DNA from: a virus
DNA length: 41,987 nt
Strand: one strand, 5' to 3'
IMG/VR virus record: IMGVR_UViG_3300032246_001717
Coordinates: 1 to 41,987 of that record
Under the pieces are notes generated by a model that saw only the letters and a program-made list of their open reading frames with translations, was not told the DNA's origin and did not search any database. Shown one piece after another: positions 1 through 41,987 of this stretch. Each line of letters starts with the position of its first letter. Within the stretch, counting starts at the first letter, position 1. The position numbers and the translations under genes are program-made.

Positions 1-12
1 CTACTTGGCAGC
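1..12. repeat. Left copy of 12-bp terminal direct repeat
   Basis: CTACTTGGCAGC is repeated exactly as the last 12 bases of the window. It lies in non-coding DNA between the tail protein Z gene and, if the ends are joined, the HNH-terminase genes. This is either an assembly overlap of a circular molecule or a 12-nt cohesive end kept at both termini. Confidence 0.85.
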
Positions 13-59
13 GGCACTAGACAGAGGCCAGGGAGGACCCAGAGACTGGGGGGTGTAGC

Positions 60-689
60 TCACTTGCCGCCATATCCGCGAGCAATATCATCAAGCTTCT
101 TCTGAAAGCCTTTAACAAATTCTTGATTGATCAGTTGTGCAGTATTCATCTGCAGCTCTTGAGCGTGCCGACCCTTGCCAAGGAAGATCGATCCAACTGA
201 TGGGCCGTAAACGGTGTGAAGCTTGCCTTGGCTGTCCTTGCGGACTACCAACTGATTGCCGCTCTTGCCGGTGATGACAAAGGCCCCAGAGAACTTCTTG
301 CGACCATCAGCCCTAAGCACAATGGCCGACAGCGATCGGCCAGGCTTGCTGGGTTTACCCCAACCACGACCACGCCCAAGGCCAGGTTGAGGGCCTCCCC
401 TGGTTCCAGGCCTCATTCCGAATTGGGTAAGAGTTGGAGCACGACGACTAAACCTGATGGTTGCCGATGACCCATCAGGTGCAACGGTGGCACGGCTGAT
501 GTCGCTCTTGATGCGTGATGCTTTCAGGTTGTAGCGCTCGCCAATACCCTTAGCCACTTGAGTTTTGACAGCACCACTTGCCTTGGTCAAACCAGCGCGT
601 TGAGCCTTGGCGAAATTCTGGGGATTTGTAAAGGCAATCATTTTTTGGAGCTGGTCTAAGCCTTCAAGTTTTAAGGTGATTCCTGCCAT
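60..689 (-). CDS. Minor tail protein Z-like (gpZ family)
   Basis: A 209-residue basic protein that fits the lambda gpZ family, a tail-completion protein acting at the head-tail joining end of the tail. The N-terminal third has the family pattern of an alpha-helical stretch (KASGAVKTQVAKGI, then RYNLKASRIKSDI). It is followed by beta-type segments with IRFSRRAPTL, SAIVLRADGRKKF, GAFVITGKSGNQLVVRK and VYGPSVG. A Gly/Arg/Pro-rich insertion (about residues 92-118) precedes the SAIVLR segment. The ATG overlaps the stop of the resolvase gene (TAATG), so the two are probably translationally coupled. In lambda, Z lies between FII and U; here it sits at the end of the replication operon, on the far side of the terminus from the terminase. 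Function is by family resemblance only. Confidence 0.72.
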   Translation of the reverse strand: MAGITLKLEGLDQLQKMIAFTNPQNFAKAQRAGLTKASGAVKTQVAKGIGERYNLKASRIKSDISRATVAPDGSSATIRFSRRAPTLTQFGMRPGTRGGPQPGLGRGRGWGKPSKPGRSLSAIVLRADGRKKFSGAFVITGKSGNQLVVRKDSQGKLHTVYGPSVGSIFLGKGRHAQELQMNTAQLINQEFVKGFQKKLDDIARGYGGK

Positions 690-1126
690 TAGCCCACACC
701 CCCACCCTCAACACCCTCTACCACAATCTCGCACCCTTCAAGCTCACCCTCTAAGCAATAACATTTCATCGCAAGTATGCGGCAAACCTGCGAATCATCC
801 TTGAAAAGGACACCAGTCAAAGCGTCAAGGGTTGAACGCTGCAGCTTATCAAGATCAGGCTTTGTGATTACTCGCGTAGGTGCGCTTTGCTTAAGTTCCC
901 CCTTGGCGTTGTAATGCCCCTTAGGCCTAGCAAACCGAAAGGCCAGCTCCAGTGTCACAGCACCCATGGCCATAGGCTCCCCAGTCCGTAACGCCTCCTG
1001 CCTGACCGCCTCCCGCCAAGGCTTCAGGTTTGCTGATTGCTCTACCATGCGCCCGCCACCTACATGGCGTTTGGAACCCTGAGGTGCAGGCCTAATCCCC
1101 TGGACGTTGAATGAGATGTTGGCCAT
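689..1126 (-). CDS. rusA: RusA-like Holliday junction resolvase
   Basis: A 145-residue member of the RusA/YqaN endodeoxyribonuclease family. It resolves four-way DNA junctions made during replication and recombination, so that branched concatemers can be packaged. The diagnostic motif is present: KPDLDKLQRSTLDALTG followed by FKDDSQVCRI, which carries the acidic metal-binding residues. The N-terminal strand (ISFNVQGIRPAPQGSKRH) also fits. The length is slightly above the E. coli protein because of a Gly/Glu-rich tail. The start lies inside the 3' end of the upstream HTH-repeat gene (35-bp overlap). A copy of the dispersed dyad motif lies 17 bases before the ATG. Confidence 0.9.
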   Translation of the reverse strand: MANISFNVQGIRPAPQGSKRHVGGGRMVEQSANLKPWREAVRQEALRTGEPMAMGAVTLELAFRFARPKGHYNAKGELKQSAPTRVITKPDLDKLQRSTLDALTGVLFKDDSQVCRILAMKCYCLEGELEGCEIVVEGVEGGGVG

Positions 1127-1880
1127 GGTCTGAGGCTATCTGGGTTCGGGGTTGAAAGGCTGAGCAACTGCGGGCAAACGTGATTCCCTCCAGGCACTCT
1201 GGAATGTCAATCGTGCAATAACCCGGCCGCCTGACATCCACCCCGTCGTCATCATCAAACCGCCGTGGGCTGGCTTCAAACAGCTTGCAGTCCTGGCATG
1301 TGCGCATGAGGACGGCAGCAGGCACACGAGGCAAATCGGGACAAATGGAGCGACGGGTGCGACCAGTCCTGATGTCGGTGACGGTTGAATGATTAACAAT
1401 TTTGTGCCGGCGGGCCAGCTCAGTACAACTGACATCTAGTGGGGCCGTAAGGATGGACCGCACTATCGGCTCTGGCGTGCCTCGATTGTCACGCAATGCC
1501 TGACGCAAGGCACCAGGGGAGATCCTGGGAACGTCTTGGGCAATGCTGGCGCGTCGGCGGCCAGTCCTGATGGCTGTTACCGTCGCCGGCGGCAAACCAA
1601 GGTCGGCTCCAATATCAGCAGAGAGTACGTCAGCGGGGTGTGCAAGGATTGCCCGTACCGTGGCCTCGTCAACGCCATTGCGATCAAGCCAAGCGGCTTT
1701 CAATGTTGCCGAAGAATATCTGGGAATTTCAGGGCAAACAGATTTGTAACTTCGACCTGAGCGTATTCCATGAATAATGCTACGACTAAGGTTAAATTTA
1801 TCAACAAGCGTGCTGCTGTTGACTTCTAAAGGCGTTTTCAAGATCTCGCAAATGACTTCATCAAGAATTGGACCACTCAC
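1092..1880 (-). CDS. Protein with three tandem helix-turn-helix repeats and a Cys cluster
   Basis: A 262-residue protein I cannot assign to a named family. Three copies of a unit of about 65 residues can be aligned by eye: each contains a helix-turn-helix-like segment ending in IR[ST]GR (residues 39-43, 104-108, 170-174). Each then has a basic/Ser stretch, a P-[ED]-[IVL]-P-R or D-V-P-R turn, and L..A..D.(N)G before the next unit. Single modules of this kind (V..I..G+.W) accompany phage HNH and homing-type nucleases. The C-terminus has five cysteines (195, 198, 222, 229, 239) in a CxxC...GYC...C...C pattern, probably a zinc site. No nuclease motif is seen. The GTG start overlaps the stop of the preceding gene (GTGA). 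A sequence-specific DNA-binding role is inferred. Confidence 0.7.
   Translation of the reverse strand: MSGPILDEVICEILKTPLEVNSSTLVDKFNLSRSIIHGIRSGRSYKSVCPEIPRYSSATLKAAWLDRNGVDEATVRAILAHPADVLSADIGADLGLPPATVTAIRTGRRRASIAQDVPRISPGALRQALRDNRGTPEPIVRSILTAPLDVSCTELARRHKIVNHSTVTDIRTGRTRRSICPDLPRVPAAVLMRTCQDCKLFEASPRRFDDDDGVDVRRPGYCTIDIPECLEGITFARSCSAFQPRTQIASDHGQHLIQRPGD
1143..1160 (-). repeat. Dispersed start-associated dyad, copy A (divergent)
   Basis: On the minus strand the element starts TCAGCCTTTCAACCCCGA (minus-strand bases 1163-1146) and ends 17 bases before the rusA-like ATG. It overlaps the 3' end of the HTH-repeat gene. Compare copy D, TCAGGCTCTCAACCCTGA. Confidence 0.55.
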
Positions 1881-2158
1881 ACCCTTACACCCTGTAAATC
1901 TTTAACAACCAGCTCAGCATATCCAGCAATATCATGCCAGGAATCATCGTAGTTGTTGTCCCCATTAACAATCCTGCCAATCTTGTGGAAGATCATGTCT
2001 AGAGCTTCCTGTTGTATTGGTGGCAACTTTTTTCCCCGTGCGCATAGTTCATCAAATATAACTTCCTTAAGCGCCACCGTCACTTCGGCATGGCCCTTAA
2101 ACGGGCCGTAGCGGCCGCCGCGTTCAATCAGGGTTTCCTGCAATGTGTCCTGATTCAT
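1877..2158 (-). CDS. DUF6378-like phage protein
   Basis: A 93-residue protein with the features of a small phage/bacterial family annotated as DUF6378. These are an N-terminal ERGGRYGPFKGHAEV, a helical middle (QQEALDMIFHKIGRIVNGD) and a DSWHDIAGYAELVV end. The spacing of the acidic and His residues recalls all-alpha MazG-type nucleotide pyrophosphohydrolases, but catalysis is not established. The ATG overlaps the stop of the upstream gene, so it is part of the replication operon. The presence of ThyX and dCTP deaminase elsewhere makes a nucleotide-pool role attractive but unproven. Confidence 0.65.
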   Translation of the reverse strand: MNQDTLQETLIERGGRYGPFKGHAEVTVALKEVIFDELCARGKKLPPIQQEALDMIFHKIGRIVNGDNNYDDSWHDIAGYAELVVKDLQGVRV

Positions 2159-2427
2159 TCCCCCACCCCCGCAGCCCGCGCACGCAGAAAGCTAATCGCA
2201 TCGTCAAAGCTCAAAGGAAAGGGAGACCCCAACTGAAACACCTCCATTTCAGCAATGACATGGGTGATGGCGTTCTCCGCCAGCCGAGTTAGCCACATGT
2301 CATCAACGCCTACGGAATCCAGTGTCTCCTGAGACGACTCCACCAACCGGCCAAGCATGGTGGAGTTGTGGTAGCTGCGGACCCCACCGCCGATGTCGCG
2401 GCCAAGGGGGCTGGGTTGGAAGGTCAT
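2155..2427 (-). CDS. Hypothetical protein, small acidic
   Basis: A 90-residue protein not recognised. It has a Gly-rich N-terminus (PLGRDIGGGVRSY), then a predicted helical segment (DDMWLTRLAENAITHVIAEMEVFQLG) and a second helix (SFDDAISFLRARAA). No membrane segment or cysteine motif is present. It is the first gene after the 660-bp origin-like gap and is coupled to the next gene by an ATGA overlap. A dispersed dyad (copy B) lies 15 bases before its ATG, which supports this start. Confidence 0.6.
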   Translation of the reverse strand: MTFQPSPLGRDIGGGVRSYHNSTMLGRLVESSQETLDSVGVDDMWLTRLAENAITHVIAEMEVFQLGSPFPLSFDDAISFLRARAAGVGE

Positions 2428-2442
2428 TGGCTGCTGCGTGGG

Positions 2443-2460
2443 TTGGAGTTCCGAGCCTGA
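2443..2460 (-). repeat. Dispersed start-associated dyad, copy B
   Basis: The minus strand reads TCAGGCTCGGAACTCCAA and is followed 15 bases later by an ATG. It shares TCAGRCTC..AACTCCAACCC with copy J, more than 26 kb away. Confidence 0.65.
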
Positions 2461-2819
2461 GAACGAGGCTAGGGGGTGGGGTCGGGTGTTGACAAGGCTT
2501 AGGGGCCAGAGGGCCCCTGCAGGGGCTGCTAGGGGGCAGCGGCGATGATCTGACTGAGGACTAGGCGTGCGTGGCTGGCGATTGACTGAGTCCGAGCCGA
2601 TACGGCCTTCAAGAATGCTGCGCAGGCCAGGAGAGGGCCATGAGCGAACCCAAGACCCCCTGACCCGGCTGGGCCTCCGATGCGGTTTCAGGGTGGGCCC
2701 ACTCTACCCAGCCCCCCGCGCCCCGCCTTGCGGTAGGGGTCACGACCCAGCGGGGTGATGCTACTGCAAATCAAAAACCAGACTTTCACCTTGGGGGGGG
2801 GGGGGGTCATTAAAAACTG
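2461..2819. other. Non-coding stretch, G/C-rich, with a G14 run
   Basis: No convincing gene on either strand. It holds palindromic G/C blocks (for example CCCCTGCAGGGG near 2514) and a plus-strand TTGACA near 2488 without a clear -10. A run of 14 G lies at 2793-2806. The single plus-strand frame here has no family features. The homopolymer could vary in length by slippage or be a sequencing artefact. Confidence 0.6.
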
Positions 2820-3025
2820 TGGTAGCGGGAAAAAATCCCGCAAACTTCAGTCATACCAAGTCACCTGACGATTAAAACTGCGGGAATTTCATCGGGAATC
2901 GGGAATTTAGAAATTTCCGGCCCTCCCAAAAATTCCCGCGAAATTCCCGCGAAATTCCCGATTTGCCGATCTCCAAATCCTTTCCAGCGCAGTCACTCTC
3001 ACGGATTAATTCCCGAATTCCCTCT
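2820..3025. other. Candidate replication origin with iterons
   Basis: The octamer AATTCCCG, or its complement, recurs at 2881, 2900, 2931, 2942, 2953 and 3008, with shortened forms at 2893 and 3016. Three copies (2931, 2942, 2953) are tandem at an 11-bp period, one helical turn, and the left copies are inverted relative to the right ones. A hairpin GCGGGA-A5-TCCCGC stands at 2825-2841. The region is flanked by AT-rich bases and G runs, and lies directly after the primase-helicase gene. Iterons beside a replication gene are the classic form of a phage or plasmid origin. This is inference from layout. Confidence 0.6.
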
Positions 3026-3087
3026 TAAAGGGAAAAAACAATAGGGGGGGGGAGGTAGGAGTTAGATAGATGAGGATTACCAAATCC

Positions 3088-5238
3088 TTACAACTCGTCT
3101 TTGACGGCATTTCGGCCAGCCGTGGTTAGCTTCCAGGCCTTGCCATGTTTCTTGATCAGACTCCGCTTCCTGAGCCAAGTAAGGTTGTTGCGGATCGTGG
3201 CTTCTGTAAACTTGTGGAGGTCGTCCAGGATCGATCTGGTGTCCGTGGGTCGCCCCATGGCCTCGTGGATCTCCAGGCAGTCCAAAACGGCGCTGCGGGC
3301 GTTCCCGGTGATCTCCCCGTCGGTCACCTCGAACCCATCACCAGCCAGCCTGTACTTGAAATCCCTCGACTGGCTGCCCCGCAGCTTCAGGACAGACCAC
3401 TCATTGCAGGCCCCACGGTCCCCAGAGACCCGCGTGATCTGATGGACGCCCGATGGAATCTGATTGATGTTCTGAGACCCTGCAGCGGCCTGTACGCCCT
3501 TACCTGAGGCCTTGCCTCCTGCTGGGTGGTGCAGCCACACCAGCGAGCAATAACGGCCCACCAGGGCCTGCATGAACCTCATCAGGGTTCCGACTGGGCC
3601 AATGCCAAAATTGATGCCGGCCAGCTCAAGCACAGCCTTAAGGCTGTCGATAATCACCAGGCTGTAGCCACCGGCCTCAAGCTCATCGCGAAGCTCCAGA
3701 AGACCCCGAGGTGAGCAGCACCACGGCGGCATGGCGTCACTGGCCTCGGCGCTCCAGATCTCAAACCCGTCGATGATCTCTTGGTCGTCGTCCAGACCAA
3801 GATCCTCCAGATATTCCAGAACCATGGCGCGGGCTCCCTCGCCGCCGTCAGTGCCGATCCACAACACGCGGCCACGCTTGGCGGCATCCACCGGGATCTC
3901 TTGATCCAGGAATGGCCGCCCCTTGATCACAGCGGCGCCCATCGCGGCGGCGGCCATGGTCTTTCCTGCCCCACCGGCACCAAACAGCACATGGTCCCGA
4001 CGCCATAGCAGGAACCCTGGGACGAGGTCTTCAGCCGGTGAATCAATGGGGTCAGTGATCAGCCGCCCACGGCGTTGACCGCTGTGACCCTGCTGGAGGG
4101 GAAGGCCCCACCGGGCCGCCAGTGCAACCATCAGGCGGTCATCAATAGCATCGCCTCGAACCCCAAACGTAAACAGCTCCGCCCTGATGGCCTGCTCTTT
4201 CGCCCACTGATCGGCGGGTTCGAGCTTGAGGTCTAGAAGGGTGTCGAGCAAAGTTTGAATCTGCTGATCCTTGGGCGGTTCGGATGGTTGAGGCGACGCT
4301 GGCTCCGGCTCCACCATCGTCCAAAACACCTCAACCGCCGCCTCCGCGATGTCCTGGATGGCCATCTCGTCGCCGTCCGGGGCGTCATCAATCGATCCGC
4401 CGTCGGGGATGTCTGGCCATAGGTCAATGGCGGGAATAATGATGATCGGCAAGCCCGCCATGGCTGCGGCCTCGGCGGCGTTTTCAGCCCTGCGGCGCCC
4501 CTCCTGCTGATGCTCTGGCCGGCCTGGACCATCGTGATCGGCGAGGTAGATCAGGCCAGCGATGCCGGCCTCACGCAGCGCCCGGTAACGGGGGGTGATC
4601 TGCTCGATCGTGTGCGCGTGCCCAGGCTGGCTGATCGTCACCACACCGCAAGCGGTGGCAATCTCGGCGCATTTTTCGCCCTCGGTTTCCAGGATCCAAC
4701 CGACCGCGCCAATGGTGTCGGCATGGTTGAAAACGGGCCACAGTTCAGGGCCTGCACCTTTCTCCCATTGGCCCTCGGCCAGGAGGTGAAACCCGTAAAA
4801 GGCCTTGTCGCCATCGGGCAGCGGCACCCGCTTGACCAACTGAGTGTCGCTGTAGCGGTACGGGCTCCCAGCCGGCTCCCGTGGCGTCATGCGTGCCAGG
4901 ACTGGGGGCCGATCTGGCAATGGCGCTGACCTCGTCTTCTGGGGCTCTGCTGCCTTGGTCTGCACCGACCGTCTAGGTAGGCGCGTGGCGTCCCCATCGC
5001 GTGGCTTGTCCAGGGTGAAATGCCCAGCCCTGCTGTCCTTGGTGTTGCCGGTAAATGCCCAGGCCAACCCATCGGCGCCCGTGACCACCTCGCCGCGGCG
5101 GTGATCCTTCGGATGGTGACAGATCACCTCCAGGCCATCGCCACTGGTCCGGCAGTCCGAATCCTTCGTTCGACCGCAAACCGGGCAGGGGTTGCGTTTG
5201 CTGCTGGGAAACAGCCGATTCGTCGCGCCCTCCATCAA
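3088..5238 (-). CDS. Bifunctional primase / RecA-like replicative helicase
   Basis: A 716-residue replication protein. The N-terminus is a zinc-binding primase domain (Cys18, 21, 29, 40; CPVCG...C...CHH). Next comes a TOPRIM region with WILETEGEKCAEIA and GLIYLADHDGPGR, which holds the metal-binding Glu and DxD-like residues. After a Pro/Glu/acidic linker (about residues 280-330) comes an AAA_25/RepA-type hexameric helicase domain. It has Walker A GAGGAGKTMA near residue 421, a Walker B-like YSLVIIDSLKAV and a sensor WLHHPAG. A winged-helix-like C-terminus ends the protein (RNNLTWLRKRSLIKKHGKAW). It would synthesise primers and unwind DNA at the fork. The ATG overlaps the stop of the RHH gene (TGATG). 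The iteron region follows its 3' end. Confidence 0.88.
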   Translation of the reverse strand: MMEGATNRLFPSSKRNPCPVCGRTKDSDCRTSGDGLEVICHHPKDHRRGEVVTGADGLAWAFTGNTKDSRAGHFTLDKPRDGDATRLPRRSVQTKAAEPQKTRSAPLPDRPPVLARMTPREPAGSPYRYSDTQLVKRVPLPDGDKAFYGFHLLAEGQWEKGAGPELWPVFNHADTIGAVGWILETEGEKCAEIATACGVVTISQPGHAHTIEQITPRYRALREAGIAGLIYLADHDGPGRPEHQQEGRRRAENAAEAAAMAGLPIIIIPAIDLWPDIPDGGSIDDAPDGDEMAIQDIAEAAVEVFWTMVEPEPASPQPSEPPKDQQIQTLLDTLLDLKLEPADQWAKEQAIRAELFTFGVRGDAIDDRLMVALAARWGLPLQQGHSGQRRGRLITDPIDSPAEDLVPGFLLWRRDHVLFGAGGAGKTMAAAAMGAAVIKGRPFLDQEIPVDAAKRGRVLWIGTDGGEGARAMVLEYLEDLGLDDDQEIIDGFEIWSAEASDAMPPWCCSPRGLLELRDELEAGGYSLVIIDSLKAVLELAGINFGIGPVGTLMRFMQALVGRYCSLVWLHHPAGGKASGKGVQAAAGSQNINQIPSGVHQITRVSGDRGACNEWSVLKLRGSQSRDFKYRLAGDGFEVTDGEITGNARSAVLDCLEIHEAMGRPTDTRSILDDLHKFTEATIRNNLTWLRKRSLIKKHGKAWKLTTAGRNAVKDEL

Positions 5239-5417
5239 GCCTCTGCCCGGTCGGAACCCTGAGCCTGTCCGATCGCCAAAATATCCCCCCGCTTCATTGC
5301 AGCCTCAATGCAGAGGCGAATGACGGCATTGCGGGGCAGGGATCCGCCCTGTGTCTGGGATTCAAGCCACTGAAGCTGGGCCGGCGTCAGGCGCACGGGT
5401 ACGGGGTTTGGGCGCAT
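5235..5417 (-). CDS. Ribbon-helix-helix DNA-binding protein
   Basis: A 60-residue protein with the Arc/MetJ-type pattern: a beta strand VPVRLTPAQLQWLE, then helix-turn-helix SLPRNAVIRLCIEAAMKRG. Such proteins bind DNA as dimers and often control their own operon. It is first in the minus-strand replication operon, directly behind the divergent control region, so autoregulation is likely. A dyad motif (copy C) lies 33 bases upstream and a GTGTA-T-TACAC palindrome about 84 bases upstream; either could be its operator. Confidence 0.75.
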   Translation of the reverse strand: MRPNPVPVRLTPAQLQWLESQTQGGSLPRNAVIRLCIEAAMKRGDILAIGQAQGSDRAEA

Positions 5418-5450
5418 CTGGAGTGTCGCGGCTGCTGCAACGGTAGACGT

Positions 5451-5468
5451 TCAGGCTACAGAGTCTGA
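5451..5468. repeat. Dispersed start-associated dyad, copy C
   Basis: The plus strand reads TCAGGCTACAGAGTCTGA. It stands between the divergent RHH/replication operon and the ParB-like gene. Confidence 0.8.
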
Positions 5469-5500
5469 AGCTTAGGCCGGGACGTATAGACAGATTTATG

Positions 5501-5511
5501 GTGTATTACAC
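5501..5511. promoter_or_regulatory. 11-bp palindrome, operator-like
   Basis: GTGTA-T-TACAC is perfectly symmetric around the central base. It sits in the 289-bp divergent control region and could bind the neighbouring RHH regulator or another dimeric protein. Confidence 0.45.
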
Positions 5512-5559
5512 GCTAGGAAGGCGTTTTACCGGTACTTTCGGCTTTTTTGGCTGATCTTG

Positions 5560-5588
5560 TTGACAAGTCGGACTTCCGAACTTTATGG
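5560..5588 (+). promoter_or_regulatory. Sigma-70-type promoter for the plus-strand module
   Basis: TTGACA (5560-5565), a 17-bp spacer and TTATGG (5583-5588) form a good -35/-10 pair. It would start a leader of about 110 nt before the ParB-like gene. The leader contains the minus-strand terminator hairpin. Confidence 0.55.
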
Positions 5589-5595
5589 TTTGCTC

Positions 5596-5626
5596 AAAGC
5601 AAAAGCCCCCGGCTGCAACCGAGGGC
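5596..5626 (-). terminator. Rho-independent terminator (minus strand)
   Basis: On the minus strand the stem GCCCTCGG / CCGGGGGC (one G-U pair) with a 6-nt loop is followed by TTTTGCTTT. It would stop leftward transcription from the 9.7-12.8 kb genes before the replication operon and so insulate that operon. Confidence 0.7.
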
Positions 5627-5706
5627 CAATGCCAGCCAAACGGCCGGGTCGTCTCTGACGGGTTGATCCTACCGCTTGGCGTCCCGTCCTTACAATTGAC
5701 ACCGCC

Positions 5707-6675
5707 ATGGCCAACGCTGCCAACGTCCCTTACCGCCCTGAAAACTTTGCCGACCTGGAACCCATCCAGGCCAAAGCCGCCGAGTTGATGCCCGAAAAGC
5801 TGAAACGTGCAGTGATCAAAGCTATTCAAGGCGGCGATCATCAATTCAGCAACGAGTTTCAGATTGACAGCGCAGATGAGCAACGCTCTTACACACTGCA
5901 ACAGCTGATCAACAGCTACGAAAACGAAACCGACTTGCAGCGTATTAGCCCGGAATCTTCTGATTCCATTTTGTTTGGGCCAAACGGTATGATTCGCCGC
6001 CGTGGTGGTGGGTCACCCGCTCCGCTGACAGAGGACATTGAGGTTGGGTTTATTGATGATCATTTCAATCCAATTGTTGGCCCGGTGATTACCAGTGGCC
6101 GAAATCGTCTGTTGGCCTTGCAAATTTTCATTCACGCCGCGGCCCCAGGTGCTCGGTATGAAAGCGTCAAAATTCGCTGCAGCACTCGTAAGTTTAAGTC
6201 TCGCGATGAACTGGCTCGCCGAATTGTGCAAGCCAACACCGAGTCGCGAAATATGACTCGCGCAGAAACTCGCGAACGTCGCGCCGGTGCCAAAGGATTG
6301 AATACTACCAGCCGCACTGGGCTGGTTGAGTCTCTCCCAAATATCACCAAAATTGACGATTTGGCGACCGCTTTTGGCGGCTTTATCAAGCTCTGCGCTA
6401 TTGAGCAAAGCTTGAATGGCCTTACGCTAGATCAGTATTCAGCGGCTGGGGTGACTGCCTACGGTCATCTGCGCAAGGCCAATAAGGGCCTGAGTAAGCG
6501 CATCAGCGACGACACCGCTGTACTGGTCAAAATGGCTGATTCGGCCTGCGCCGCCCTTCCCGCCTTGGTAGAGCAAGCAATGTCCGACAAGTCACGCGGG
6601 CCAAAGAACAGTAAGCTGGCCCGACTTTTGGCGGCTGAAATTGCCAAACGTCATCAGCTCCTAATTCAAGCCTGA
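5707..6675 (+). CDS. ParB-like domain protein
   Basis: A 322-residue protein resembling a ParB/Srx-fold domain followed by helical DNA-binding segments. It has GPVITSGRNRLLALQIF (compare the D/SGxHRxxA motif of ParB), then a segment with RCSTRKFKSRDELARRIVQANTESRNMTRAETRERRAG, written here only to show the xxN...R.(M/L)T..E....AG pattern in pieces: VQANTESR and MTRAETRERRAG. The C-terminus is basic and helical. ParB-type phage proteins act in partitioning, in transcription or as nucleases; I cannot choose. It is alone between its own promoter and a terminator. The start follows a non-SD leader. Confidence 0.6.
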   Translation: MANAANVPYRPENFADLEPIQAKAAELMPEKLKRAVIKAIQGGDHQFSNEFQIDSADEQRSYTLQQLINSYENETDLQRISPESSDSILFGPNGMIRRRGGGSPAPLTEDIEVGFIDDHFNPIVGPVITSGRNRLLALQIFIHAAAPGARYESVKIRCSTRKFKSRDELARRIVQANTESRNMTRAETRERRAGAKGLNTTSRTGLVESLPNITKIDDLATAFGGFIKLCAIEQSLNGLTLDQYSAAGVTAYGHLRKANKGLSKRISDDTAVLVKMADSACAALPALVEQAMSDKSRGPKNSKLARLLAAEIAKRHQLLIQA

Positions 6676-6698
6676 TCCATGCCATAGACGTTTCGCGA

Positions 6699-6727
6699 CC
6701 CCGCCTCGTTGAGGGGTGGGGCTTTTA
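6699..6727 (+). terminator. Rho-independent terminator after the ParB-like gene
   Basis: CCCCGCCTC-GTT-GAGGGGTGGGG folds with a small internal bulge and is followed by CTTTTATC. Because it ends just before position 6733, the downstream CDS is taken to start at the ATG there and not at the upstream in-frame codon inside the hairpin. Confidence 0.65.
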
Positions 6728-6732
6728 TCGCC

Positions 6733-7566
6733 ATGATCAATCACTGCGCCGTAACCTGTCCAGTCGTCACTGAAGCAGTCAAAGCGGCAACACCAGAATC
6801 AAGGATTGCTATGGCCCTTGTTGCTATTGAAACAGAAAAAATTAGCCAGCGGGCAGCGGCTGAAAAGTTTGCGGTATCGGAGTCAATGCTGCGCCGCAAA
6901 GCCGGCAAAATCACACATGCGTCAAATGACGCATGTGTGATTAAAGAGCCTCAGCCAGTCATTACCAAAGACGGCAGGCTTCGCCACCCTCCAGCTTCTC
7001 CAGAGCTGATCAACAAAGCCTGGGAGCTTAAGGATGCTGGAAGTAATACGGCAGAGATTGCCAGGGTGCTGGAGCGTAGTTGGATGACTGTTAACAAGTG
7101 GCTTTCTAGGTCCAGGCCCGAGCCGACCGCGCCAATTGAGCCGCCGCCGCTCATTCTGGAGCCTCCAGTTACCGCCCCCAACCCAAAGCGGCCCCAAGTG
7201 CCTGCCAACTTAAAACAGGCAAATAGAAAAGAGCAAAAATGGGTCAAGGAGCGATGGCTTCCGATTGTTGAACATTTGGCAGCTGCTGAAAAGCTAATAC
7301 GCTTTGAACATCAGCGACTTCAGGTTGAATACGCTGGCCCCCAAGGCAGCCTGATGATGGTCAACCGATGGGAAGCAATCGCCAAACTATGGGAAGAATC
7401 TGGCACGCTTGGGGACTTTCCAGCGATCACTGGCAAACCTGAAACCGCAACAGTGGGAGGGCTCCTTTCCGAAATGGAAAGAATGGCCCGAGTCTCAGGG
7501 CAGTTGGTTGGCTCCATTGAAACCTGGACAGGTTGTAAACCTGATTTGACTCGATACACCCCCTAA
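6733..7566 (+). CDS. Protein with two helix-turn-helix segments
   Basis: A 277-residue regulator-like protein, family not named. The first HTH (EKISQRAAAEKFAVSESMLRRK) resembles Psq/transposase-type modules. A second (SNTAEIARVLERSWMTVNKWLS) lies about 70 residues later. A Pro-rich linker and a helical, charged C-terminal half follow (QKWVKERWLPIVEHLAAAEK...). The two-HTH start recalls phage terminase-small or transposase regulators, but the gene is far from the terminase. A perfect 34-bp inverted repeat lies within the coding DNA between the two HTH units. The start was chosen just after the terminator. Confidence 0.6.
   Translation: MINHCAVTCPVVTEAVKAATPESRIAMALVAIETEKISQRAAAEKFAVSESMLRRKAGKITHASNDACVIKEPQPVITKDGRLRHPPASPELINKAWELKDAGSNTAEIARVLERSWMTVNKWLSRSRPEPTAPIEPPPLILEPPVTAPNPKRPQVPANLKQANRKEQKWVKERWLPIVEHLAAAEKLIRFEHQRLQVEYAGPQGSLMMVNRWEAIAKLWEESGTLGDFPAITGKPETATVGGLLSEMERMARVSGQLVGSIETWTGCKPDLTRYTP
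6909..6942. repeat. Perfect inverted repeat, 16-bp arms, 2-bp spacer
   Basis: Arm AATCACACATGCGTCA, spacer AA, then its exact reverse complement. It lies inside the two-HTH gene. A chance 16-bp perfect dyad is very unlikely; it could be a binding site, a hairpin element or a recombination site. Confidence 0.9.
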
Positions 7567-7570
7567 CCCC

Positions 7571-7822
7571 ATGCCCCCCAAACCTTTCCTAGCCCTTCGC
7601 CCCACCGTCCCAGACGGCACGATCCTTGACCTGATGCACCTGCAGGATGTCTATCCAGCCATGCCCGTTAAGGTCAAAACCGCGTTTCTTCAGAAGGTCT
7701 GGAACTGCAATCAATCCACCGTCAGCCGTCGCATGACGAGCCTATGGAACCACAACCTGATCGAATACCGCACCGGTCGCGGTGAGTACCTAGTCCGTCG
7801 CCTGGGGCCTGTGGCCGCATGA
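7571..7822 (+). CDS. Small winged-helix DNA-binding protein
   Basis: An 83-residue protein with a winged-helix pattern: KTAFLQKVWNCNQSTVSRRMTSLWNHNLIEYRTGRGEYLVRR in outline. A recognition helix starts at QSTVSRRM, and a wing hairpin follows (LIEYRTGRGEYLV). Such folds occur in small phage regulators. It follows the two-HTH gene by four bases and overlaps the next small gene by ATGA, so it is in one transcript with them. Target unknown. Confidence 0.6.
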   Translation: MPPKPFLALRPTVPDGTILDLMHLQDVYPAMPVKVKTAFLQKVWNCNQSTVSRRMTSLWNHNLIEYRTGRGEYLVRRLGPVAA

Positions 7823-7974
7823 TCACGGTCTTGGCCATTTGGCTGATGATCAGCTTTCTAATCATCGCCCCCATCACTTTCCTATCCGTCACCCGTGAAC
7901 GACCTCACCGACAACCGCCAACGTCCGACCCGCGCCGACCTGGTGGCGATCCTGCATCAGGCTCTCGACCCTGA
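7819..7974 (+). CDS. Small single-pass membrane protein
   Basis: A 51-residue frame: MITVLAIWLMISFLIIAPIT is strongly hydrophobic and is followed by a basic, Pro/Arg-rich tail. The ATG overlaps the stop of the winged-helix gene (ATGA), which supports translation. The 3' half overlaps the next gene in another frame, so the tail may be constrained by that gene. Function unknown; an inner-membrane location is inferred. Confidence 0.45.
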   Translation: MITVLAIWLMISFLIIAPITFLSVTRERPHRQPPTSDPRRPGGDPASGSRP

Positions 7975-8341
7975 GGTGCCAATCATCACCGACAAACGCC
8001 CTGACGAGTCCGGCCTGTATCAGCTCCAGAATGTCTGGCTGCAGGGGTGGCGCCTAGCCATCTTGTGGTACGACCGAACGATTGACCACCTCAGCACCGC
8101 AGACGCCCCTCAGGGCCGCCATTGGTCCTACGGCTGCGACCGCTGGCCATCGTGGGCGGCTGGCCCTGATTCGGTGCCTCTGTGCCCGATCCGGCACCTG
8201 CTGAACGATGCCGAACGCCAGGCCCTGGAGGCTCGTCTACTGGCCAACCCCCCCAAGCCACCGGCCGATCCGAGTGACCCGGTGGCACCATCCGTTGACG
8301 AGATCATGGACCAACAATTTATGGAGCTGATGACAGCGTGA
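7895..8341 (+). CDS. Hypothetical protein
   Basis: A 148-residue protein with a GTG start. It has a Trp/Tyr-rich middle (QNVWLQGWRLAILWYDRTI, HWSYGCDRWPSWAAGPDSVPLCPIRHLL) and an acidic Pro-rich C-terminus. No known motif. The end overlaps the thyX start (GTGA), which ties it to that gene in one operon. Confidence 0.6.
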   Translation: MNDLTDNRQRPTRADLVAILHQALDPEVPIITDKRPDESGLYQLQNVWLQGWRLAILWYDRTIDHLSTADAPQGRHWSYGCDRWPSWAAGPDSVPLCPIRHLLNDAERQALEARLLANPPKPPADPSDPVAPSVDEIMDQQFMELMTA

Positions 8342-9084
8342 CCCATCCCGCATCCTCAATGGATCCCCGCTTCCGCGTCGATTGGATCGCCGCCACCCCC
8401 AACCCCCAGCAGTGCGTGTATGCCGGCATGCACCAGGACTACAGCGAGGGCTTCGTGGCCGACGACCGGGCCCATTGGCCTGCTGAACAACAGGCCGGTG
8501 AGATCTGCGTCAAGCGCCTGTTAGCCAGCGAGCGGGGCCACTACGGCCCCCTGGAGCACGCCCAGATCGTGCTGAATGTGGGCTGGTTTCCCCACTCGGT
8601 GATGCAACAGGCCCGCACCCATCGGGTGGGGGTGAGTTTTGATGTGCAATCGATGCGTTATACCGGCGACCGTATCTGTAAGGCCGCTAACGACGAACTT
8701 GATCTAGAAGAAGTCTTCTATCTCCGGCCCGTTGGCGATTACAGCGACCGCCAAGGCAAGAAGTATGCCTATACCGCCGACCAACGGGCCATTGATCTCC
8801 AGCTCTGCCGCGCCGCCGCCGAGCGCTACCGCGATCTGCTGGCCGCCGGTTTTGCCGAGGAACATGCTCGCGGCATCCTGCCCTTCGATTATCGCCAACA
8901 CTTTGTGGTGAGCTTTAGCCTACGGGCCTTTCTCCACTTTCTCGATCTACGCGCCAAAATGGATGCGCAGGACGAAATTCGGCAGTTGTGCAAATTGATG
9001 TTTCCGCATCTGGAGGCATGGGCGCCTGAGATTGCCGAATGGTACAAAGCTACTAGGTACGGAAAGGCAAGGTTGGCACCATGA
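8338..9084 (+). CDS. thyX: Flavin-dependent thymidylate synthase ThyX
   Basis: A 248-residue ThyX, which makes dTMP from dUMP with methylene-tetrahydrofolate, FAD and NADPH. The signature RHRxxSxNxxSxRY appears in a variant form at residues 93-108: R-T-H-R-V-G-V-S-F-D-V-Q-S-M-R-Y. Further support comes from SERGHYGPLEHAQIVLNV before it and ARGILPFDYRQHFVVSFSLRAFLHFLDLR after it. The GTG start overlaps the previous stop; an ATG seven codons later is an alternative. With the dCTP deaminase it favours thymidine synthesis during replication. Confidence 0.93.
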   Translation: MTHPASSMDPRFRVDWIAATPNPQQCVYAGMHQDYSEGFVADDRAHWPAEQQAGEICVKRLLASERGHYGPLEHAQIVLNVGWFPHSVMQQARTHRVGVSFDVQSMRYTGDRICKAANDELDLEEVFYLRPVGDYSDRQGKKYAYTADQRAIDLQLCRAAAERYRDLLAAGFAEEHARGILPFDYRQHFVVSFSLRAFLHFLDLRAKMDAQDEIRQLCKLMFPHLEAWAPEIAEWYKATRYGKARLAP

Positions 9085-9302
9085 GCACACCCAATCAACT
9101 CAGTCCGGCCGCGCAGGCAAACGACGCCGACCGCCTTGCGCTGGCGCTGTGCCCCCACCGCTGTCACGTCAGCCAGATCTGCACCGACTGCCGCCACGAT
9201 TCCGCCAACCACTGCCGCGAGCTGGCCCAGATCCTGCGCGAACGCCACGGTGGATCGTCTCAGGTTGCCGATTGGCTCGATGGGGTGGGAAACCATGGCT
9301 GA
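9081..9302 (+). CDS. Small Cys/His-rich protein
   Basis: A 73-residue protein. The middle holds a cluster CPHRCHVSQICTDCRHDS..HC, a probable zinc-binding knuckle, followed by a helix (RELAQILRERHG). It overlaps thyX by four bases and the next gene by eight, so it is co-transcribed. Family unknown. Confidence 0.55.
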   Translation: MSTPNQLSPAAQANDADRLALALCPHRCHVSQICTDCRHDSANHCRELAQILRERHGGSSQVADWLDGVGNHG

Positions 9303-9693
9303 TCGCGTCTCAAACGAAGAGCTTGACAGCCTGATCTGGCATTTTCTCCGCGATCAGGACGGGCAGGCGACTAACAACGACGACCTAATGGCCGCTGCGG
9401 GAGGAAAATGGCGCCGCGTTGATTCCAGAATTCAGGCCATGAGGAAGGCGGGGCGAATCCGTTTTTATCGCGGACCACGCGGGGCCAACCTTAACCGCCC
9501 CGCTCATGTCCGTAGCCACGGTTGGGAGGTGCTTGGCTGCCCCGGCGAGGGCTTCAACGAGGACGGCCGCTGGGATTGGCGCGAAGGCTGCGAAGACTGC
9601 CTGCGCCGCACCAACCCAGACCCTGATGCTGGGACGGTTGAGCCGCCCCTGATTGTTGTTTTTGAATGTGAATTGAGGATTGCGCCTAACTAA
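9295..9693 (+). CDS. Hypothetical protein, winged-helix-like N-terminus
   Basis: A 132-residue protein. The first 60 residues resemble a winged helix (LIWHFLRDQDGQATNNDDLMAAAGG, VDSRIQAMRKAGRIRFYRG). The second half is Trp/Cys-rich with GWEVLGCPGEGFNEDGRWDW and EGCEDCLRR. The ATG at 9295 was preferred to an earlier in-frame codon because the latter would bury the whole Cys/His-rich gene. The stop overlaps that of dcd on the other strand, with no terminator between them. Confidence 0.55.
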   Translation: MADRVSNEELDSLIWHFLRDQDGQATNNDDLMAAAGGKWRRVDSRIQAMRKAGRIRFYRGPRGANLNRPAHVRSHGWEVLGCPGEGFNEDGRWDWREGCEDCLRRTNPDPDAGTVEPPLIVVFECELRIAPN

Positions 9694-10286
9694 ACCCTCG
9701 CCAACACCACCCCCTCCGGCTGCCCCTGATATTTCCCCTGCCGATCGGCGTAGGTAGTTTCGCAGGGGTCACCCTCCAGGAACAGCAGCTGGCAGATGCC
9801 TTCTTCGGCATAGATGCGGCAATCGGCGCCGGATGAATTGCTGAATTCCAAAGTGAGATGACCCTCCCAGCTGGCTTCAGCCGGGGTCATGTTGGCGATA
9901 ATTCCCAGCCTGGCGTAGGTGCTCTTGCCCAGGCAGATCACGGTGATATTGGGCGGCACATGGAGCCGCTCCAGGGCCACCCCTAGGCCATAGGTGTGGG
10001 CCGGCAAAATGAAAAACGAGCCGCTCTCGTCGTGATGCAGGGTGGCGGGCTCCAGGTTGGCAGGATTGGCCCGCTTGGGGTCCATCACCGTGCCGGGGAC
10101 ATGGCGAAAGGTCAGGAATTCCTTGGGGGATAGGCGGATGTCGTAGCCGTAGGAACTGGTGCCGTAGCTCAGTACTGGCGAAGAGGTCAGCCCAGACCGT
10201 TGCCAACTCCGAACCAGGCTGGGGCAAAACGGCTCAATCATCCCCGCCGCGGCCTGCTCCCGAATCCAGCGGTCGTTTTTGAGCAT
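9690..10286 (-). CDS. dcd: dCTP deaminase
   Basis: A 198-residue Dcd enzyme, which converts dCTP to dUTP as a supply for dTMP. Family marks are SYGTSSYGYDIRLS, the nucleotide-binding GKSTYARLGI, and SWEGHLTLEFSN preceded by the catalytic-type Glu in TPAEA. It belongs to the trimeric dUTPase fold. No dUTPase was found in the window, so dUTP to dUMP may rely on the host or a bifunctional activity. The gene faces the thyX operon tail-to-tail. A dyad motif (copy D) stands 11 bases before the ATG. Confidence 0.93.
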   Translation of the reverse strand: MLKNDRWIREQAAAGMIEPFCPSLVRSWQRSGLTSSPVLSYGTSSYGYDIRLSPKEFLTFRHVPGTVMDPKRANPANLEPATLHHDESGSFFILPAHTYGLGVALERLHVPPNITVICLGKSTYARLGIIANMTPAEASWEGHLTLEFSNSSGADCRIYAEEGICQLLFLEGDPCETTYADRQGKYQGQPEGVVLARV

Positions 10287-10297
10287 GGCGGGACGGT

Positions 10298-10315
10298 TCA
10301 GGGTTGAGAGCCTGA
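10298..10315 (-). repeat. Dispersed start-associated dyad, copy D
   Basis: The minus strand reads TCAGGCTCTCAACCCTGA and ends 11 bases before the dcd ATG. It is nearly identical to copy H (one base different in 18). Confidence 0.75.
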
Positions 10316-10495
10316 TTGTAGGCCTGCCATCAGGTGGTGCCGCCTGGCGGTGAGGGCCTCGACCTCGCGAGAGGACCGGGCCAGCATGGCGGCCACCTCC
10401 ATGGCCATGACCTGGTGGGCATGCTGCCGGCGTCGGGCCTCGGCGGTCAGGTTGTCGATCTGCTGCAAGGTGAGGGCGATGGTGTTGGGGTCCAT
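10298..10495 (-). CDS. Small helical protein, coiled-coil-like
   Basis: A 65-residue protein, almost wholly helical: ALTLQQIDNLTAEARRRQHAH, then EVAAMLARSSREVEALTARR. Charged and Leu positions suggest a coiled coil. Its last codons coincide with dyad copy D. No known family. Confidence 0.5.
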   Translation of the reverse strand: MDPNTIALTLQQIDNLTAEARRRQHAHQVMAMEVAAMLARSSREVEALTARRHHLMAGLQSGSQP

Positions 10496-10540
10496 TTGAG
10501 TGATAGCGATGGGGGTGGGTGAGTTGCCGGGGTGGGCCCC

Positions 10541-10558
10541 CGGCGGGCCTGGGGGTCA
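10541..10558. repeat. 18-bp exact repeat, copy 1
   Basis: CGGCGGGCCTGGGGGTCA occurs here and at 11332-11349, both times at or near the 3' end of a minus-strand accessory gene. It may mark duplication of gene cassettes. Confidence 0.7.
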
Positions 10559-10747
10559 GTCAAGGTTGTACTTGGCCCAAGTCTTGACTTGCTGCAAGGT
10601 CACAAAACGTTCGACCTCGCCGGCGTAGCGAAGCTGAAAGCGATAGCCGCTGACAGCTAGGCCAGTGTTGCCCATGTCAACCATGAACACGCCAACGCCC
10701 ATCAGAGCAAGTTGAACGGCGGAAGCTGAGCGAGCGGTGATGATCAT
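10556..10747 (-). CDS. Small hypothetical protein
   Basis: A 63-residue protein from the ATG about 40 bases after promoter P1. An upstream in-frame codon would place the promoter inside the gene and was not used. It has an N-terminal hydrophobic stretch (ASAVQLALMGVGVFMVDMG) and a C-terminus with YRFQLRYAGEVERFVTLQQVKTW that looks like a beta-hairpin plus helix. Function unknown. Confidence 0.5.
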   Translation of the reverse strand: MIITARSASAVQLALMGVGVFMVDMGNTGLAVSGYRFQLRYAGEVERFVTLQQVKTWAKYNLD

Positions 10748-10790
10748 TGTCTGTTTTGCAGTGGAACTCGGGGTCGCCCCCGATGAACCA

Positions 10791-10820
10791 ACACTAACGC
10801 ATCCGTTACGGTCAAGCGAC
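10791..10820 (-). promoter_or_regulatory. Promoter P1 with TAACG dyad
   Basis: Minus strand: extended -10 TGCGTTAGTGT. Overlapping it is the dyad TAACG-CATC-CGTTA (plus 10795-10808). The same block is found at P2 and, with changes, at P3 and P4. The leader to the ATG is about 40 nt. Confidence 0.6.
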
Positions 10821-10836
10821 CCCATGGGCCACCAGT

Positions 10837-11070
10837 TCACAATTCGTCACGTTTGCGTTTGGCCTTGGCTTCAGCACGCGCCACCCGCGCCGCTCGATCC
10901 GCTCGACCGTCCGGGGTCAGGCTGGCCCAGCACCGGGAGCACAACGGCCCATGAGCGCCAGTGTGGAGCCGTCCGCAGGCCTGGCACGGTGGCCGCTCCG
11001 TTGGTGGTAGGCGGCCGGCCTGGCGCTCGCGGTAGCGGCGCTGGCGTTCGGCGCCGGTGGGGTCAGGCAT
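10837..11070 (-). CDS. Small zinc-ribbon protein
   Basis: A 77-residue basic protein. It has an Arg-rich start (GAERQRRYRERQAG), then PPCQACGRLHTGAHGPLCSRCWASL, a CxxC-x11-CxxC zinc ribbon. A helical Arg/Ala/Lys tail ends it. Such proteins often bind nucleic acid. It lies just upstream of promoter P1 and is followed by no terminator. Confidence 0.6.
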   Translation of the reverse strand: MPDPTGAERQRRYRERQAGRLPPTERPPCQACGRLHTGAHGPLCSRCWASLTPDGRADRAARVARAEAKAKRKRDEL

Positions 11071-11073
11071 AAG

Positions 11074-11292
11074 TCAGAACAACCCCGCGTCTTCCATGGC
11101 GGTGGCCATGGTCGTCAAGTTGGCGTGCGCCTGGCAGATGGCGCGGCGTGTCTCGATCGAAAGCGCCACCCATAAATTGGTGGCCTGCAGGGTGCGAATT
11201 TCTTCGGCAGCAGCGATGGTTGCGTTGAAGGCTATCTCTCGATCTACAGAAACAAAAATGGCCCAATGCGGTTTGGTTGTGCTGGCGGTCAT
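11074..11292 (-). CDS. Small hypothetical protein
   Basis: A 72-residue protein starting MTAS, like its neighbour upstream (MTAA). The sequence before both starts is similar (GCC ATG ACC). It is mainly helical with EIAFNATIAAAEEIRTLQATNLW and ETRRAICQAHANL. A competing frame (start 11350) covers the same DNA but looks like a shadow. Function unknown. Confidence 0.5.
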   Translation of the reverse strand: MTASTTKPHWAIFVSVDREIAFNATIAAAEEIRTLQATNLWVALSIETRRAICQAHANLTTMATAMEDAGLF

Positions 11293-11331
11293 GGCTGGCG
11301 GTGGCGATGGGACGGATTTCGGGATAGGCTT

Positions 11332-11349
11332 CGGCGGGCCTGGGGGTCA
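11332..11349. repeat. 18-bp exact repeat, copy 2
   Basis: Identical to 10541-10558. Here it lies between two minus-strand accessory genes. Confidence 0.7.
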
Positions 11350-11355
11350 AAAAAA

Positions 11356-11730
11356 TCAGGTCGTTGTAAACATGAAGGTATAGCTTAAGTTGAAAATAAA
11401 CTTGACAATCCTCTTCCTGTCTCCAGTGATTCTGGTTACTTGGAGCATAGGCTCATTTATTAGCGCTGTGCCCCAGCTATGGGCCCTGAAAAATTCATGC
11501 AGGGCCAACCGCAGCTCAGTTGCTGCAAATTCGTTTTTACAAAACGGTTTAGCAGCGCTAAAAATTTCATCAGCGACCCAAGAGGGATTGCCGCTTATTT
11601 CCGTTACCAAAAAATCATCTTTTACTCTTTCATTCCCACGGGCTAAAAAGAGATCCCATAGAGCGATCCTGTACGCCTCTAGTTCCTGAATAGGAGAAAG
11701 CCTGTGATCTCGGTTGCTGGCGGCGGTCAT
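11356..11730 (-). CDS. Hypothetical protein
   Basis: A 124-residue protein of unknown family. It has helical segments (IQELEAYRIALWDLFLARGNE; PSWVADEIFSAAKPFCKNEF; TELRLALHEFFRAHSWG) and a hydrophobic C-terminus (FIFNLSYTFMF). It is preceded at about 40 nt by promoter P2. Its DNA is more AT-rich than its neighbours, which may mark separate acquisition. Confidence 0.55.
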   Translation of the reverse strand: MTAASNRDHRLSPIQELEAYRIALWDLFLARGNERVKDDFLVTEISGNPSWVADEIFSAAKPFCKNEFAATELRLALHEFFRAHSWGTALINEPMLQVTRITGDRKRIVKFIFNLSYTFMFTTT

Positions 11731-11769
11731 GGCTGATGGTGGTGGCGGGGATCGCTCCCCTGTGACCTA

Positions 11770-11795
11770 ATACTAACGCATCCGTTACGGTCTGA
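11770..11795 (-). promoter_or_regulatory. Promoter P2 with TAACG dyad
   Basis: Minus-strand extended -10 TGCGTTAGTAT (-10 at plus 11770-11775), overlapping the perfect dyad TAACG-CATC-CGTTA (11774-11787). Fourteen contiguous bases are identical to P1. Confidence 0.65.
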
Positions 11796-11846
11796 CGGGG
11801 ATCGATGCGACCAGTTCACAAATTGTCGCAATCGTGGGCGGGCATG

Positions 11847-11869
11847 AAAAAGCCCCTCGGGTGAGGGGC
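11847..11869 (-). terminator. Rho-independent terminator (minus strand)
   Basis: Minus-strand stem GCCCCTC / GAGGGGC with a 4-nt loop, followed by TTTTTC. It lies just past the stop of the 11876-12115 gene and separates it from P2. Confidence 0.8.
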
Positions 11870-11875
11870 GGGGGG

Positions 11876-12115
11876 TCAGGCGGTGATCAGCCGCTTGGCC
11901 CGGCAAACCGGCGCCATGGAGTATTTGCCAAACGGATAGACCTGCTCACCGCCTTCGTGGTCAAGGCTGATGCGCAGTCGTTTCAGCCCTTGGGGTCCGG
12001 CGACCGTAACAGTTTTGGCGGTGCGGGCTAGGACTTTCATCCGAAACACAGCATCAGCGTCACCGATGAAACGGCCGCCGTAGGTGTTGCCGGCTTGAAA
12101 GGTTGCGTTGGTCAT
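11876..12115 (-). CDS. Conserved small phage protein (RTAK...YSMAP type)
   Basis: A 79-residue protein with NTYGGRFIGDADAVFRMKVLARTAKTVTV and, near the end, EQVYPFGKYSMAPVCRA. I recall this TYxxR...RTAKxVT...GxYSMAPxxRA pattern in small hypothetical proteins of actinobacterial and cyanobacterial mobile elements, with no known role. It is probably a small beta-barrel. It has its own promoter (P3) and terminator, so it is a single-gene unit. The ATG at 12115 was chosen because P3 lies about 45 bases before it. Confidence 0.6.
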   Translation of the reverse strand: MTNATFQAGNTYGGRFIGDADAVFRMKVLARTAKTVTVAGPQGLKRLRISLDHEGGEQVYPFGKYSMAPVCRAKRLITA

Positions 12116-12158
12116 GGCTGGTTCGTGGGTGGTGGAAGGTCGCCCCTCCGATGCACAT

Positions 12159-12186
12159 ATCCTAGCGCACGCGTTACGGCATGGCA
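12159..12186 (-). promoter_or_regulatory. Promoter P3, TTGCCA-17-TAGGAT
   Basis: Minus strand: TTGCCA, 17-bp spacer, TAGGAT. The block between them carries a variant of the P1/P2 dyad (TAGCG-CACG-CGTTA, plus 12163-12176). Confidence 0.65.
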
Positions 12187-12198
12187 ACCCCTTGAGGC

Positions 12199-12216
12199 TC
12201 AGAGTCGATAGCCTGA
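12199..12216. repeat. Dispersed start-associated dyad, copy E
   Basis: The plus strand reads TCAGAGTCGATAGCCTGA. It lies in a non-coding gap, 25 bases before the plus-strand terminator stem. It is not next to a start codon, unlike most copies. Confidence 0.8.
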
Positions 12217-12243
12217 TCAGGATTCAGGGGTGGATCAATCAGC

Positions 12244-12280
12244 CTCCCCCTCGGCGCTGCGGCTGAGGGGGGCTTTTTTT
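12244..12280 (+). terminator. Rho-independent terminator (plus strand)
   Basis: CCCCCTC / GAGGGGG stem with a 12-nt loop, followed by seven T (12274-12280). It points against the surrounding minus-strand genes, so it stops an antisense transcript or ends a small plus-strand RNA. Confidence 0.75.
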
Positions 12281-12283
12281 GGG

Positions 12284-12475
12284 TCAGGATCGCCGATTCC
12301 AGACCTCAATGGCGGCCGTCTGTGGGTCTGGTGGGTTGTCGTAGTCAAGCCGTCCGGTCGGCCCCTGGGCGCCGCATTTGTCGCAGCTGATGTAACCCTG
12401 CTGCAGGCTATGAAACTCAAACCGCAGACCTATGGACCCACAGAACGGGCATGGGACCAGGGTGGGGGGCTCCAT
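12284..12475 (-). CDS. Lar-type restriction-alleviation-like zinc protein
   Basis: A 63-residue protein matching the Lar_restr_allev pattern: PCPFCGSIGLRF near the N-terminus, then YISCDKCGAQGPTGR, then AAIEVWNRRS at the end. The four cysteines (CxxC...CxxC) form a zinc knuckle. E. coli Rac-prophage Lar lessens restriction of unmodified DNA, but most family members are untested. The ATG at 12475 follows the upstream gene; a TTG four codons earlier would give a coupled overlap. Confidence 0.75.
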   Translation of the reverse strand: MEPPTLVPCPFCGSIGLRFEFHSLQQGYISCDKCGAQGPTGRLDYDNPPDPQTAAIEVWNRRS

Positions 12476-12483
12476 GGTGGTGG

Positions 12484-12831
12484 TCAAGCTGTTGCCGGCA
12501 TCTTCGGCTGCCTCGTCGCCCTGCGTCCTCGTTTACGTGCCGGTGATGCCGCTGGGGTGGGTGCAATCGGTTCAGGTGCAGCGGCCAGCAGCAGGACCGG
12601 CGCTGCGGGCATCAGCAGCAGGGGCGCCGTTGGCCTGGATCGAGGGGGGCTGCCAGCGGATCGAGGGGAGCTGATCACCGCCATGACGCCAGCCCACGGC
12701 TGCAGCCAGGTGAACTGGGCCCACTGGGCTAGGACAATCACCGCGGCGATCAGGTGGACCAGGGCGCGGACGGTGGCTTCGATGATGGGGCTCCAGTCGG
12801 ATTGGATAGCCCGCTTGATGGTGGCGTTCAT
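12484..12831 (-). CDS. Membrane protein with Pro/Ala-rich tail
   Basis: A 115-residue protein. An amphipathic N-terminus is followed by a hydrophobic segment (ALVHLIAAVIVLAQWAQFTWL), then a second apolar stretch (APLLLMPAAPVLLLAAAPEP) and a basic tail (RKRGRRATRQPK). It is likely inserted in the inner membrane. It is first in a two-gene unit driven by P4 and is followed by the Lar-like gene. Family unknown. Confidence 0.55.
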   Translation of the reverse strand: MNATIKRAIQSDWSPIIEATVRALVHLIAAVIVLAQWAQFTWLQPWAGVMAVISSPRSAGSPPRSRPTAPLLLMPAAPVLLLAAAPEPIAPTPAASPARKRGRRATRQPKMPATA

Positions 12832-12917
12832 TTTTGGTTTTGGTGCTGGCCAACCGGGGCCGCTCAGGGCCTCGCCGGTTGGTTGGAAATGGTGTGCCGG
12901 CTCGCTCCGACCCCGAA

Positions 12918-12960
12918 ATACTAGCGCATAGATGCACTACTCCTTCGAGTAGTCGCCCTA
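12918..12960. promoter_or_regulatory. Divergent control region with promoter P4 and a 7-bp dyad
   Basis: Minus-strand extended -10 TGCGCTAGTAT-like (ATGCGC-TAGTAT, plus 12918-12923) matches P2. Upstream of it, at the -35 position, is the perfect dyad ACTACTC-CTTC-GAGTAGT (12936-12953). A third small dyad, CCCTA-N5-TAGGG, is at 12957-12971. The region lies between the membrane gene and the recombinase, where attP of a serine integrase often lies. Confidence 0.55.
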
Positions 12961-12994
12961 AACGCTAGGGTCAATCGCAGTTTGAAACGTAGTT

Positions 12995-14281
12995 ATGGCG
13001 GGGAGCCTGGTCGTCGGTCACGCACGGGTCTCCACCAAAGGGGCCGATCAAGACACGTCGATCGATCAGCAGGTGATCGACCTCAAGGCCGTTGGCTGCG
13101 ACCTGGTGATCGTGGAGAGGGCCAGCGCATACAAGGGCCAGGCCCGGCCGGAATGGGAGCGGTTGCTGACGCTCATCGCCAGCGGACAGGCGCGGCGCCT
13201 CTACGTCGCGTCACAGTCCCGGCTGAGTCGCCGCGGGGAGGACGTGCAGTTGTTCCGAATGTGCGCCCGCCTGGGGGTGGATGTTCAGCTGTTGGACGGC
13301 ACGCCGGTGGACATGGAGGACCCCTCGTCGAAACTCATTACCGGGGTCGTCAGCCTCTGCAACGAAATCGACAGCGACATTAAAAGCCGGCGCATCAAAG
13401 CTGGTCTTGCCGGTCGAAAAGCTCAGGGCCATTACGCCTGCGGCCGGGTCCCCTATGGGTACATGTACGACGGCTCCCAGGTGCGGCCAGACCCAGAGAC
13501 GTTCCCCCTGGCGCGTCAGTTGTGGGAAAAATTGGAAGCGATGGAATTCAACTGCAGCGGGGCCCGGCGAGCGCATGGGCTGGACTGGTCCCAGAGAGGG
13601 TTGAATCGCTGGCTCGACAACCCGATGCTTCGGGGCGTGGTGCGGGGGGAGCCCGGCAGGGTTGAGGCTCTGATCAGCTGGGAAGAATGGCAACGCGGCC
13701 GGCAGTTGCAGGAATCCCGACGGGTGTTTCAAACTAGGGCCCCATCAAAAAAGAGGGTGTTCTCCAGTCTGATTCGCTGCGCTGGTTGCAATCGACGGAT
13801 GCACTACGCCGCCGCGTACGGCAAGCCAAGGTTCAAGTGCACCGGTGCCCAATGCAAATTTTGGGGTCGAGGCCTGGCGGAATGGAAGGTTCGGGACCAA
13901 GTGATTGAAACCCTGCGGACGGCTGCCGGACGGATGACCGAGATTGCTGCGGCGCCGGTTCAGCCTGCCGAGCCACCGGAGCGAATCGCTAAGCGGGCTC
14001 AGCTTGACCAGCTTGAGCAGCTGCAGGGGCAGGGCGTCCCTGGTCTGGAGGGGGCGATCGACGCTCTGCGGATGGACCTCCTGGCGCCACCGCCAGCCCC
14101 GCAATCAGCGAACTGGGCAGGGTTCCGGGACGTGCTGTTGCGACCGGGAACCCTGGAGGACGCCAGCGTTGACGAACTCCGCGCACTCATCCTGGAGCTG
14201 GTGGCGGAGATCATCTATGTCGGCGATCCCAACCGGGTCGAAATCCGGCTGAGAGATTGCCCTGGCAACGATCCGGCGTAG
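12995..14281 (+). CDS. Large serine recombinase (XisF/integrase type)
   Basis: A 428-residue site-specific recombinase. The N-terminal resolvase domain has VGHARVSTKG with nucleophile Ser13, DTSIDQQ, and YVASQSRLSRRGEDV. A Recombinase domain follows (AGRKAQGHYACGRVPYGYMYD; RGLNRWLDNPMLRGVVRG). Next is a zinc ribbon (LIRCAGCNRRMHYA...FKCTGAQCKFWG) and a helical C-terminus with a Leu-rich coiled coil. It would integrate and excise the phage, or act as an excisase like cyanobacterial XisF. It is shorter than phiC31 integrase. The start is ATG behind a non-SD leader. It implies a temperate life. Confidence 0.9.
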   Translation: MAGSLVVGHARVSTKGADQDTSIDQQVIDLKAVGCDLVIVERASAYKGQARPEWERLLTLIASGQARRLYVASQSRLSRRGEDVQLFRMCARLGVDVQLLDGTPVDMEDPSSKLITGVVSLCNEIDSDIKSRRIKAGLAGRKAQGHYACGRVPYGYMYDGSQVRPDPETFPLARQLWEKLEAMEFNCSGARRAHGLDWSQRGLNRWLDNPMLRGVVRGEPGRVEALISWEEWQRGRQLQESRRVFQTRAPSKKRVFSSLIRCAGCNRRMHYAAAYGKPRFKCTGAQCKFWGRGLAEWKVRDQVIETLRTAAGRMTEIAAAPVQPAEPPERIAKRAQLDQLEQLQGQGVPGLEGAIDALRMDLLAPPPAPQSANWAGFRDVLLRPGTLEDASVDELRALILELVAEIIYVGDPNRVEIRLRDCPGNDPA

Positions 14282-14474
14282 CGCAGTGCGTGCGTCCATG
14301 TGGGAAACATACCCCCTCAGACTCCCGACCCACCAGCCCCTCGCGTGCCAGGCCAAGCCCAACCACACCGCAAATTCTAAAAAATTCCCAACCCTGAGCC
14401 GTTTTATCTTCGCTTTGCTGCTAGTTGTTCGGCATAGGAAGCCATAGGATTGGCGAGTCTCCCCCCCCCCCCCG
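14282..14474. other. Intergenic region with dyad copy F and a C13 run
   Basis: No gene seen. It contains TCAGACTCCCGACCCACC (14317-14334), a diverged copy of the dispersed dyad, and CCCAACCCTGAGCC near 14386. A run of 13 C (14461-14473) stands directly before the ATG of the HTH regulator, in the ribosome-binding position. Confidence 0.55.
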
Positions 14475-15149
14475 ATGTCAAGCATTTACAGAATCACTAA
14501 AGAACAGCAGTCTGAGGCAGCCGTAGCATTCGGCGCCATGCTGAAACGGTGGCGAGCACTGAACGGATGGACGCAATACACTGCAGCGGAATGGGCTAAG
14601 GAAGCGGGTGACTTTGAGTCTCCGCCCCATTCAGGTCTCAGTGAGTTAGAAAATGGCCAAGTAAAAAGCCCCAGGTCAGGCACATTTATCAGACTCGGCG
14701 AGATCAATTTCAGGACCCATGCAGGTGATTTCCATGGAGTCACAAGCCGCAAGATTAAGGACGAATTGCAGGGCAGCCAGGCAATCTGCGGTGAAGACGG
14801 CGAACCATGGGGCCCGGCTCAGTTTTGGGAGTGTCATAGCGGCCTTCGGGCGGTGCCCCCTCATTTGGCACCACAGCAGCTGATCGAGGCCCCGGCGCTC
14901 ACTGATGACCAGGCTGCTGAGCTGGGGGCGGCCTGGCGGCAAACGATCATCGATGCCGGCAAGGCCCAGGGCCTGACCCCCATGAAAGCCGTTGCCGATT
15001 TCCTCCGGTCGGTTCCCCAGCCCCACCGCGACGCCATGGAAAACGGCCTGATGCTTGACCTGTTGGCCGCCGATTTGGCCCCTATGTGGGATCCCGCCGA
15101 GGGCCGCTGGCTGCCAACGGCATGGATGGCCGCGTGGTTGGGAGGCTGA
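14475..15149 (+). CDS. XRE-type HTH regulator
   Basis: A 224-residue protein. Residues about 15-65 resemble a helix-turn-helix of the XRE class (FGAMLKRWRALNGWTQYTAAEWAKEAG...SGLSELENGQ), which suits a lysogeny or early-gene regulator. The C-terminal half is helical and unrecognised (DDQAAELGAAWRQTIIDAGKAQGLTPMKAVADFL). No peptidase S24 domain is present, so it is not a LexA-like CI. It is the first gene after the recombinase in the plus-strand block; a C13 tract replaces the usual leader. Confidence 0.6.
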   Translation: MSSIYRITKEQQSEAAVAFGAMLKRWRALNGWTQYTAAEWAKEAGDFESPPHSGLSELENGQVKSPRSGTFIRLGEINFRTHAGDFHGVTSRKIKDELQGSQAICGEDGEPWGPAQFWECHSGLRAVPPHLAPQQLIEAPALTDDQAAELGAAWRQTIIDAGKAQGLTPMKAVADFLRSVPQPHRDAMENGLMLDLLAADLAPMWDPAEGRWLPTAWMAAWLGG

Positions 15150-15217
15150 GCAGGGCGGGGCCTTGCGGATCAGTCTCACAAGTTGCTAACGTTTGCGGGT
15201 CCACGTCACCCCCCCTG

Positions 15218-15538
15218 ATGACGAACACCCCCCCGGTCAGCCCGGAGCAATGGCGGCTGGCGTTTGAAGCTGAGCAGTCTCTCCACAACGATTTGCTTTT
15301 GGCTCAAATTGCCGCTCGCACAAACGGCATCAAAAACCTTACGGAAGCCGTCATTTTGCTCAATGACCACGGTTTTGCTGTTTTGACCAGATGTTCCAGC
15401 GAAAGCCGCCCAGCTGTTTTTTTCCTTCATCAAAGCGGCGCATCATTGGATGTCGAGGGTTCATCCCCAACCGCCATCATCAGCGGAATCCTGGCGATCA
15501 CCACGGCTCAGCCTGCCGACTCTGAGGAAGCAGCATGA
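15218..15538 (+). CDS. Hypothetical protein
   Basis: A 106-residue protein, family unknown. The N-terminal half is helical (PEQWRLAFEAEQSLHNDLLLAQIAARTNG). The second half looks beta-rich (FAVLTRCSSESRPAVFFLHQSG). The ATG at 15218 was chosen over earlier in-frame codons, which would overlap the regulator gene. Its 3' end carries dyad copy G and overlaps the next gene by four bases. Confidence 0.5.
   Translation: MTNTPPVSPEQWRLAFEAEQSLHNDLLLAQIAARTNGIKNLTEAVILLNDHGFAVLTRCSSESRPAVFFLHQSGASLDVEGSSPTAIISGILAITTAQPADSEEAA
15508..15525 (+). repeat. Dispersed start-associated dyad, copy G
   Basis: TCAGCCTGCCGACTCTGA ends nine bases before the ATG at 15535, with GGAAG in the gap. It matches copy O at 15 of 18 bases. 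It shows that the motif also serves plus-strand genes. Confidence 0.6.
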
Positions 15539-15876
15539 ATCAGCTACTAGAAGTGCGGCAGCTGGACGCTGCCATTCAAAAATTGGATCAACTGCGCGAC
15601 GCCATCCCCCGCGCCAGCGTTAGCCCCAGGGTCAAAATTGGAGCCGTTGTCAGTGTGATTGACCAGCTGGACGACCTGCGGGAGTTGCTGACCATGCCCC
15701 GCGTTGGTCGCCCGGCAACCTGCCGCCCCAGCCAGGGAAGCGTTTGCGGCTCGACCGAATGGCTGCTGCTCAAGTTGTTGGCGGTTGCCGCCCTGGCTAC
15801 CGTTTCGGTCCAAGTTGGCATTCACCACGGGCACGCCAGTTGCCCGGCTCCCAACGTTGCGAGGGTGGGCCCATGA
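15535..15876 (+). CDS. Hypothetical protein with one membrane segment
   Basis: A 113-residue protein. The first half is helical (LDAAIQKLDQLRDAI; VKIGAVVSVIDQLDDLREL). A hydrophobic span follows near residues 76-92 (LLLKLLAVAALATVSVQVG). It may be an N-in membrane protein. It overlaps both neighbours by four bases, so it is in a tightly coupled operon with the recombination genes. Confidence 0.5.
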   Translation: MNQLLEVRQLDAAIQKLDQLRDAIPRASVSPRVKIGAVVSVIDQLDDLRELLTMPRVGRPATCRPSQGSVCGSTEWLLLKLLAVAALATVSVQVGIHHGHASCPAPNVARVGP

Positions 15877-16157
15877 CGTTGCTTGAACGCCGCTGTCTAT
15901 GGCTGGCTCAGTCAATGCAGGAGGCCCGGAAGCTTGCTGACGCTGACCCCGAATCTTCCTGCTGGGAAAAACTGGAGGGAATCTTGGCCGACCTGGAGGC
16001 GCGCCTCGGGCAGCGCAACCCCGAGGCCTACCGCCCCTCGCCGGTGCCACCTCCTGCCTACCGCCCCTCGCCGGTGCCACCCCCTGCCGGTGCCTCAATC
16101 TCTGACATCGAATTCGGGCGAGCAATGCGGGCAGCTCATCGGGGGCTGGTGACTTGA
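15873..16157 (+). CDS. Small helical protein with a Pro-rich tandem repeat
   Basis: A 94-residue protein. An N-terminal helical part (LLERRCLWLAQSMQEARKLAD; LEGILADLEARLGQ) is followed by two identical decapeptides AYRPSPVPPP. The end is GASISDIEFGRAMRAAHRG. The decapeptides come from an almost exact 30-bp DNA duplication (16026-16085). Function unknown. Confidence 0.5.
   Translation: MTLLERRCLWLAQSMQEARKLADADPESSCWEKLEGILADLEARLGQRNPEAYRPSPVPPPAYRPSPVPPPAGASISDIEFGRAMRAAHRGLVT
16026..16085 (+). repeat. Two tandem 30-bp repeats in coding DNA
   Basis: Two copies of a 30-bp unit beginning GCCTACCGCCCCTCGCC, differing at one base, in frame. A recent duplication. Confidence 0.9.
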
Positions 16158-16360
16158 TGGCAACCACTCAGACTCTCAACCCTGAACCCAGGCAACGGCG
16201 CTATCAGCGATGGGTAGGGCCCAGGCACTACGTTTCGTCGGCACTTCATCAGGACGCCTACGACGCTCTGCGCGTGTTCATGCGCCGGGAAGGCCTCTCA
16301 GCCTCAGGGGCTGTGCATCATTTGGTGAGGATTGGCCTGGGGTTGGAGGCGTTGAACTGA
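16157..16360 (+). CDS. Ribbon-helix-helix-like small protein
   Basis: A 67-residue basic protein. After a short charged N-terminus it has HYVSSALHQDAYDALRVFMRREGLSASGAVHHLVRIGL in outline: a strand, then helix DAYDALRVFMRREG, turn, helix SASGAVHHLVRIG. That is the CopG/Arc arrangement. It directly precedes the exonuclease and overlaps it by one base, so it may regulate the recombination operon. The first codons contain dyad copy H. Confidence 0.55.
   Translation: MATTQTLNPEPRQRRYQRWVGPRHYVSSALHQDAYDALRVFMRREGLSASGAVHHLVRIGLGLEALN
16168..16185 (+). repeat. Dispersed start-associated dyad, copy H
   Basis: TCAGACTCTCAACCCTGA lies eight bases after the ATG at 16157, encoding TQTLNPE. One base differs from copy D. 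Confidence 0.7.
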
Positions 16361-17169
16361 TGTCCAAGCTTACCTTTCACCCTGGCCTCTCCAATGAGGC
16401 CTATCACGCCCTAGACGGGGTCAGCCCCTCCCGGTTGAAACTGCTTAATCGTTCGCCCCTGCATTTTTACGACCGTTTTCTGGCGCCCGATCGGGAGCCG
16501 CTGGAGTCAACGCCGGCCATGCAGGTCGGGACTGCGTTTCACACAGCAGTCCTAGAGCCCGACTTATGGGGGGCCACGGTGGCAGTTCAGGCTGAAAAAT
16601 GGGACCGTCGCACCACCGCCGGCAAAGCGGCTGCCGCTGAATTTGAGGAGGAGGCCGCGGGCAAAATTACCCTTACCGTGGACGATGCCGCCAGAGTTCA
16701 GGCCATGGCCGCCGCCGTTCGTGCCCACCCCGCTGCCAGGTTCATCCTGGCAATGGAGGGCCAGCGTGAAGCCTCCTACACATGGAACGACCCGAAAACC
16801 TGGGTCAACTGCAAAACCCGGCCCGACTTCCACAGCGCAGACCGTCAGTTTGTGGTTGACCTCAAATCAACCACGGACGCTAGCCGGGATGCGTTTACCA
16901 AATCAATTGCCAACTACGACTATCACGTCCAGACCGCTTGGAACCTTGACGCTCTAGAGGCTGAAACGTTCCTCACCATTGCGGTTGAATCTCAACGCCC
17001 CTATGCCGTTGCTGTCTACCCAGCCAGCGCCGCCCTGGTTGCCGCAGGTCAGCGCCGTATTGAAACTGCAATGGAGCAGCTAGCAGAGTGCCTGGCTTCC
17101 GGCAACTGGACTGGCTACGGCGATCAAATTCAAGACCCTATTGACCTTCCTCCCTGGTGTAACGACTGA
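16360..17169 (+). CDS. PD-(D/E)XK exonuclease (RecE / exodeoxyribonuclease VIII-like)
   Basis: A 269-residue nuclease of the RecE/Cas4-like PDDEXK group. It begins NEAYHALDGVSPSRLKLLNRSPLHFYD, typical of the family. It has a conserved AMQVGTAFHTAVLEPD, then the catalytic core CKTRPDFHSADRQFVVDLKSTTDAS (Asp ... Asp-x-Lys), and a QTAWNLDAL helix. It would resect DNA ends to give 3' single strands for the annealing partner encoded next. The ATG shares a base with the previous stop, and its own stop shares a base with the next start. Confidence 0.85.
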   Translation: MSKLTFHPGLSNEAYHALDGVSPSRLKLLNRSPLHFYDRFLAPDREPLESTPAMQVGTAFHTAVLEPDLWGATVAVQAEKWDRRTTAGKAAAAEFEEEAAGKITLTVDDAARVQAMAAAVRAHPAARFILAMEGQREASYTWNDPKTWVNCKTRPDFHSADRQFVVDLKSTTDASRDAFTKSIANYDYHVQTAWNLDALEAETFLTIAVESQRPYAVAVYPASAALVAAGQRRIETAMEQLAECLASGNWTGYGDQIQDPIDLPPWCND

Positions 17170-18248
17170 TGACTTTTGAAATCAAAATTGCCAAGCGACT
17201 TGGCGCCAGATTGTTAATCCAACTGTCAGGCGTCAGCGGTTCAGGCAAGACCTATTCAGGCCTGCAATTAGCCTACGGCCTTGCCGGTGGCGACAGCAGC
17301 AAGATCATAGGCATTGACACCGAAAATAGGCGCATGAGCCTATACGCTGACTGCTTGCCCAATGCCGAACCGTTTCGAGTCCTGGAGTTCTTTGCCCCAT
17401 TTTCACCGGCCCGGTACATCGAGGCTATCAACGCTTGCTGTGATGCTGGCGCGGAAGTCATTGTGATTGATTCGGTGTCTCATGAATGGGAATCCGAAGG
17501 CGGTTGTGAATGGATTGCCAACAATTCAAGCGGGCGGCTTGCTGATTGGAAAACTGCCAAGCGAGAACATAAGCGATTTATGACCAATATGCTTCAATGC
17601 TCTGCTCATATCATTGCTTGCACGCGAGCCCGCGAAAAAACAGATTTTAGTGATACCAAGAATCCTAGGTCTCTTGGGATACAGCCAATTCAGGAAAAAA
17701 ACTTTAGCTTTGAGGCTACGGTTTCCCTGATGATGACCGACCAGGGCAAGCGCCAAGAGGTTCTTAAGTGCCCCGCAGAGCTGCAAAAGATCTTGGGTCG
17801 TGGCACTGGTTATATCACCGCCTCCGATGGTGCTGCATTGCGCCAATGGGTTGATGGCGGCGGCATCATTGACCCTGAAGTCGAAAAAGCACGCGGCTTG
17901 TTTCTGAACGCAGCAGAGCAGGGGCTAGACGCATTGCGCGCCACCTATCAACAGGTTGCCAAAAGCGTCCGCGATGCCCTGGGGCAGGAGTTCATGGATT
18001 CGGTAGCTGCCAGCGCCAGGGCCTTTGACGAAGCACGGCAGGCGGGCGAGGATCTCACTATTAACGATCTCAACCGTCAAATTGCAGCAACCCCAGACCC
18101 CTCCCCCGCGACCCCAGAACCTCAGGCCCCCGACCCTGAACCCAGCACCACCCCAGACCCCCAGCCAGCCCCCAGGGGCCGCCGGGTGATCACTGCACCC
18201 GCCCCTGTTGTGGAGCCGGCCGAAGTGATCCCTGGGCTGGCTGATTGA
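17169..18248 (+). CDS. RecA-like ATPase, Sak4-type annealing protein
   Basis: A 359-residue protein of the AAA_24 / phage Sak4 group, RecA-fold proteins that promote single-strand annealing with the help of SSB. Walker A is SGVSGSGKTYSGLQ. Walker B is AEVIVIDSVSHEWE, and TNMLQCSAHIIACTRAREK follows as sensor region. The last 60 residues are Pro/Ala/Glu-rich and unstructured (repeated PDP / PEP units). Its place between an exonuclease and SSB is the usual gene order of phage recombination modules. Confidence 0.82.
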   Translation: MTFEIKIAKRLGARLLIQLSGVSGSGKTYSGLQLAYGLAGGDSSKIIGIDTENRRMSLYADCLPNAEPFRVLEFFAPFSPARYIEAINACCDAGAEVIVIDSVSHEWESEGGCEWIANNSSGRLADWKTAKREHKRFMTNMLQCSAHIIACTRAREKTDFSDTKNPRSLGIQPIQEKNFSFEATVSLMMTDQGKRQEVLKCPAELQKILGRGTGYITASDGAALRQWVDGGGIIDPEVEKARGLFLNAAEQGLDALRATYQQVAKSVRDALGQEFMDSVAASARAFDEARQAGEDLTINDLNRQIAATPDPSPATPEPQAPDPEPSTTPDPQPAPRGRRVITAPAPVVEPAEVIPGLAD

Positions 18249-18278
18249 CCTGTTTCTCATCCCATTGCTATTGAACCC

Positions 18279-18755
18279 ATGGATTCATCTATCAATCTGA
18301 CCGAAATTTTGGCTAGCCATGCCAGCTGGTTGAGTGACAAAACAACCGGCAACAGGGCCAACCTGAGCTGGGCAAATCTCAGCGGGGCAAATCTCAGCGG
18401 GGCAAATCTCAGCGGGGCAAATCTCAGCGGGGCAAATCTCAGCTGGGCCAATTTGAGCGGGATTGCTGGCCTAGTTGTTGCTAGCGATGCCCCCGAACGC
18501 TTACGCGCAGTGGCAGTTGCTGCGTTGAAAGAGGGAGCTCTGGAGATGGAAAGTTGGCACACATGCGATACAACTCATTGCATTGGTGGGACAGCAATCC
18601 ACCAGGCCGGTGAAGTTGGGCGCCTACTGGAGGCTGCGGTAGGCCCCGTAGTTGCGGCTCTGATGCTTTTGGGCCCTGATGCTCATGCTCATTTTTACGA
18701 CTCCAACCAGGCGGCCACCGCATGGCTGCGCTCAGTATTGGAACAGCCGGCTTGA
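18279..18755 (+). CDS. Pentapeptide-repeat protein with a C-terminal helical domain
   Basis: A 158-residue protein. Residues about 24-62 hold tandem pentapeptides A-N-L-S-[GW] (NLSWANLSGANLSG...), which form a right-handed beta helix. The C-terminal part is unrelated to the repeats (ERLRAVAVAALKEGALEMESWHTCDTTHCIGGTAIHQAGE) and is helical, with two close Cys. A similar WHTC..THC..G.A.H.AG pattern is met in cyanobacterial and phage hypothetical proteins. DNA-mimic pentapeptide proteins inhibit gyrase, but the array here is far too short to claim this. Confidence 0.65.
   Translation: MDSSINLTEILASHASWLSDKTTGNRANLSWANLSGANLSGANLSGANLSGANLSWANLSGIAGLVVASDAPERLRAVAVAALKEGALEMESWHTCDTTHCIGGTAIHQAGEVGRLLEAAVGPVVAALMLLGPDAHAHFYDSNQAATAWLRSVLEQPA
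18361..18460 (+). repeat. Tandem 15-bp repeats coding the pentapeptides
   Basis: Unit CAGCGGGGCAAATCT is repeated four times without change, with diverged units at both edges. Exact identity suggests recent expansion. Confidence 0.9.
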
Positions 18756-18790
18756 TTGCTAAACACTCCCATCCCATCAAATTCCAATCC

Positions 18791-19183
18791 ATGAACAGCA
18801 TCAATCTTGTCGGCCGCGCCGGCCGTGATCCTGAGGTCAAGTTTTTTGAATCCGGCAACACCATTGCGGAATTGAGCCTGGCGGTTCGAGGTCAAAAAAA
18901 GGACGAAACCGATTGGTTTAATTTGAAAATCTGGGGCAAGACGGCACAAATTGCTGCCGACTACGTCCGCAAGGGGTCGCTAATTGGCATCAGCGGTCGG
19001 CTCACCATTGAAAAATGGACCGACCGCACCAGTGGTGAAGAGCGGTCAAAGCCCGTTGTCGTTGTTGACCGCCTAGAGCTGTTGGGTTCCCGCGGCGACA
19101 ACGAGGGCGCCAATCCTGCAGGCAGTCGCCCCGCAGCAGCCCCAACTCAGCCCGCCCCAGGCGACGACGAGATCCCATTCTGA
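18791..19183 (+). CDS. ssb: Single-stranded DNA-binding protein
   Basis: A 130-residue SSB. OB-fold marks are INLVGRAGRDPEVKFFESGNTIAELSLAV, DWFNLKIWGKTAQIAADYVRKGSLIGISG and the acidic C-terminal tip DDEIPF that binds partner proteins. It protects single strands at forks and loads the Sak4-like protein. The ATG at 18791 fits the family N-terminus; a longer in-frame start does not. The sigma factor gene overlaps its stop (TGATG). Confidence 0.94.
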   Translation: MNSINLVGRAGRDPEVKFFESGNTIAELSLAVRGQKKDETDWFNLKIWGKTAQIAADYVRKGSLIGISGRLTIEKWTDRTSGEERSKPVVVVDRLELLGSRGDNEGANPAGSRPAAAPTQPAPGDDEIPF

Positions 19184-20043
19184 TGTCTCGCCGCGACGAC
19201 GCCACAAGCCATTGGATGAACGCGGCCGGTCGTCATCCTCTCCTAGCCCCAGCCGAAGAGCTGCACCTGGGCCGCCTAGTGCGCCGATGGTTGGATGACC
19301 CTGAGGCTTCGGCGCTTGCCCAACGCCGGGGCCGCCGTGCCCGTGATCGGATGGTCGCCGGGAACCTCAGGTTGGTCGGCACCGTGGTCCGTCGCGAAGC
19401 CAAAAAATACCCTCGGCTGGTTGGGCCCAGCGAAATTCCCGACATGCTCCAGGCCGGTGCGATTGGCCTGGTGCGTGGTGCTGAGAAGTTTGACCCCGAA
19501 AGGGGTTACAAGTTTTCGACGCTGGCCTTTTGGTGGATCTGGCAGGCCACTACTCGATGGGTTGCGACTGACTGCCGGACAATTCGGCTGCCGGTTGCCC
19601 ACGCTGAGGAGCTGAGCAAGATCTACAAGGCCACGGACAGGCTGGTTGAGCGTCTGGGGCGCCCCCCGACCCGGCAGGAGTTGGCGGCTGAACTGGGGAC
19701 CGATGGCGACCTCATTGATGCGCGTCTGCGTGCGGGACAGCCGTGCCTGTCGCTTGACTACATGGTTGCCAATGAAGATGATCAGGCATCTTTCCTAGAT
19801 TTTCTTCCGGCGCCAATGGCTGATGATCATTACGATCATCTTTACGGATTGATTGATTCTTTACCACCCCTTCAAGCGATGCTGATTCGAGAGCATTACG
19901 GATTGGATTCCTGCCGGTGGACTGGCAAAACTCAGCTGGCCAAGGATTTTGGCCTGACGACTGAGCAGGTGCGAAAAGAGCTAAGGTTGGCCCATGGGCG
20001 ACTGCAGGGGCAGGAGCAGCTCAGCCTCCCAACCCCGACCTAG
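19183..20043 (+). CDS. Phage-encoded sigma-70 family factor
   Basis: A 286-residue sigma factor of the primary/group 2 type without region 1.1. It has region 1.2 (MNAAGRHPLLAPAEELHLGRLV) and region 2 (MVAGNLRLV...IPDMLQAGAIGLVRGAEKFDP, then YKFSTLAFWWIWQATTRWV covering 2.3-2.4). Region 3 (RLPVAHAEELSKIYKATDRL, GRPPTRQELAAELG) and region 4 (LPPLQAMLIREHYGLD, TGKTQLAKDFGLTTEQVRKELRLA) follow. The -10 reader YKFSTLAFWWIWQA differs from the usual YKFSTYAYWWIRQA. It could redirect host RNA polymerase to phage promoters. It ends the operon before a strong terminator. Confidence 0.92.
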   Translation: MSRRDDATSHWMNAAGRHPLLAPAEELHLGRLVRRWLDDPEASALAQRRGRRARDRMVAGNLRLVGTVVRREAKKYPRLVGPSEIPDMLQAGAIGLVRGAEKFDPERGYKFSTLAFWWIWQATTRWVATDCRTIRLPVAHAEELSKIYKATDRLVERLGRPPTRQELAAELGTDGDLIDARLRAGQPCLSLDYMVANEDDQASFLDFLPAPMADDHYDHLYGLIDSLPPLQAMLIREHYGLDSCRWTGKTQLAKDFGLTTEQVRKELRLAHGRLQGQEQLSLPTPT

Positions 20044-20067
20044 GCTATGATCGGTTCATGGGAGACC

Positions 20068-20102
20068 AAGCCCAGGGAGAGGTGAACTTCCTGGGCTTTT
20101 TC
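20068..20102 (+). terminator. Rho-independent terminator after the sigma gene
   Basis: Stem AAGCCCAGG / CCTGGGCTT with a 13-nt loop, then TTTTC. It closes the plus-strand recombination/sigma block. Confidence 0.88.
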
Positions 20103-20109
20103 ATGCCCA

Positions 20110-20385
20110 TCACCCCAGGCCCAGTCGGGCCATCACCTCACGCGCCCATTGATGATGGCGCGGGGCTGGGTCCGGGTCCCTGATGGCTTCCCGTGCTTCC
20201 AGCTCCGCTATGCGCCGAGTTGCCTGGCGAAGGATAGTGCTCTGGTTGAGGTAGGCGACCCAGAGGGAGTCAGCATGCGCTGCCAGCCGCTCCGGGCTCA
20301 TCTCCCGAATCAACCGCCGGCCGCGTTCGCGGTCCAGTTCCGCCGATAGCGTGAGCTGAGGGATCATCCACGAATTTTGGGGCAT
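20110..20385 (-). CDS. Small helical hypothetical protein
   Basis: A 91-residue, mainly helical, charged protein (SAELDRERGRRLIREMSPERLAAHADSLW; ILRQATRRIAELEAREAI) with a likely coiled coil. It lies 122 bases after the C39 peptidase on the same strand, so it may be a lysis accessory gene, but no membrane segment is seen. Family unknown. Confidence 0.55.
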   Translation of the reverse strand: MPQNSWMIPQLTLSAELDRERGRRLIREMSPERLAAHADSLWVAYLNQSTILRQATRRIAELEAREAIRDPDPAPRHHQWAREVMARLGLG

Positions 20386-20507
20386 GGGTTCAGAGTTGCG
20401 AGTGGGAATAGATCACAGCGGCGGCGCCTGCTGGGAAGTCGAAATTGATGGAGTTTGGCACCGGAGCCGATCGGCCAGCGTTCTGCGTGAGCTGATGGCA
20501 GCCAGCC

Positions 20508-21050
20508 TCAGCCAAAAACCCACCCCCAACCCGTTTGCGCGTTGGGCCCCTCTGGAACCCATCGAGGGTTTGTGTTCCTGTAGCTGTAGTGCACGCTGCG
20601 ACCGGTGCCAGTTCCCGTCCGAACCCACCGACCAGTGACTAGGTCCAGCTCACCGTAGGGGTCGTGGACGTGCCAGCCGGTCTCGTCAAAACCGCGCACC
20701 ACGATGTAATGCCCTCCCCCCGACGGCGCTGATGGGGTCCCGTGATGCAGGATCCCAATCGCCGCGGGGAAGCCACGTAGGAGGGTAGCCTTCAGATCGG
20801 CAACCCCAAGCCGCTGACTGAATTTACCGGGGGCCCCAAGCTTGCCTAGGGCGCAGTTATGGGCCGCCTGGCTGGTTGTATCCCCGCAGGAATTGACCAC
20901 CTTGAGGTAGTCGGTATCATCCCGAATCAATGGCGTTTTGAGGTACGCCAGGCACATCGCGATGGAACTTGTCTGGCACTGACGCCAACCAAATTGGCCA
21001 TCACTGGGGTCTAGCTGGCTGAAATAGGGAACGTCTAGGAGGACCGACAT
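20508..21050 (-). CDS. C39-family-like cysteine peptidase, probable endolysin
   Basis: A 180-residue protein of the peptidase C39-like group. The N-terminus LDVPYFSQLD is typical. It has QCQTSSIAMCLAYL with Cys25 as nucleophile, then GGGHYIVVRGFDETGWHVHDPYG with His114 and Asp130. The C-terminal NPRWVPEGPNAQTGWGWVF resembles the (R)WxxEGPxxGWG end of phage C39-like cell-wall enzymes. No signal peptide, so a holin would be needed. The ATG overlaps dyad copy I (ending CTG-ATG). A proteolytic or other role cannot be excluded. Confidence 0.72.
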   Translation of the reverse strand: MSVLLDVPYFSQLDPSDGQFGWRQCQTSSIAMCLAYLKTPLIRDDTDYLKVVNSCGDTTSQAAHNCALGKLGAPGKFSQRLGVADLKATLLRGFPAAIGILHHGTPSAPSGGGHYIVVRGFDETGWHVHDPYGELDLVTGRWVRTGTGTGRSVHYSYRNTNPRWVPEGPNAQTGWGWVFG

Positions 21051-21067
21051 CAGAGTCTCTAGCCTGA
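21050..21067. repeat. Dispersed start-associated dyad, copy I
   Basis: Plus strand TCAGAGTCTCTAGCCTGA. On the minus strand it runs straight into the ATG of the peptidase gene. It is followed at 21062-21081 by TAGCCTGATGTTGATAGGCT-like symmetry, and by AGGCTAGAGGGTTCAGG before the TTG start of the plus-strand gene, a second partial copy. Confidence 0.8.
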
Positions 21068-21091
21068 TGTTGATAGGCTAGAGGGTTCAGG

Positions 21092-21946
21092 TTGGCCAGC
21101 TTCACCCCTACGAATGCGTTCCTGGCGGCGCTGGACAATGGGGCCGTTGACCTGGGCGGCGGGGTCTTCTATGGGCAGCTGATGACTGCTGCGTTCACGT
21201 TTGATCGCCGGGCCAACAGCACCATGGTCACGGTCACCGGCGAGATCACCCCGGTCAGTGGTTACTCCGCCGGTGGTCAAGCGGTGACCGTGGCCATCAG
21301 CCAGAACACAACCACCCACGTCTCAACCGTCACGTTTCAGCCGGTGACCTGGAGCGCCACCGTCTCCGGCGTGCGGGGGATGCTGCTATATGCCCGCCCC
21401 AGTGGGGTCGCAGCCAATCAACTGGTCGTTGGATATGCCGATTTCGGTGGTGCCCAGGCCAGTGTCGGCGGCACGTTCCGGGTTTCGGGCGCTGGGTTCA
21501 CGTGCTCCAAAACCGGCAGCGGTTCGATCACGGTCTCCGACTCCGCCGTGGACAAAATTTTGCGGCACACGATCGTTCCCGACACCGACACCATCTACGC
21601 GATGGTTCTCAACGGCAGCTATACCCCCAGCGTGGCTCATGCCTGGCGCTCCGATGTCGCTGGCTATGAGGTCAGCGGCACTGGCTATGTCGCGGGGGGC
21701 GTGCAGGTCGCTGTGACAGTGGCCAGGGATGACGCGACTGATTCCACGCTGACCCAGTTCGAGGGGGTCATCCTGCCGGCCTGCACAATCTCCGGTCGGT
21801 TCGTGGCCTACTACAAACGGCTGGGGGGCGCTGCCAGCGCAGACCCCCTGCTGATGGTGCAGGACTGGGGCGGCACCTACACCAGTACGGCGGCAGTGTT
21901 CCCGATTGGCAGCAACGCCTACAGCCGTGCCGCGGTGATCGGCTGA
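21092..21946 (+). CDS. Adhesin/fibre-like protein with two similar domains
   Basis: A 284-residue, Gly/Thr/Val-rich beta protein with a TTG start (no ATG fits). Two halves align by eye: each has an N-terminal FLAALDNGAVDLGG- or YAMVLNGSYTPSVAH-like helix and a V-[ST]-G-x-G/Y-[SV]-AGGxxVTVA segment (SGYSAGGQAVTVA; GTGYVAGGVQVAVTVA). Each ends with a VRGMLLYAR- or GRFVAYYKR-type strand and a final YADFGG or VQDWGG turn. The same pattern occurs in phage tail and head-fibre proteins of podo- and siphoviruses. It lies on the strand opposite to all other structural genes. Confidence 0.6.
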   Translation: MASFTPTNAFLAALDNGAVDLGGGVFYGQLMTAAFTFDRRANSTMVTVTGEITPVSGYSAGGQAVTVAISQNTTTHVSTVTFQPVTWSATVSGVRGMLLYARPSGVAANQLVVGYADFGGAQASVGGTFRVSGAGFTCSKTGSGSITVSDSAVDKILRHTIVPDTDTIYAMVLNGSYTPSVAHAWRSDVAGYEVSGTGYVAGGVQVAVTVARDDATDSTLTQFEGVILPACTISGRFVAYYKRLGGAASADPLLMVQDWGGTYTSTAAVFPIGSNAYSRAAVIG

Positions 21947-22293
21947 TGGCGTTCCCCTCCTCCGTCACCCCAATTGCTCGCCCCCATGGGATCGGGGCCC
22001 CCACCATCGAGGAGGCCCAGGCCCATCGATTCCGCACCGGCGCGGCACTCACCGGCCAAACGGTCAGCCTCACATTTGAGCCCCTGACTCAGTCCCAGGT
22101 CAGCGATTTAATGGGCCACTGGACCAGCGTGCGCCTGGAGGGGGTATTCAGCCTGCCCGCATCGACGGTCTGGATTGGGCGATCGGCGCCCTTGCCGGTG
22201 ACTTGGTGGCGCTATGCCAAGGTGCCGACGTTTCGCAGGTTGCCGGGCGGCTACTACGACGTTACCGGGATGGAATTGGCGGCGATGGGTTAA
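21946..22293 (+). CDS. Tail-type protein, paralogue of the domain at the start of the opposing gene
   Basis: A 115-residue protein starting MAFPSSVTP. It aligns with the first 125 residues of the 22290-23510 product: FPS..TP, a SLTFEPLTQSQVSDLMGHW / AMTFQGLTEAQANSIRSHC helix, F-S/P-L/F-P, WWRYAKVP / AWIYDAPP, and GGYYDVTGMEL / SEYYSVSCAF. It is probably a tail component with a shared fold. It is coupled to the preceding gene by one base, and its stop overlaps the opposing gene's stop by four bases. Confidence 0.6.
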   Translation: MAFPSSVTPIARPHGIGAPTIEEAQAHRFRTGAALTGQTVSLTFEPLTQSQVSDLMGHWTSVRLEGVFSLPASTVWIGRSAPLPVTWWRYAKVPTFRRLPGGYYDVTGMELAAMG

Positions 22294-23510
22294 GCCGTCG
22301 GCGCCACCGAGTAGTAGGGGTGGGAACTGACCAACGGCACAGTTGCCCCTCGTTGGCGCCAATAGACGTCGGCGAGGTATCCCTCGTAGCGTTCTCGGTC
22401 TGCGCTGGTAATGGCTCGATATTCGACCAGCCAGGCGGCGACCGAAACCGGAGCATAAAACCCAAACGATTGACTGCTTTGGAAGCTGCCAAGAAACGCT
22501 TCGTAACTGGTGATTGCAGATGGAGATCCGCCTGGGAGGGTATAAGTGGCGGTGACTCCATCGCGAGCAAGGGTGACAGTGGAGCCATTTTGCACAACAC
22601 TCCAGATATGATAATCGCCGCCATTGTCACAGCTAAGTGAGCTTCCGTTTATGTCGTTTGCATAAGTTGTAAACCCTTGAGTGCTGCCAGATTGACTATA
22701 GAACGCACGAATAGCATTGGTTCCTTGGCCAAAGGGCCCAATACCAGCGGCCATGTTTTGCTTTGTGCCGTTGTAACGAATCACAAGGAACATGGAGCAA
22801 TTACTAACCCCAGAAATTCCAGCTGTTGAGCAGGTCATCAGGTCGTTTGACCCGTCAAACGTGAGCGCCGGCAACCCATTGATCGCCGTGCTGTTCAATG
22901 TTGGCTGCTGGTTAGAGGTTGCCTGAACAAGGTTCCGACCTTGAACCAGGCCAGTCCAGGTTGAAACGCTCGTGGGCTTTTCAAACCAAAGGTTCAACGC
23001 AGATGGCACCCATGGCGGGGAATTGACTCCCGGTGTTGTCGTAATGTTCAACGCCGCCACCGCCGAAGGGGTCGGCTGCAGCGCCAGCGCCGGAGTTGTG
23101 GTGATGTTGAGCCGCGCAGTCGCCGAAGGTGGCACCGCACGCCGCAGGCGGATGGCCCTGAACGCGCAAGAGACGGAATAGTATTCGCTGCCAGCAACGG
23201 CCCTGATGTCGTCCACCTGGGGCGGGGCGTCATAGATCCACGCAAACCCGACGGGGGTGTCACCGGCCGGCACGGTGGTCGTAGGAAATGGGAACGAAGC
23301 CCCAGCCTGGGCCGCGCAATGGCTGCGGATGCTGTTGGCCTGGGCCTCGGTCAAGCCCTGGAATGTCATCGCCAGGGTGCCCCCCACCGCGACCAGATCG
23401 GCGAGCGTGGTGAGCGTGCCGCCCGCCAGGGTGCTGATCACCTCCGGGGTAGCGGCTCCGGGGGTTAGCTCAGAAGTGGAGGGGGTAAGGGCTGGGAAGG
23501 TGGTCATCAA
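22290..23510 (-). CDS. Receptor-binding-like protein with a ConA/LamG-type lectin domain
   Basis: A 406-residue protein. The N-terminal domain (about 1-125) resembles the 115-residue plus-strand protein. A short linker follows with a duplicated LNITTTPALAL / LNITTTPGVN. Residues about 180-395 look like a concanavalin A-like lectin domain: WFEKPTSVSTWTGLVQG, GLPALTFDGSNDLMT, MFLVIRYNG, YHIWSVVQNGSTVTLARDG, and the typical C-terminal AAWLVEYRAITSADRERYEGYLADVYW. Such ends bind cell-surface sugars. It follows the tail-tip gene by a 4-bp overlap, as expected of a tail-tip adhesin. Confidence 0.7.
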   Translation of the reverse strand: MMTTFPALTPSTSELTPGAATPEVISTLAGGTLTTLADLVAVGGTLAMTFQGLTEAQANSIRSHCAAQAGASFPFPTTTVPAGDTPVGFAWIYDAPPQVDDIRAVAGSEYYSVSCAFRAIRLRRAVPPSATARLNITTTPALALQPTPSAVAALNITTTPGVNSPPWVPSALNLWFEKPTSVSTWTGLVQGRNLVQATSNQQPTLNSTAINGLPALTFDGSNDLMTCSTAGISGVSNCSMFLVIRYNGTKQNMAAGIGPFGQGTNAIRAFYSQSGSTQGFTTYANDINGSSLSCDNGGDYHIWSVVQNGSTVTLARDGVTATYTLPGGSPSAITSYEAFLGSFQSSQSFGFYAPVSVAAWLVEYRAITSADRERYEGYLADVYWRQRGATVPLVSSHPYYSVAPTA

Positions 23511-25732
23511 TACAACCCGTCTCCAATGCCGTCTACACGCTTGATGGGATTCCCTGGATTATCAGGATCACGATATAAAAGGGCAGCGCCTACAAAATGA
23601 TAACGCACAAAATTAACACCTATGCTACTTGTTAAATATGAAGATTCAGTGTTTCCACTTTCGCTAATAGTCACTATGCCTACCGCTACTGATAAACCAC
23701 TGCCATATCCTGTTGTTCCCTTGATATAGCAATAACCTTGACCGACGCCAAAAGTTATAACATTTTCATCATAAACTAAAATATCACCTTCTGGGTCTTC
23801 CCAGCTCATAACCACATACCACTGCGATCGAGTCGCAGGGGGTGGCGGAGTTCTTTGTGGCGGCTTTCCATCTGCCGGATCCCCAGTCGGACTTTGCGGC
23901 CAATTCGGTGGGCCATAGGGATCGTTGGGCTGCGATGGTGGCTGCGATGGTGGTTGGCTTGGCCCGCCCCCTCCTCCGCCGCCACCGCCACCACCGCCGC
24001 CCCCTCCTCCGCCGCCGCCACTGCTGCCGCCGCCACTGACAGATGGAGGCTGTCCCTCTGGCACCGGCGCGTATTCGTTATTACTAGGAAACCGCCCATT
24101 CTTGTTATAAAAATAGACCTCCTCTCTGGTCCGGCTGATGGCATCCTCGGCCGGGATCGACGTGTCCGTAGCCCGGCTGGGATCCTCATCGCAGGAAGGG
24201 CCACTGTCACCCGTGACAAACTGATCCCCCAGGGCCGTCGCATTGGCCACGTCCAGGGCCACCAGCGAGCGTCCCAGGGAATCCACCGGGCAATGCTCTA
24301 GGTCCAGGATCAGCCTGCCCTCCCGCCCGGCGCTGATCGATGTCAGCCAGTACCACTCAATCACCGGATCGGAAACGCCGGTGTCAATGTCCTCGCGGTC
24401 CAGTTGCAAGGCGATCAGGTCGCCCTCTCCGAGGCGATTGTCATAGGCGCCGGGCACCACCGTCACGCGGGCAGTGTGCGTGCAGTACCTCCGTTTGGCC
24501 TGCTCAAACATGCCAGCCCTGATGGCGTGAATCTCAGAGGTGCAGAACTGGGTCAGGTCAAACGTTTCGATCGGCGCATACCCCGGCGTGTCGGAATAGC
24601 TGGCTTCAGATGTGCGCGTGATGCCGGACAGGCCATCATCACCCTGTTGGCGCCAGGCCATCATGGCGCGGAATGGGCGGCGGCTTTCGGCATCGCGGTA
24701 GGTGAGCGAATAGCTGCCAGGTTCGATCGCGTTGCTGTCGAACACCCAGGAGGGCTTCAGTGGGCTGGTATCGATCGCCCCGGTTGAGGTGGTCGGCAGC
24801 AGAGGGCGCAACCCATAACGGCCGCCGATTTTCGTTTCCCGCACCAGAAGGAACCGGCCGATGCTGTTGACCCAGTCGCTGATACTGGTCGGCTCCGAAA
24901 GCACCCCGTTCCAGAAGAGCCCGTTGACGTTCATGAACCGGGCCGCGGTGAGCAACGAATCGCGATCAATCTGCTGCGCTGGGGTCCGGCCATTGCGGGT
25001 CAGCAGCCAGAGGTAAAGGTCGGCGAGGTTGTTGGAACTGCCGTAGGTGTTGTCAAGGAGGCGGGTGGTTTGGGCGCCATTGCGGACAAAGAGGTGGATT
25101 TGGCGTTTCCAGAAACCTTGATCGGGCAAGCTTTGTCCATCAGGGGAAAACCCGTTGAAGTAGCTGGCCGTGAACGAGAACGTGGTGCAGCCTTCATAGG
25201 TGCCGGTGGTGCCGCAAAACGTCGGCGCGACAACTGCATTGGCCTGCAACTGCCCTTGAATATAAATAGCTGTCAAAGTGTTGCCGGGGCTCCATGTTCC
25301 GGCCCGCTTACTATAGCTCTGGCTGAATTGACCGACACGACAGCGGCCATGGAAAACGTCCCTGACCTGAACGCCACCGCAGCGGCCATCGCTGACAACG
25401 AGGTGGTAGGCGACGGCCACAGCATTGGCGGCAGGATGACCCAATAGCAAAGGGGTCGAAAATTTGCACTCGGTCGCCTTGGGGCTGACCAGAACACCAC
25501 CGATCCCATCAGCGCGCCGGGCCCAGACGATCGGCACGCGCTCAAACGGAAGCATCGCCGTCTGGTTGGAATTCCACGGCGACTGGACATCGAGGCCATT
25601 GGTGACGTGTGCCGCCATGGCGCCACCCAGCGCGACGGGGGCCACCGGCCGACCGAGGCCAATGCTGATTGACGAGGAGGACTTGCCGTTGCTGGTTCCG
25701 CTAGGCGAGGAAGAAAAAGAGAGCGCGAGCAT
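23507..25732 (-). CDS. Tail tip / host-specificity protein
   Basis: A 741-residue protein at the position of lambda J. The first 560 residues are a beta-rich tip fold. Segments such as VPIVWARRADGIGGVL, RVTVVPGAYDNRLGEGDLIALQLD and DPVIEWYWLTSISAGREGRLILDL are typical of tail-hub proteins of this kind. A linker of about 19 successive Gly (near residues 570-590) is followed by PSQPPSQPPSQP and a Pro-rich stretch. The final domain of about 110 residues (SQWYVVMSWEDPEGDILVY...) is likely exposed. The DNA of the last domain is more AT-rich than the rest, which suggests exchange. Confidence 0.75.
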   Translation of the reverse strand: MLALSFSSSPSGTSNGKSSSSISIGLGRPVAPVALGGAMAAHVTNGLDVQSPWNSNQTAMLPFERVPIVWARRADGIGGVLVSPKATECKFSTPLLLGHPAANAVAVAYHLVVSDGRCGGVQVRDVFHGRCRVGQFSQSYSKRAGTWSPGNTLTAIYIQGQLQANAVVAPTFCGTTGTYEGCTTFSFTASYFNGFSPDGQSLPDQGFWKRQIHLFVRNGAQTTRLLDNTYGSSNNLADLYLWLLTRNGRTPAQQIDRDSLLTAARFMNVNGLFWNGVLSEPTSISDWVNSIGRFLLVRETKIGGRYGLRPLLPTTSTGAIDTSPLKPSWVFDSNAIEPGSYSLTYRDAESRRPFRAMMAWRQQGDDGLSGITRTSEASYSDTPGYAPIETFDLTQFCTSEIHAIRAGMFEQAKRRYCTHTARVTVVPGAYDNRLGEGDLIALQLDREDIDTGVSDPVIEWYWLTSISAGREGRLILDLEHCPVDSLGRSLVALDVANATALGDQFVTGDSGPSCDEDPSRATDTSIPAEDAISRTREEVYFYNKNGRFPSNNEYAPVPEGQPPSVSGGGSSGGGGGGGGGGGGGGGGGGGPSQPPSQPPSQPNDPYGPPNWPQSPTGDPADGKPPQRTPPPPATRSQWYVVMSWEDPEGDILVYDENVITFGVGQGYCYIKGTTGYGSGLSVAVGIVTISESGNTESSYLTSSIGVNFVRYHFVGAALLYRDPDNPGNPIKRVDGIGDGLY

Positions 25733-26205
25733 CAGAATTCCAACCTACAAGGCGTGCCAATCAGCTCAGTAGTCGCCATTCGTGGCGGAATCGTCGCAAC
25801 CACCGGCGGCGGTGAACACTCCGCCGAGATCGACAGCGATGACAGATCACCCGACCCCCCGCGCACGGCGCCAAGGAACGATCCGTAGAGCCTCAGGGCT
25901 GCGGTCGTCACCCGGTAGTGGCGGACATCGACCAGCCATTGCTCTTGAAGGGCCTGGAGCACCACATTTCGCACCGTGGGGGTATTGGGAAATTGGATCG
26001 TGACCTGGCCCGTTACGAGGCCCTCCACAATGTTGGGGCACTCGAACTCCTGATAGTTCCAGCCCTGGGCGCCGTCGCCATCGCTGGCATCCCACACCGC
26101 CCACGGCTGATCAGCCGACAGCCGCTGCCAGCGCAGGCGGGAATTTCCACCGCTGTCGATCCATTTCAGGGTCTGGGTCCAGTAGTAGGGGCCGGTGGCA
26201 GTCAT
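25732..26205 (-). CDS. Minor tail protein
   Basis: A 157-residue protein between the tape measure and tail tip genes, the place of lambda M/L. It is rich in beta segments (YYWTQTLKWIDSGGNSRLRWQRL; VTIQFPNTPTVRNVVLQALQEQWLVDVRHYRV; LRLYGSFLGAVRGGSGDLSSLSISAECSPP). No detected motif; role from position. It overlaps both neighbours by 1-4 bases. Confidence 0.6.
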   Translation of the reverse strand: MTATGPYYWTQTLKWIDSGGNSRLRWQRLSADQPWAVWDASDGDGAQGWNYQEFECPNIVEGLVTGQVTIQFPNTPTVRNVVLQALQEQWLVDVRHYRVTTAALRLYGSFLGAVRGGSGDLSSLSISAECSPPPVVATIPPRMATTELIGTPCRLEF

Positions 26206-27866
26206 CGAACCAACCCCAGGGCGCGGCGCCCGTCGTAGCTGGTTAGGCCGCGCCAGATCTGATCGGTGGCGTCGGCAACCATGGCATGGGCATCCTCCAG
26301 GCTAAGCCACTGAGAGCCGTCTGGCTGCTGCATGACGGGCCCGGTCTGGACGTTGACGACCGGGGCGACCTGGCCACCGACGCTCCTGGCGTTATTCAGG
26401 CCCAGGCCAGCGTCGCCCATGTGGGCGCCCACGAACTGCGGGACCTTGGATTGAGGGACGATGTATTCAGGGCCAGCCTCGCCAGCGAGCAGATAGGTGG
26501 GGCGATCGACCATCCCACCCTCGGCAAACTGGGGGACGTTGACGTACTGAATCAATCCCACCTGCGGCAGGTGAGTCACATTGGCGACTGCGTTGTAGGC
26601 ATTCAACAACCGATTCGCCTGCTCGATCAGAGCGTTAATCCCCTGACCCGCCAGACGGATGGCACCATTGATCGCGCCGCGCACGCTGTTCACGATGGCA
26701 TCCCAGGTATCGGCAATGGGTTTCACCATGCCCGCCAGATATGCTTTCATCCCATCTACCATATTGTTCCATGCCATCCCGATGATGGCAATGAACCCGG
26801 TTTTGGGATCCGCAATCGTGGCCCAGATCTCCTGGAAGGTCTTTCCGATGCTGTCGCGAAAGATGAAGATCGCAGCACTGGCGGCGATTAGAGCGGCACC
26901 AATTAGGACTGGGGCGGTGACAACACCAGCCACAAAGGTGGCCACGCTGGCAGCTGCGGTCAGGAACCCAGTGGCCCAACTGGCCAACGTGGCGCCAATC
27001 GTGAGGGTACCAAGGCTACCCAGGATGGCGGCGACTGCTGTCAGTGCTGGCGCCAAGGCGGTAACGGCAATTCCAAATGCAACCGTCAAACCCACGACCG
27101 CTTGCAGCCAGCCCGGCAACTTGGTCATGGCGTCAGTAGCAGCCAAGACTGCAGACGCCATTGCATCAAGTGCAGGGATTAAGGCGATCATCAGGCTTGT
27201 TGCCATGCCTCCAATTTTGCCTTGAATCATGGCTAGTTTATCGTTATACTCATCAGCTTTTTGGGCAAAGGCGGTTGTCATTTTACCGCCCATTTTTTCA
27301 ATCGCATCGCCGCCCATATTGAGCATGGGGATCATATTCTGGCCAGACTTGCCAAACAACTCCATGGATAAAGCCGTTTTCCCTATGCCGTTGGGCATGG
27401 CCTTAAATTTATTTGCAACCTCCAGCATTACAGCATCAGCGGTTTTTAATTTGCCGCTTGCATCCTTAGCGGATAATCCAAGACTTGCTAACCCTTTATC
27501 TGCCTTGCCTTCGTAAATAGTTCTCGAAAATTTAGCTAAGCTTTTAGCCACTGAATCAATATCAGTTCCGCTCATTCCTGCCGCTTTTTTAAACCTTGAC
27601 AGCGCCTCAACTGATACGCCTGTACTCTGGCTCAGATCGTTCATTGCGTGGGCAGCCTCTAGCGACTTCATCGCCAGCGCCGTGATCCCCCCAATCGTCA
27701 CCGCAGGGGCCAATGCACCCAGCGCACCACCAAGGGGGCCGGCAGATTTCAGCAAACCAGCCGCCGCCGTGCCGGCTTGATTGATGGTGCCGGTCAGCTT
27801 GGAAACACCCTCCGACCCCGTTACTTGCGCAGCTATCCTGAGAATCGCATCCAAATTCACCGCCAT
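26202..27866 (-). CDS. Tape measure protein
   Basis: A 554-residue protein that sets tail length and is ejected at infection. It has an N-terminal helical part with the family marks SAGPLGGALGALAPAV, SQSTGVSVEALSRFKKAAG and TALSMELFGKSGQNMIPML. A hydrophobic region of several membrane-type spans follows (about residues 215-350). The C-terminus has FAEGGMVDRPTYLLAGEAGPE, a common tape-measure end. It is short: at roughly 0.15 nm per residue (established rule) the tail would be near 80 nm. It follows the tail chaperone genes as in lambda. Confidence 0.9.
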   Translation of the reverse strand: MAVNLDAILRIAAQVTGSEGVSKLTGTINQAGTAAAGLLKSAGPLGGALGALAPAVTIGGITALAMKSLEAAHAMNDLSQSTGVSVEALSRFKKAAGMSGTDIDSVAKSLAKFSRTIYEGKADKGLASLGLSAKDASGKLKTADAVMLEVANKFKAMPNGIGKTALSMELFGKSGQNMIPMLNMGGDAIEKMGGKMTTAFAQKADEYNDKLAMIQGKIGGMATSLMIALIPALDAMASAVLAATDAMTKLPGWLQAVVGLTVAFGIAVTALAPALTAVAAILGSLGTLTIGATLASWATGFLTAAASVATFVAGVVTAPVLIGAALIAASAAIFIFRDSIGKTFQEIWATIADPKTGFIAIIGMAWNNMVDGMKAYLAGMVKPIADTWDAIVNSVRGAINGAIRLAGQGINALIEQANRLLNAYNAVANVTHLPQVGLIQYVNVPQFAEGGMVDRPTYLLAGEAGPEYIVPQSKVPQFVGAHMGDAGLGLNNARSVGGQVAPVVNVQTGPVMQQPDGSQWLSLEDAHAMVADATDQIWRGLTSYDGRRALGLVR

Positions 27867-28211
27867 CTACCCAGCCTCCAAGACGCGCATCAGTCGCAGG
27901 AATTCCAGCTCGATCACCCGTAGGTCATCTATCACCTCAGCCAAACGCTTACGGCCGAAGTGGAGGCCTCCCAGCGCCACGACAGCGGCATAATCAAGGC
28001 CACTGCGCCGGCCCTCAGGATCCAGGCGCCATTGCGTGAACACCCGCGCCCACAGCTCGAACGCCGGTAGGTTCTCAGTCCAGATCCAGCAGACGGGCTC
28101 AACCTCCTTTGGCCGCTCCTGGGGGATGTACTCGAACCCCAGGGCGCGTGCCTCGGCAATCAGCCGGGCATCCTCCTGGGCCTGAGTTTCGAGCGGGCCG
28201 CTGGTGGTCAT
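27867..28211 (-). CDS. Tail assembly chaperone, T-like part (DUF1799-type)
   Basis: A 114-residue frame resembling DUF1799: WIWTENLPAFELWARVFTQWRLDPEGRRSGLDYAAV. Members lie between gpG and the tape measure and are the T part of G-T. The ATG overlaps the upstream stop (AAATGA). The frame is also open upstream of the ATG, back to an A AAA AAG slippery site in the G gene. It may therefore be made mainly as a frameshift extension of G. Confidence 0.82.
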   Translation of the reverse strand: MTTSGPLETQAQEDARLIAEARALGFEYIPQERPKEVEPVCWIWTENLPAFELWARVFTQWRLDPEGRRSGLDYAAVVALGGLHFGRKRLAEVIDDLRVIELEFLRLMRVLEAG

Positions 28212-28654
28212 TTGCCGATGCCATTCCCTCGCGATTTCGTGGAGGTTGGCTTTTTTCCGCCGCCCTCAAATGCCAGCTTCATCCATGCCGTTGCAATGGC
28301 GGTGGCCATCCCAGGGAACTGAATCACCCGGCGCTTCGAGTCCTCATCAAACTCCATGGGGTCATCACCTGCGAGCAGGTCATCACCCCAGCCACCGAGG
28401 ACGCGATCAGCGATATGGACATCGTCCAGCGCCGTCACACCTTTGGCAGCATCAGGCAGCGTGCGGCCATCCTCAATGGCCTTGAGGACTGCTGTTCGGT
28501 GCCTGATGGCTTCAACCAGCTCATTAATTTCGGTCTGCTCCAGGCGGTTGAAGTGCGCCGTAAACGTCACCTCCTCGCGGGCGCCCTCGTGATCAATGAT
28601 GCTGAGCTCCACCTGACCTGGAAACGTGTCGCCTGCGCTGAGAAGATCAAACAT
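28208..28654 (-). CDS. Tail assembly chaperone, G-like part
   Basis: A 148-residue protein in lambda G position, between the tube protein and the tape measure. It starts MFDLLSAGDTFPGQVEL, continues with EVTFTAHFNRLEQTEINELVEAIRHR and has DRVLGGWGDDLLAGDDPMEFDEDSKRRVI. These are typical of DUF1789/GpG-like chaperones that coat the tape measure. In the 0 frame it ends ...GGGKKPTSTKSRGNGIGK. The codons GGA AAA AAG near the end are a -1 slippery site. Confidence 0.78.
   Translation of the reverse strand: MFDLLSAGDTFPGQVELSIIDHEGAREEVTFTAHFNRLEQTEINELVEAIRHRTAVLKAIEDGRTLPDAAKGVTALDDVHIADRVLGGWGDDLLAGDDPMEFDEDSKRRVIQFPGMATAIATAWMKLAFEGGGKKPTSTKSRGNGIGK
28250..28256 (-). promoter_or_regulatory. 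-1 ribosomal frameshift site A AAA AAG
   Basis: On the minus strand the 0-frame codons GGA AAA AAG hold the classic heptamer A-AAA-AAG (as in E. coli dnaX). A -1 shift gives AAA AAA GCC AAC..., which reads ANLHEIAREWHRQ and then the ATG of the T-like frame with no stop. The product would be a G-T fusion of about 262 residues. Confidence 0.88.
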
Positions 28655-28673
28655 TGAGAATCAGGGGTGAGGG

Positions 28674-28691
28674 TTGGAGTTGAGAGTCTGA
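28674..28691 (-). repeat. Dispersed start-associated dyad, copy J (diverged)
   Basis: Minus strand TCAGACTCTCAACTCCAA, 19 bases before the ATG of the G-like gene (28654), in the gap after the tube gene. It shares its 3' half with copy B. Confidence 0.6.
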
Positions 28692-28696
28692 GGGAG

Positions 28697-29641
28697 TCAG
28701 GTAAACGCAATCGTGCCGGCGTCGCTGCTGCCAGGGGTGCGGCGAACGGTGAATGGGAGAGTCAAGGCAGCCAAGCCGCTGGCGTCATCCTGGGAAGGGG
28801 TGCCAAGCTGAACCTTAGGCAGGCTCACCGCTAGACGATTGCCAGCAACCGTGTTATGGGTAAGGCTGATGGCCCCAGATGTTGAAGCCACGGCAGCAGC
28901 GTAAAAATCCTTTTCGCTCAGCCCTTTGGGCCGCTGGATTTTGATGCTACCTGTAATGGCTCGATCCAAAATATCAAACTTGGGAGAGCAGCCCATAAAG
29001 TCGTAAAACTGATGGGTGTTGTCACACTTCAGGGAAAAATCAATAATGCACGCGCTATAGCCAAAAATTGAAAATGTAGGGGTATTGGTAGAATTGCAAG
29101 CAACTGGGGTCGCCATGTTGCTGTAAGTTGGGGTTGGCGATGTCGCATCAACCGGTGGCACAAAGATTGCGCGAACGTCAAACGTAAACAGCGGCACTTC
29201 GCCGGCTGTCATCTTCAATTCCCAGCTATTGGTCCGACCACCAACACCGGCGTGCTTGTTGCCATCCCAATCGTGATAGAGGCTCACCGAATCGGCGGCT
29301 GAGGAGGCAAACGAGTAGGTGTTGGAAGTAGACGCAACGGTAGCCACGCTCATGCCCGCAGCCTGCAGAAAAATCCCGTACGAAGGAGTCGTGCCGGCAA
29401 CGCCGGAGCCCACGGCTTCAACACCAAAGCCAACGCCCATTTTAAGTTCTGCCATGATGTCTGGCAGGGCCTCGCCAAATTGACCGTCAAGACTCGGGCG
29501 ACTGATCGCCTTGGCGTCAAGGACCGTCAGCTTCGGGTCCCTTACTCGAATCGCTTCCGTCCCCGTTGGACTGGAGCTGGTCCCGTACGTCGTCTCCAGT
29601 TTGGCCATCAGCCACTGGCGTTTCGTGTAGGCGGAAGGCAT
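28697..29641 (-). CDS. Major tail tube protein
   Basis: A 314-residue protein at the lambda V position. The start MPSAYTKRQWLMAKLETTYGTSSSPTGTEAI, given here in part as KRQWLMAKLETTYGTSSSPT, is typical of tube proteins of this type (+R..+.AK.E..YGT...P). It continues with ALPDIMAELKMGVGFGVEA and ends in beta strands with AALTLPFTVRRTPGSSDAG. Rings of such subunits form the tail tube. It is followed by the chaperone gene after 42 bases. Confidence 0.82.
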   Translation of the reverse strand: MPSAYTKRQWLMAKLETTYGTSSSPTGTEAIRVRDPKLTVLDAKAISRPSLDGQFGEALPDIMAELKMGVGFGVEAVGSGVAGTTPSYGIFLQAAGMSVATVASTSNTYSFASSAADSVSLYHDWDGNKHAGVGGRTNSWELKMTAGEVPLFTFDVRAIFVPPVDATSPTPTYSNMATPVACNSTNTPTFSIFGYSACIIDFSLKCDNTHQFYDFMGCSPKFDILDRAITGSIKIQRPKGLSEKDFYAAAVASTSGAISLTHNTVAGNRLAVSLPKVQLGTPSQDDASGLAALTLPFTVRRTPGSSDAGTIAFT

Positions 29642-29762
29642 CGTTTTCGAGGGATTGTGTTACGGATTCAAGGGCCCACTCACCATCGACGAGCAGGTAA
29701 GAGCCTGGCTCAGTTGGCCACGGGGGCAAAACTGAATCAGACTCGGGAGCCTGACGTTTCAT
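29517..29762 (-). CDS. Doubtful small ORF overlapping the tube gene
   Basis: An 81-residue frame whose ATG overlaps the stop of the U-like gene (ATGA), which favours translation. It reads PPWPTEPGSYLLVDGEWALESV, plausible for a protein, but the last third overlaps the tube gene by 125 bases. Its first codons are a copy of the dispersed dyad (RQAPESD), so the DNA may instead be a regulatory spacer. Low confidence. Confidence 0.35.
   Translation of the reverse strand: MKRQAPESDSVLPPWPTEPGSYLLVDGEWALESVTQSLENDAFRLHETPVADGQTGDDVRDQLQSNGDGSDSSKGPEADGP
29737..29754. repeat. Dispersed start-associated dyad, copy K
   Basis: Plus strand TCAGACTCGGGAGCCTGA, between the U-like and tube genes; five bases after the ATG of the doubtful ORF on the minus strand. 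Confidence 0.75.
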
Positions 29763-30196
29763 GGGTGATCGATCGTCAGATCGTTGCGTGAGGTCTGATA
29801 TGTGACAGCGTAGCGACAGATGACCCCACCGAAATCTTGGGCCTCCGTCACCCACTGGCGGCCGGCCGGAACAACGATCACAACCAGGGCGTTGATTGCG
29901 GCGCTGGTCATCACTCGCTGATGCAGTTCGCCGCGGATCGCATCGGTTGCCTTTGTGATCGGTGCCTGCTGCGCGTAGATGGTCACCTCCACGATCAATG
30001 TTGAGATTGTCAGGCAGACCGGCACAGTGGGGCCCGTATCGTCGTCTTCTGATGCCGCGTCTATGGCAATACTGGGCAGTTCAGCAGAGCCAAGGGCCTG
30101 GCCCCGGTCCCGGTAAACCTTGGCTGACATGCCAGTCACGCCACGAGCAGCGGCCTCAAACGCCGCCAAAATCTGCTCACACCTACTTGCCGTCAT
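29759..30196 (-). CDS. Tail terminator-like protein (gpU position)
   Basis: A 145-residue protein. RCEQILAAFEAAARGVTGMSAKVYRDRG, LPSIAIDAASEDDD, LIVEVTIYAQQAPITKATDAIRGELHQRV and CRYAVTYQTSRNDL agree with the gpU / minor tail U layout. It would cap the tail tube and join tail to head. Its place before the tube gene also fits. The ATG overlaps the preceding gene. Confidence 0.72.
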   Translation of the reverse strand: MTASRCEQILAAFEAAARGVTGMSAKVYRDRGQALGSAELPSIAIDAASEDDDTGPTVPVCLTISTLIVEVTIYAQQAPITKATDAIRGELHQRVMTSAAINALVVIVVPAGRQWVTEAQDFGGVICRYAVTYQTSRNDLTIDHP

Positions 30197-30396
30197 GGTG
30201 TCCGCTCCTGCAGGGCCACACCAAGGGCCACGTTTGCGGCTCCACTGAGGGCAGCCATGGCCTCAGATCGGGGGGCCCGGCAGGCTGCACCACCGTGGCC
30301 CCGCAGGCACGCAGCCCAGTCAGCAACCCCTACACCAGCGCCAGCAAGCAGGCAGAGGCCGGCAAACAGCAGGCAGGGGCCAAGGAATTTGGTCAT
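30193..30396 (-). CDS. Small membrane protein, possible lysis factor
   Basis: A 67-residue protein. The N-terminus MTKFLGPCLLFAGLCLLAGAG is a membrane anchor or signal segment. A second apolar stretch with Ala (MAALSGAANVALGVAL) lies near the end, and four Cys are present. It could be a holin partner or spanin-like protein, given the membrane gene just upstream. It overlaps neighbours on both sides by four bases. Confidence 0.5.
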   Translation of the reverse strand: MTKFLGPCLLFAGLCLLAGAGVGVADWAACLRGHGGAACRAPRSEAMAALSGAANVALGVALQERTP

Positions 30397-30632
30397 AGCT
30401 TCCCCTGCCGTAGCCGATCGTCATGCTCTTCGGTAATCTTTTCCAGATGATTAAACCGTTTTTCGGAGTGCTCGATCCAGATCCCAATACGGGCCTCAAA
30501 ACTGCCTAGGCCCTTGGCGATCTGATAAAGAGCCTTGACGCCACTCCCGCAAATTGCAGTGGCGAGTGCAGCAAGGGCAATGGCGGCTTCGGGTCCCATG
30601 ATCGCGTCGTGCAGTTGAGCCGATAGATTCAT
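30393..30632 (-). CDS. Holin-like membrane protein
   Basis: A 79-residue protein from the ATG at 30632, two bases after the previous stop. It has one membrane span (AAIALAALATAICGSGVKAL), then an amphipathic, charged helix (IGIWIEHSEKRFNHLEKITEEHDDRL). This is the build of several small phage holins and of haemolysin XhlA-type proteins. The endolysin is 9 kb further along the same strand. Role inferred. Confidence 0.5.
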   Translation of the reverse strand: MNLSAQLHDAIMGPEAAIALAALATAICGSGVKALYQIAKGLGSFEARIGIWIEHSEKRFNHLEKITEEHDDRLRQGKL

Positions 30633-30633
30633 T

Positions 30634-31518
30634 TTAGATTGCCGAAATGGCGGCAATAAAGGAATTATTTAGGCTTCGCAGGGTGGCCGACTGAGCCGTG
30701 GTAAGACCGGCTCCTCTGGTAAAGATCTGGAGAGACATTGCGGAGAATGCCGCTGCGGTGCCGTTGTTGTTAAGCGCATAGAGATATGGTGAGCCTGTAA
30801 TAAATGATGGGGAAAGGCTTGTAGCATTGCTTGCTGTTGCACCGTTGTAGTCGATAAATGCAGCATTGTTTGCGGTCCTTGAACCACATAGATAGCCACT
30901 GGTGCCTAGCCCGGTGGATAAAATTGGAAATTGGCCTGAAAAAAATGTACCAGAGCGAAATAATCTGCCATTACCTGGCCCATATATATCCAAGGCCAGC
31001 AGGCTGGCACTAGTGCTACCGTTGTACGAACCAACGGCAATGTGGTCACCGCTGGTTTCCATACCACCGCTACAAGTCACTGAAAAGTGATGTGATGTAG
31101 CGTTAATTGAGTTGCTTGCTGTATTGATGTTTAGATACTTAGACGTACCGTTGCCTGTCAACCCTAGCTTTTGGTTGTAATCTCCAGACGTAAATCCATT
31201 GTTTGTTGGGTTGGGTCCCTTAGGGGCAATAAGAGATCCTGGTAGAGTCATTGCTCCACAGCATATGTAGATCTGATTCATTAACGTCCAGAGGCTGTTA
31301 GATTTCAGCCCCTGAAAATAGGTGTCCACCGCCTGCTGCACGATGGCGCCAGGCGTCGCGCCGTCAGCCGTTGCCAACGCCGATAGGTAGGCGATGGCGT
31401 CGGTGTCGGTTGCGGTATAGCTGGCTGAGACGCGACGACGACTGATGGGTTGCATGGCTCGATTAGGTGCTCCCCTGGCGGGGGTGATCCAAGGTGGTGC
31501 TAAATGCCGGTTACCCAT
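30634..31518 (-). CDS. Fibre/lectin-like surface protein
   Basis: A 294-residue protein. After a helical start (TDAIAYLSALATADGATPGAIVQQAVDTYF) it becomes rich in Ser/Thr/Asn/Gly beta segments (LGLTGNGTSKYLNINTASNS; HHFSVTCSGGMETSGDHIAVGSYNG; LYALNNNGTAAAFSAMSLQIFTRGAGLTTAQ). It resembles jelly-roll receptor-binding modules. The ATG at 31518 is 4 bases after GGAGG and overlaps the previous gene by 19 bases; an ATG at 31455 (MQPISRRR) is a good alternative. It lies where lambda Z would be. Confidence 0.55.
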   Translation of the reverse strand: MGNRHLAPPWITPARGAPNRAMQPISRRRVSASYTATDTDAIAYLSALATADGATPGAIVQQAVDTYFQGLKSNSLWTLMNQIYICCGAMTLPGSLIAPKGPNPTNNGFTSGDYNQKLGLTGNGTSKYLNINTASNSINATSHHFSVTCSGGMETSGDHIAVGSYNGSTSASLLALDIYGPGNGRLFRSGTFFSGQFPILSTGLGTSGYLCGSRTANNAAFIDYNGATASNATSLSPSFITGSPYLYALNNNGTAAAFSAMSLQIFTRGAGLTTAQSATLRSLNNSFIAAISAI

Positions 31519-32120
31519 CCCTCCTCCGGGTTGAAGTCAATCGGGCCAGATTCGCCAGCGGCGATGATCTCTGCGTAGAGTTGCTTCAATCGGGCATCAT
31601 TTTCAAACGATGCTGCCAAAAGCGCAGAATGGCGAGCGATCAGATCGGTAAATTGCGCCAGTCGATTTCCTTTCTCGACCTGCTCGCGGGCATAAGCCAG
31701 CTTTTGGTCATAGCCACTCTCTTGAGGCCAGAGTGAATTATTAGCGTTTTGGTAATAGCCATAAACCAGCGTGCGCAACTCATCGATGCTGCGGCGCTTA
31801 ATAATTTCAGTGCGTACGTACTTACCTTGAGGCCTACCTGCAAGTGGCTTTGGTGTGAATGGGACAAGGTTCCAGCCCGACTTGGTATCGTCAACCCGGA
31901 AAATTCTTTGATCAAAAGGAACTTCCTGGAATGGCACCAGTTCAAAATAGTCCACTGGTTCGTCATGAACGGCCCCTTGATTGAATGGCCATCGGCCACC
32001 ATTAGGGTTCCGGACCTGGCCATCGGTGACGGCAACATAGCGTTTTACGCTGTTGCCTTCGAAAGGACCATCGCTGTAATACTCGACGCCGGTGGCTGGA
32101 TTAACTGCGGTGCTGGTCAT
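31500..32120 (-). CDS. Hypothetical structural-region protein
   Basis: A 206-residue protein of unknown family. The N-terminal part is rich in aromatic and Pro residues (VEYYSDGPFEGNSVKRYVAV; YFELVPFQEVPFDQRIFRVDD). The C-terminal part is helical and charged (RRSIDELRTLVYGYYQNANN; YDQKLAYAREQVEKGNRLAQF). Its place between two fibre-like genes suggests a fibre component or chaperone. No more can be said. Confidence 0.5.
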   Translation of the reverse strand: MTSTAVNPATGVEYYSDGPFEGNSVKRYVAVTDGQVRNPNGGRWPFNQGAVHDEPVDYFELVPFQEVPFDQRIFRVDDTKSGWNLVPFTPKPLAGRPQGKYVRTEIIKRRSIDELRTLVYGYYQNANNSLWPQESGYDQKLAYAREQVEKGNRLAQFTDLIARHSALLAASFENDARLKQLYAEIIAAGESGPIDFNPEEGWVTGI

Positions 32121-32122
32121 GT

Positions 32123-33355
32123 TCAGGAATAGCGAACGACAATGGTGAGGATGTGGCCCTTGGCGCCGGTGCCAACAGCGTTTAGATCGACGCCGACAGA
32201 ATCACCGGCGACACCAGTGAGCGTGCCGGTGAGATTTGCAGAGACATCGATGTAACCGGCCAAGGCAGCTAGGACTGCGTTTCCGGTTAGAAGGCTGGCC
32301 TTGGTTCCCGTGCTGCTAGGCCGCAGGTAGGGCATGGCCTGGCTAGATGTGCTGCCAGTTGTTGCGCACTCCCAATAGCAGCCAATTACAGTAAAAGCAC
32401 GGTGAATTCTTTTTTCTGCCCTATTGCTTCCGGTGGTTCCAGTTTCATCGTTATTTGTGCAAACAAGAGCGATATGATCAATGGGCACCAGCGTCCCCGA
32501 CTGAATCGATAGCCCGCCACCTGCAGCAGCCACGGCCAGCGTTCCAAGGCCCAGATTGGTTCGTGCCGTAGCGGCATCGGTCAGGTTCGCCAGATTGCCC
32601 GCGCCATAGAGCAGCACCTGTTCAGTGGCCGTGGAATCTCGGTAGCGGAGCTGATTGGCGACTCGGTAAACGTTGCCGGCTGCCGGGGTGCCAGGGGAGG
32701 CAGCAGGCAGCAGCAGGGAGGAGGAGGCCCCCAGGGCGGTGAAGCTCCCGGCCGCTGCGGTGGTGCCGCCGATAGGGCCAGGGGCGGCAGGGTCAAACTC
32801 CGTGGGGCGGCCAGACAGATCGCCATAGGCGCCGGTGGTGGCGACGGTAGCCAGGCCCGTGATCGTGTTGGCCGACTGCGTGCCGGTGTGGTTGGCCCTG
32901 GATAGGTAGTAGGCCGCACTATTGGCTCCCAGTGCCGTCAGATTGGCGCTCAGGGGCTGATAGGTGGATGCTGCAGCGTCGGTGCTTAGGGCGTCGGTGA
33001 TGCCATACCCAGCCACGCTCGTAGGCGTGCCGGTGATGGTTGACCAGGCCTGGGTGTGTGCAGTCGGGGTTCTGCTGTTGCTCAGCCTGCTGTCGCCTCC
33101 CAGCACCACCTGAGTCGCGCTGGCGTCGCCTGTGGCGGGAACGTCGCGGGATGCAACGGTGCCGAGGGTGGGCTTACCGGTGAGGTCGCCGTAGAGGCCG
33201 CTGGTCGCAACGGCGGAAAGGCTGACGGTAGCCAACGCAGCCAGCGCCGACGCCGGGGCATCCACCGTCACGCCGGCTTGCACCATGGGAACCCGCTCAT
33301 CACCGCCTAACGGCAGCGTCGCGTCTGGCAGGTTGGTAATCGTGGTCGTTGCCAT
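32123..33355 (-). CDS. Phage fibre (shaft) protein
   Basis: A 410-residue protein of the low-complexity fibre kind. It begins MATTTITNLPDATLPLGGDE and carries repeated shaft units: YGDLTGKPT and YGDLSGRPT; AWSTITGTPTSVAGYGITDA; LSRANHTGTQSANTITGL; LANLTDAATARTNLGLGTLA. The C-terminus is a distinct beta domain (IDHIALVCTNNDETGTTGSN...). These repeats are typical of trimeric tail or head fibres. Dyad copy L ends four bases before its ATG. Confidence 0.75.
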   Translation of the reverse strand: MATTTITNLPDATLPLGGDERVPMVQAGVTVDAPASALAALATVSLSAVATSGLYGDLTGKPTLGTVASRDVPATGDASATQVVLGGDSRLSNSRTPTAHTQAWSTITGTPTSVAGYGITDALSTDAAASTYQPLSANLTALGANSAAYYLSRANHTGTQSANTITGLATVATTGAYGDLSGRPTEFDPAAPGPIGGTTAAAGSFTALGASSSLLLPAASPGTPAAGNVYRVANQLRYRDSTATEQVLLYGAGNLANLTDAATARTNLGLGTLAVAAAGGGLSIQSGTLVPIDHIALVCTNNDETGTTGSNRAEKRIHRAFTVIGCYWECATTGSTSSQAMPYLRPSSTGTKASLLTGNAVLAALAGYIDVSANLTGTLTGVAGDSVGVDLNAVGTGAKGHILTIVVRYS

Positions 33356-33359
33356 GAGT

Positions 33360-33377
33360 TCAGGCTAGGCAGTCTGA
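33360..33377. repeat. Dispersed start-associated dyad, copy L
   Basis: Plus strand TCAGGCTAGGCAGTCTGA; minus strand TCAGACTGCCTAGCCTGA, then ACTC-ATG of the fibre gene. It contains the TAG stop of the preceding gene. Same 4-base spacing to ATG as copy N. Confidence 0.85.
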
Positions 33378-33742
33378 GCAATCAACAAACGGCCATCCTC
33401 GGTTACGAGATTGCGGCCATCCTCAGTGATGAAGTAGGTTAGGAGGTCATTAAATCCTGTTGCCACCTTCAATGGCACAACAGAAAAAGCCCCATCGGAA
33501 GAGCGCATAGGCTCGTGTTCGACGGTGAAATAGGAACCATTGACCGTAATTGAATCGCCGTAATTAAGGCTTCCAAATAAATCAGTTTTAACCTTTATTG
33601 AATAATTCAATCTGACAACATCACCGCCGCCTAGTATCACCTCAGAATCCTTGTCATAAATCCCCATACCAGAAACGGCGCCCGCTGTAACAGGGACGCC
33701 GAAGTCTGCCAGAAACACATCAAGGTCAGCGGCGAAATTCAC
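33365..33742 (-). CDS. Head-tail connector, FII-like
   Basis: A 125-residue protein at the lambda FII position. Family-like features are NFAADLDVFLADFGVPV at the start, the beta segments GMGIYDKDSEVILGGGDVVRLNYS and YGDSITVNGSYFTVEHEPMRSSDGAFSVVPL. A tail carries the imperfect repeat ITEDGRN-LVTEDGRL. The GTG at 33742 was chosen because it overlaps the upstream stop (GTGA) and has AAGGAGG 10 bases upstream; a GTG 12 codons earlier is possible. Confidence 0.62.
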   Translation of the reverse strand: MNFAADLDVFLADFGVPVTAGAVSGMGIYDKDSEVILGGGDVVRLNYSIKVKTDLFGSLNYGDSITVNGSYFTVEHEPMRSSDGAFSVVPLKVATGFNDLLTYFITEDGRNLVTEDGRLLIAQTA

Positions 33743-33906
33743 CCGCCCTTGGCCTCCTTTGCTTTGGTTGGCGGGCACACCAAAACCGCAACGCCCAGGG
33801 CCACCAATTCATCCGCCGCCTTATCGACAGCGGTGAACTGATCGCCCTCGCTGTATTCGGCCCCATCGTGATTGACGGGGCCATCGGTGACAACGAGGGT
33901 AGCCAT
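33739..33906 (-). CDS. Small structural-region protein
   Basis: A 55-residue frame directly after the capsid gene (TGATG overlap): MATLVVTDGPVNHDGAEYSE, GDQFTAVDKAADELVALGVA, VLVCPPTKAKEAKGG. This resembles the small FI-position proteins of lambdoid phages that start with a strand, an HxGxxYxxG turn and a helix, placed between capsid and FII. Probably a packaging or connector helper. Confidence 0.6.
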   Translation of the reverse strand: MATLVVTDGPVNHDGAEYSEGDQFTAVDKAADELVALGVAVLVCPPTKAKEAKGG

Positions 33907-34853
33907 CAGGCAACAGCGGCTTTGATGAGGTAGCCGGCGGCTTGGCCAGCGATCACAGGAACTTCGCAGCGAGAAACAGGGAAGAACTGTGATTTGGCAT
34001 TGCGATCAAAATACGGCTCTTCAGCCATCGGGTAACCATTCAAGTTGTAGGTATACCCAAAGGTAGGAGCACCTTGATCAGCAACGCTGGCGGTCTCGGT
34101 GTAGGCCAACACGATGTCTTTACCCCAGACATCAGACGCCGTAGTGGCATCATCGGCAAAGGTAATGGCGTCACCAATATACCAGTTAGGAATACCAGTC
34201 AATTCAGACAAAATGGCCAGAGTTGCAATTTCGCGGCCAGTATATTTGGTGTAATCCTTGATTACCGGGTGATATTTCAAGGATGCCCAAACAGTAGGGC
34301 CCATGACGCCCACGTTAGGCCGCTTGCCAATGCCCTTGCGGATCGTTTCCTTAGCGGTTTCGATCACGGTCAGGGGCTGACTTGTACCGCTGAAATCGCT
34401 GAATTGAGCGGTTCCCGACAGGGTTGTGCGGTTGGTGGTCAGATGGTTGGACAGGGTGGTTGCCAGGGTGGCCTGGGCAATTTCCAACCGCAGTTGCAGG
34501 ATCCGACTAGCGCCATTTAGGGCACGGGCAGCACCGTCAAGGCCGTAAGCCCGTTCGCCTTCCTGCTGAATTTCCATTGGCATCTTGCCTTCAATGGAGG
34601 CATCCACCAACGAATAGGTCGAACCGCTGTAGCCAAACTGCACGCGGGGAGTGGAGCTACCAGGAGTGCGCTCCAGGCCCGCATATTGCATGAAATGCTC
34701 ACGACCAAACGTAATGATCGTGCCGCCGCGCAGATCGACGGGGACTTGAGGAAACAGGTAGTTGCCGACAAGGTCATTTTGGGTAATGCCTTGAGCAATA
34801 GTCGTAAGAACCGGGTTAATTAACCTGGTCTGATCAACACTCAACTGGGGCAT
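33906..34853 (-). CDS. Major capsid protein
   Basis: A 315-residue HK97-fold capsid protein. Features are the N-terminal arm NPVLTTIAQGITQNDLVGNYLFPQVPVD, the spine helix LQLRLEIAQATLATTLS, and RKGIGKRPNVGVMGPTVWASLKYHPVIKDY, a conserved capsid segment. Near the end is VLAYTETASVADQGAPTFGYTYNLNGYPMAEEPYFD. It resembles major capsid proteins of lambda E-like and related phages. A good Shine-Dalgarno (AGAGGA) precedes the ATG, as suits high output. It follows the decoration protein gene. Confidence 0.88.
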   Translation of the reverse strand: MPQLSVDQTRLINPVLTTIAQGITQNDLVGNYLFPQVPVDLRGGTIITFGREHFMQYAGLERTPGSSTPRVQFGYSGSTYSLVDASIEGKMPMEIQQEGERAYGLDGAARALNGASRILQLRLEIAQATLATTLSNHLTTNRTTLSGTAQFSDFSGTSQPLTVIETAKETIRKGIGKRPNVGVMGPTVWASLKYHPVIKDYTKYTGREIATLAILSELTGIPNWYIGDAITFADDATTASDVWGKDIVLAYTETASVADQGAPTFGYTYNLNGYPMAEEPYFDRNAKSQFFPVSRCEVPVIAGQAAGYLIKAAVA

Positions 34854-34866
34854 GATGTCCTCTTAA

Positions 34867-35202
34867 TTAGTTAGGAATGACGAGCATTTCAATTTGTGCC
34901 CCAGAGGCACTGCCGGCGGTGATCGCACGGCCAACAATTGCGCCACTGGAGCGAGTAACGACCCGACCGGAGGAGTCGAATTCCAAAAGCGCATTGACGG
35001 AAACAGCAGCGCCGGCTTCGGCGATGCAGGTGCCGAGCACGGTCACGGTTGTACGGGCACCATTGGCAGCGCCAACGGCGGCGATATAGCCATTGCCGGC
35101 TGCGGAAACAGCGGCACCGGCAAGGGTGGCGCCCCGGAATTGGGTCAGAGCGGCTGACGCCAAGACCGTTTTTTCAAGAAGCGAAATACATCCAACGGCC
35201 AT
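34867..35202 (-). CDS. Head decoration protein (D position, DUF2190-like)
   Basis: A 111-residue Ala/Gly/Val-rich beta protein. It resembles DUF2190 head proteins: CISLLEKTVLASAALTQFRG, GNGYIAAVGAANG and ALLEFDSSGRVVTRSSGAIVGRAITAGSASGAQIEMLVI. It likely sits on the capsid surface and stabilises it after expansion. A strong GGAGGT lies 8 bases before the ATG. It follows the protease and precedes the capsid gene, as in lambda C-D-E. Confidence 0.78.
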   Translation of the reverse strand: MAVGCISLLEKTVLASAALTQFRGATLAGAAVSAAGNGYIAAVGAANGARTTVTVLGTCIAEAGAAVSVNALLEFDSSGRVVTRSSGAIVGRAITAGSASGAQIEMLVIPN

Positions 35203-35204
35203 GA

Positions 35205-35660
35205 TCAGATACCTCCGTTAATGGATTGAGCCTGAACAGCCTTGACGGCAGACAGATAATCGACACCAGGGTTCGCCAGCTGATACGCCTTGGCAGCCCT
35301 GTCCAGAGCGGCGGCATCGGTGCTGGCATCAAGGCGCCCAACAGGGCCCAACTTGGGGGAAGTCGGCTCCACATCGGGAGCAGCAACGGCAATTACGGGA
35401 GCGATCGCATCAGACTGTCGAGCCTGAGCAATGGTGCTCAACTGATTGCGAGCAGCGGCCAGCACCTGAACAGCAGCCTCCGGTCCGGTGGTGACACCAT
35501 CGGCGGCCAGCTTGTCAATCAGGGCTTCATGGCCCGGCATTGCCATAGAACGGACGGCCGCGATTCGCTCGCGCTCGCCCCGTGCTCCCTCAAGCCGCAG
35601 CACTTGCGCAGCCTCAGGGTTTTCGGCCGCCCATTCGGTGGCCAATACGTCAAAACTCAT
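35205..35660 (-). CDS. Possible nested scaffold protein (Nu3-like)
   Basis: In-frame internal start MSFDVLATEWAAENPEAAQV gives 151 residues that match the helical, scaffold-like part of the protease gene. In lambda and relatives Nu3 is made from such an internal start. No Shine-Dalgarno is visible before this ATG, so the call rests on analogy. Confidence 0.4.
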   Translation of the reverse strand: MSFDVLATEWAAENPEAAQVLRLEGARGERERIAAVRSMAMPGHEALIDKLAADGVTTGPEAAVQVLAAARNQLSTIAQARQSDAIAPVIAVAAPDVEPTSPKLGPVGRLDASTDAAALDRAAKAYQLANPGVDYLSAVKAVQAQSINGGI

Positions 35661-36542
35661 CGGAGAGATTGCATTGGGTAAGGGAGAATTGACCGGTATG
35701 CGGATCACCGCGCGGTCGTTTGTTTCAGCAATTACCCTTTCCAGCGTAGCGATTCCATCCAACAGGCCAGCGTCCACCGCTTGTTGGCCAATGAAAACGC
35801 GACCATCGGCCATGTCGGCAACGACTTTGTCGGGCGTTACGCCACGCTGCAAGGCAACATCACCAACAAACAACGAATAGAGGTAATCGACCTGGCTTTG
35901 CATGGTCTGCTGACCAGCTTCCGAGAGGGGCCCGTATTGGCTGGCAATGCGCTTGAATCGGCCGGCGACAATCTCCGTGGTCTTCAGTCCTAGGGCCTGC
36001 TGCTGCCCAGAGACATCGGTGTGTGTGGCAACGACTCCGATCGAGCCGACCTGATCGACCGCCGAACTGGCGTAGACGCGATCGGCAGCAGAACCAACCC
36101 AATACGCGGCGCTGGCCATCGTGCCTTCCGCCAGGGTGGCAATGGGTTTCACGTCTCGCGCTGCCATTACCGCGGCGGCTGCAGCAGGGGTCCCAGCAAC
36201 AGCGCCGCCGGGGGAATCAACCATCAAAACCAGCGACTTAACCGCTGGGTCATTCAGGGCCGCCGCAACATCGCGCACAAACAGTTCCGACGAACTACCG
36301 CCACTCATCTGGCTCATCAAGTTCATCTTTGGCGCGATCACACCCCTCAGTGGAATTAGCGCCGCCCCATCACGCACCTCATAACCCTGGGGGGCGTTGT
36401 CCAACTTTCGGCCGATCTTTGCCTCTAGGGCTTCAATATCAACACCCTCGCCCCGAAGGTGGGCAGCATAGATGGCCTGAATCTCTAGCAGTCGATCCGG
36501 CAGAATTGCCCAAGGGGCGTAAAGCGTGTCAAGGATGCTCAT
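35205..36542 (-). CDS. S49/SppA-type head maturation protease with scaffold-like C-terminus
   Basis: A 445-residue gpC-like protein. The protease part has LIPLRGVIAPKM, VKSLVLMVDSPGGAVAGTP, AEGTMASAAYWVGSAADRVYA with the likely nucleophile Ser144, and VGSIGVVATHTDVSGQQQALGLKTTEIVAG holding the expected Lys. After about residue 285 it becomes helical and Ala/Gln/Glu-rich, like the lambda Nu3 scaffold that is nested in frame in C. An internal ATG at 35660 (MSFDVLATEW) could start that product. It processes the procapsid interior. Confidence 0.88.
   Translation of the reverse strand: MSILDTLYAPWAILPDRLLEIQAIYAAHLRGEGVDIEALEAKIGRKLDNAPQGYEVRDGAALIPLRGVIAPKMNLMSQMSGGSSSELFVRDVAAALNDPAVKSLVLMVDSPGGAVAGTPAAAAAVMAARDVKPIATLAEGTMASAAYWVGSAADRVYASSAVDQVGSIGVVATHTDVSGQQQALGLKTTEIVAGRFKRIASQYGPLSEAGQQTMQSQVDYLYSLFVGDVALQRGVTPDKVVADMADGRVFIGQQAVDAGLLDGIATLERVIAETNDRAVIRIPVNSPLPNAISPMSFDVLATEWAAENPEAAQVLRLEGARGERERIAAVRSMAMPGHEALIDKLAADGVTTGPEAAVQVLAAARNQLSTIAQARQSDAIAPVIAVAAPDVEPTSPKLGPVGRLDASTDAAALDRAAKAYQLANPGVDYLSAVKAVQAQSINGGI
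35410..35427. repeat. Dispersed start-associated dyad, copy M (intragenic)
   Basis: Plus strand TCAGACTGTCGAGCCTGA, within the scaffold-like part of the protease gene, coding AQARQSD. Unlike most copies it is not near a start codon. It is next to GCGATCGC. Confidence 0.65.
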
Positions 36543-36547
36543 GATTT

Positions 36548-38233
36548 TCAGTCTAATTCGGTGGGATCAGTTCCCTCGGCGGGATCGCCGTCATTCATCG
36601 GATCAATTGGATTCTCGGTTGGGTCTCCCATTGGATCCTCACCAGGATCCTCGACAGGGATTGGCGCTTGACCGCCATTGGCCATAGGCGCCATTACGGG
36701 AGCCTCTAGACCAGCCTCAACGCGTTCATCATGCACACGGGCAGATTCCCTATGTTTGGTCTCCCAGTCGCCGCCGTCATAGGCAACGATCTCTTCTGGC
36801 AGGGTTGTGAGTCCGATCTTGATTCGATTCTCAGCCGCAGCCGCTTCTTTTGTTGGATCCAGAGCGCCAGGGCCATCGCCGCTCCAGATCGAGCCGCACC
36901 ACGCGGCCTTGATACGAGCGTCATCAAAAAAGCCTGGGGCACTGATGCGACCAGAGGCGACGGCATCGCTCAACCACTCTACATAGATCGGCTGACAAAA
37001 CCGATTAGCCAGCCAGTTCCGGCTTTTTCGGTAGCCGCGCCAGGCATCCATCAACGCCGCACGCGAGGCGCTGTAGCTGCTGTTAAAGGCCTTGGCCAAG
37101 ACTTCGTAGGGCATGTTTAGGCCCATCGCAATCTCTTTTAGGACCGCATCCCAAAACGCATTAAAATTGGCGTTGGGCCTGCCTGGTTGTGGGCTGCTGA
37201 CCGTCTCACCTGGCAAAAGATTAACGATCTTGCCGGACTTGATTCCGCCATCAATCGTGATGGCTGAATTCTGGGCAGATGAAATAATCTGTTGTTTACC
37301 AGCATCGTCGAACAGCGTGTCATATGCCTCGGGGTCCATCGTGGCAAACACCGCCAGAACTGCAGAATTGACAGCTGCATCGACTTCGGCATCGCTGTAG
37401 CGGTCAAGCTGTTTGATTTTTGACAGGATCGGCGCCAGCCAAGGCACGCCACGGGTTTGACTGGGCCGATCTTTGCGGGTGAGATGCAGGACATTGGTCC
37501 GACCTGTTGCCTCCCCATAGAACGGTCTGTATTCCCATTCAATCGGCGGACCAATCAACCTGGCGCCAGGGTGTCGGTTACAGATCCAAACACCTATTGG
37601 CCGGCCGCTAGGGTCTTTCTCGATGCCTTGAATACACTTGACACTGTCAGCCGTATAGCCTTTGTTGCTGATTCGATCTGCTTCAATAATTTGCACGCTT
37701 AACCGATAGGGCCAGCCCTGAATATCGGTGTCAGTTAATAGCGTGAAACTGTCGCCACTGACACGAAACGACCGATAGGCTAAACCTTGCAACTCATAAA
37801 AATTCTGTTCCCGCATTGAATCACATAGATTTGATTTTGCCCATACTTCAAAATCGTCTTCCACTTCCGCTTGCCAAGTCGAAGCCTCATCGTCCGAAAG
37901 CCCCAGAAGTCGCGCATTGATGCGGCTTTGCAACGACAAGCCGGTGCCAACGACATAGGTCAGGTCGATTTCAATCGCGCCAGTGGCAATCGGACAATTC
38001 CTTTCGGCATCACGCGAACGAGCGCGAAGCTCCCGCAAATCCCGAATCGAATCACCATCGGCGTCTCGGATGCCGGGCAGCCATGAAGCAAATCGATCCG
38101 TATAACCGCCACCGACGTAACCGCCAGGCAAGCTAATCCCACTCGCCTGGATTCCTTGCTTGCCGCCAGACAGCTGAGCAATGGCCGCCGCCATTTTCTC
38201 TGCCCGTTTCTGCAGTGACTTTTTGGAGGCCAT
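36548..38233 (-). CDS. Portal protein (lambda gpB family)
   Basis: A 561-residue portal of the lambda family. Marks are DSIRDLRELRARSRDAERNCPIATGAIE, TYVVGTGLSLQSRI, a LAYRSFRVSGDSFTLL strand, LHLTRKDRPSQTRGVPWLAPIL and EIAMGLNMPYEVLAKAFNSSYSASRAALMDAW. The last is the diagnostic NYSSxR-like region. The C-terminus is rich in Asp/Pro (DPGEDPMGDPTENPIDPMNDGD). Twelve copies form the DNA channel. The ATG overlaps the gpW-like stop (TGATG). Confidence 0.93.
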   Translation of the reverse strand: MASKKSLQKRAEKMAAAIAQLSGGKQGIQASGISLPGGYVGGGYTDRFASWLPGIRDADGDSIRDLRELRARSRDAERNCPIATGAIEIDLTYVVGTGLSLQSRINARLLGLSDDEASTWQAEVEDDFEVWAKSNLCDSMREQNFYELQGLAYRSFRVSGDSFTLLTDTDIQGWPYRLSVQIIEADRISNKGYTADSVKCIQGIEKDPSGRPIGVWICNRHPGARLIGPPIEWEYRPFYGEATGRTNVLHLTRKDRPSQTRGVPWLAPILSKIKQLDRYSDAEVDAAVNSAVLAVFATMDPEAYDTLFDDAGKQQIISSAQNSAITIDGGIKSGKIVNLLPGETVSSPQPGRPNANFNAFWDAVLKEIAMGLNMPYEVLAKAFNSSYSASRAALMDAWRGYRKSRNWLANRFCQPIYVEWLSDAVASGRISAPGFFDDARIKAAWCGSIWSGDGPGALDPTKEAAAAENRIKIGLTTLPEEIVAYDGGDWETKHRESARVHDERVEAGLEAPVMAPMANGGQAPIPVEDPGEDPMGDPTENPIDPMNDGDPAEGTDPTELD

Positions 38234-38457
38234 CAGAACAGAGGGGAGGGAGTCACGGATCGATTACGGGTTGACCGTGAAGCCAGATCCTGAACCCGCT
38301 TGTTCCACAAATTGATGCCAGCTTGAACCGCCGCCAGGTCGGCACGCTGCATTTTGCGGTCGCCAATCTGATACGACTGCCCCGAAAGAATCGCGGTTTC
38401 CGCCGCCAGATACTTGTCCAGCTGCGCTTGTGCCAGGGCTAACGTAATTCCTGCCAT
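38233..38457 (-). CDS. gpW-like / DUF6148 head-tail joining protein
   Basis: A 74-residue helical protein between terminase and portal, the lambda W place. LALAQAQLDKYLAAETAILSGQSYQIGDRKMQRADLAAVQAGI in outline shows the GQSYxIGxRxxxRADLxxI family signature. gpW-type proteins fill the connector after DNA packaging. Dyad copy N ends four bases before its ATG. Confidence 0.8.
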   Translation of the reverse strand: MAGITLALAQAQLDKYLAAETAILSGQSYQIGDRKMQRADLAAVQAGINLWNKRVQDLASRSTRNRSVTPSPLF

Positions 38458-38461
38458 GGCC

Positions 38462-38479
38462 TCAGGCTAACGAGTCTGA
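38462..38479. repeat. Dispersed start-associated dyad, copy N
   Basis: Plus strand TCAGGCTAACGAGTCTGA; minus strand TCAGACTCGTTAGCCTGA, then GGCC-ATG. It fills nearly the whole 22-base gap between the terminase stop and the gpW-like start. Confidence 0.88.
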
Positions 38480-40360
38480 CTAGCGGACCCAACCAGAGAG
38501 CGAAATTTTGCCGCCGCTGATGCCATGGGTCTGTCTCGCCTGCGCCTCTAGCTGATCCCACATCGTCGCCCGGTTGTAGCGGCGAGCAACCAACTGCAGG
38601 GCCGCGTAGGCCATTCGGGTACAGTCGCCAGCTTCGTCGCGTGAGCCGGCGGGCAACACCCAACTGTAGGTGGTCTGACCTTTGTCCCGCTTTGGCATCC
38701 GCTTCCACGGGAACAACTCAGCCAGGAATTGATCAGTGCTGGCCATCCCGAAGTGGAGGTATCCGGGCCCAGGTTGCTCGTTGCGCAGTCGGCCCTGCAA
38801 GTGATTGATGCTGGCGTCATAGCCCACGTTGAACAACAACACACCCTTTTTTGCAATGGCCTGGTTTTTGCGGTTCACGTCTACCGGCACGCCTCGGCCA
38901 ATCAACGGTTTGCCCGCCTGGTGTGCGCCCTTCATCGGCACCCATGTCGAGGTCCGACCGCGACACCAGTTCCGCATTTCATGGGTCGCGTAACCACCGT
39001 CATCAATTCCGCCCATGGTCAGACGCAGCTCAGTCCCGTCGGCTTTGCGCCATTTGGTCTGGGCGATCTGATCTAACTGAGCCAGTGTCTCCGGCTGTTG
39101 CGGGTCGCCATCGATCTCCCAGTGGCCAAGATGCCAACCCTCCTCACCGCGGCCCCAACCCCAGATCGTGAGCACCAGTCGCTCGCCAACGGTTCCACCG
39201 CCGCCCTGGACATCCACTCCAGCAGTCAGCAACACCACGCCATCAGGCACGGTGTCTTCTGGGTAGCCATTGCCGGCTGCCTCATTTTTACGGCGCTCCG
39301 CCAGCCCATCACCAGTGAGCTTGCCGCTGATGGAGTCCTCCCACGGCTCACCCAAAACGGTGTTGTGAAACGTCTGCATGGCGTCGGGGTCACCCCTGCG
39401 CATGGCCTCCAATGCCTCAGCGTGCTCGCGCACCAAAACGGTCCAGTCCGCCGCCGGGCTGTAGCTGTAGGCGGCCCAGATATGGAACGACACAAGGCCC
39501 GGTTGTTGACTGATTGCCGTTGGGCGCCACTCGCCGCGCTCGACCATCCACCGTTTTTTGCTGTGGGGGATCGGCTCGTTGCAGTTCTCGCAACCGTAAT
39601 GGCCGGCGCGATCGCCCTCTCGAATCATCTGCTCCCAGCGGAGCACCTGCATCGCTTGGCAGAACGGGCACGGCACATAGAACCGGCGCTGGTCACCGCG
39701 CAGAAACCACTCCTCAGTTTTGCCGCCAGCAAAAATCGGAGTGCCGCCAAGGCCGATCTTGCGGTCCCAGTAGTAGTCCGCCCGGTTGCGGCCCAGCTTG
39801 ATCGGGTCGCCCTCGTCGAGCCTGGGGTAGGCGTCCACCTCGTCGAACAGCACCACCTTCCGCGACTTGCGCCGGAAGCTCCTGCCGCTGGCGGCATTCA
39901 CGATGTCAATCAGGCCGCCGTTGGCCAGTTGCTTGAGAAGGATCGTGTTGCTGGCGGTGCCGCGAGATTTGCTTTCTGAGATCAAACCGCGTAGCACCGG
40001 CGTGTCTTCAAACAGCGGCTTGATCTCTTCCTTTGAGTAGCCCTCTGCATCCTCTTTGACCGGCTGCACCACCATCACTGGGCACGGATCTTGATGGCTA
40101 AACAACTGAATCACCACGCCCAGCATCTTTGTCCAGCCCACTCGGGCGCTCTTCATGATCGCTACTGTCTCTACGGTCGGATCGGTGAAGGCGTCGAGGA
40201 TCTCGCGCTGATACGGCAGCGTGCTCCACTTCCCTTTCTCGGCGGCATTGCCGGTCATCACCGCGAACTCATCGGCGTATTCGCTCAGCTGTAGTCGCGG
40301 CGGTGGCTTGAAGCCGGCCAGGATCTGACGGGTCAGCTCCGCAGGGTCGGCGGTGATCAT
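38480..40360 (-). CDS. terL: Terminase large subunit (GpA family)
   Basis: A 626-residue packaging motor of the lambda GpA family. Walker A-like KSARVGWTK is at 70-78 and Walker B VVLFDEVDAYP at 169-179. A Cys pair region CPFCQAM...CENCNE is found near the middle. The nuclease domain starts with LLTAGVDVQGGGGTVGERLVL and has MGGIDDGGYATHEM. It cuts concatemers at cos and pumps DNA into the procapsid. The GpA type goes with cos packaging. The ATG overlaps the small subunit's stop. Confidence 0.94.
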   Translation of the reverse strand: MITADPAELTRQILAGFKPPPRLQLSEYADEFAVMTGNAAEKGKWSTLPYQREILDAFTDPTVETVAIMKSARVGWTKMLGVVIQLFSHQDPCPVMVVQPVKEDAEGYSKEEIKPLFEDTPVLRGLISESKSRGTASNTILLKQLANGGLIDIVNAASGRSFRRKSRKVVLFDEVDAYPRLDEGDPIKLGRNRADYYWDRKIGLGGTPIFAGGKTEEWFLRGDQRRFYVPCPFCQAMQVLRWEQMIREGDRAGHYGCENCNEPIPHSKKRWMVERGEWRPTAISQQPGLVSFHIWAAYSYSPAADWTVLVREHAEALEAMRRGDPDAMQTFHNTVLGEPWEDSISGKLTGDGLAERRKNEAAGNGYPEDTVPDGVVLLTAGVDVQGGGGTVGERLVLTIWGWGRGEEGWHLGHWEIDGDPQQPETLAQLDQIAQTKWRKADGTELRLTMGGIDDGGYATHEMRNWCRGRTSTWVPMKGAHQAGKPLIGRGVPVDVNRKNQAIAKKGVLLFNVGYDASINHLQGRLRNEQPGPGYLHFGMASTDQFLAELFPWKRMPKRDKGQTTYSWVLPAGSRDEAGDCTRMAYAALQLVARRYNRATMWDQLEAQARQTHGISGGKISLSGWVR

Positions 40361-40944
40361 GCCTGCACCTCCCCGGCTGCCAGTTCATCGAGGATCTCTC
40401 GGATCAGCGTGGTCAGCAGCTCCACTTCCTCAATCTCCAGGTGGGGGATTCGTTGTTTGGCGGTATTGGGCACGCCGAGCAGGCGGGTTCGGGTAATGTT
40501 GACCGCGCTGCCCCATGCCAGCTCCACGTCCTCCCGGCGGAGCAGGAGGCCCTCCTGAGTTTTGCGCTGCAGCTCCAGGAGGTTGGCCTTCTCAAACTCG
40601 CTGCGGGCACGGCTGACTGTGTAATCGGGTAGATCCTCTGGCGCGTCGCTGGGCAGCTGAGCAGGCTGGCGCCGAGGCGGTGCCTGGGCGGTGCCTGCTG
40701 ATGCGGGCCGTTCGCGCTTTGCCGCTGGCTGCCGGGCCTCGGCCTGATGCGGCGCCACCCTTGCCAGGTACTCACCGACGACGAGGTCAGCATCCACGCG
40801 CAGCGGTTTGGGTTGGAGGATGCAAAGGCTCCCCAGAAGGGCCCCCTTCTCACAAAGCTTCTCCAGGTTCTGCCGAGTGCAACGGCGTCCGGTCTGGGCC
40901 TCGATCAGCTCCGCAGCCTTGGTGCTATTGACTGGGTTTGCCAT
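40357..40944 (-). CDS. terS: Terminase small subunit (Nu1-like)
   Basis: A 195-residue protein. The N-terminal winged-helix/HTH (NSTKAAELIEAQTGRRCTRQNLEKLCEKGAL) would bind the packaging site. A Pro/Ala/Arg-rich linker follows (about residues 75-105), then the helical C-terminus with ARSEFEKANLLELQRKTQEGLLLRREDVELAWG and ITRTRLLGVPNTAKQRIPHLEIEEVELL, typical of small subunits that bind TerL. The ATG at 40944 was preferred over an in-frame TTG, which would run through the TTGCAAC repeats. Confidence 0.82.
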   Translation of the reverse strand: MANPVNSTKAAELIEAQTGRRCTRQNLEKLCEKGALLGSLCILQPKPLRVDADLVVGEYLARVAPHQAEARQPAAKRERPASAGTAQAPPRRQPAQLPSDAPEDLPDYTVSRARSEFEKANLLELQRKTQEGLLLRREDVELAWGSAVNITRTRLLGVPNTAKQRIPHLEIEEVELLTTLIREILDELAAGEVQA

Positions 40945-40982
40945 TGCAACCAGCCTAGCGAGCGGTTGCAACTGGTTGCAAG
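40944..40982. repeat. Three TTGCAAC elements before terS
   Basis: GGTTGCAAC (40964-40972) and GGTTGCAAG (40974-40982) are direct repeats at 10-bp spacing; TTGCAAC stands at 40944-40950. On the minus strand, TTGCAA-18-TAGGCT could also be read as a promoter, ending 11 bases before the ATG. Lambda has three Nu1-binding R sites near terS, so a packaging role is possible. Confidence 0.5.
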
Positions 40983-40999
40983 TTGGGAGGCTGAGGCTG

Positions 41000-41857
41000 T
41001 TAGATCATGGCAAGCTGGTTTACTGCGCCACCCGTCCAGCCAAGGGTGCGGCAAATTTTTCTCCACCTCAGCTCCGTAAAGACTGACTGTGATCTATACC
41101 ATGATTCAATCTCTTTGTCCCGCTTGCTATAGTTGCATGTCCTACATGCAGGCAAAATGTTTCCTATTGCGTGCGTACCACCTTTTGAGATAGGAATAGC
41201 GTGCTCGATTTGCATGTCTCCGCTTTGACCACAGTACGCGCAGCAGTTGTTAAACAGCTCAAACCGTTCTTTGATTTTCTCTGGTGAGACTTCAATAAAA
41301 GTATTTCCTTTTATTCTGGCTTTTCTGCGTTTTGATTTATCTCTGTTGTAAAGCCGAAGCTTTGGTTTTGTTTGATACTCAAGCCACCAACTAGCTTGGC
41401 CCCATTGGCGGTCGTGATCGGCTTTGGCGCTGGGGTTTTCGCGCCAGTAGCGGAGCTGTTCATTCATCACCAAGCGGGCCACGCTGAGGGATCGACCGGC
41501 GGCCTTAAGGCCTTTATTCAATACGCTTTGCTCTGATCCGGCAGGTGCGTTATTTCTTTCAGTGCCACGGGATGTCAATCCCTGCTCCTTAAATGCCTGC
41601 CTAATTCTTTCTTTATATTGATTTCGCTTAGATTTTGCTTCTGGTGTTTGATTATATTGTTTGCGATATTCTTTTAATTTATTTAATGTTTCAACGTCTT
41701 TAGGCCTGTTTGCAATGGATATTTTTTCGCATTCAAGGCAAGCACCTTTTGCCGCATTCCTTCTAAGGCTTTGATTGGTTCCCTGCCATTGATGGCCGCG
41801 GTTGCAAAGAGTTCCAAGCTTGAATTTTGCTTGATCAAAGCTGTAGCCTGATTCCAT
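41000..41857 (-). CDS. HNH endonuclease
   Basis: A 285-residue protein. The C-terminal HNH domain has NCCAYCGQSGDMQIEHAIPIS, GGTHAIGNILPACRTCNYSK and KRDKE. It shows the CxxC...H...N...CxxC pattern with His in the EH pair as general base. The N-terminal half is basic, with a CxxC-like CNRGHQWQGTNQSLRRNAAKGACLEC, written here in parts (CNRGHQW; CLECEK), as in HNH proteins with a treble-clef start. HNH genes beside terminase genes assist cos cleavage in HK97-type phages. The DNA is AT-richer than its neighbours, so it may be a mobile intruder instead. AGGA lies upstream of the ATG. Confidence 0.85.
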   Translation of the reverse strand: MESGYSFDQAKFKLGTLCNRGHQWQGTNQSLRRNAAKGACLECEKISIANRPKDVETLNKLKEYRKQYNQTPEAKSKRNQYKERIRQAFKEQGLTSRGTERNNAPAGSEQSVLNKGLKAAGRSLSVARLVMNEQLRYWRENPSAKADHDRQWGQASWWLEYQTKPKLRLYNRDKSKRRKARIKGNTFIEVSPEKIKERFELFNNCCAYCGQSGDMQIEHAIPISKGGTHAIGNILPACRTCNYSKRDKEIESWYRSQSVFTELRWRKICRTLGWTGGAVNQLAMI

Positions 41858-41915
41858 CGGCCTGTTCCTGCAGGTTGGTCACGGGCCGGGAGTTCCACCT
41901 CGCCGGCCTACAAAC

Positions 41916-41933
41916 TCAGGCTAGCGACTCTGA
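41916..41933. repeat. Dispersed start-associated dyad, copy O
   Basis: Plus strand TCAGGCTAGCGACTCTGA, 58 bases upstream of the HNH gene start, in the 130-bp non-coding end. Confidence 0.85.
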
Positions 41934-41944
41934 TTCGCAACCTT

Positions 41945-41963
41945 GTTGAGAACTGTTCTCAAC
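41945..41963. promoter_or_regulatory. Perfect 19-bp palindrome near the terminus
   Basis: GTTGAGAAC-T-GTTCTCAAC, nine-base arms with a single central base, 12 bases from the terminal repeat. It could be a repressor operator, a LexA-like site or part of the packaging site. Confidence 0.75.
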
Positions 41964-41975
41964 TGAAAATCTGGG

Positions 41976-41987
41976 CTACTTGGCAGC
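41976..41987. repeat. Right copy of 12-bp terminal direct repeat
   Basis: Same 12 bases as at the left end. Confidence 0.85.

Follow-up and report, generated by a model that had tools for sequence, protein, structure and literature searches.

A phage protein with three tandem helix-turn-helix units and a five-cysteine domain, a candidate accessory regulator in relatives of Synechococcus phage S-LBS1

The window, which is an entire IMG/VR virus record (41,987 bases), encodes a 262-aa protein in which three predicted helix-turn-helix (HTH) units, of the type that homing endonucleases use for targeting, stand in tandem ahead of a five-cysteine domain. The family to which this array protein belongs is undescribed and has no Pfam or NCBIfam model, and we infer for it both DNA binding and a regulatory role. 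In our judgement an accessory DNA-binding regulator built of homing-endonuclease-type HTH modules is the best explanation, with a probability somewhat short of even.

Architecture of the array protein and kinship of its modules

The gene and its parts are as follows.

1092..1880, minus strand: whole array gene (P0001), 262 aa, GTG start
1680..1880, minus strand: HTH unit 1, residues 1-67, recognition helix about SRSIIHGIRSGR, G+C 42%; AlphaFold helices at residues 4-15, 22-29 and 33-41
1482..1679, minus strand: HTH unit 2, residues 68-133, recognition helix about PPATVTAIRTGR; AlphaFold helices at residues 72-80, 87-94 and 98-105
1302..1481, minus strand: HTH unit 3, residues 134-193, recognition helix about NHSTVTDIRTGR, pLDDT about 92; AlphaFold helices at residues 137-145, 152-158 and 164-172
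1149..1301, minus strand: five-Cys domain, residues 194-244, C195-x2-C198-x23-C222-x6-C229-x9-C239

The motif IRSGR lies at residue 39 and IRTGR at residues 104 and 170, so that successive motifs are 65 and 66 residues apart, which confirms the repeat period given in the initial annotation. Local alignment of the units with one another yielded scores of 69, 94 and 98, against 20–24 ± 4 for shuffled units, and in every pair the real score was reached by none of 2000 shuffles. A unit profile, built from an alignment that included these units, matched the protein exactly three times with an independent E < 1e-27 for each match. The structure prediction that had been proposed as a check was run as two AlphaFold models, one with four sequences as input (unit pLDDT about 65–79) and one of unit 3 and the Cys domain with ten rows, and three helices were predicted per unit, in the same register in all three. 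Cysteines 195, 198, 222, 229 and 239 are invariant in all 12 aligned family sequences, as is seen for the conserved ligands of zinc or Fe-S domain proteins, and the domain, which has a pLDDT below 50 in both models, probably binds metal. Alignments, profile, predicted structure and invariant cysteines together uphold the description of the protein as three tandem HTH modules ending in IR[ST]GR plus a five-Cys domain.

We found no match for the array protein in Pfam or NCBIfam, no defence-system match with PADLOC, and no nuclease motif within its 262 residues. The HNH endonuclease family phrog_59 matches residues 22–115 (E=4e-5), and this match is confined to the HTH part of the profile (positions 249–324). 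HNH and GIY-YIG homing endonucleases were also prominent among the best viral Foldseek matches of the unit, where the second-ranked match had a probability of 0.99 and 1.0 Å over 43 columns; the fold-search E-values for the unit were non-significant (best 0.2), and searches of the PDB by fold and by sequence returned nothing significant. The likeness to the trihelical targeting module of homing endonucleases is thus weak by E-value, and we assign the units to this type because the weak PHROG match and the fold matches agree. Free-standing HNH and GIY-YIG homing endonucleases (PHROG 59) carry C-terminal HTH modules that are likewise trihelical and sometimes tandem, and QDF14352 of Staphylococcus phage PMBT8 combines an HNH domain with three of them. 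The array protein differs in that neither an HNH nor a GIY-YIG catalytic domain was found in it (Pfam, NCBIfam, PADLOC, phrog_59), the five-Cys domain standing in its stead, and in that its gene occupies a fixed operon slot with a varying number of units. The earlier statement that such modules are known beside HNH nucleases, with none attached here, is therefore supported by PHROG 59, the fold matches and the lack of a nuclease motif. Its companion, that an array without nuclease is unusual, stands only in part, since no nuclease is attached here but an unrelated nuclease-free multi-HTH protein fills the same slot in other phages, and a triple-HTH HNH protein is known from PMBT8.

Family, operon slot and conservation of the units

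The family comprises 15 IMG/VR contigs, the window and 14 others, from phages related to Synechococcus phage S-LBS1, which is the nearest cultured relative of the window by its large terminase (85.8%) and came from Lake Bourget (PMC6157547). No cellular member was detected by pattern scan among 84,980 GTDB species genomes and no deposited phage member by tblastn in 50,697 phage records; the relatives are metagenome-derived contigs, many of them incomplete. Three units are present in the window, L042 and L043 (whose N-terminus is cut), two in L002, which lacks unit 1, and one in L003, L005, L006 and L032–L035, and the Cys domain is the same across all three forms. The surroundings of the array gene in the window are listed below.

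689..1126, minus strand: RusA-type Holliday-junction resolvase, directly downstream of the array gene
1877..2158, minus strand: DUF6378-like 93-aa protein (match below cut-off) of the same operon, next upstream of the array gene
2155..2427, minus strand: 90-aa protein without family assignment, the operon's first intact gene
2614..2753, no strand: operon leader, candidate operator
2880..2963, no strand: iteron array with copies of AAATTCCCG in either orientation, lying between the replication gene (716 aa) and the operon
3088..5238, minus strand: 716-aa replication protein, AAA_25 ATPase with a C-terminal winged-helix-like region

A GTGA start/stop overlap, present also in L002 and L042, couples the array gene to its upstream neighbour, and the array gene overlaps the start of rusA. 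A remnant at 2475–2610 is the 3′ end of a 95-aa gene, the bulk of which is deleted in the window; the gene is intact in L042 (4961–5248). Gene order is conserved, running from the replication protein through the iteron array, sometimes small genes, the array gene and the resolvase to the neck protein and terminase. The array gene directly precedes a Holliday-junction resolvase gene in every one of the 15 contigs, the resolvase being RusA in 11 and an unrelated PD-(D/E)XK enzyme in four.

In L017, L021, L022, L026 and L028 the slot is occupied by an unrelated 211-aa protein (7733–8368 in L026, 10803–11438 in L028) with Myb-like and HTH_17-like regions. Like the array protein, this cyanophage protein is encoded between iterons and resolvase, has several DNA-binding modules and lacks a nuclease, but it is not homologous to the array protein and has no Cys domain; it is likewise undescribed, and a resemblance to NUMOD1 seen by eye was not confirmed by Pfam. 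The slot of L018 consists of about 260 bp with no intact gene, nuclease-like and gp157-like genes (read from translations) fill the place in Cyanobium and Synechococcus contigs, and in S-LBS1 the slot genes are all absent. Because the slot is replaced or emptied in related phages, the array gene is, as judged from this comparison of gene content, accessory and exchangeable.

In the three phages with three units, each unit has its ortholog at the same position, with identities to the window of 63–74% for unit 1, 85–86% for unit 2 and 85–90% for unit 3, whereas units at different positions are just 26–47% alike. Units are thus far closer between phages than inside one protein, which rules out recent duplication. 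The recognition helices, which the initial annotation had described as divergent, do differ between units and are conserved by position, those of units 2 and 3 being nearly identical in all three phages. Orthology by position and the retained helices indicate that the array has been maintained rather than recently duplicated. The gene is genuine, with a dN/dS of 0.05–0.14 against orthologs of 79–84% identity, and purifying selection is evident throughout (about 0.04–0.2 over all comparisons and about 0.05–0.15 in 3-unit phages; between window and L042, 0.14, 0.07 and 0.09 for units 1–3 and 0.14 for the Cys domain), these ratios being rough since synonymous sites are near saturation in places. 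Given this selection and the orthology by position, the units probably read different sub-sites, and helices that differ between units but are kept by position make a composite binding site plausible.

Two observations bear on how units may be exchanged. The G+C content of unit 1 is 42% in the window, compared with 57–62% for the rest and 58% in L042, which suggests that unit 1 of the window was replaced by recombination. Between the window and L002, dS is 0.38 in the Cys domain and about 1.8–2.1 in units 2–3, a contrast that suggests module exchange.

Possible roles of the array protein

As an accessory regulator, the protein would bind DNA sequence-specifically through trihelical HTH modules as in the targeting of HNH and GIY-YIG homing endonucleases, with the five-Cys, probably metal-binding, domain taking the place of the nuclease. 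The 3-unit form would most likely read a composite site of consecutive sub-sites, because each unit keeps its own recognition helix, and the 1-unit form would either recognise a short site or bind DNA in oligomeric form. The gene lies where replication genes give way to late genes, with the resolvase next downstream, and the most likely role would therefore be transcriptional control, either of the operon that contains it or of the change-over to late genes. Consistent with such a regulator are the predicted trihelical units, the matches to homing-endonuclease folds and phrog_59, the position-wise orthology, the varying unit number, and the filling of the slot by an unrelated multi-HTH protein in other phages. 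Phage regulators are commonly replaced by non-homologous proteins, as are the lambdoid Q families beside rusA; lambdoid Q and the ArpU and RinA regulators lie near rusA or terminase and are replaced in this way, and Q of lambda combines an HTH with a zinc finger. The array protein may resemble these by position only, as a putative DNA-binding protein encoded beside a resolvase gene at the boundary of replication and late genes, and gene order differs in that the array gene comes before the resolvase; no similarity to the Q, ArpU or RinA families was found in Pfam, NCBIfam or PHROGs. Against a regulator, no regulator family was matched and no binding site found, and the sigma factor encoded by the phage itself (19183–20043) could drive late genes. 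The array gene is also absent from L018, S-LBS1 and the Cyanobium/Synechococcus relatives, so that it can be no essential switch in all of these phages. The non-significant fold-search E-values and the low model confidence of the Cys domain also count against this reading.

The leader at 2614–2753 is conspicuous as the intergenic one among the near-identical stretches common to the window and G005, the contig of L042 and the sole other near-complete record of a 3-unit phage. It is 95% identical to G005 over 140 bp, including an uninterrupted match of about 65 bp, and no counterpart was detected in 1-unit contigs. Coding stretches shared by the two, for example the tape measure gene, are just as identical, however, and the leader is for this reason a candidate site only. 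Structured RNA within it was unsupported (z-scores −0.49 and +1.62), and no Rfam family matched the window.

A bolder form of the regulator reading, which we hold more tentatively, is that the protein is a nuclease-free modular DNA reader, a phage regulator made of domesticated homing-endonuclease HTH modules, each unit reading one sub-site and specificity changing as whole units are gained, lost or swapped within the exchangeable slot. Within the family, homing-endonuclease-type modules occur by themselves, one to three in a set order, with every unit conserved at its position. Should the units indeed read separate sub-sites, the family would be a compact natural case of modular DNA recognition, with variants that differ by whole units, and the share of each unit would be directly measurable.

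The invariable adjacency to a resolvase gene, which the array gene is never found without, could instead reflect an accessory of recombination or packaging, docked on phage DNA and working with the co-transcribed resolvase or terminase, for instance to steer the processing of branches ahead of packaging. We consider this unlikely. The two unrelated resolvase types replace one another freely beside either slot protein, an exchange that speaks against direct, specific contact between the proteins; L018 and L038–L040 have resolvase genes but no array gene; and gene order alone could explain the linkage. Slightly lower still we place the idea that the protein descends from a free-standing homing endonuclease as a relic or by-product, its DNA-binding part retained or amplified once the nuclease had been lost and now drifting or selfish. 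The module type, the PMBT8 protein with its HNH domain and three HTH modules, and the exchangeability of the slot all fit such a descent, but strong purifying selection and the conservation of both the five-Cys domain and the translational coupling speak against drift, so that a relic origin is possible and an absence of function is not.

Iterons beside the operon and other features of the record

The iteron array at 2880–2963 is likely part of the replication origin. It is flanked by long G tracts (2793–2806 and 3043–3052), and similar C/G tracts flank the iteron arrays of L005 and L006. Arrays of AAATTCCCG occur beside a 3-unit member (the window), 1-unit members (L005, L035) or no member (L018, L026 and others), and arrays of ACCAACAT in both L034, with one unit, and L042, with three. 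L034 and L042 carry a different replication protein, with a common C-terminal half (71% across the final 80 residues) that is unrelated to the same part of the window's protein, and the unit 2 and unit 3 recognition helices are kept in L042 despite its ACCAACAT iterons. The 1-unit L032 encodes an array protein 87% identical to that of L005 beside GTTCACAT repeats and a diverged replication C-terminus, and S-LBS1 has its own GCCTAACC array and no family member. Near-identical array proteins thus lie next to three different iteron types, and among related phages the type (AAATTCCCG, ACCAACAT, GTTCACAT or GCCTAACC) switches as a whole together with the replication protein's C-terminus. The covariation with iteron sequence that an origin-binding initiator would display was not seen for the array protein, and we reject the iteron array as its target. 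An origin-binding protein that reads the iteron or dyad array between replication gene and operon, as the initial annotation had suggested, would fit the several HTH units and the array upstream of the operon but is accordingly very improbable, the iterons being present or absent independently of the array protein. Origin iterons and array protein are neighbours that look linked on one genome and are in fact separate, and the array protein is most likely an exchangeable regulator that probably leaves the origin repeats close by unbound.

Terminase, portal, protease and tape-measure genes mark the window as a tailed phage. Its host is probably a freshwater picocyanobacterium, because relatives of its replication genes are carried on Cyanobium and Synechococcus genome contigs. 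An exact 12-bp repeat is common to both ends of the record (1–12 and 41976–41987), and L043 reads across the junction of the two ends; for these reasons the record probably represents the full genome, closed into a circle. The product of a serine recombinase gene at 12995–14281 resembles XisF from the fdxN element of cyanobacteria (NCBIfam E=1e-35, below cut-off), a hint that the phage may be lysogenic or excise in an element-like way. The RpoD-like sigma factor gene at 19183–20043 is a homolog of the annotated S-LBS1 sigma factor and its product a candidate driver of phage transcription. An HNH endonuclease gene at 41000–41857, separate from the array gene, lies between the neck and small terminase genes and looks inserted, since L043 has just a short gap there. 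Seven 15-bp direct repeats at 18335–18476 code for a pentapeptide-repeat stretch (ANLSG).
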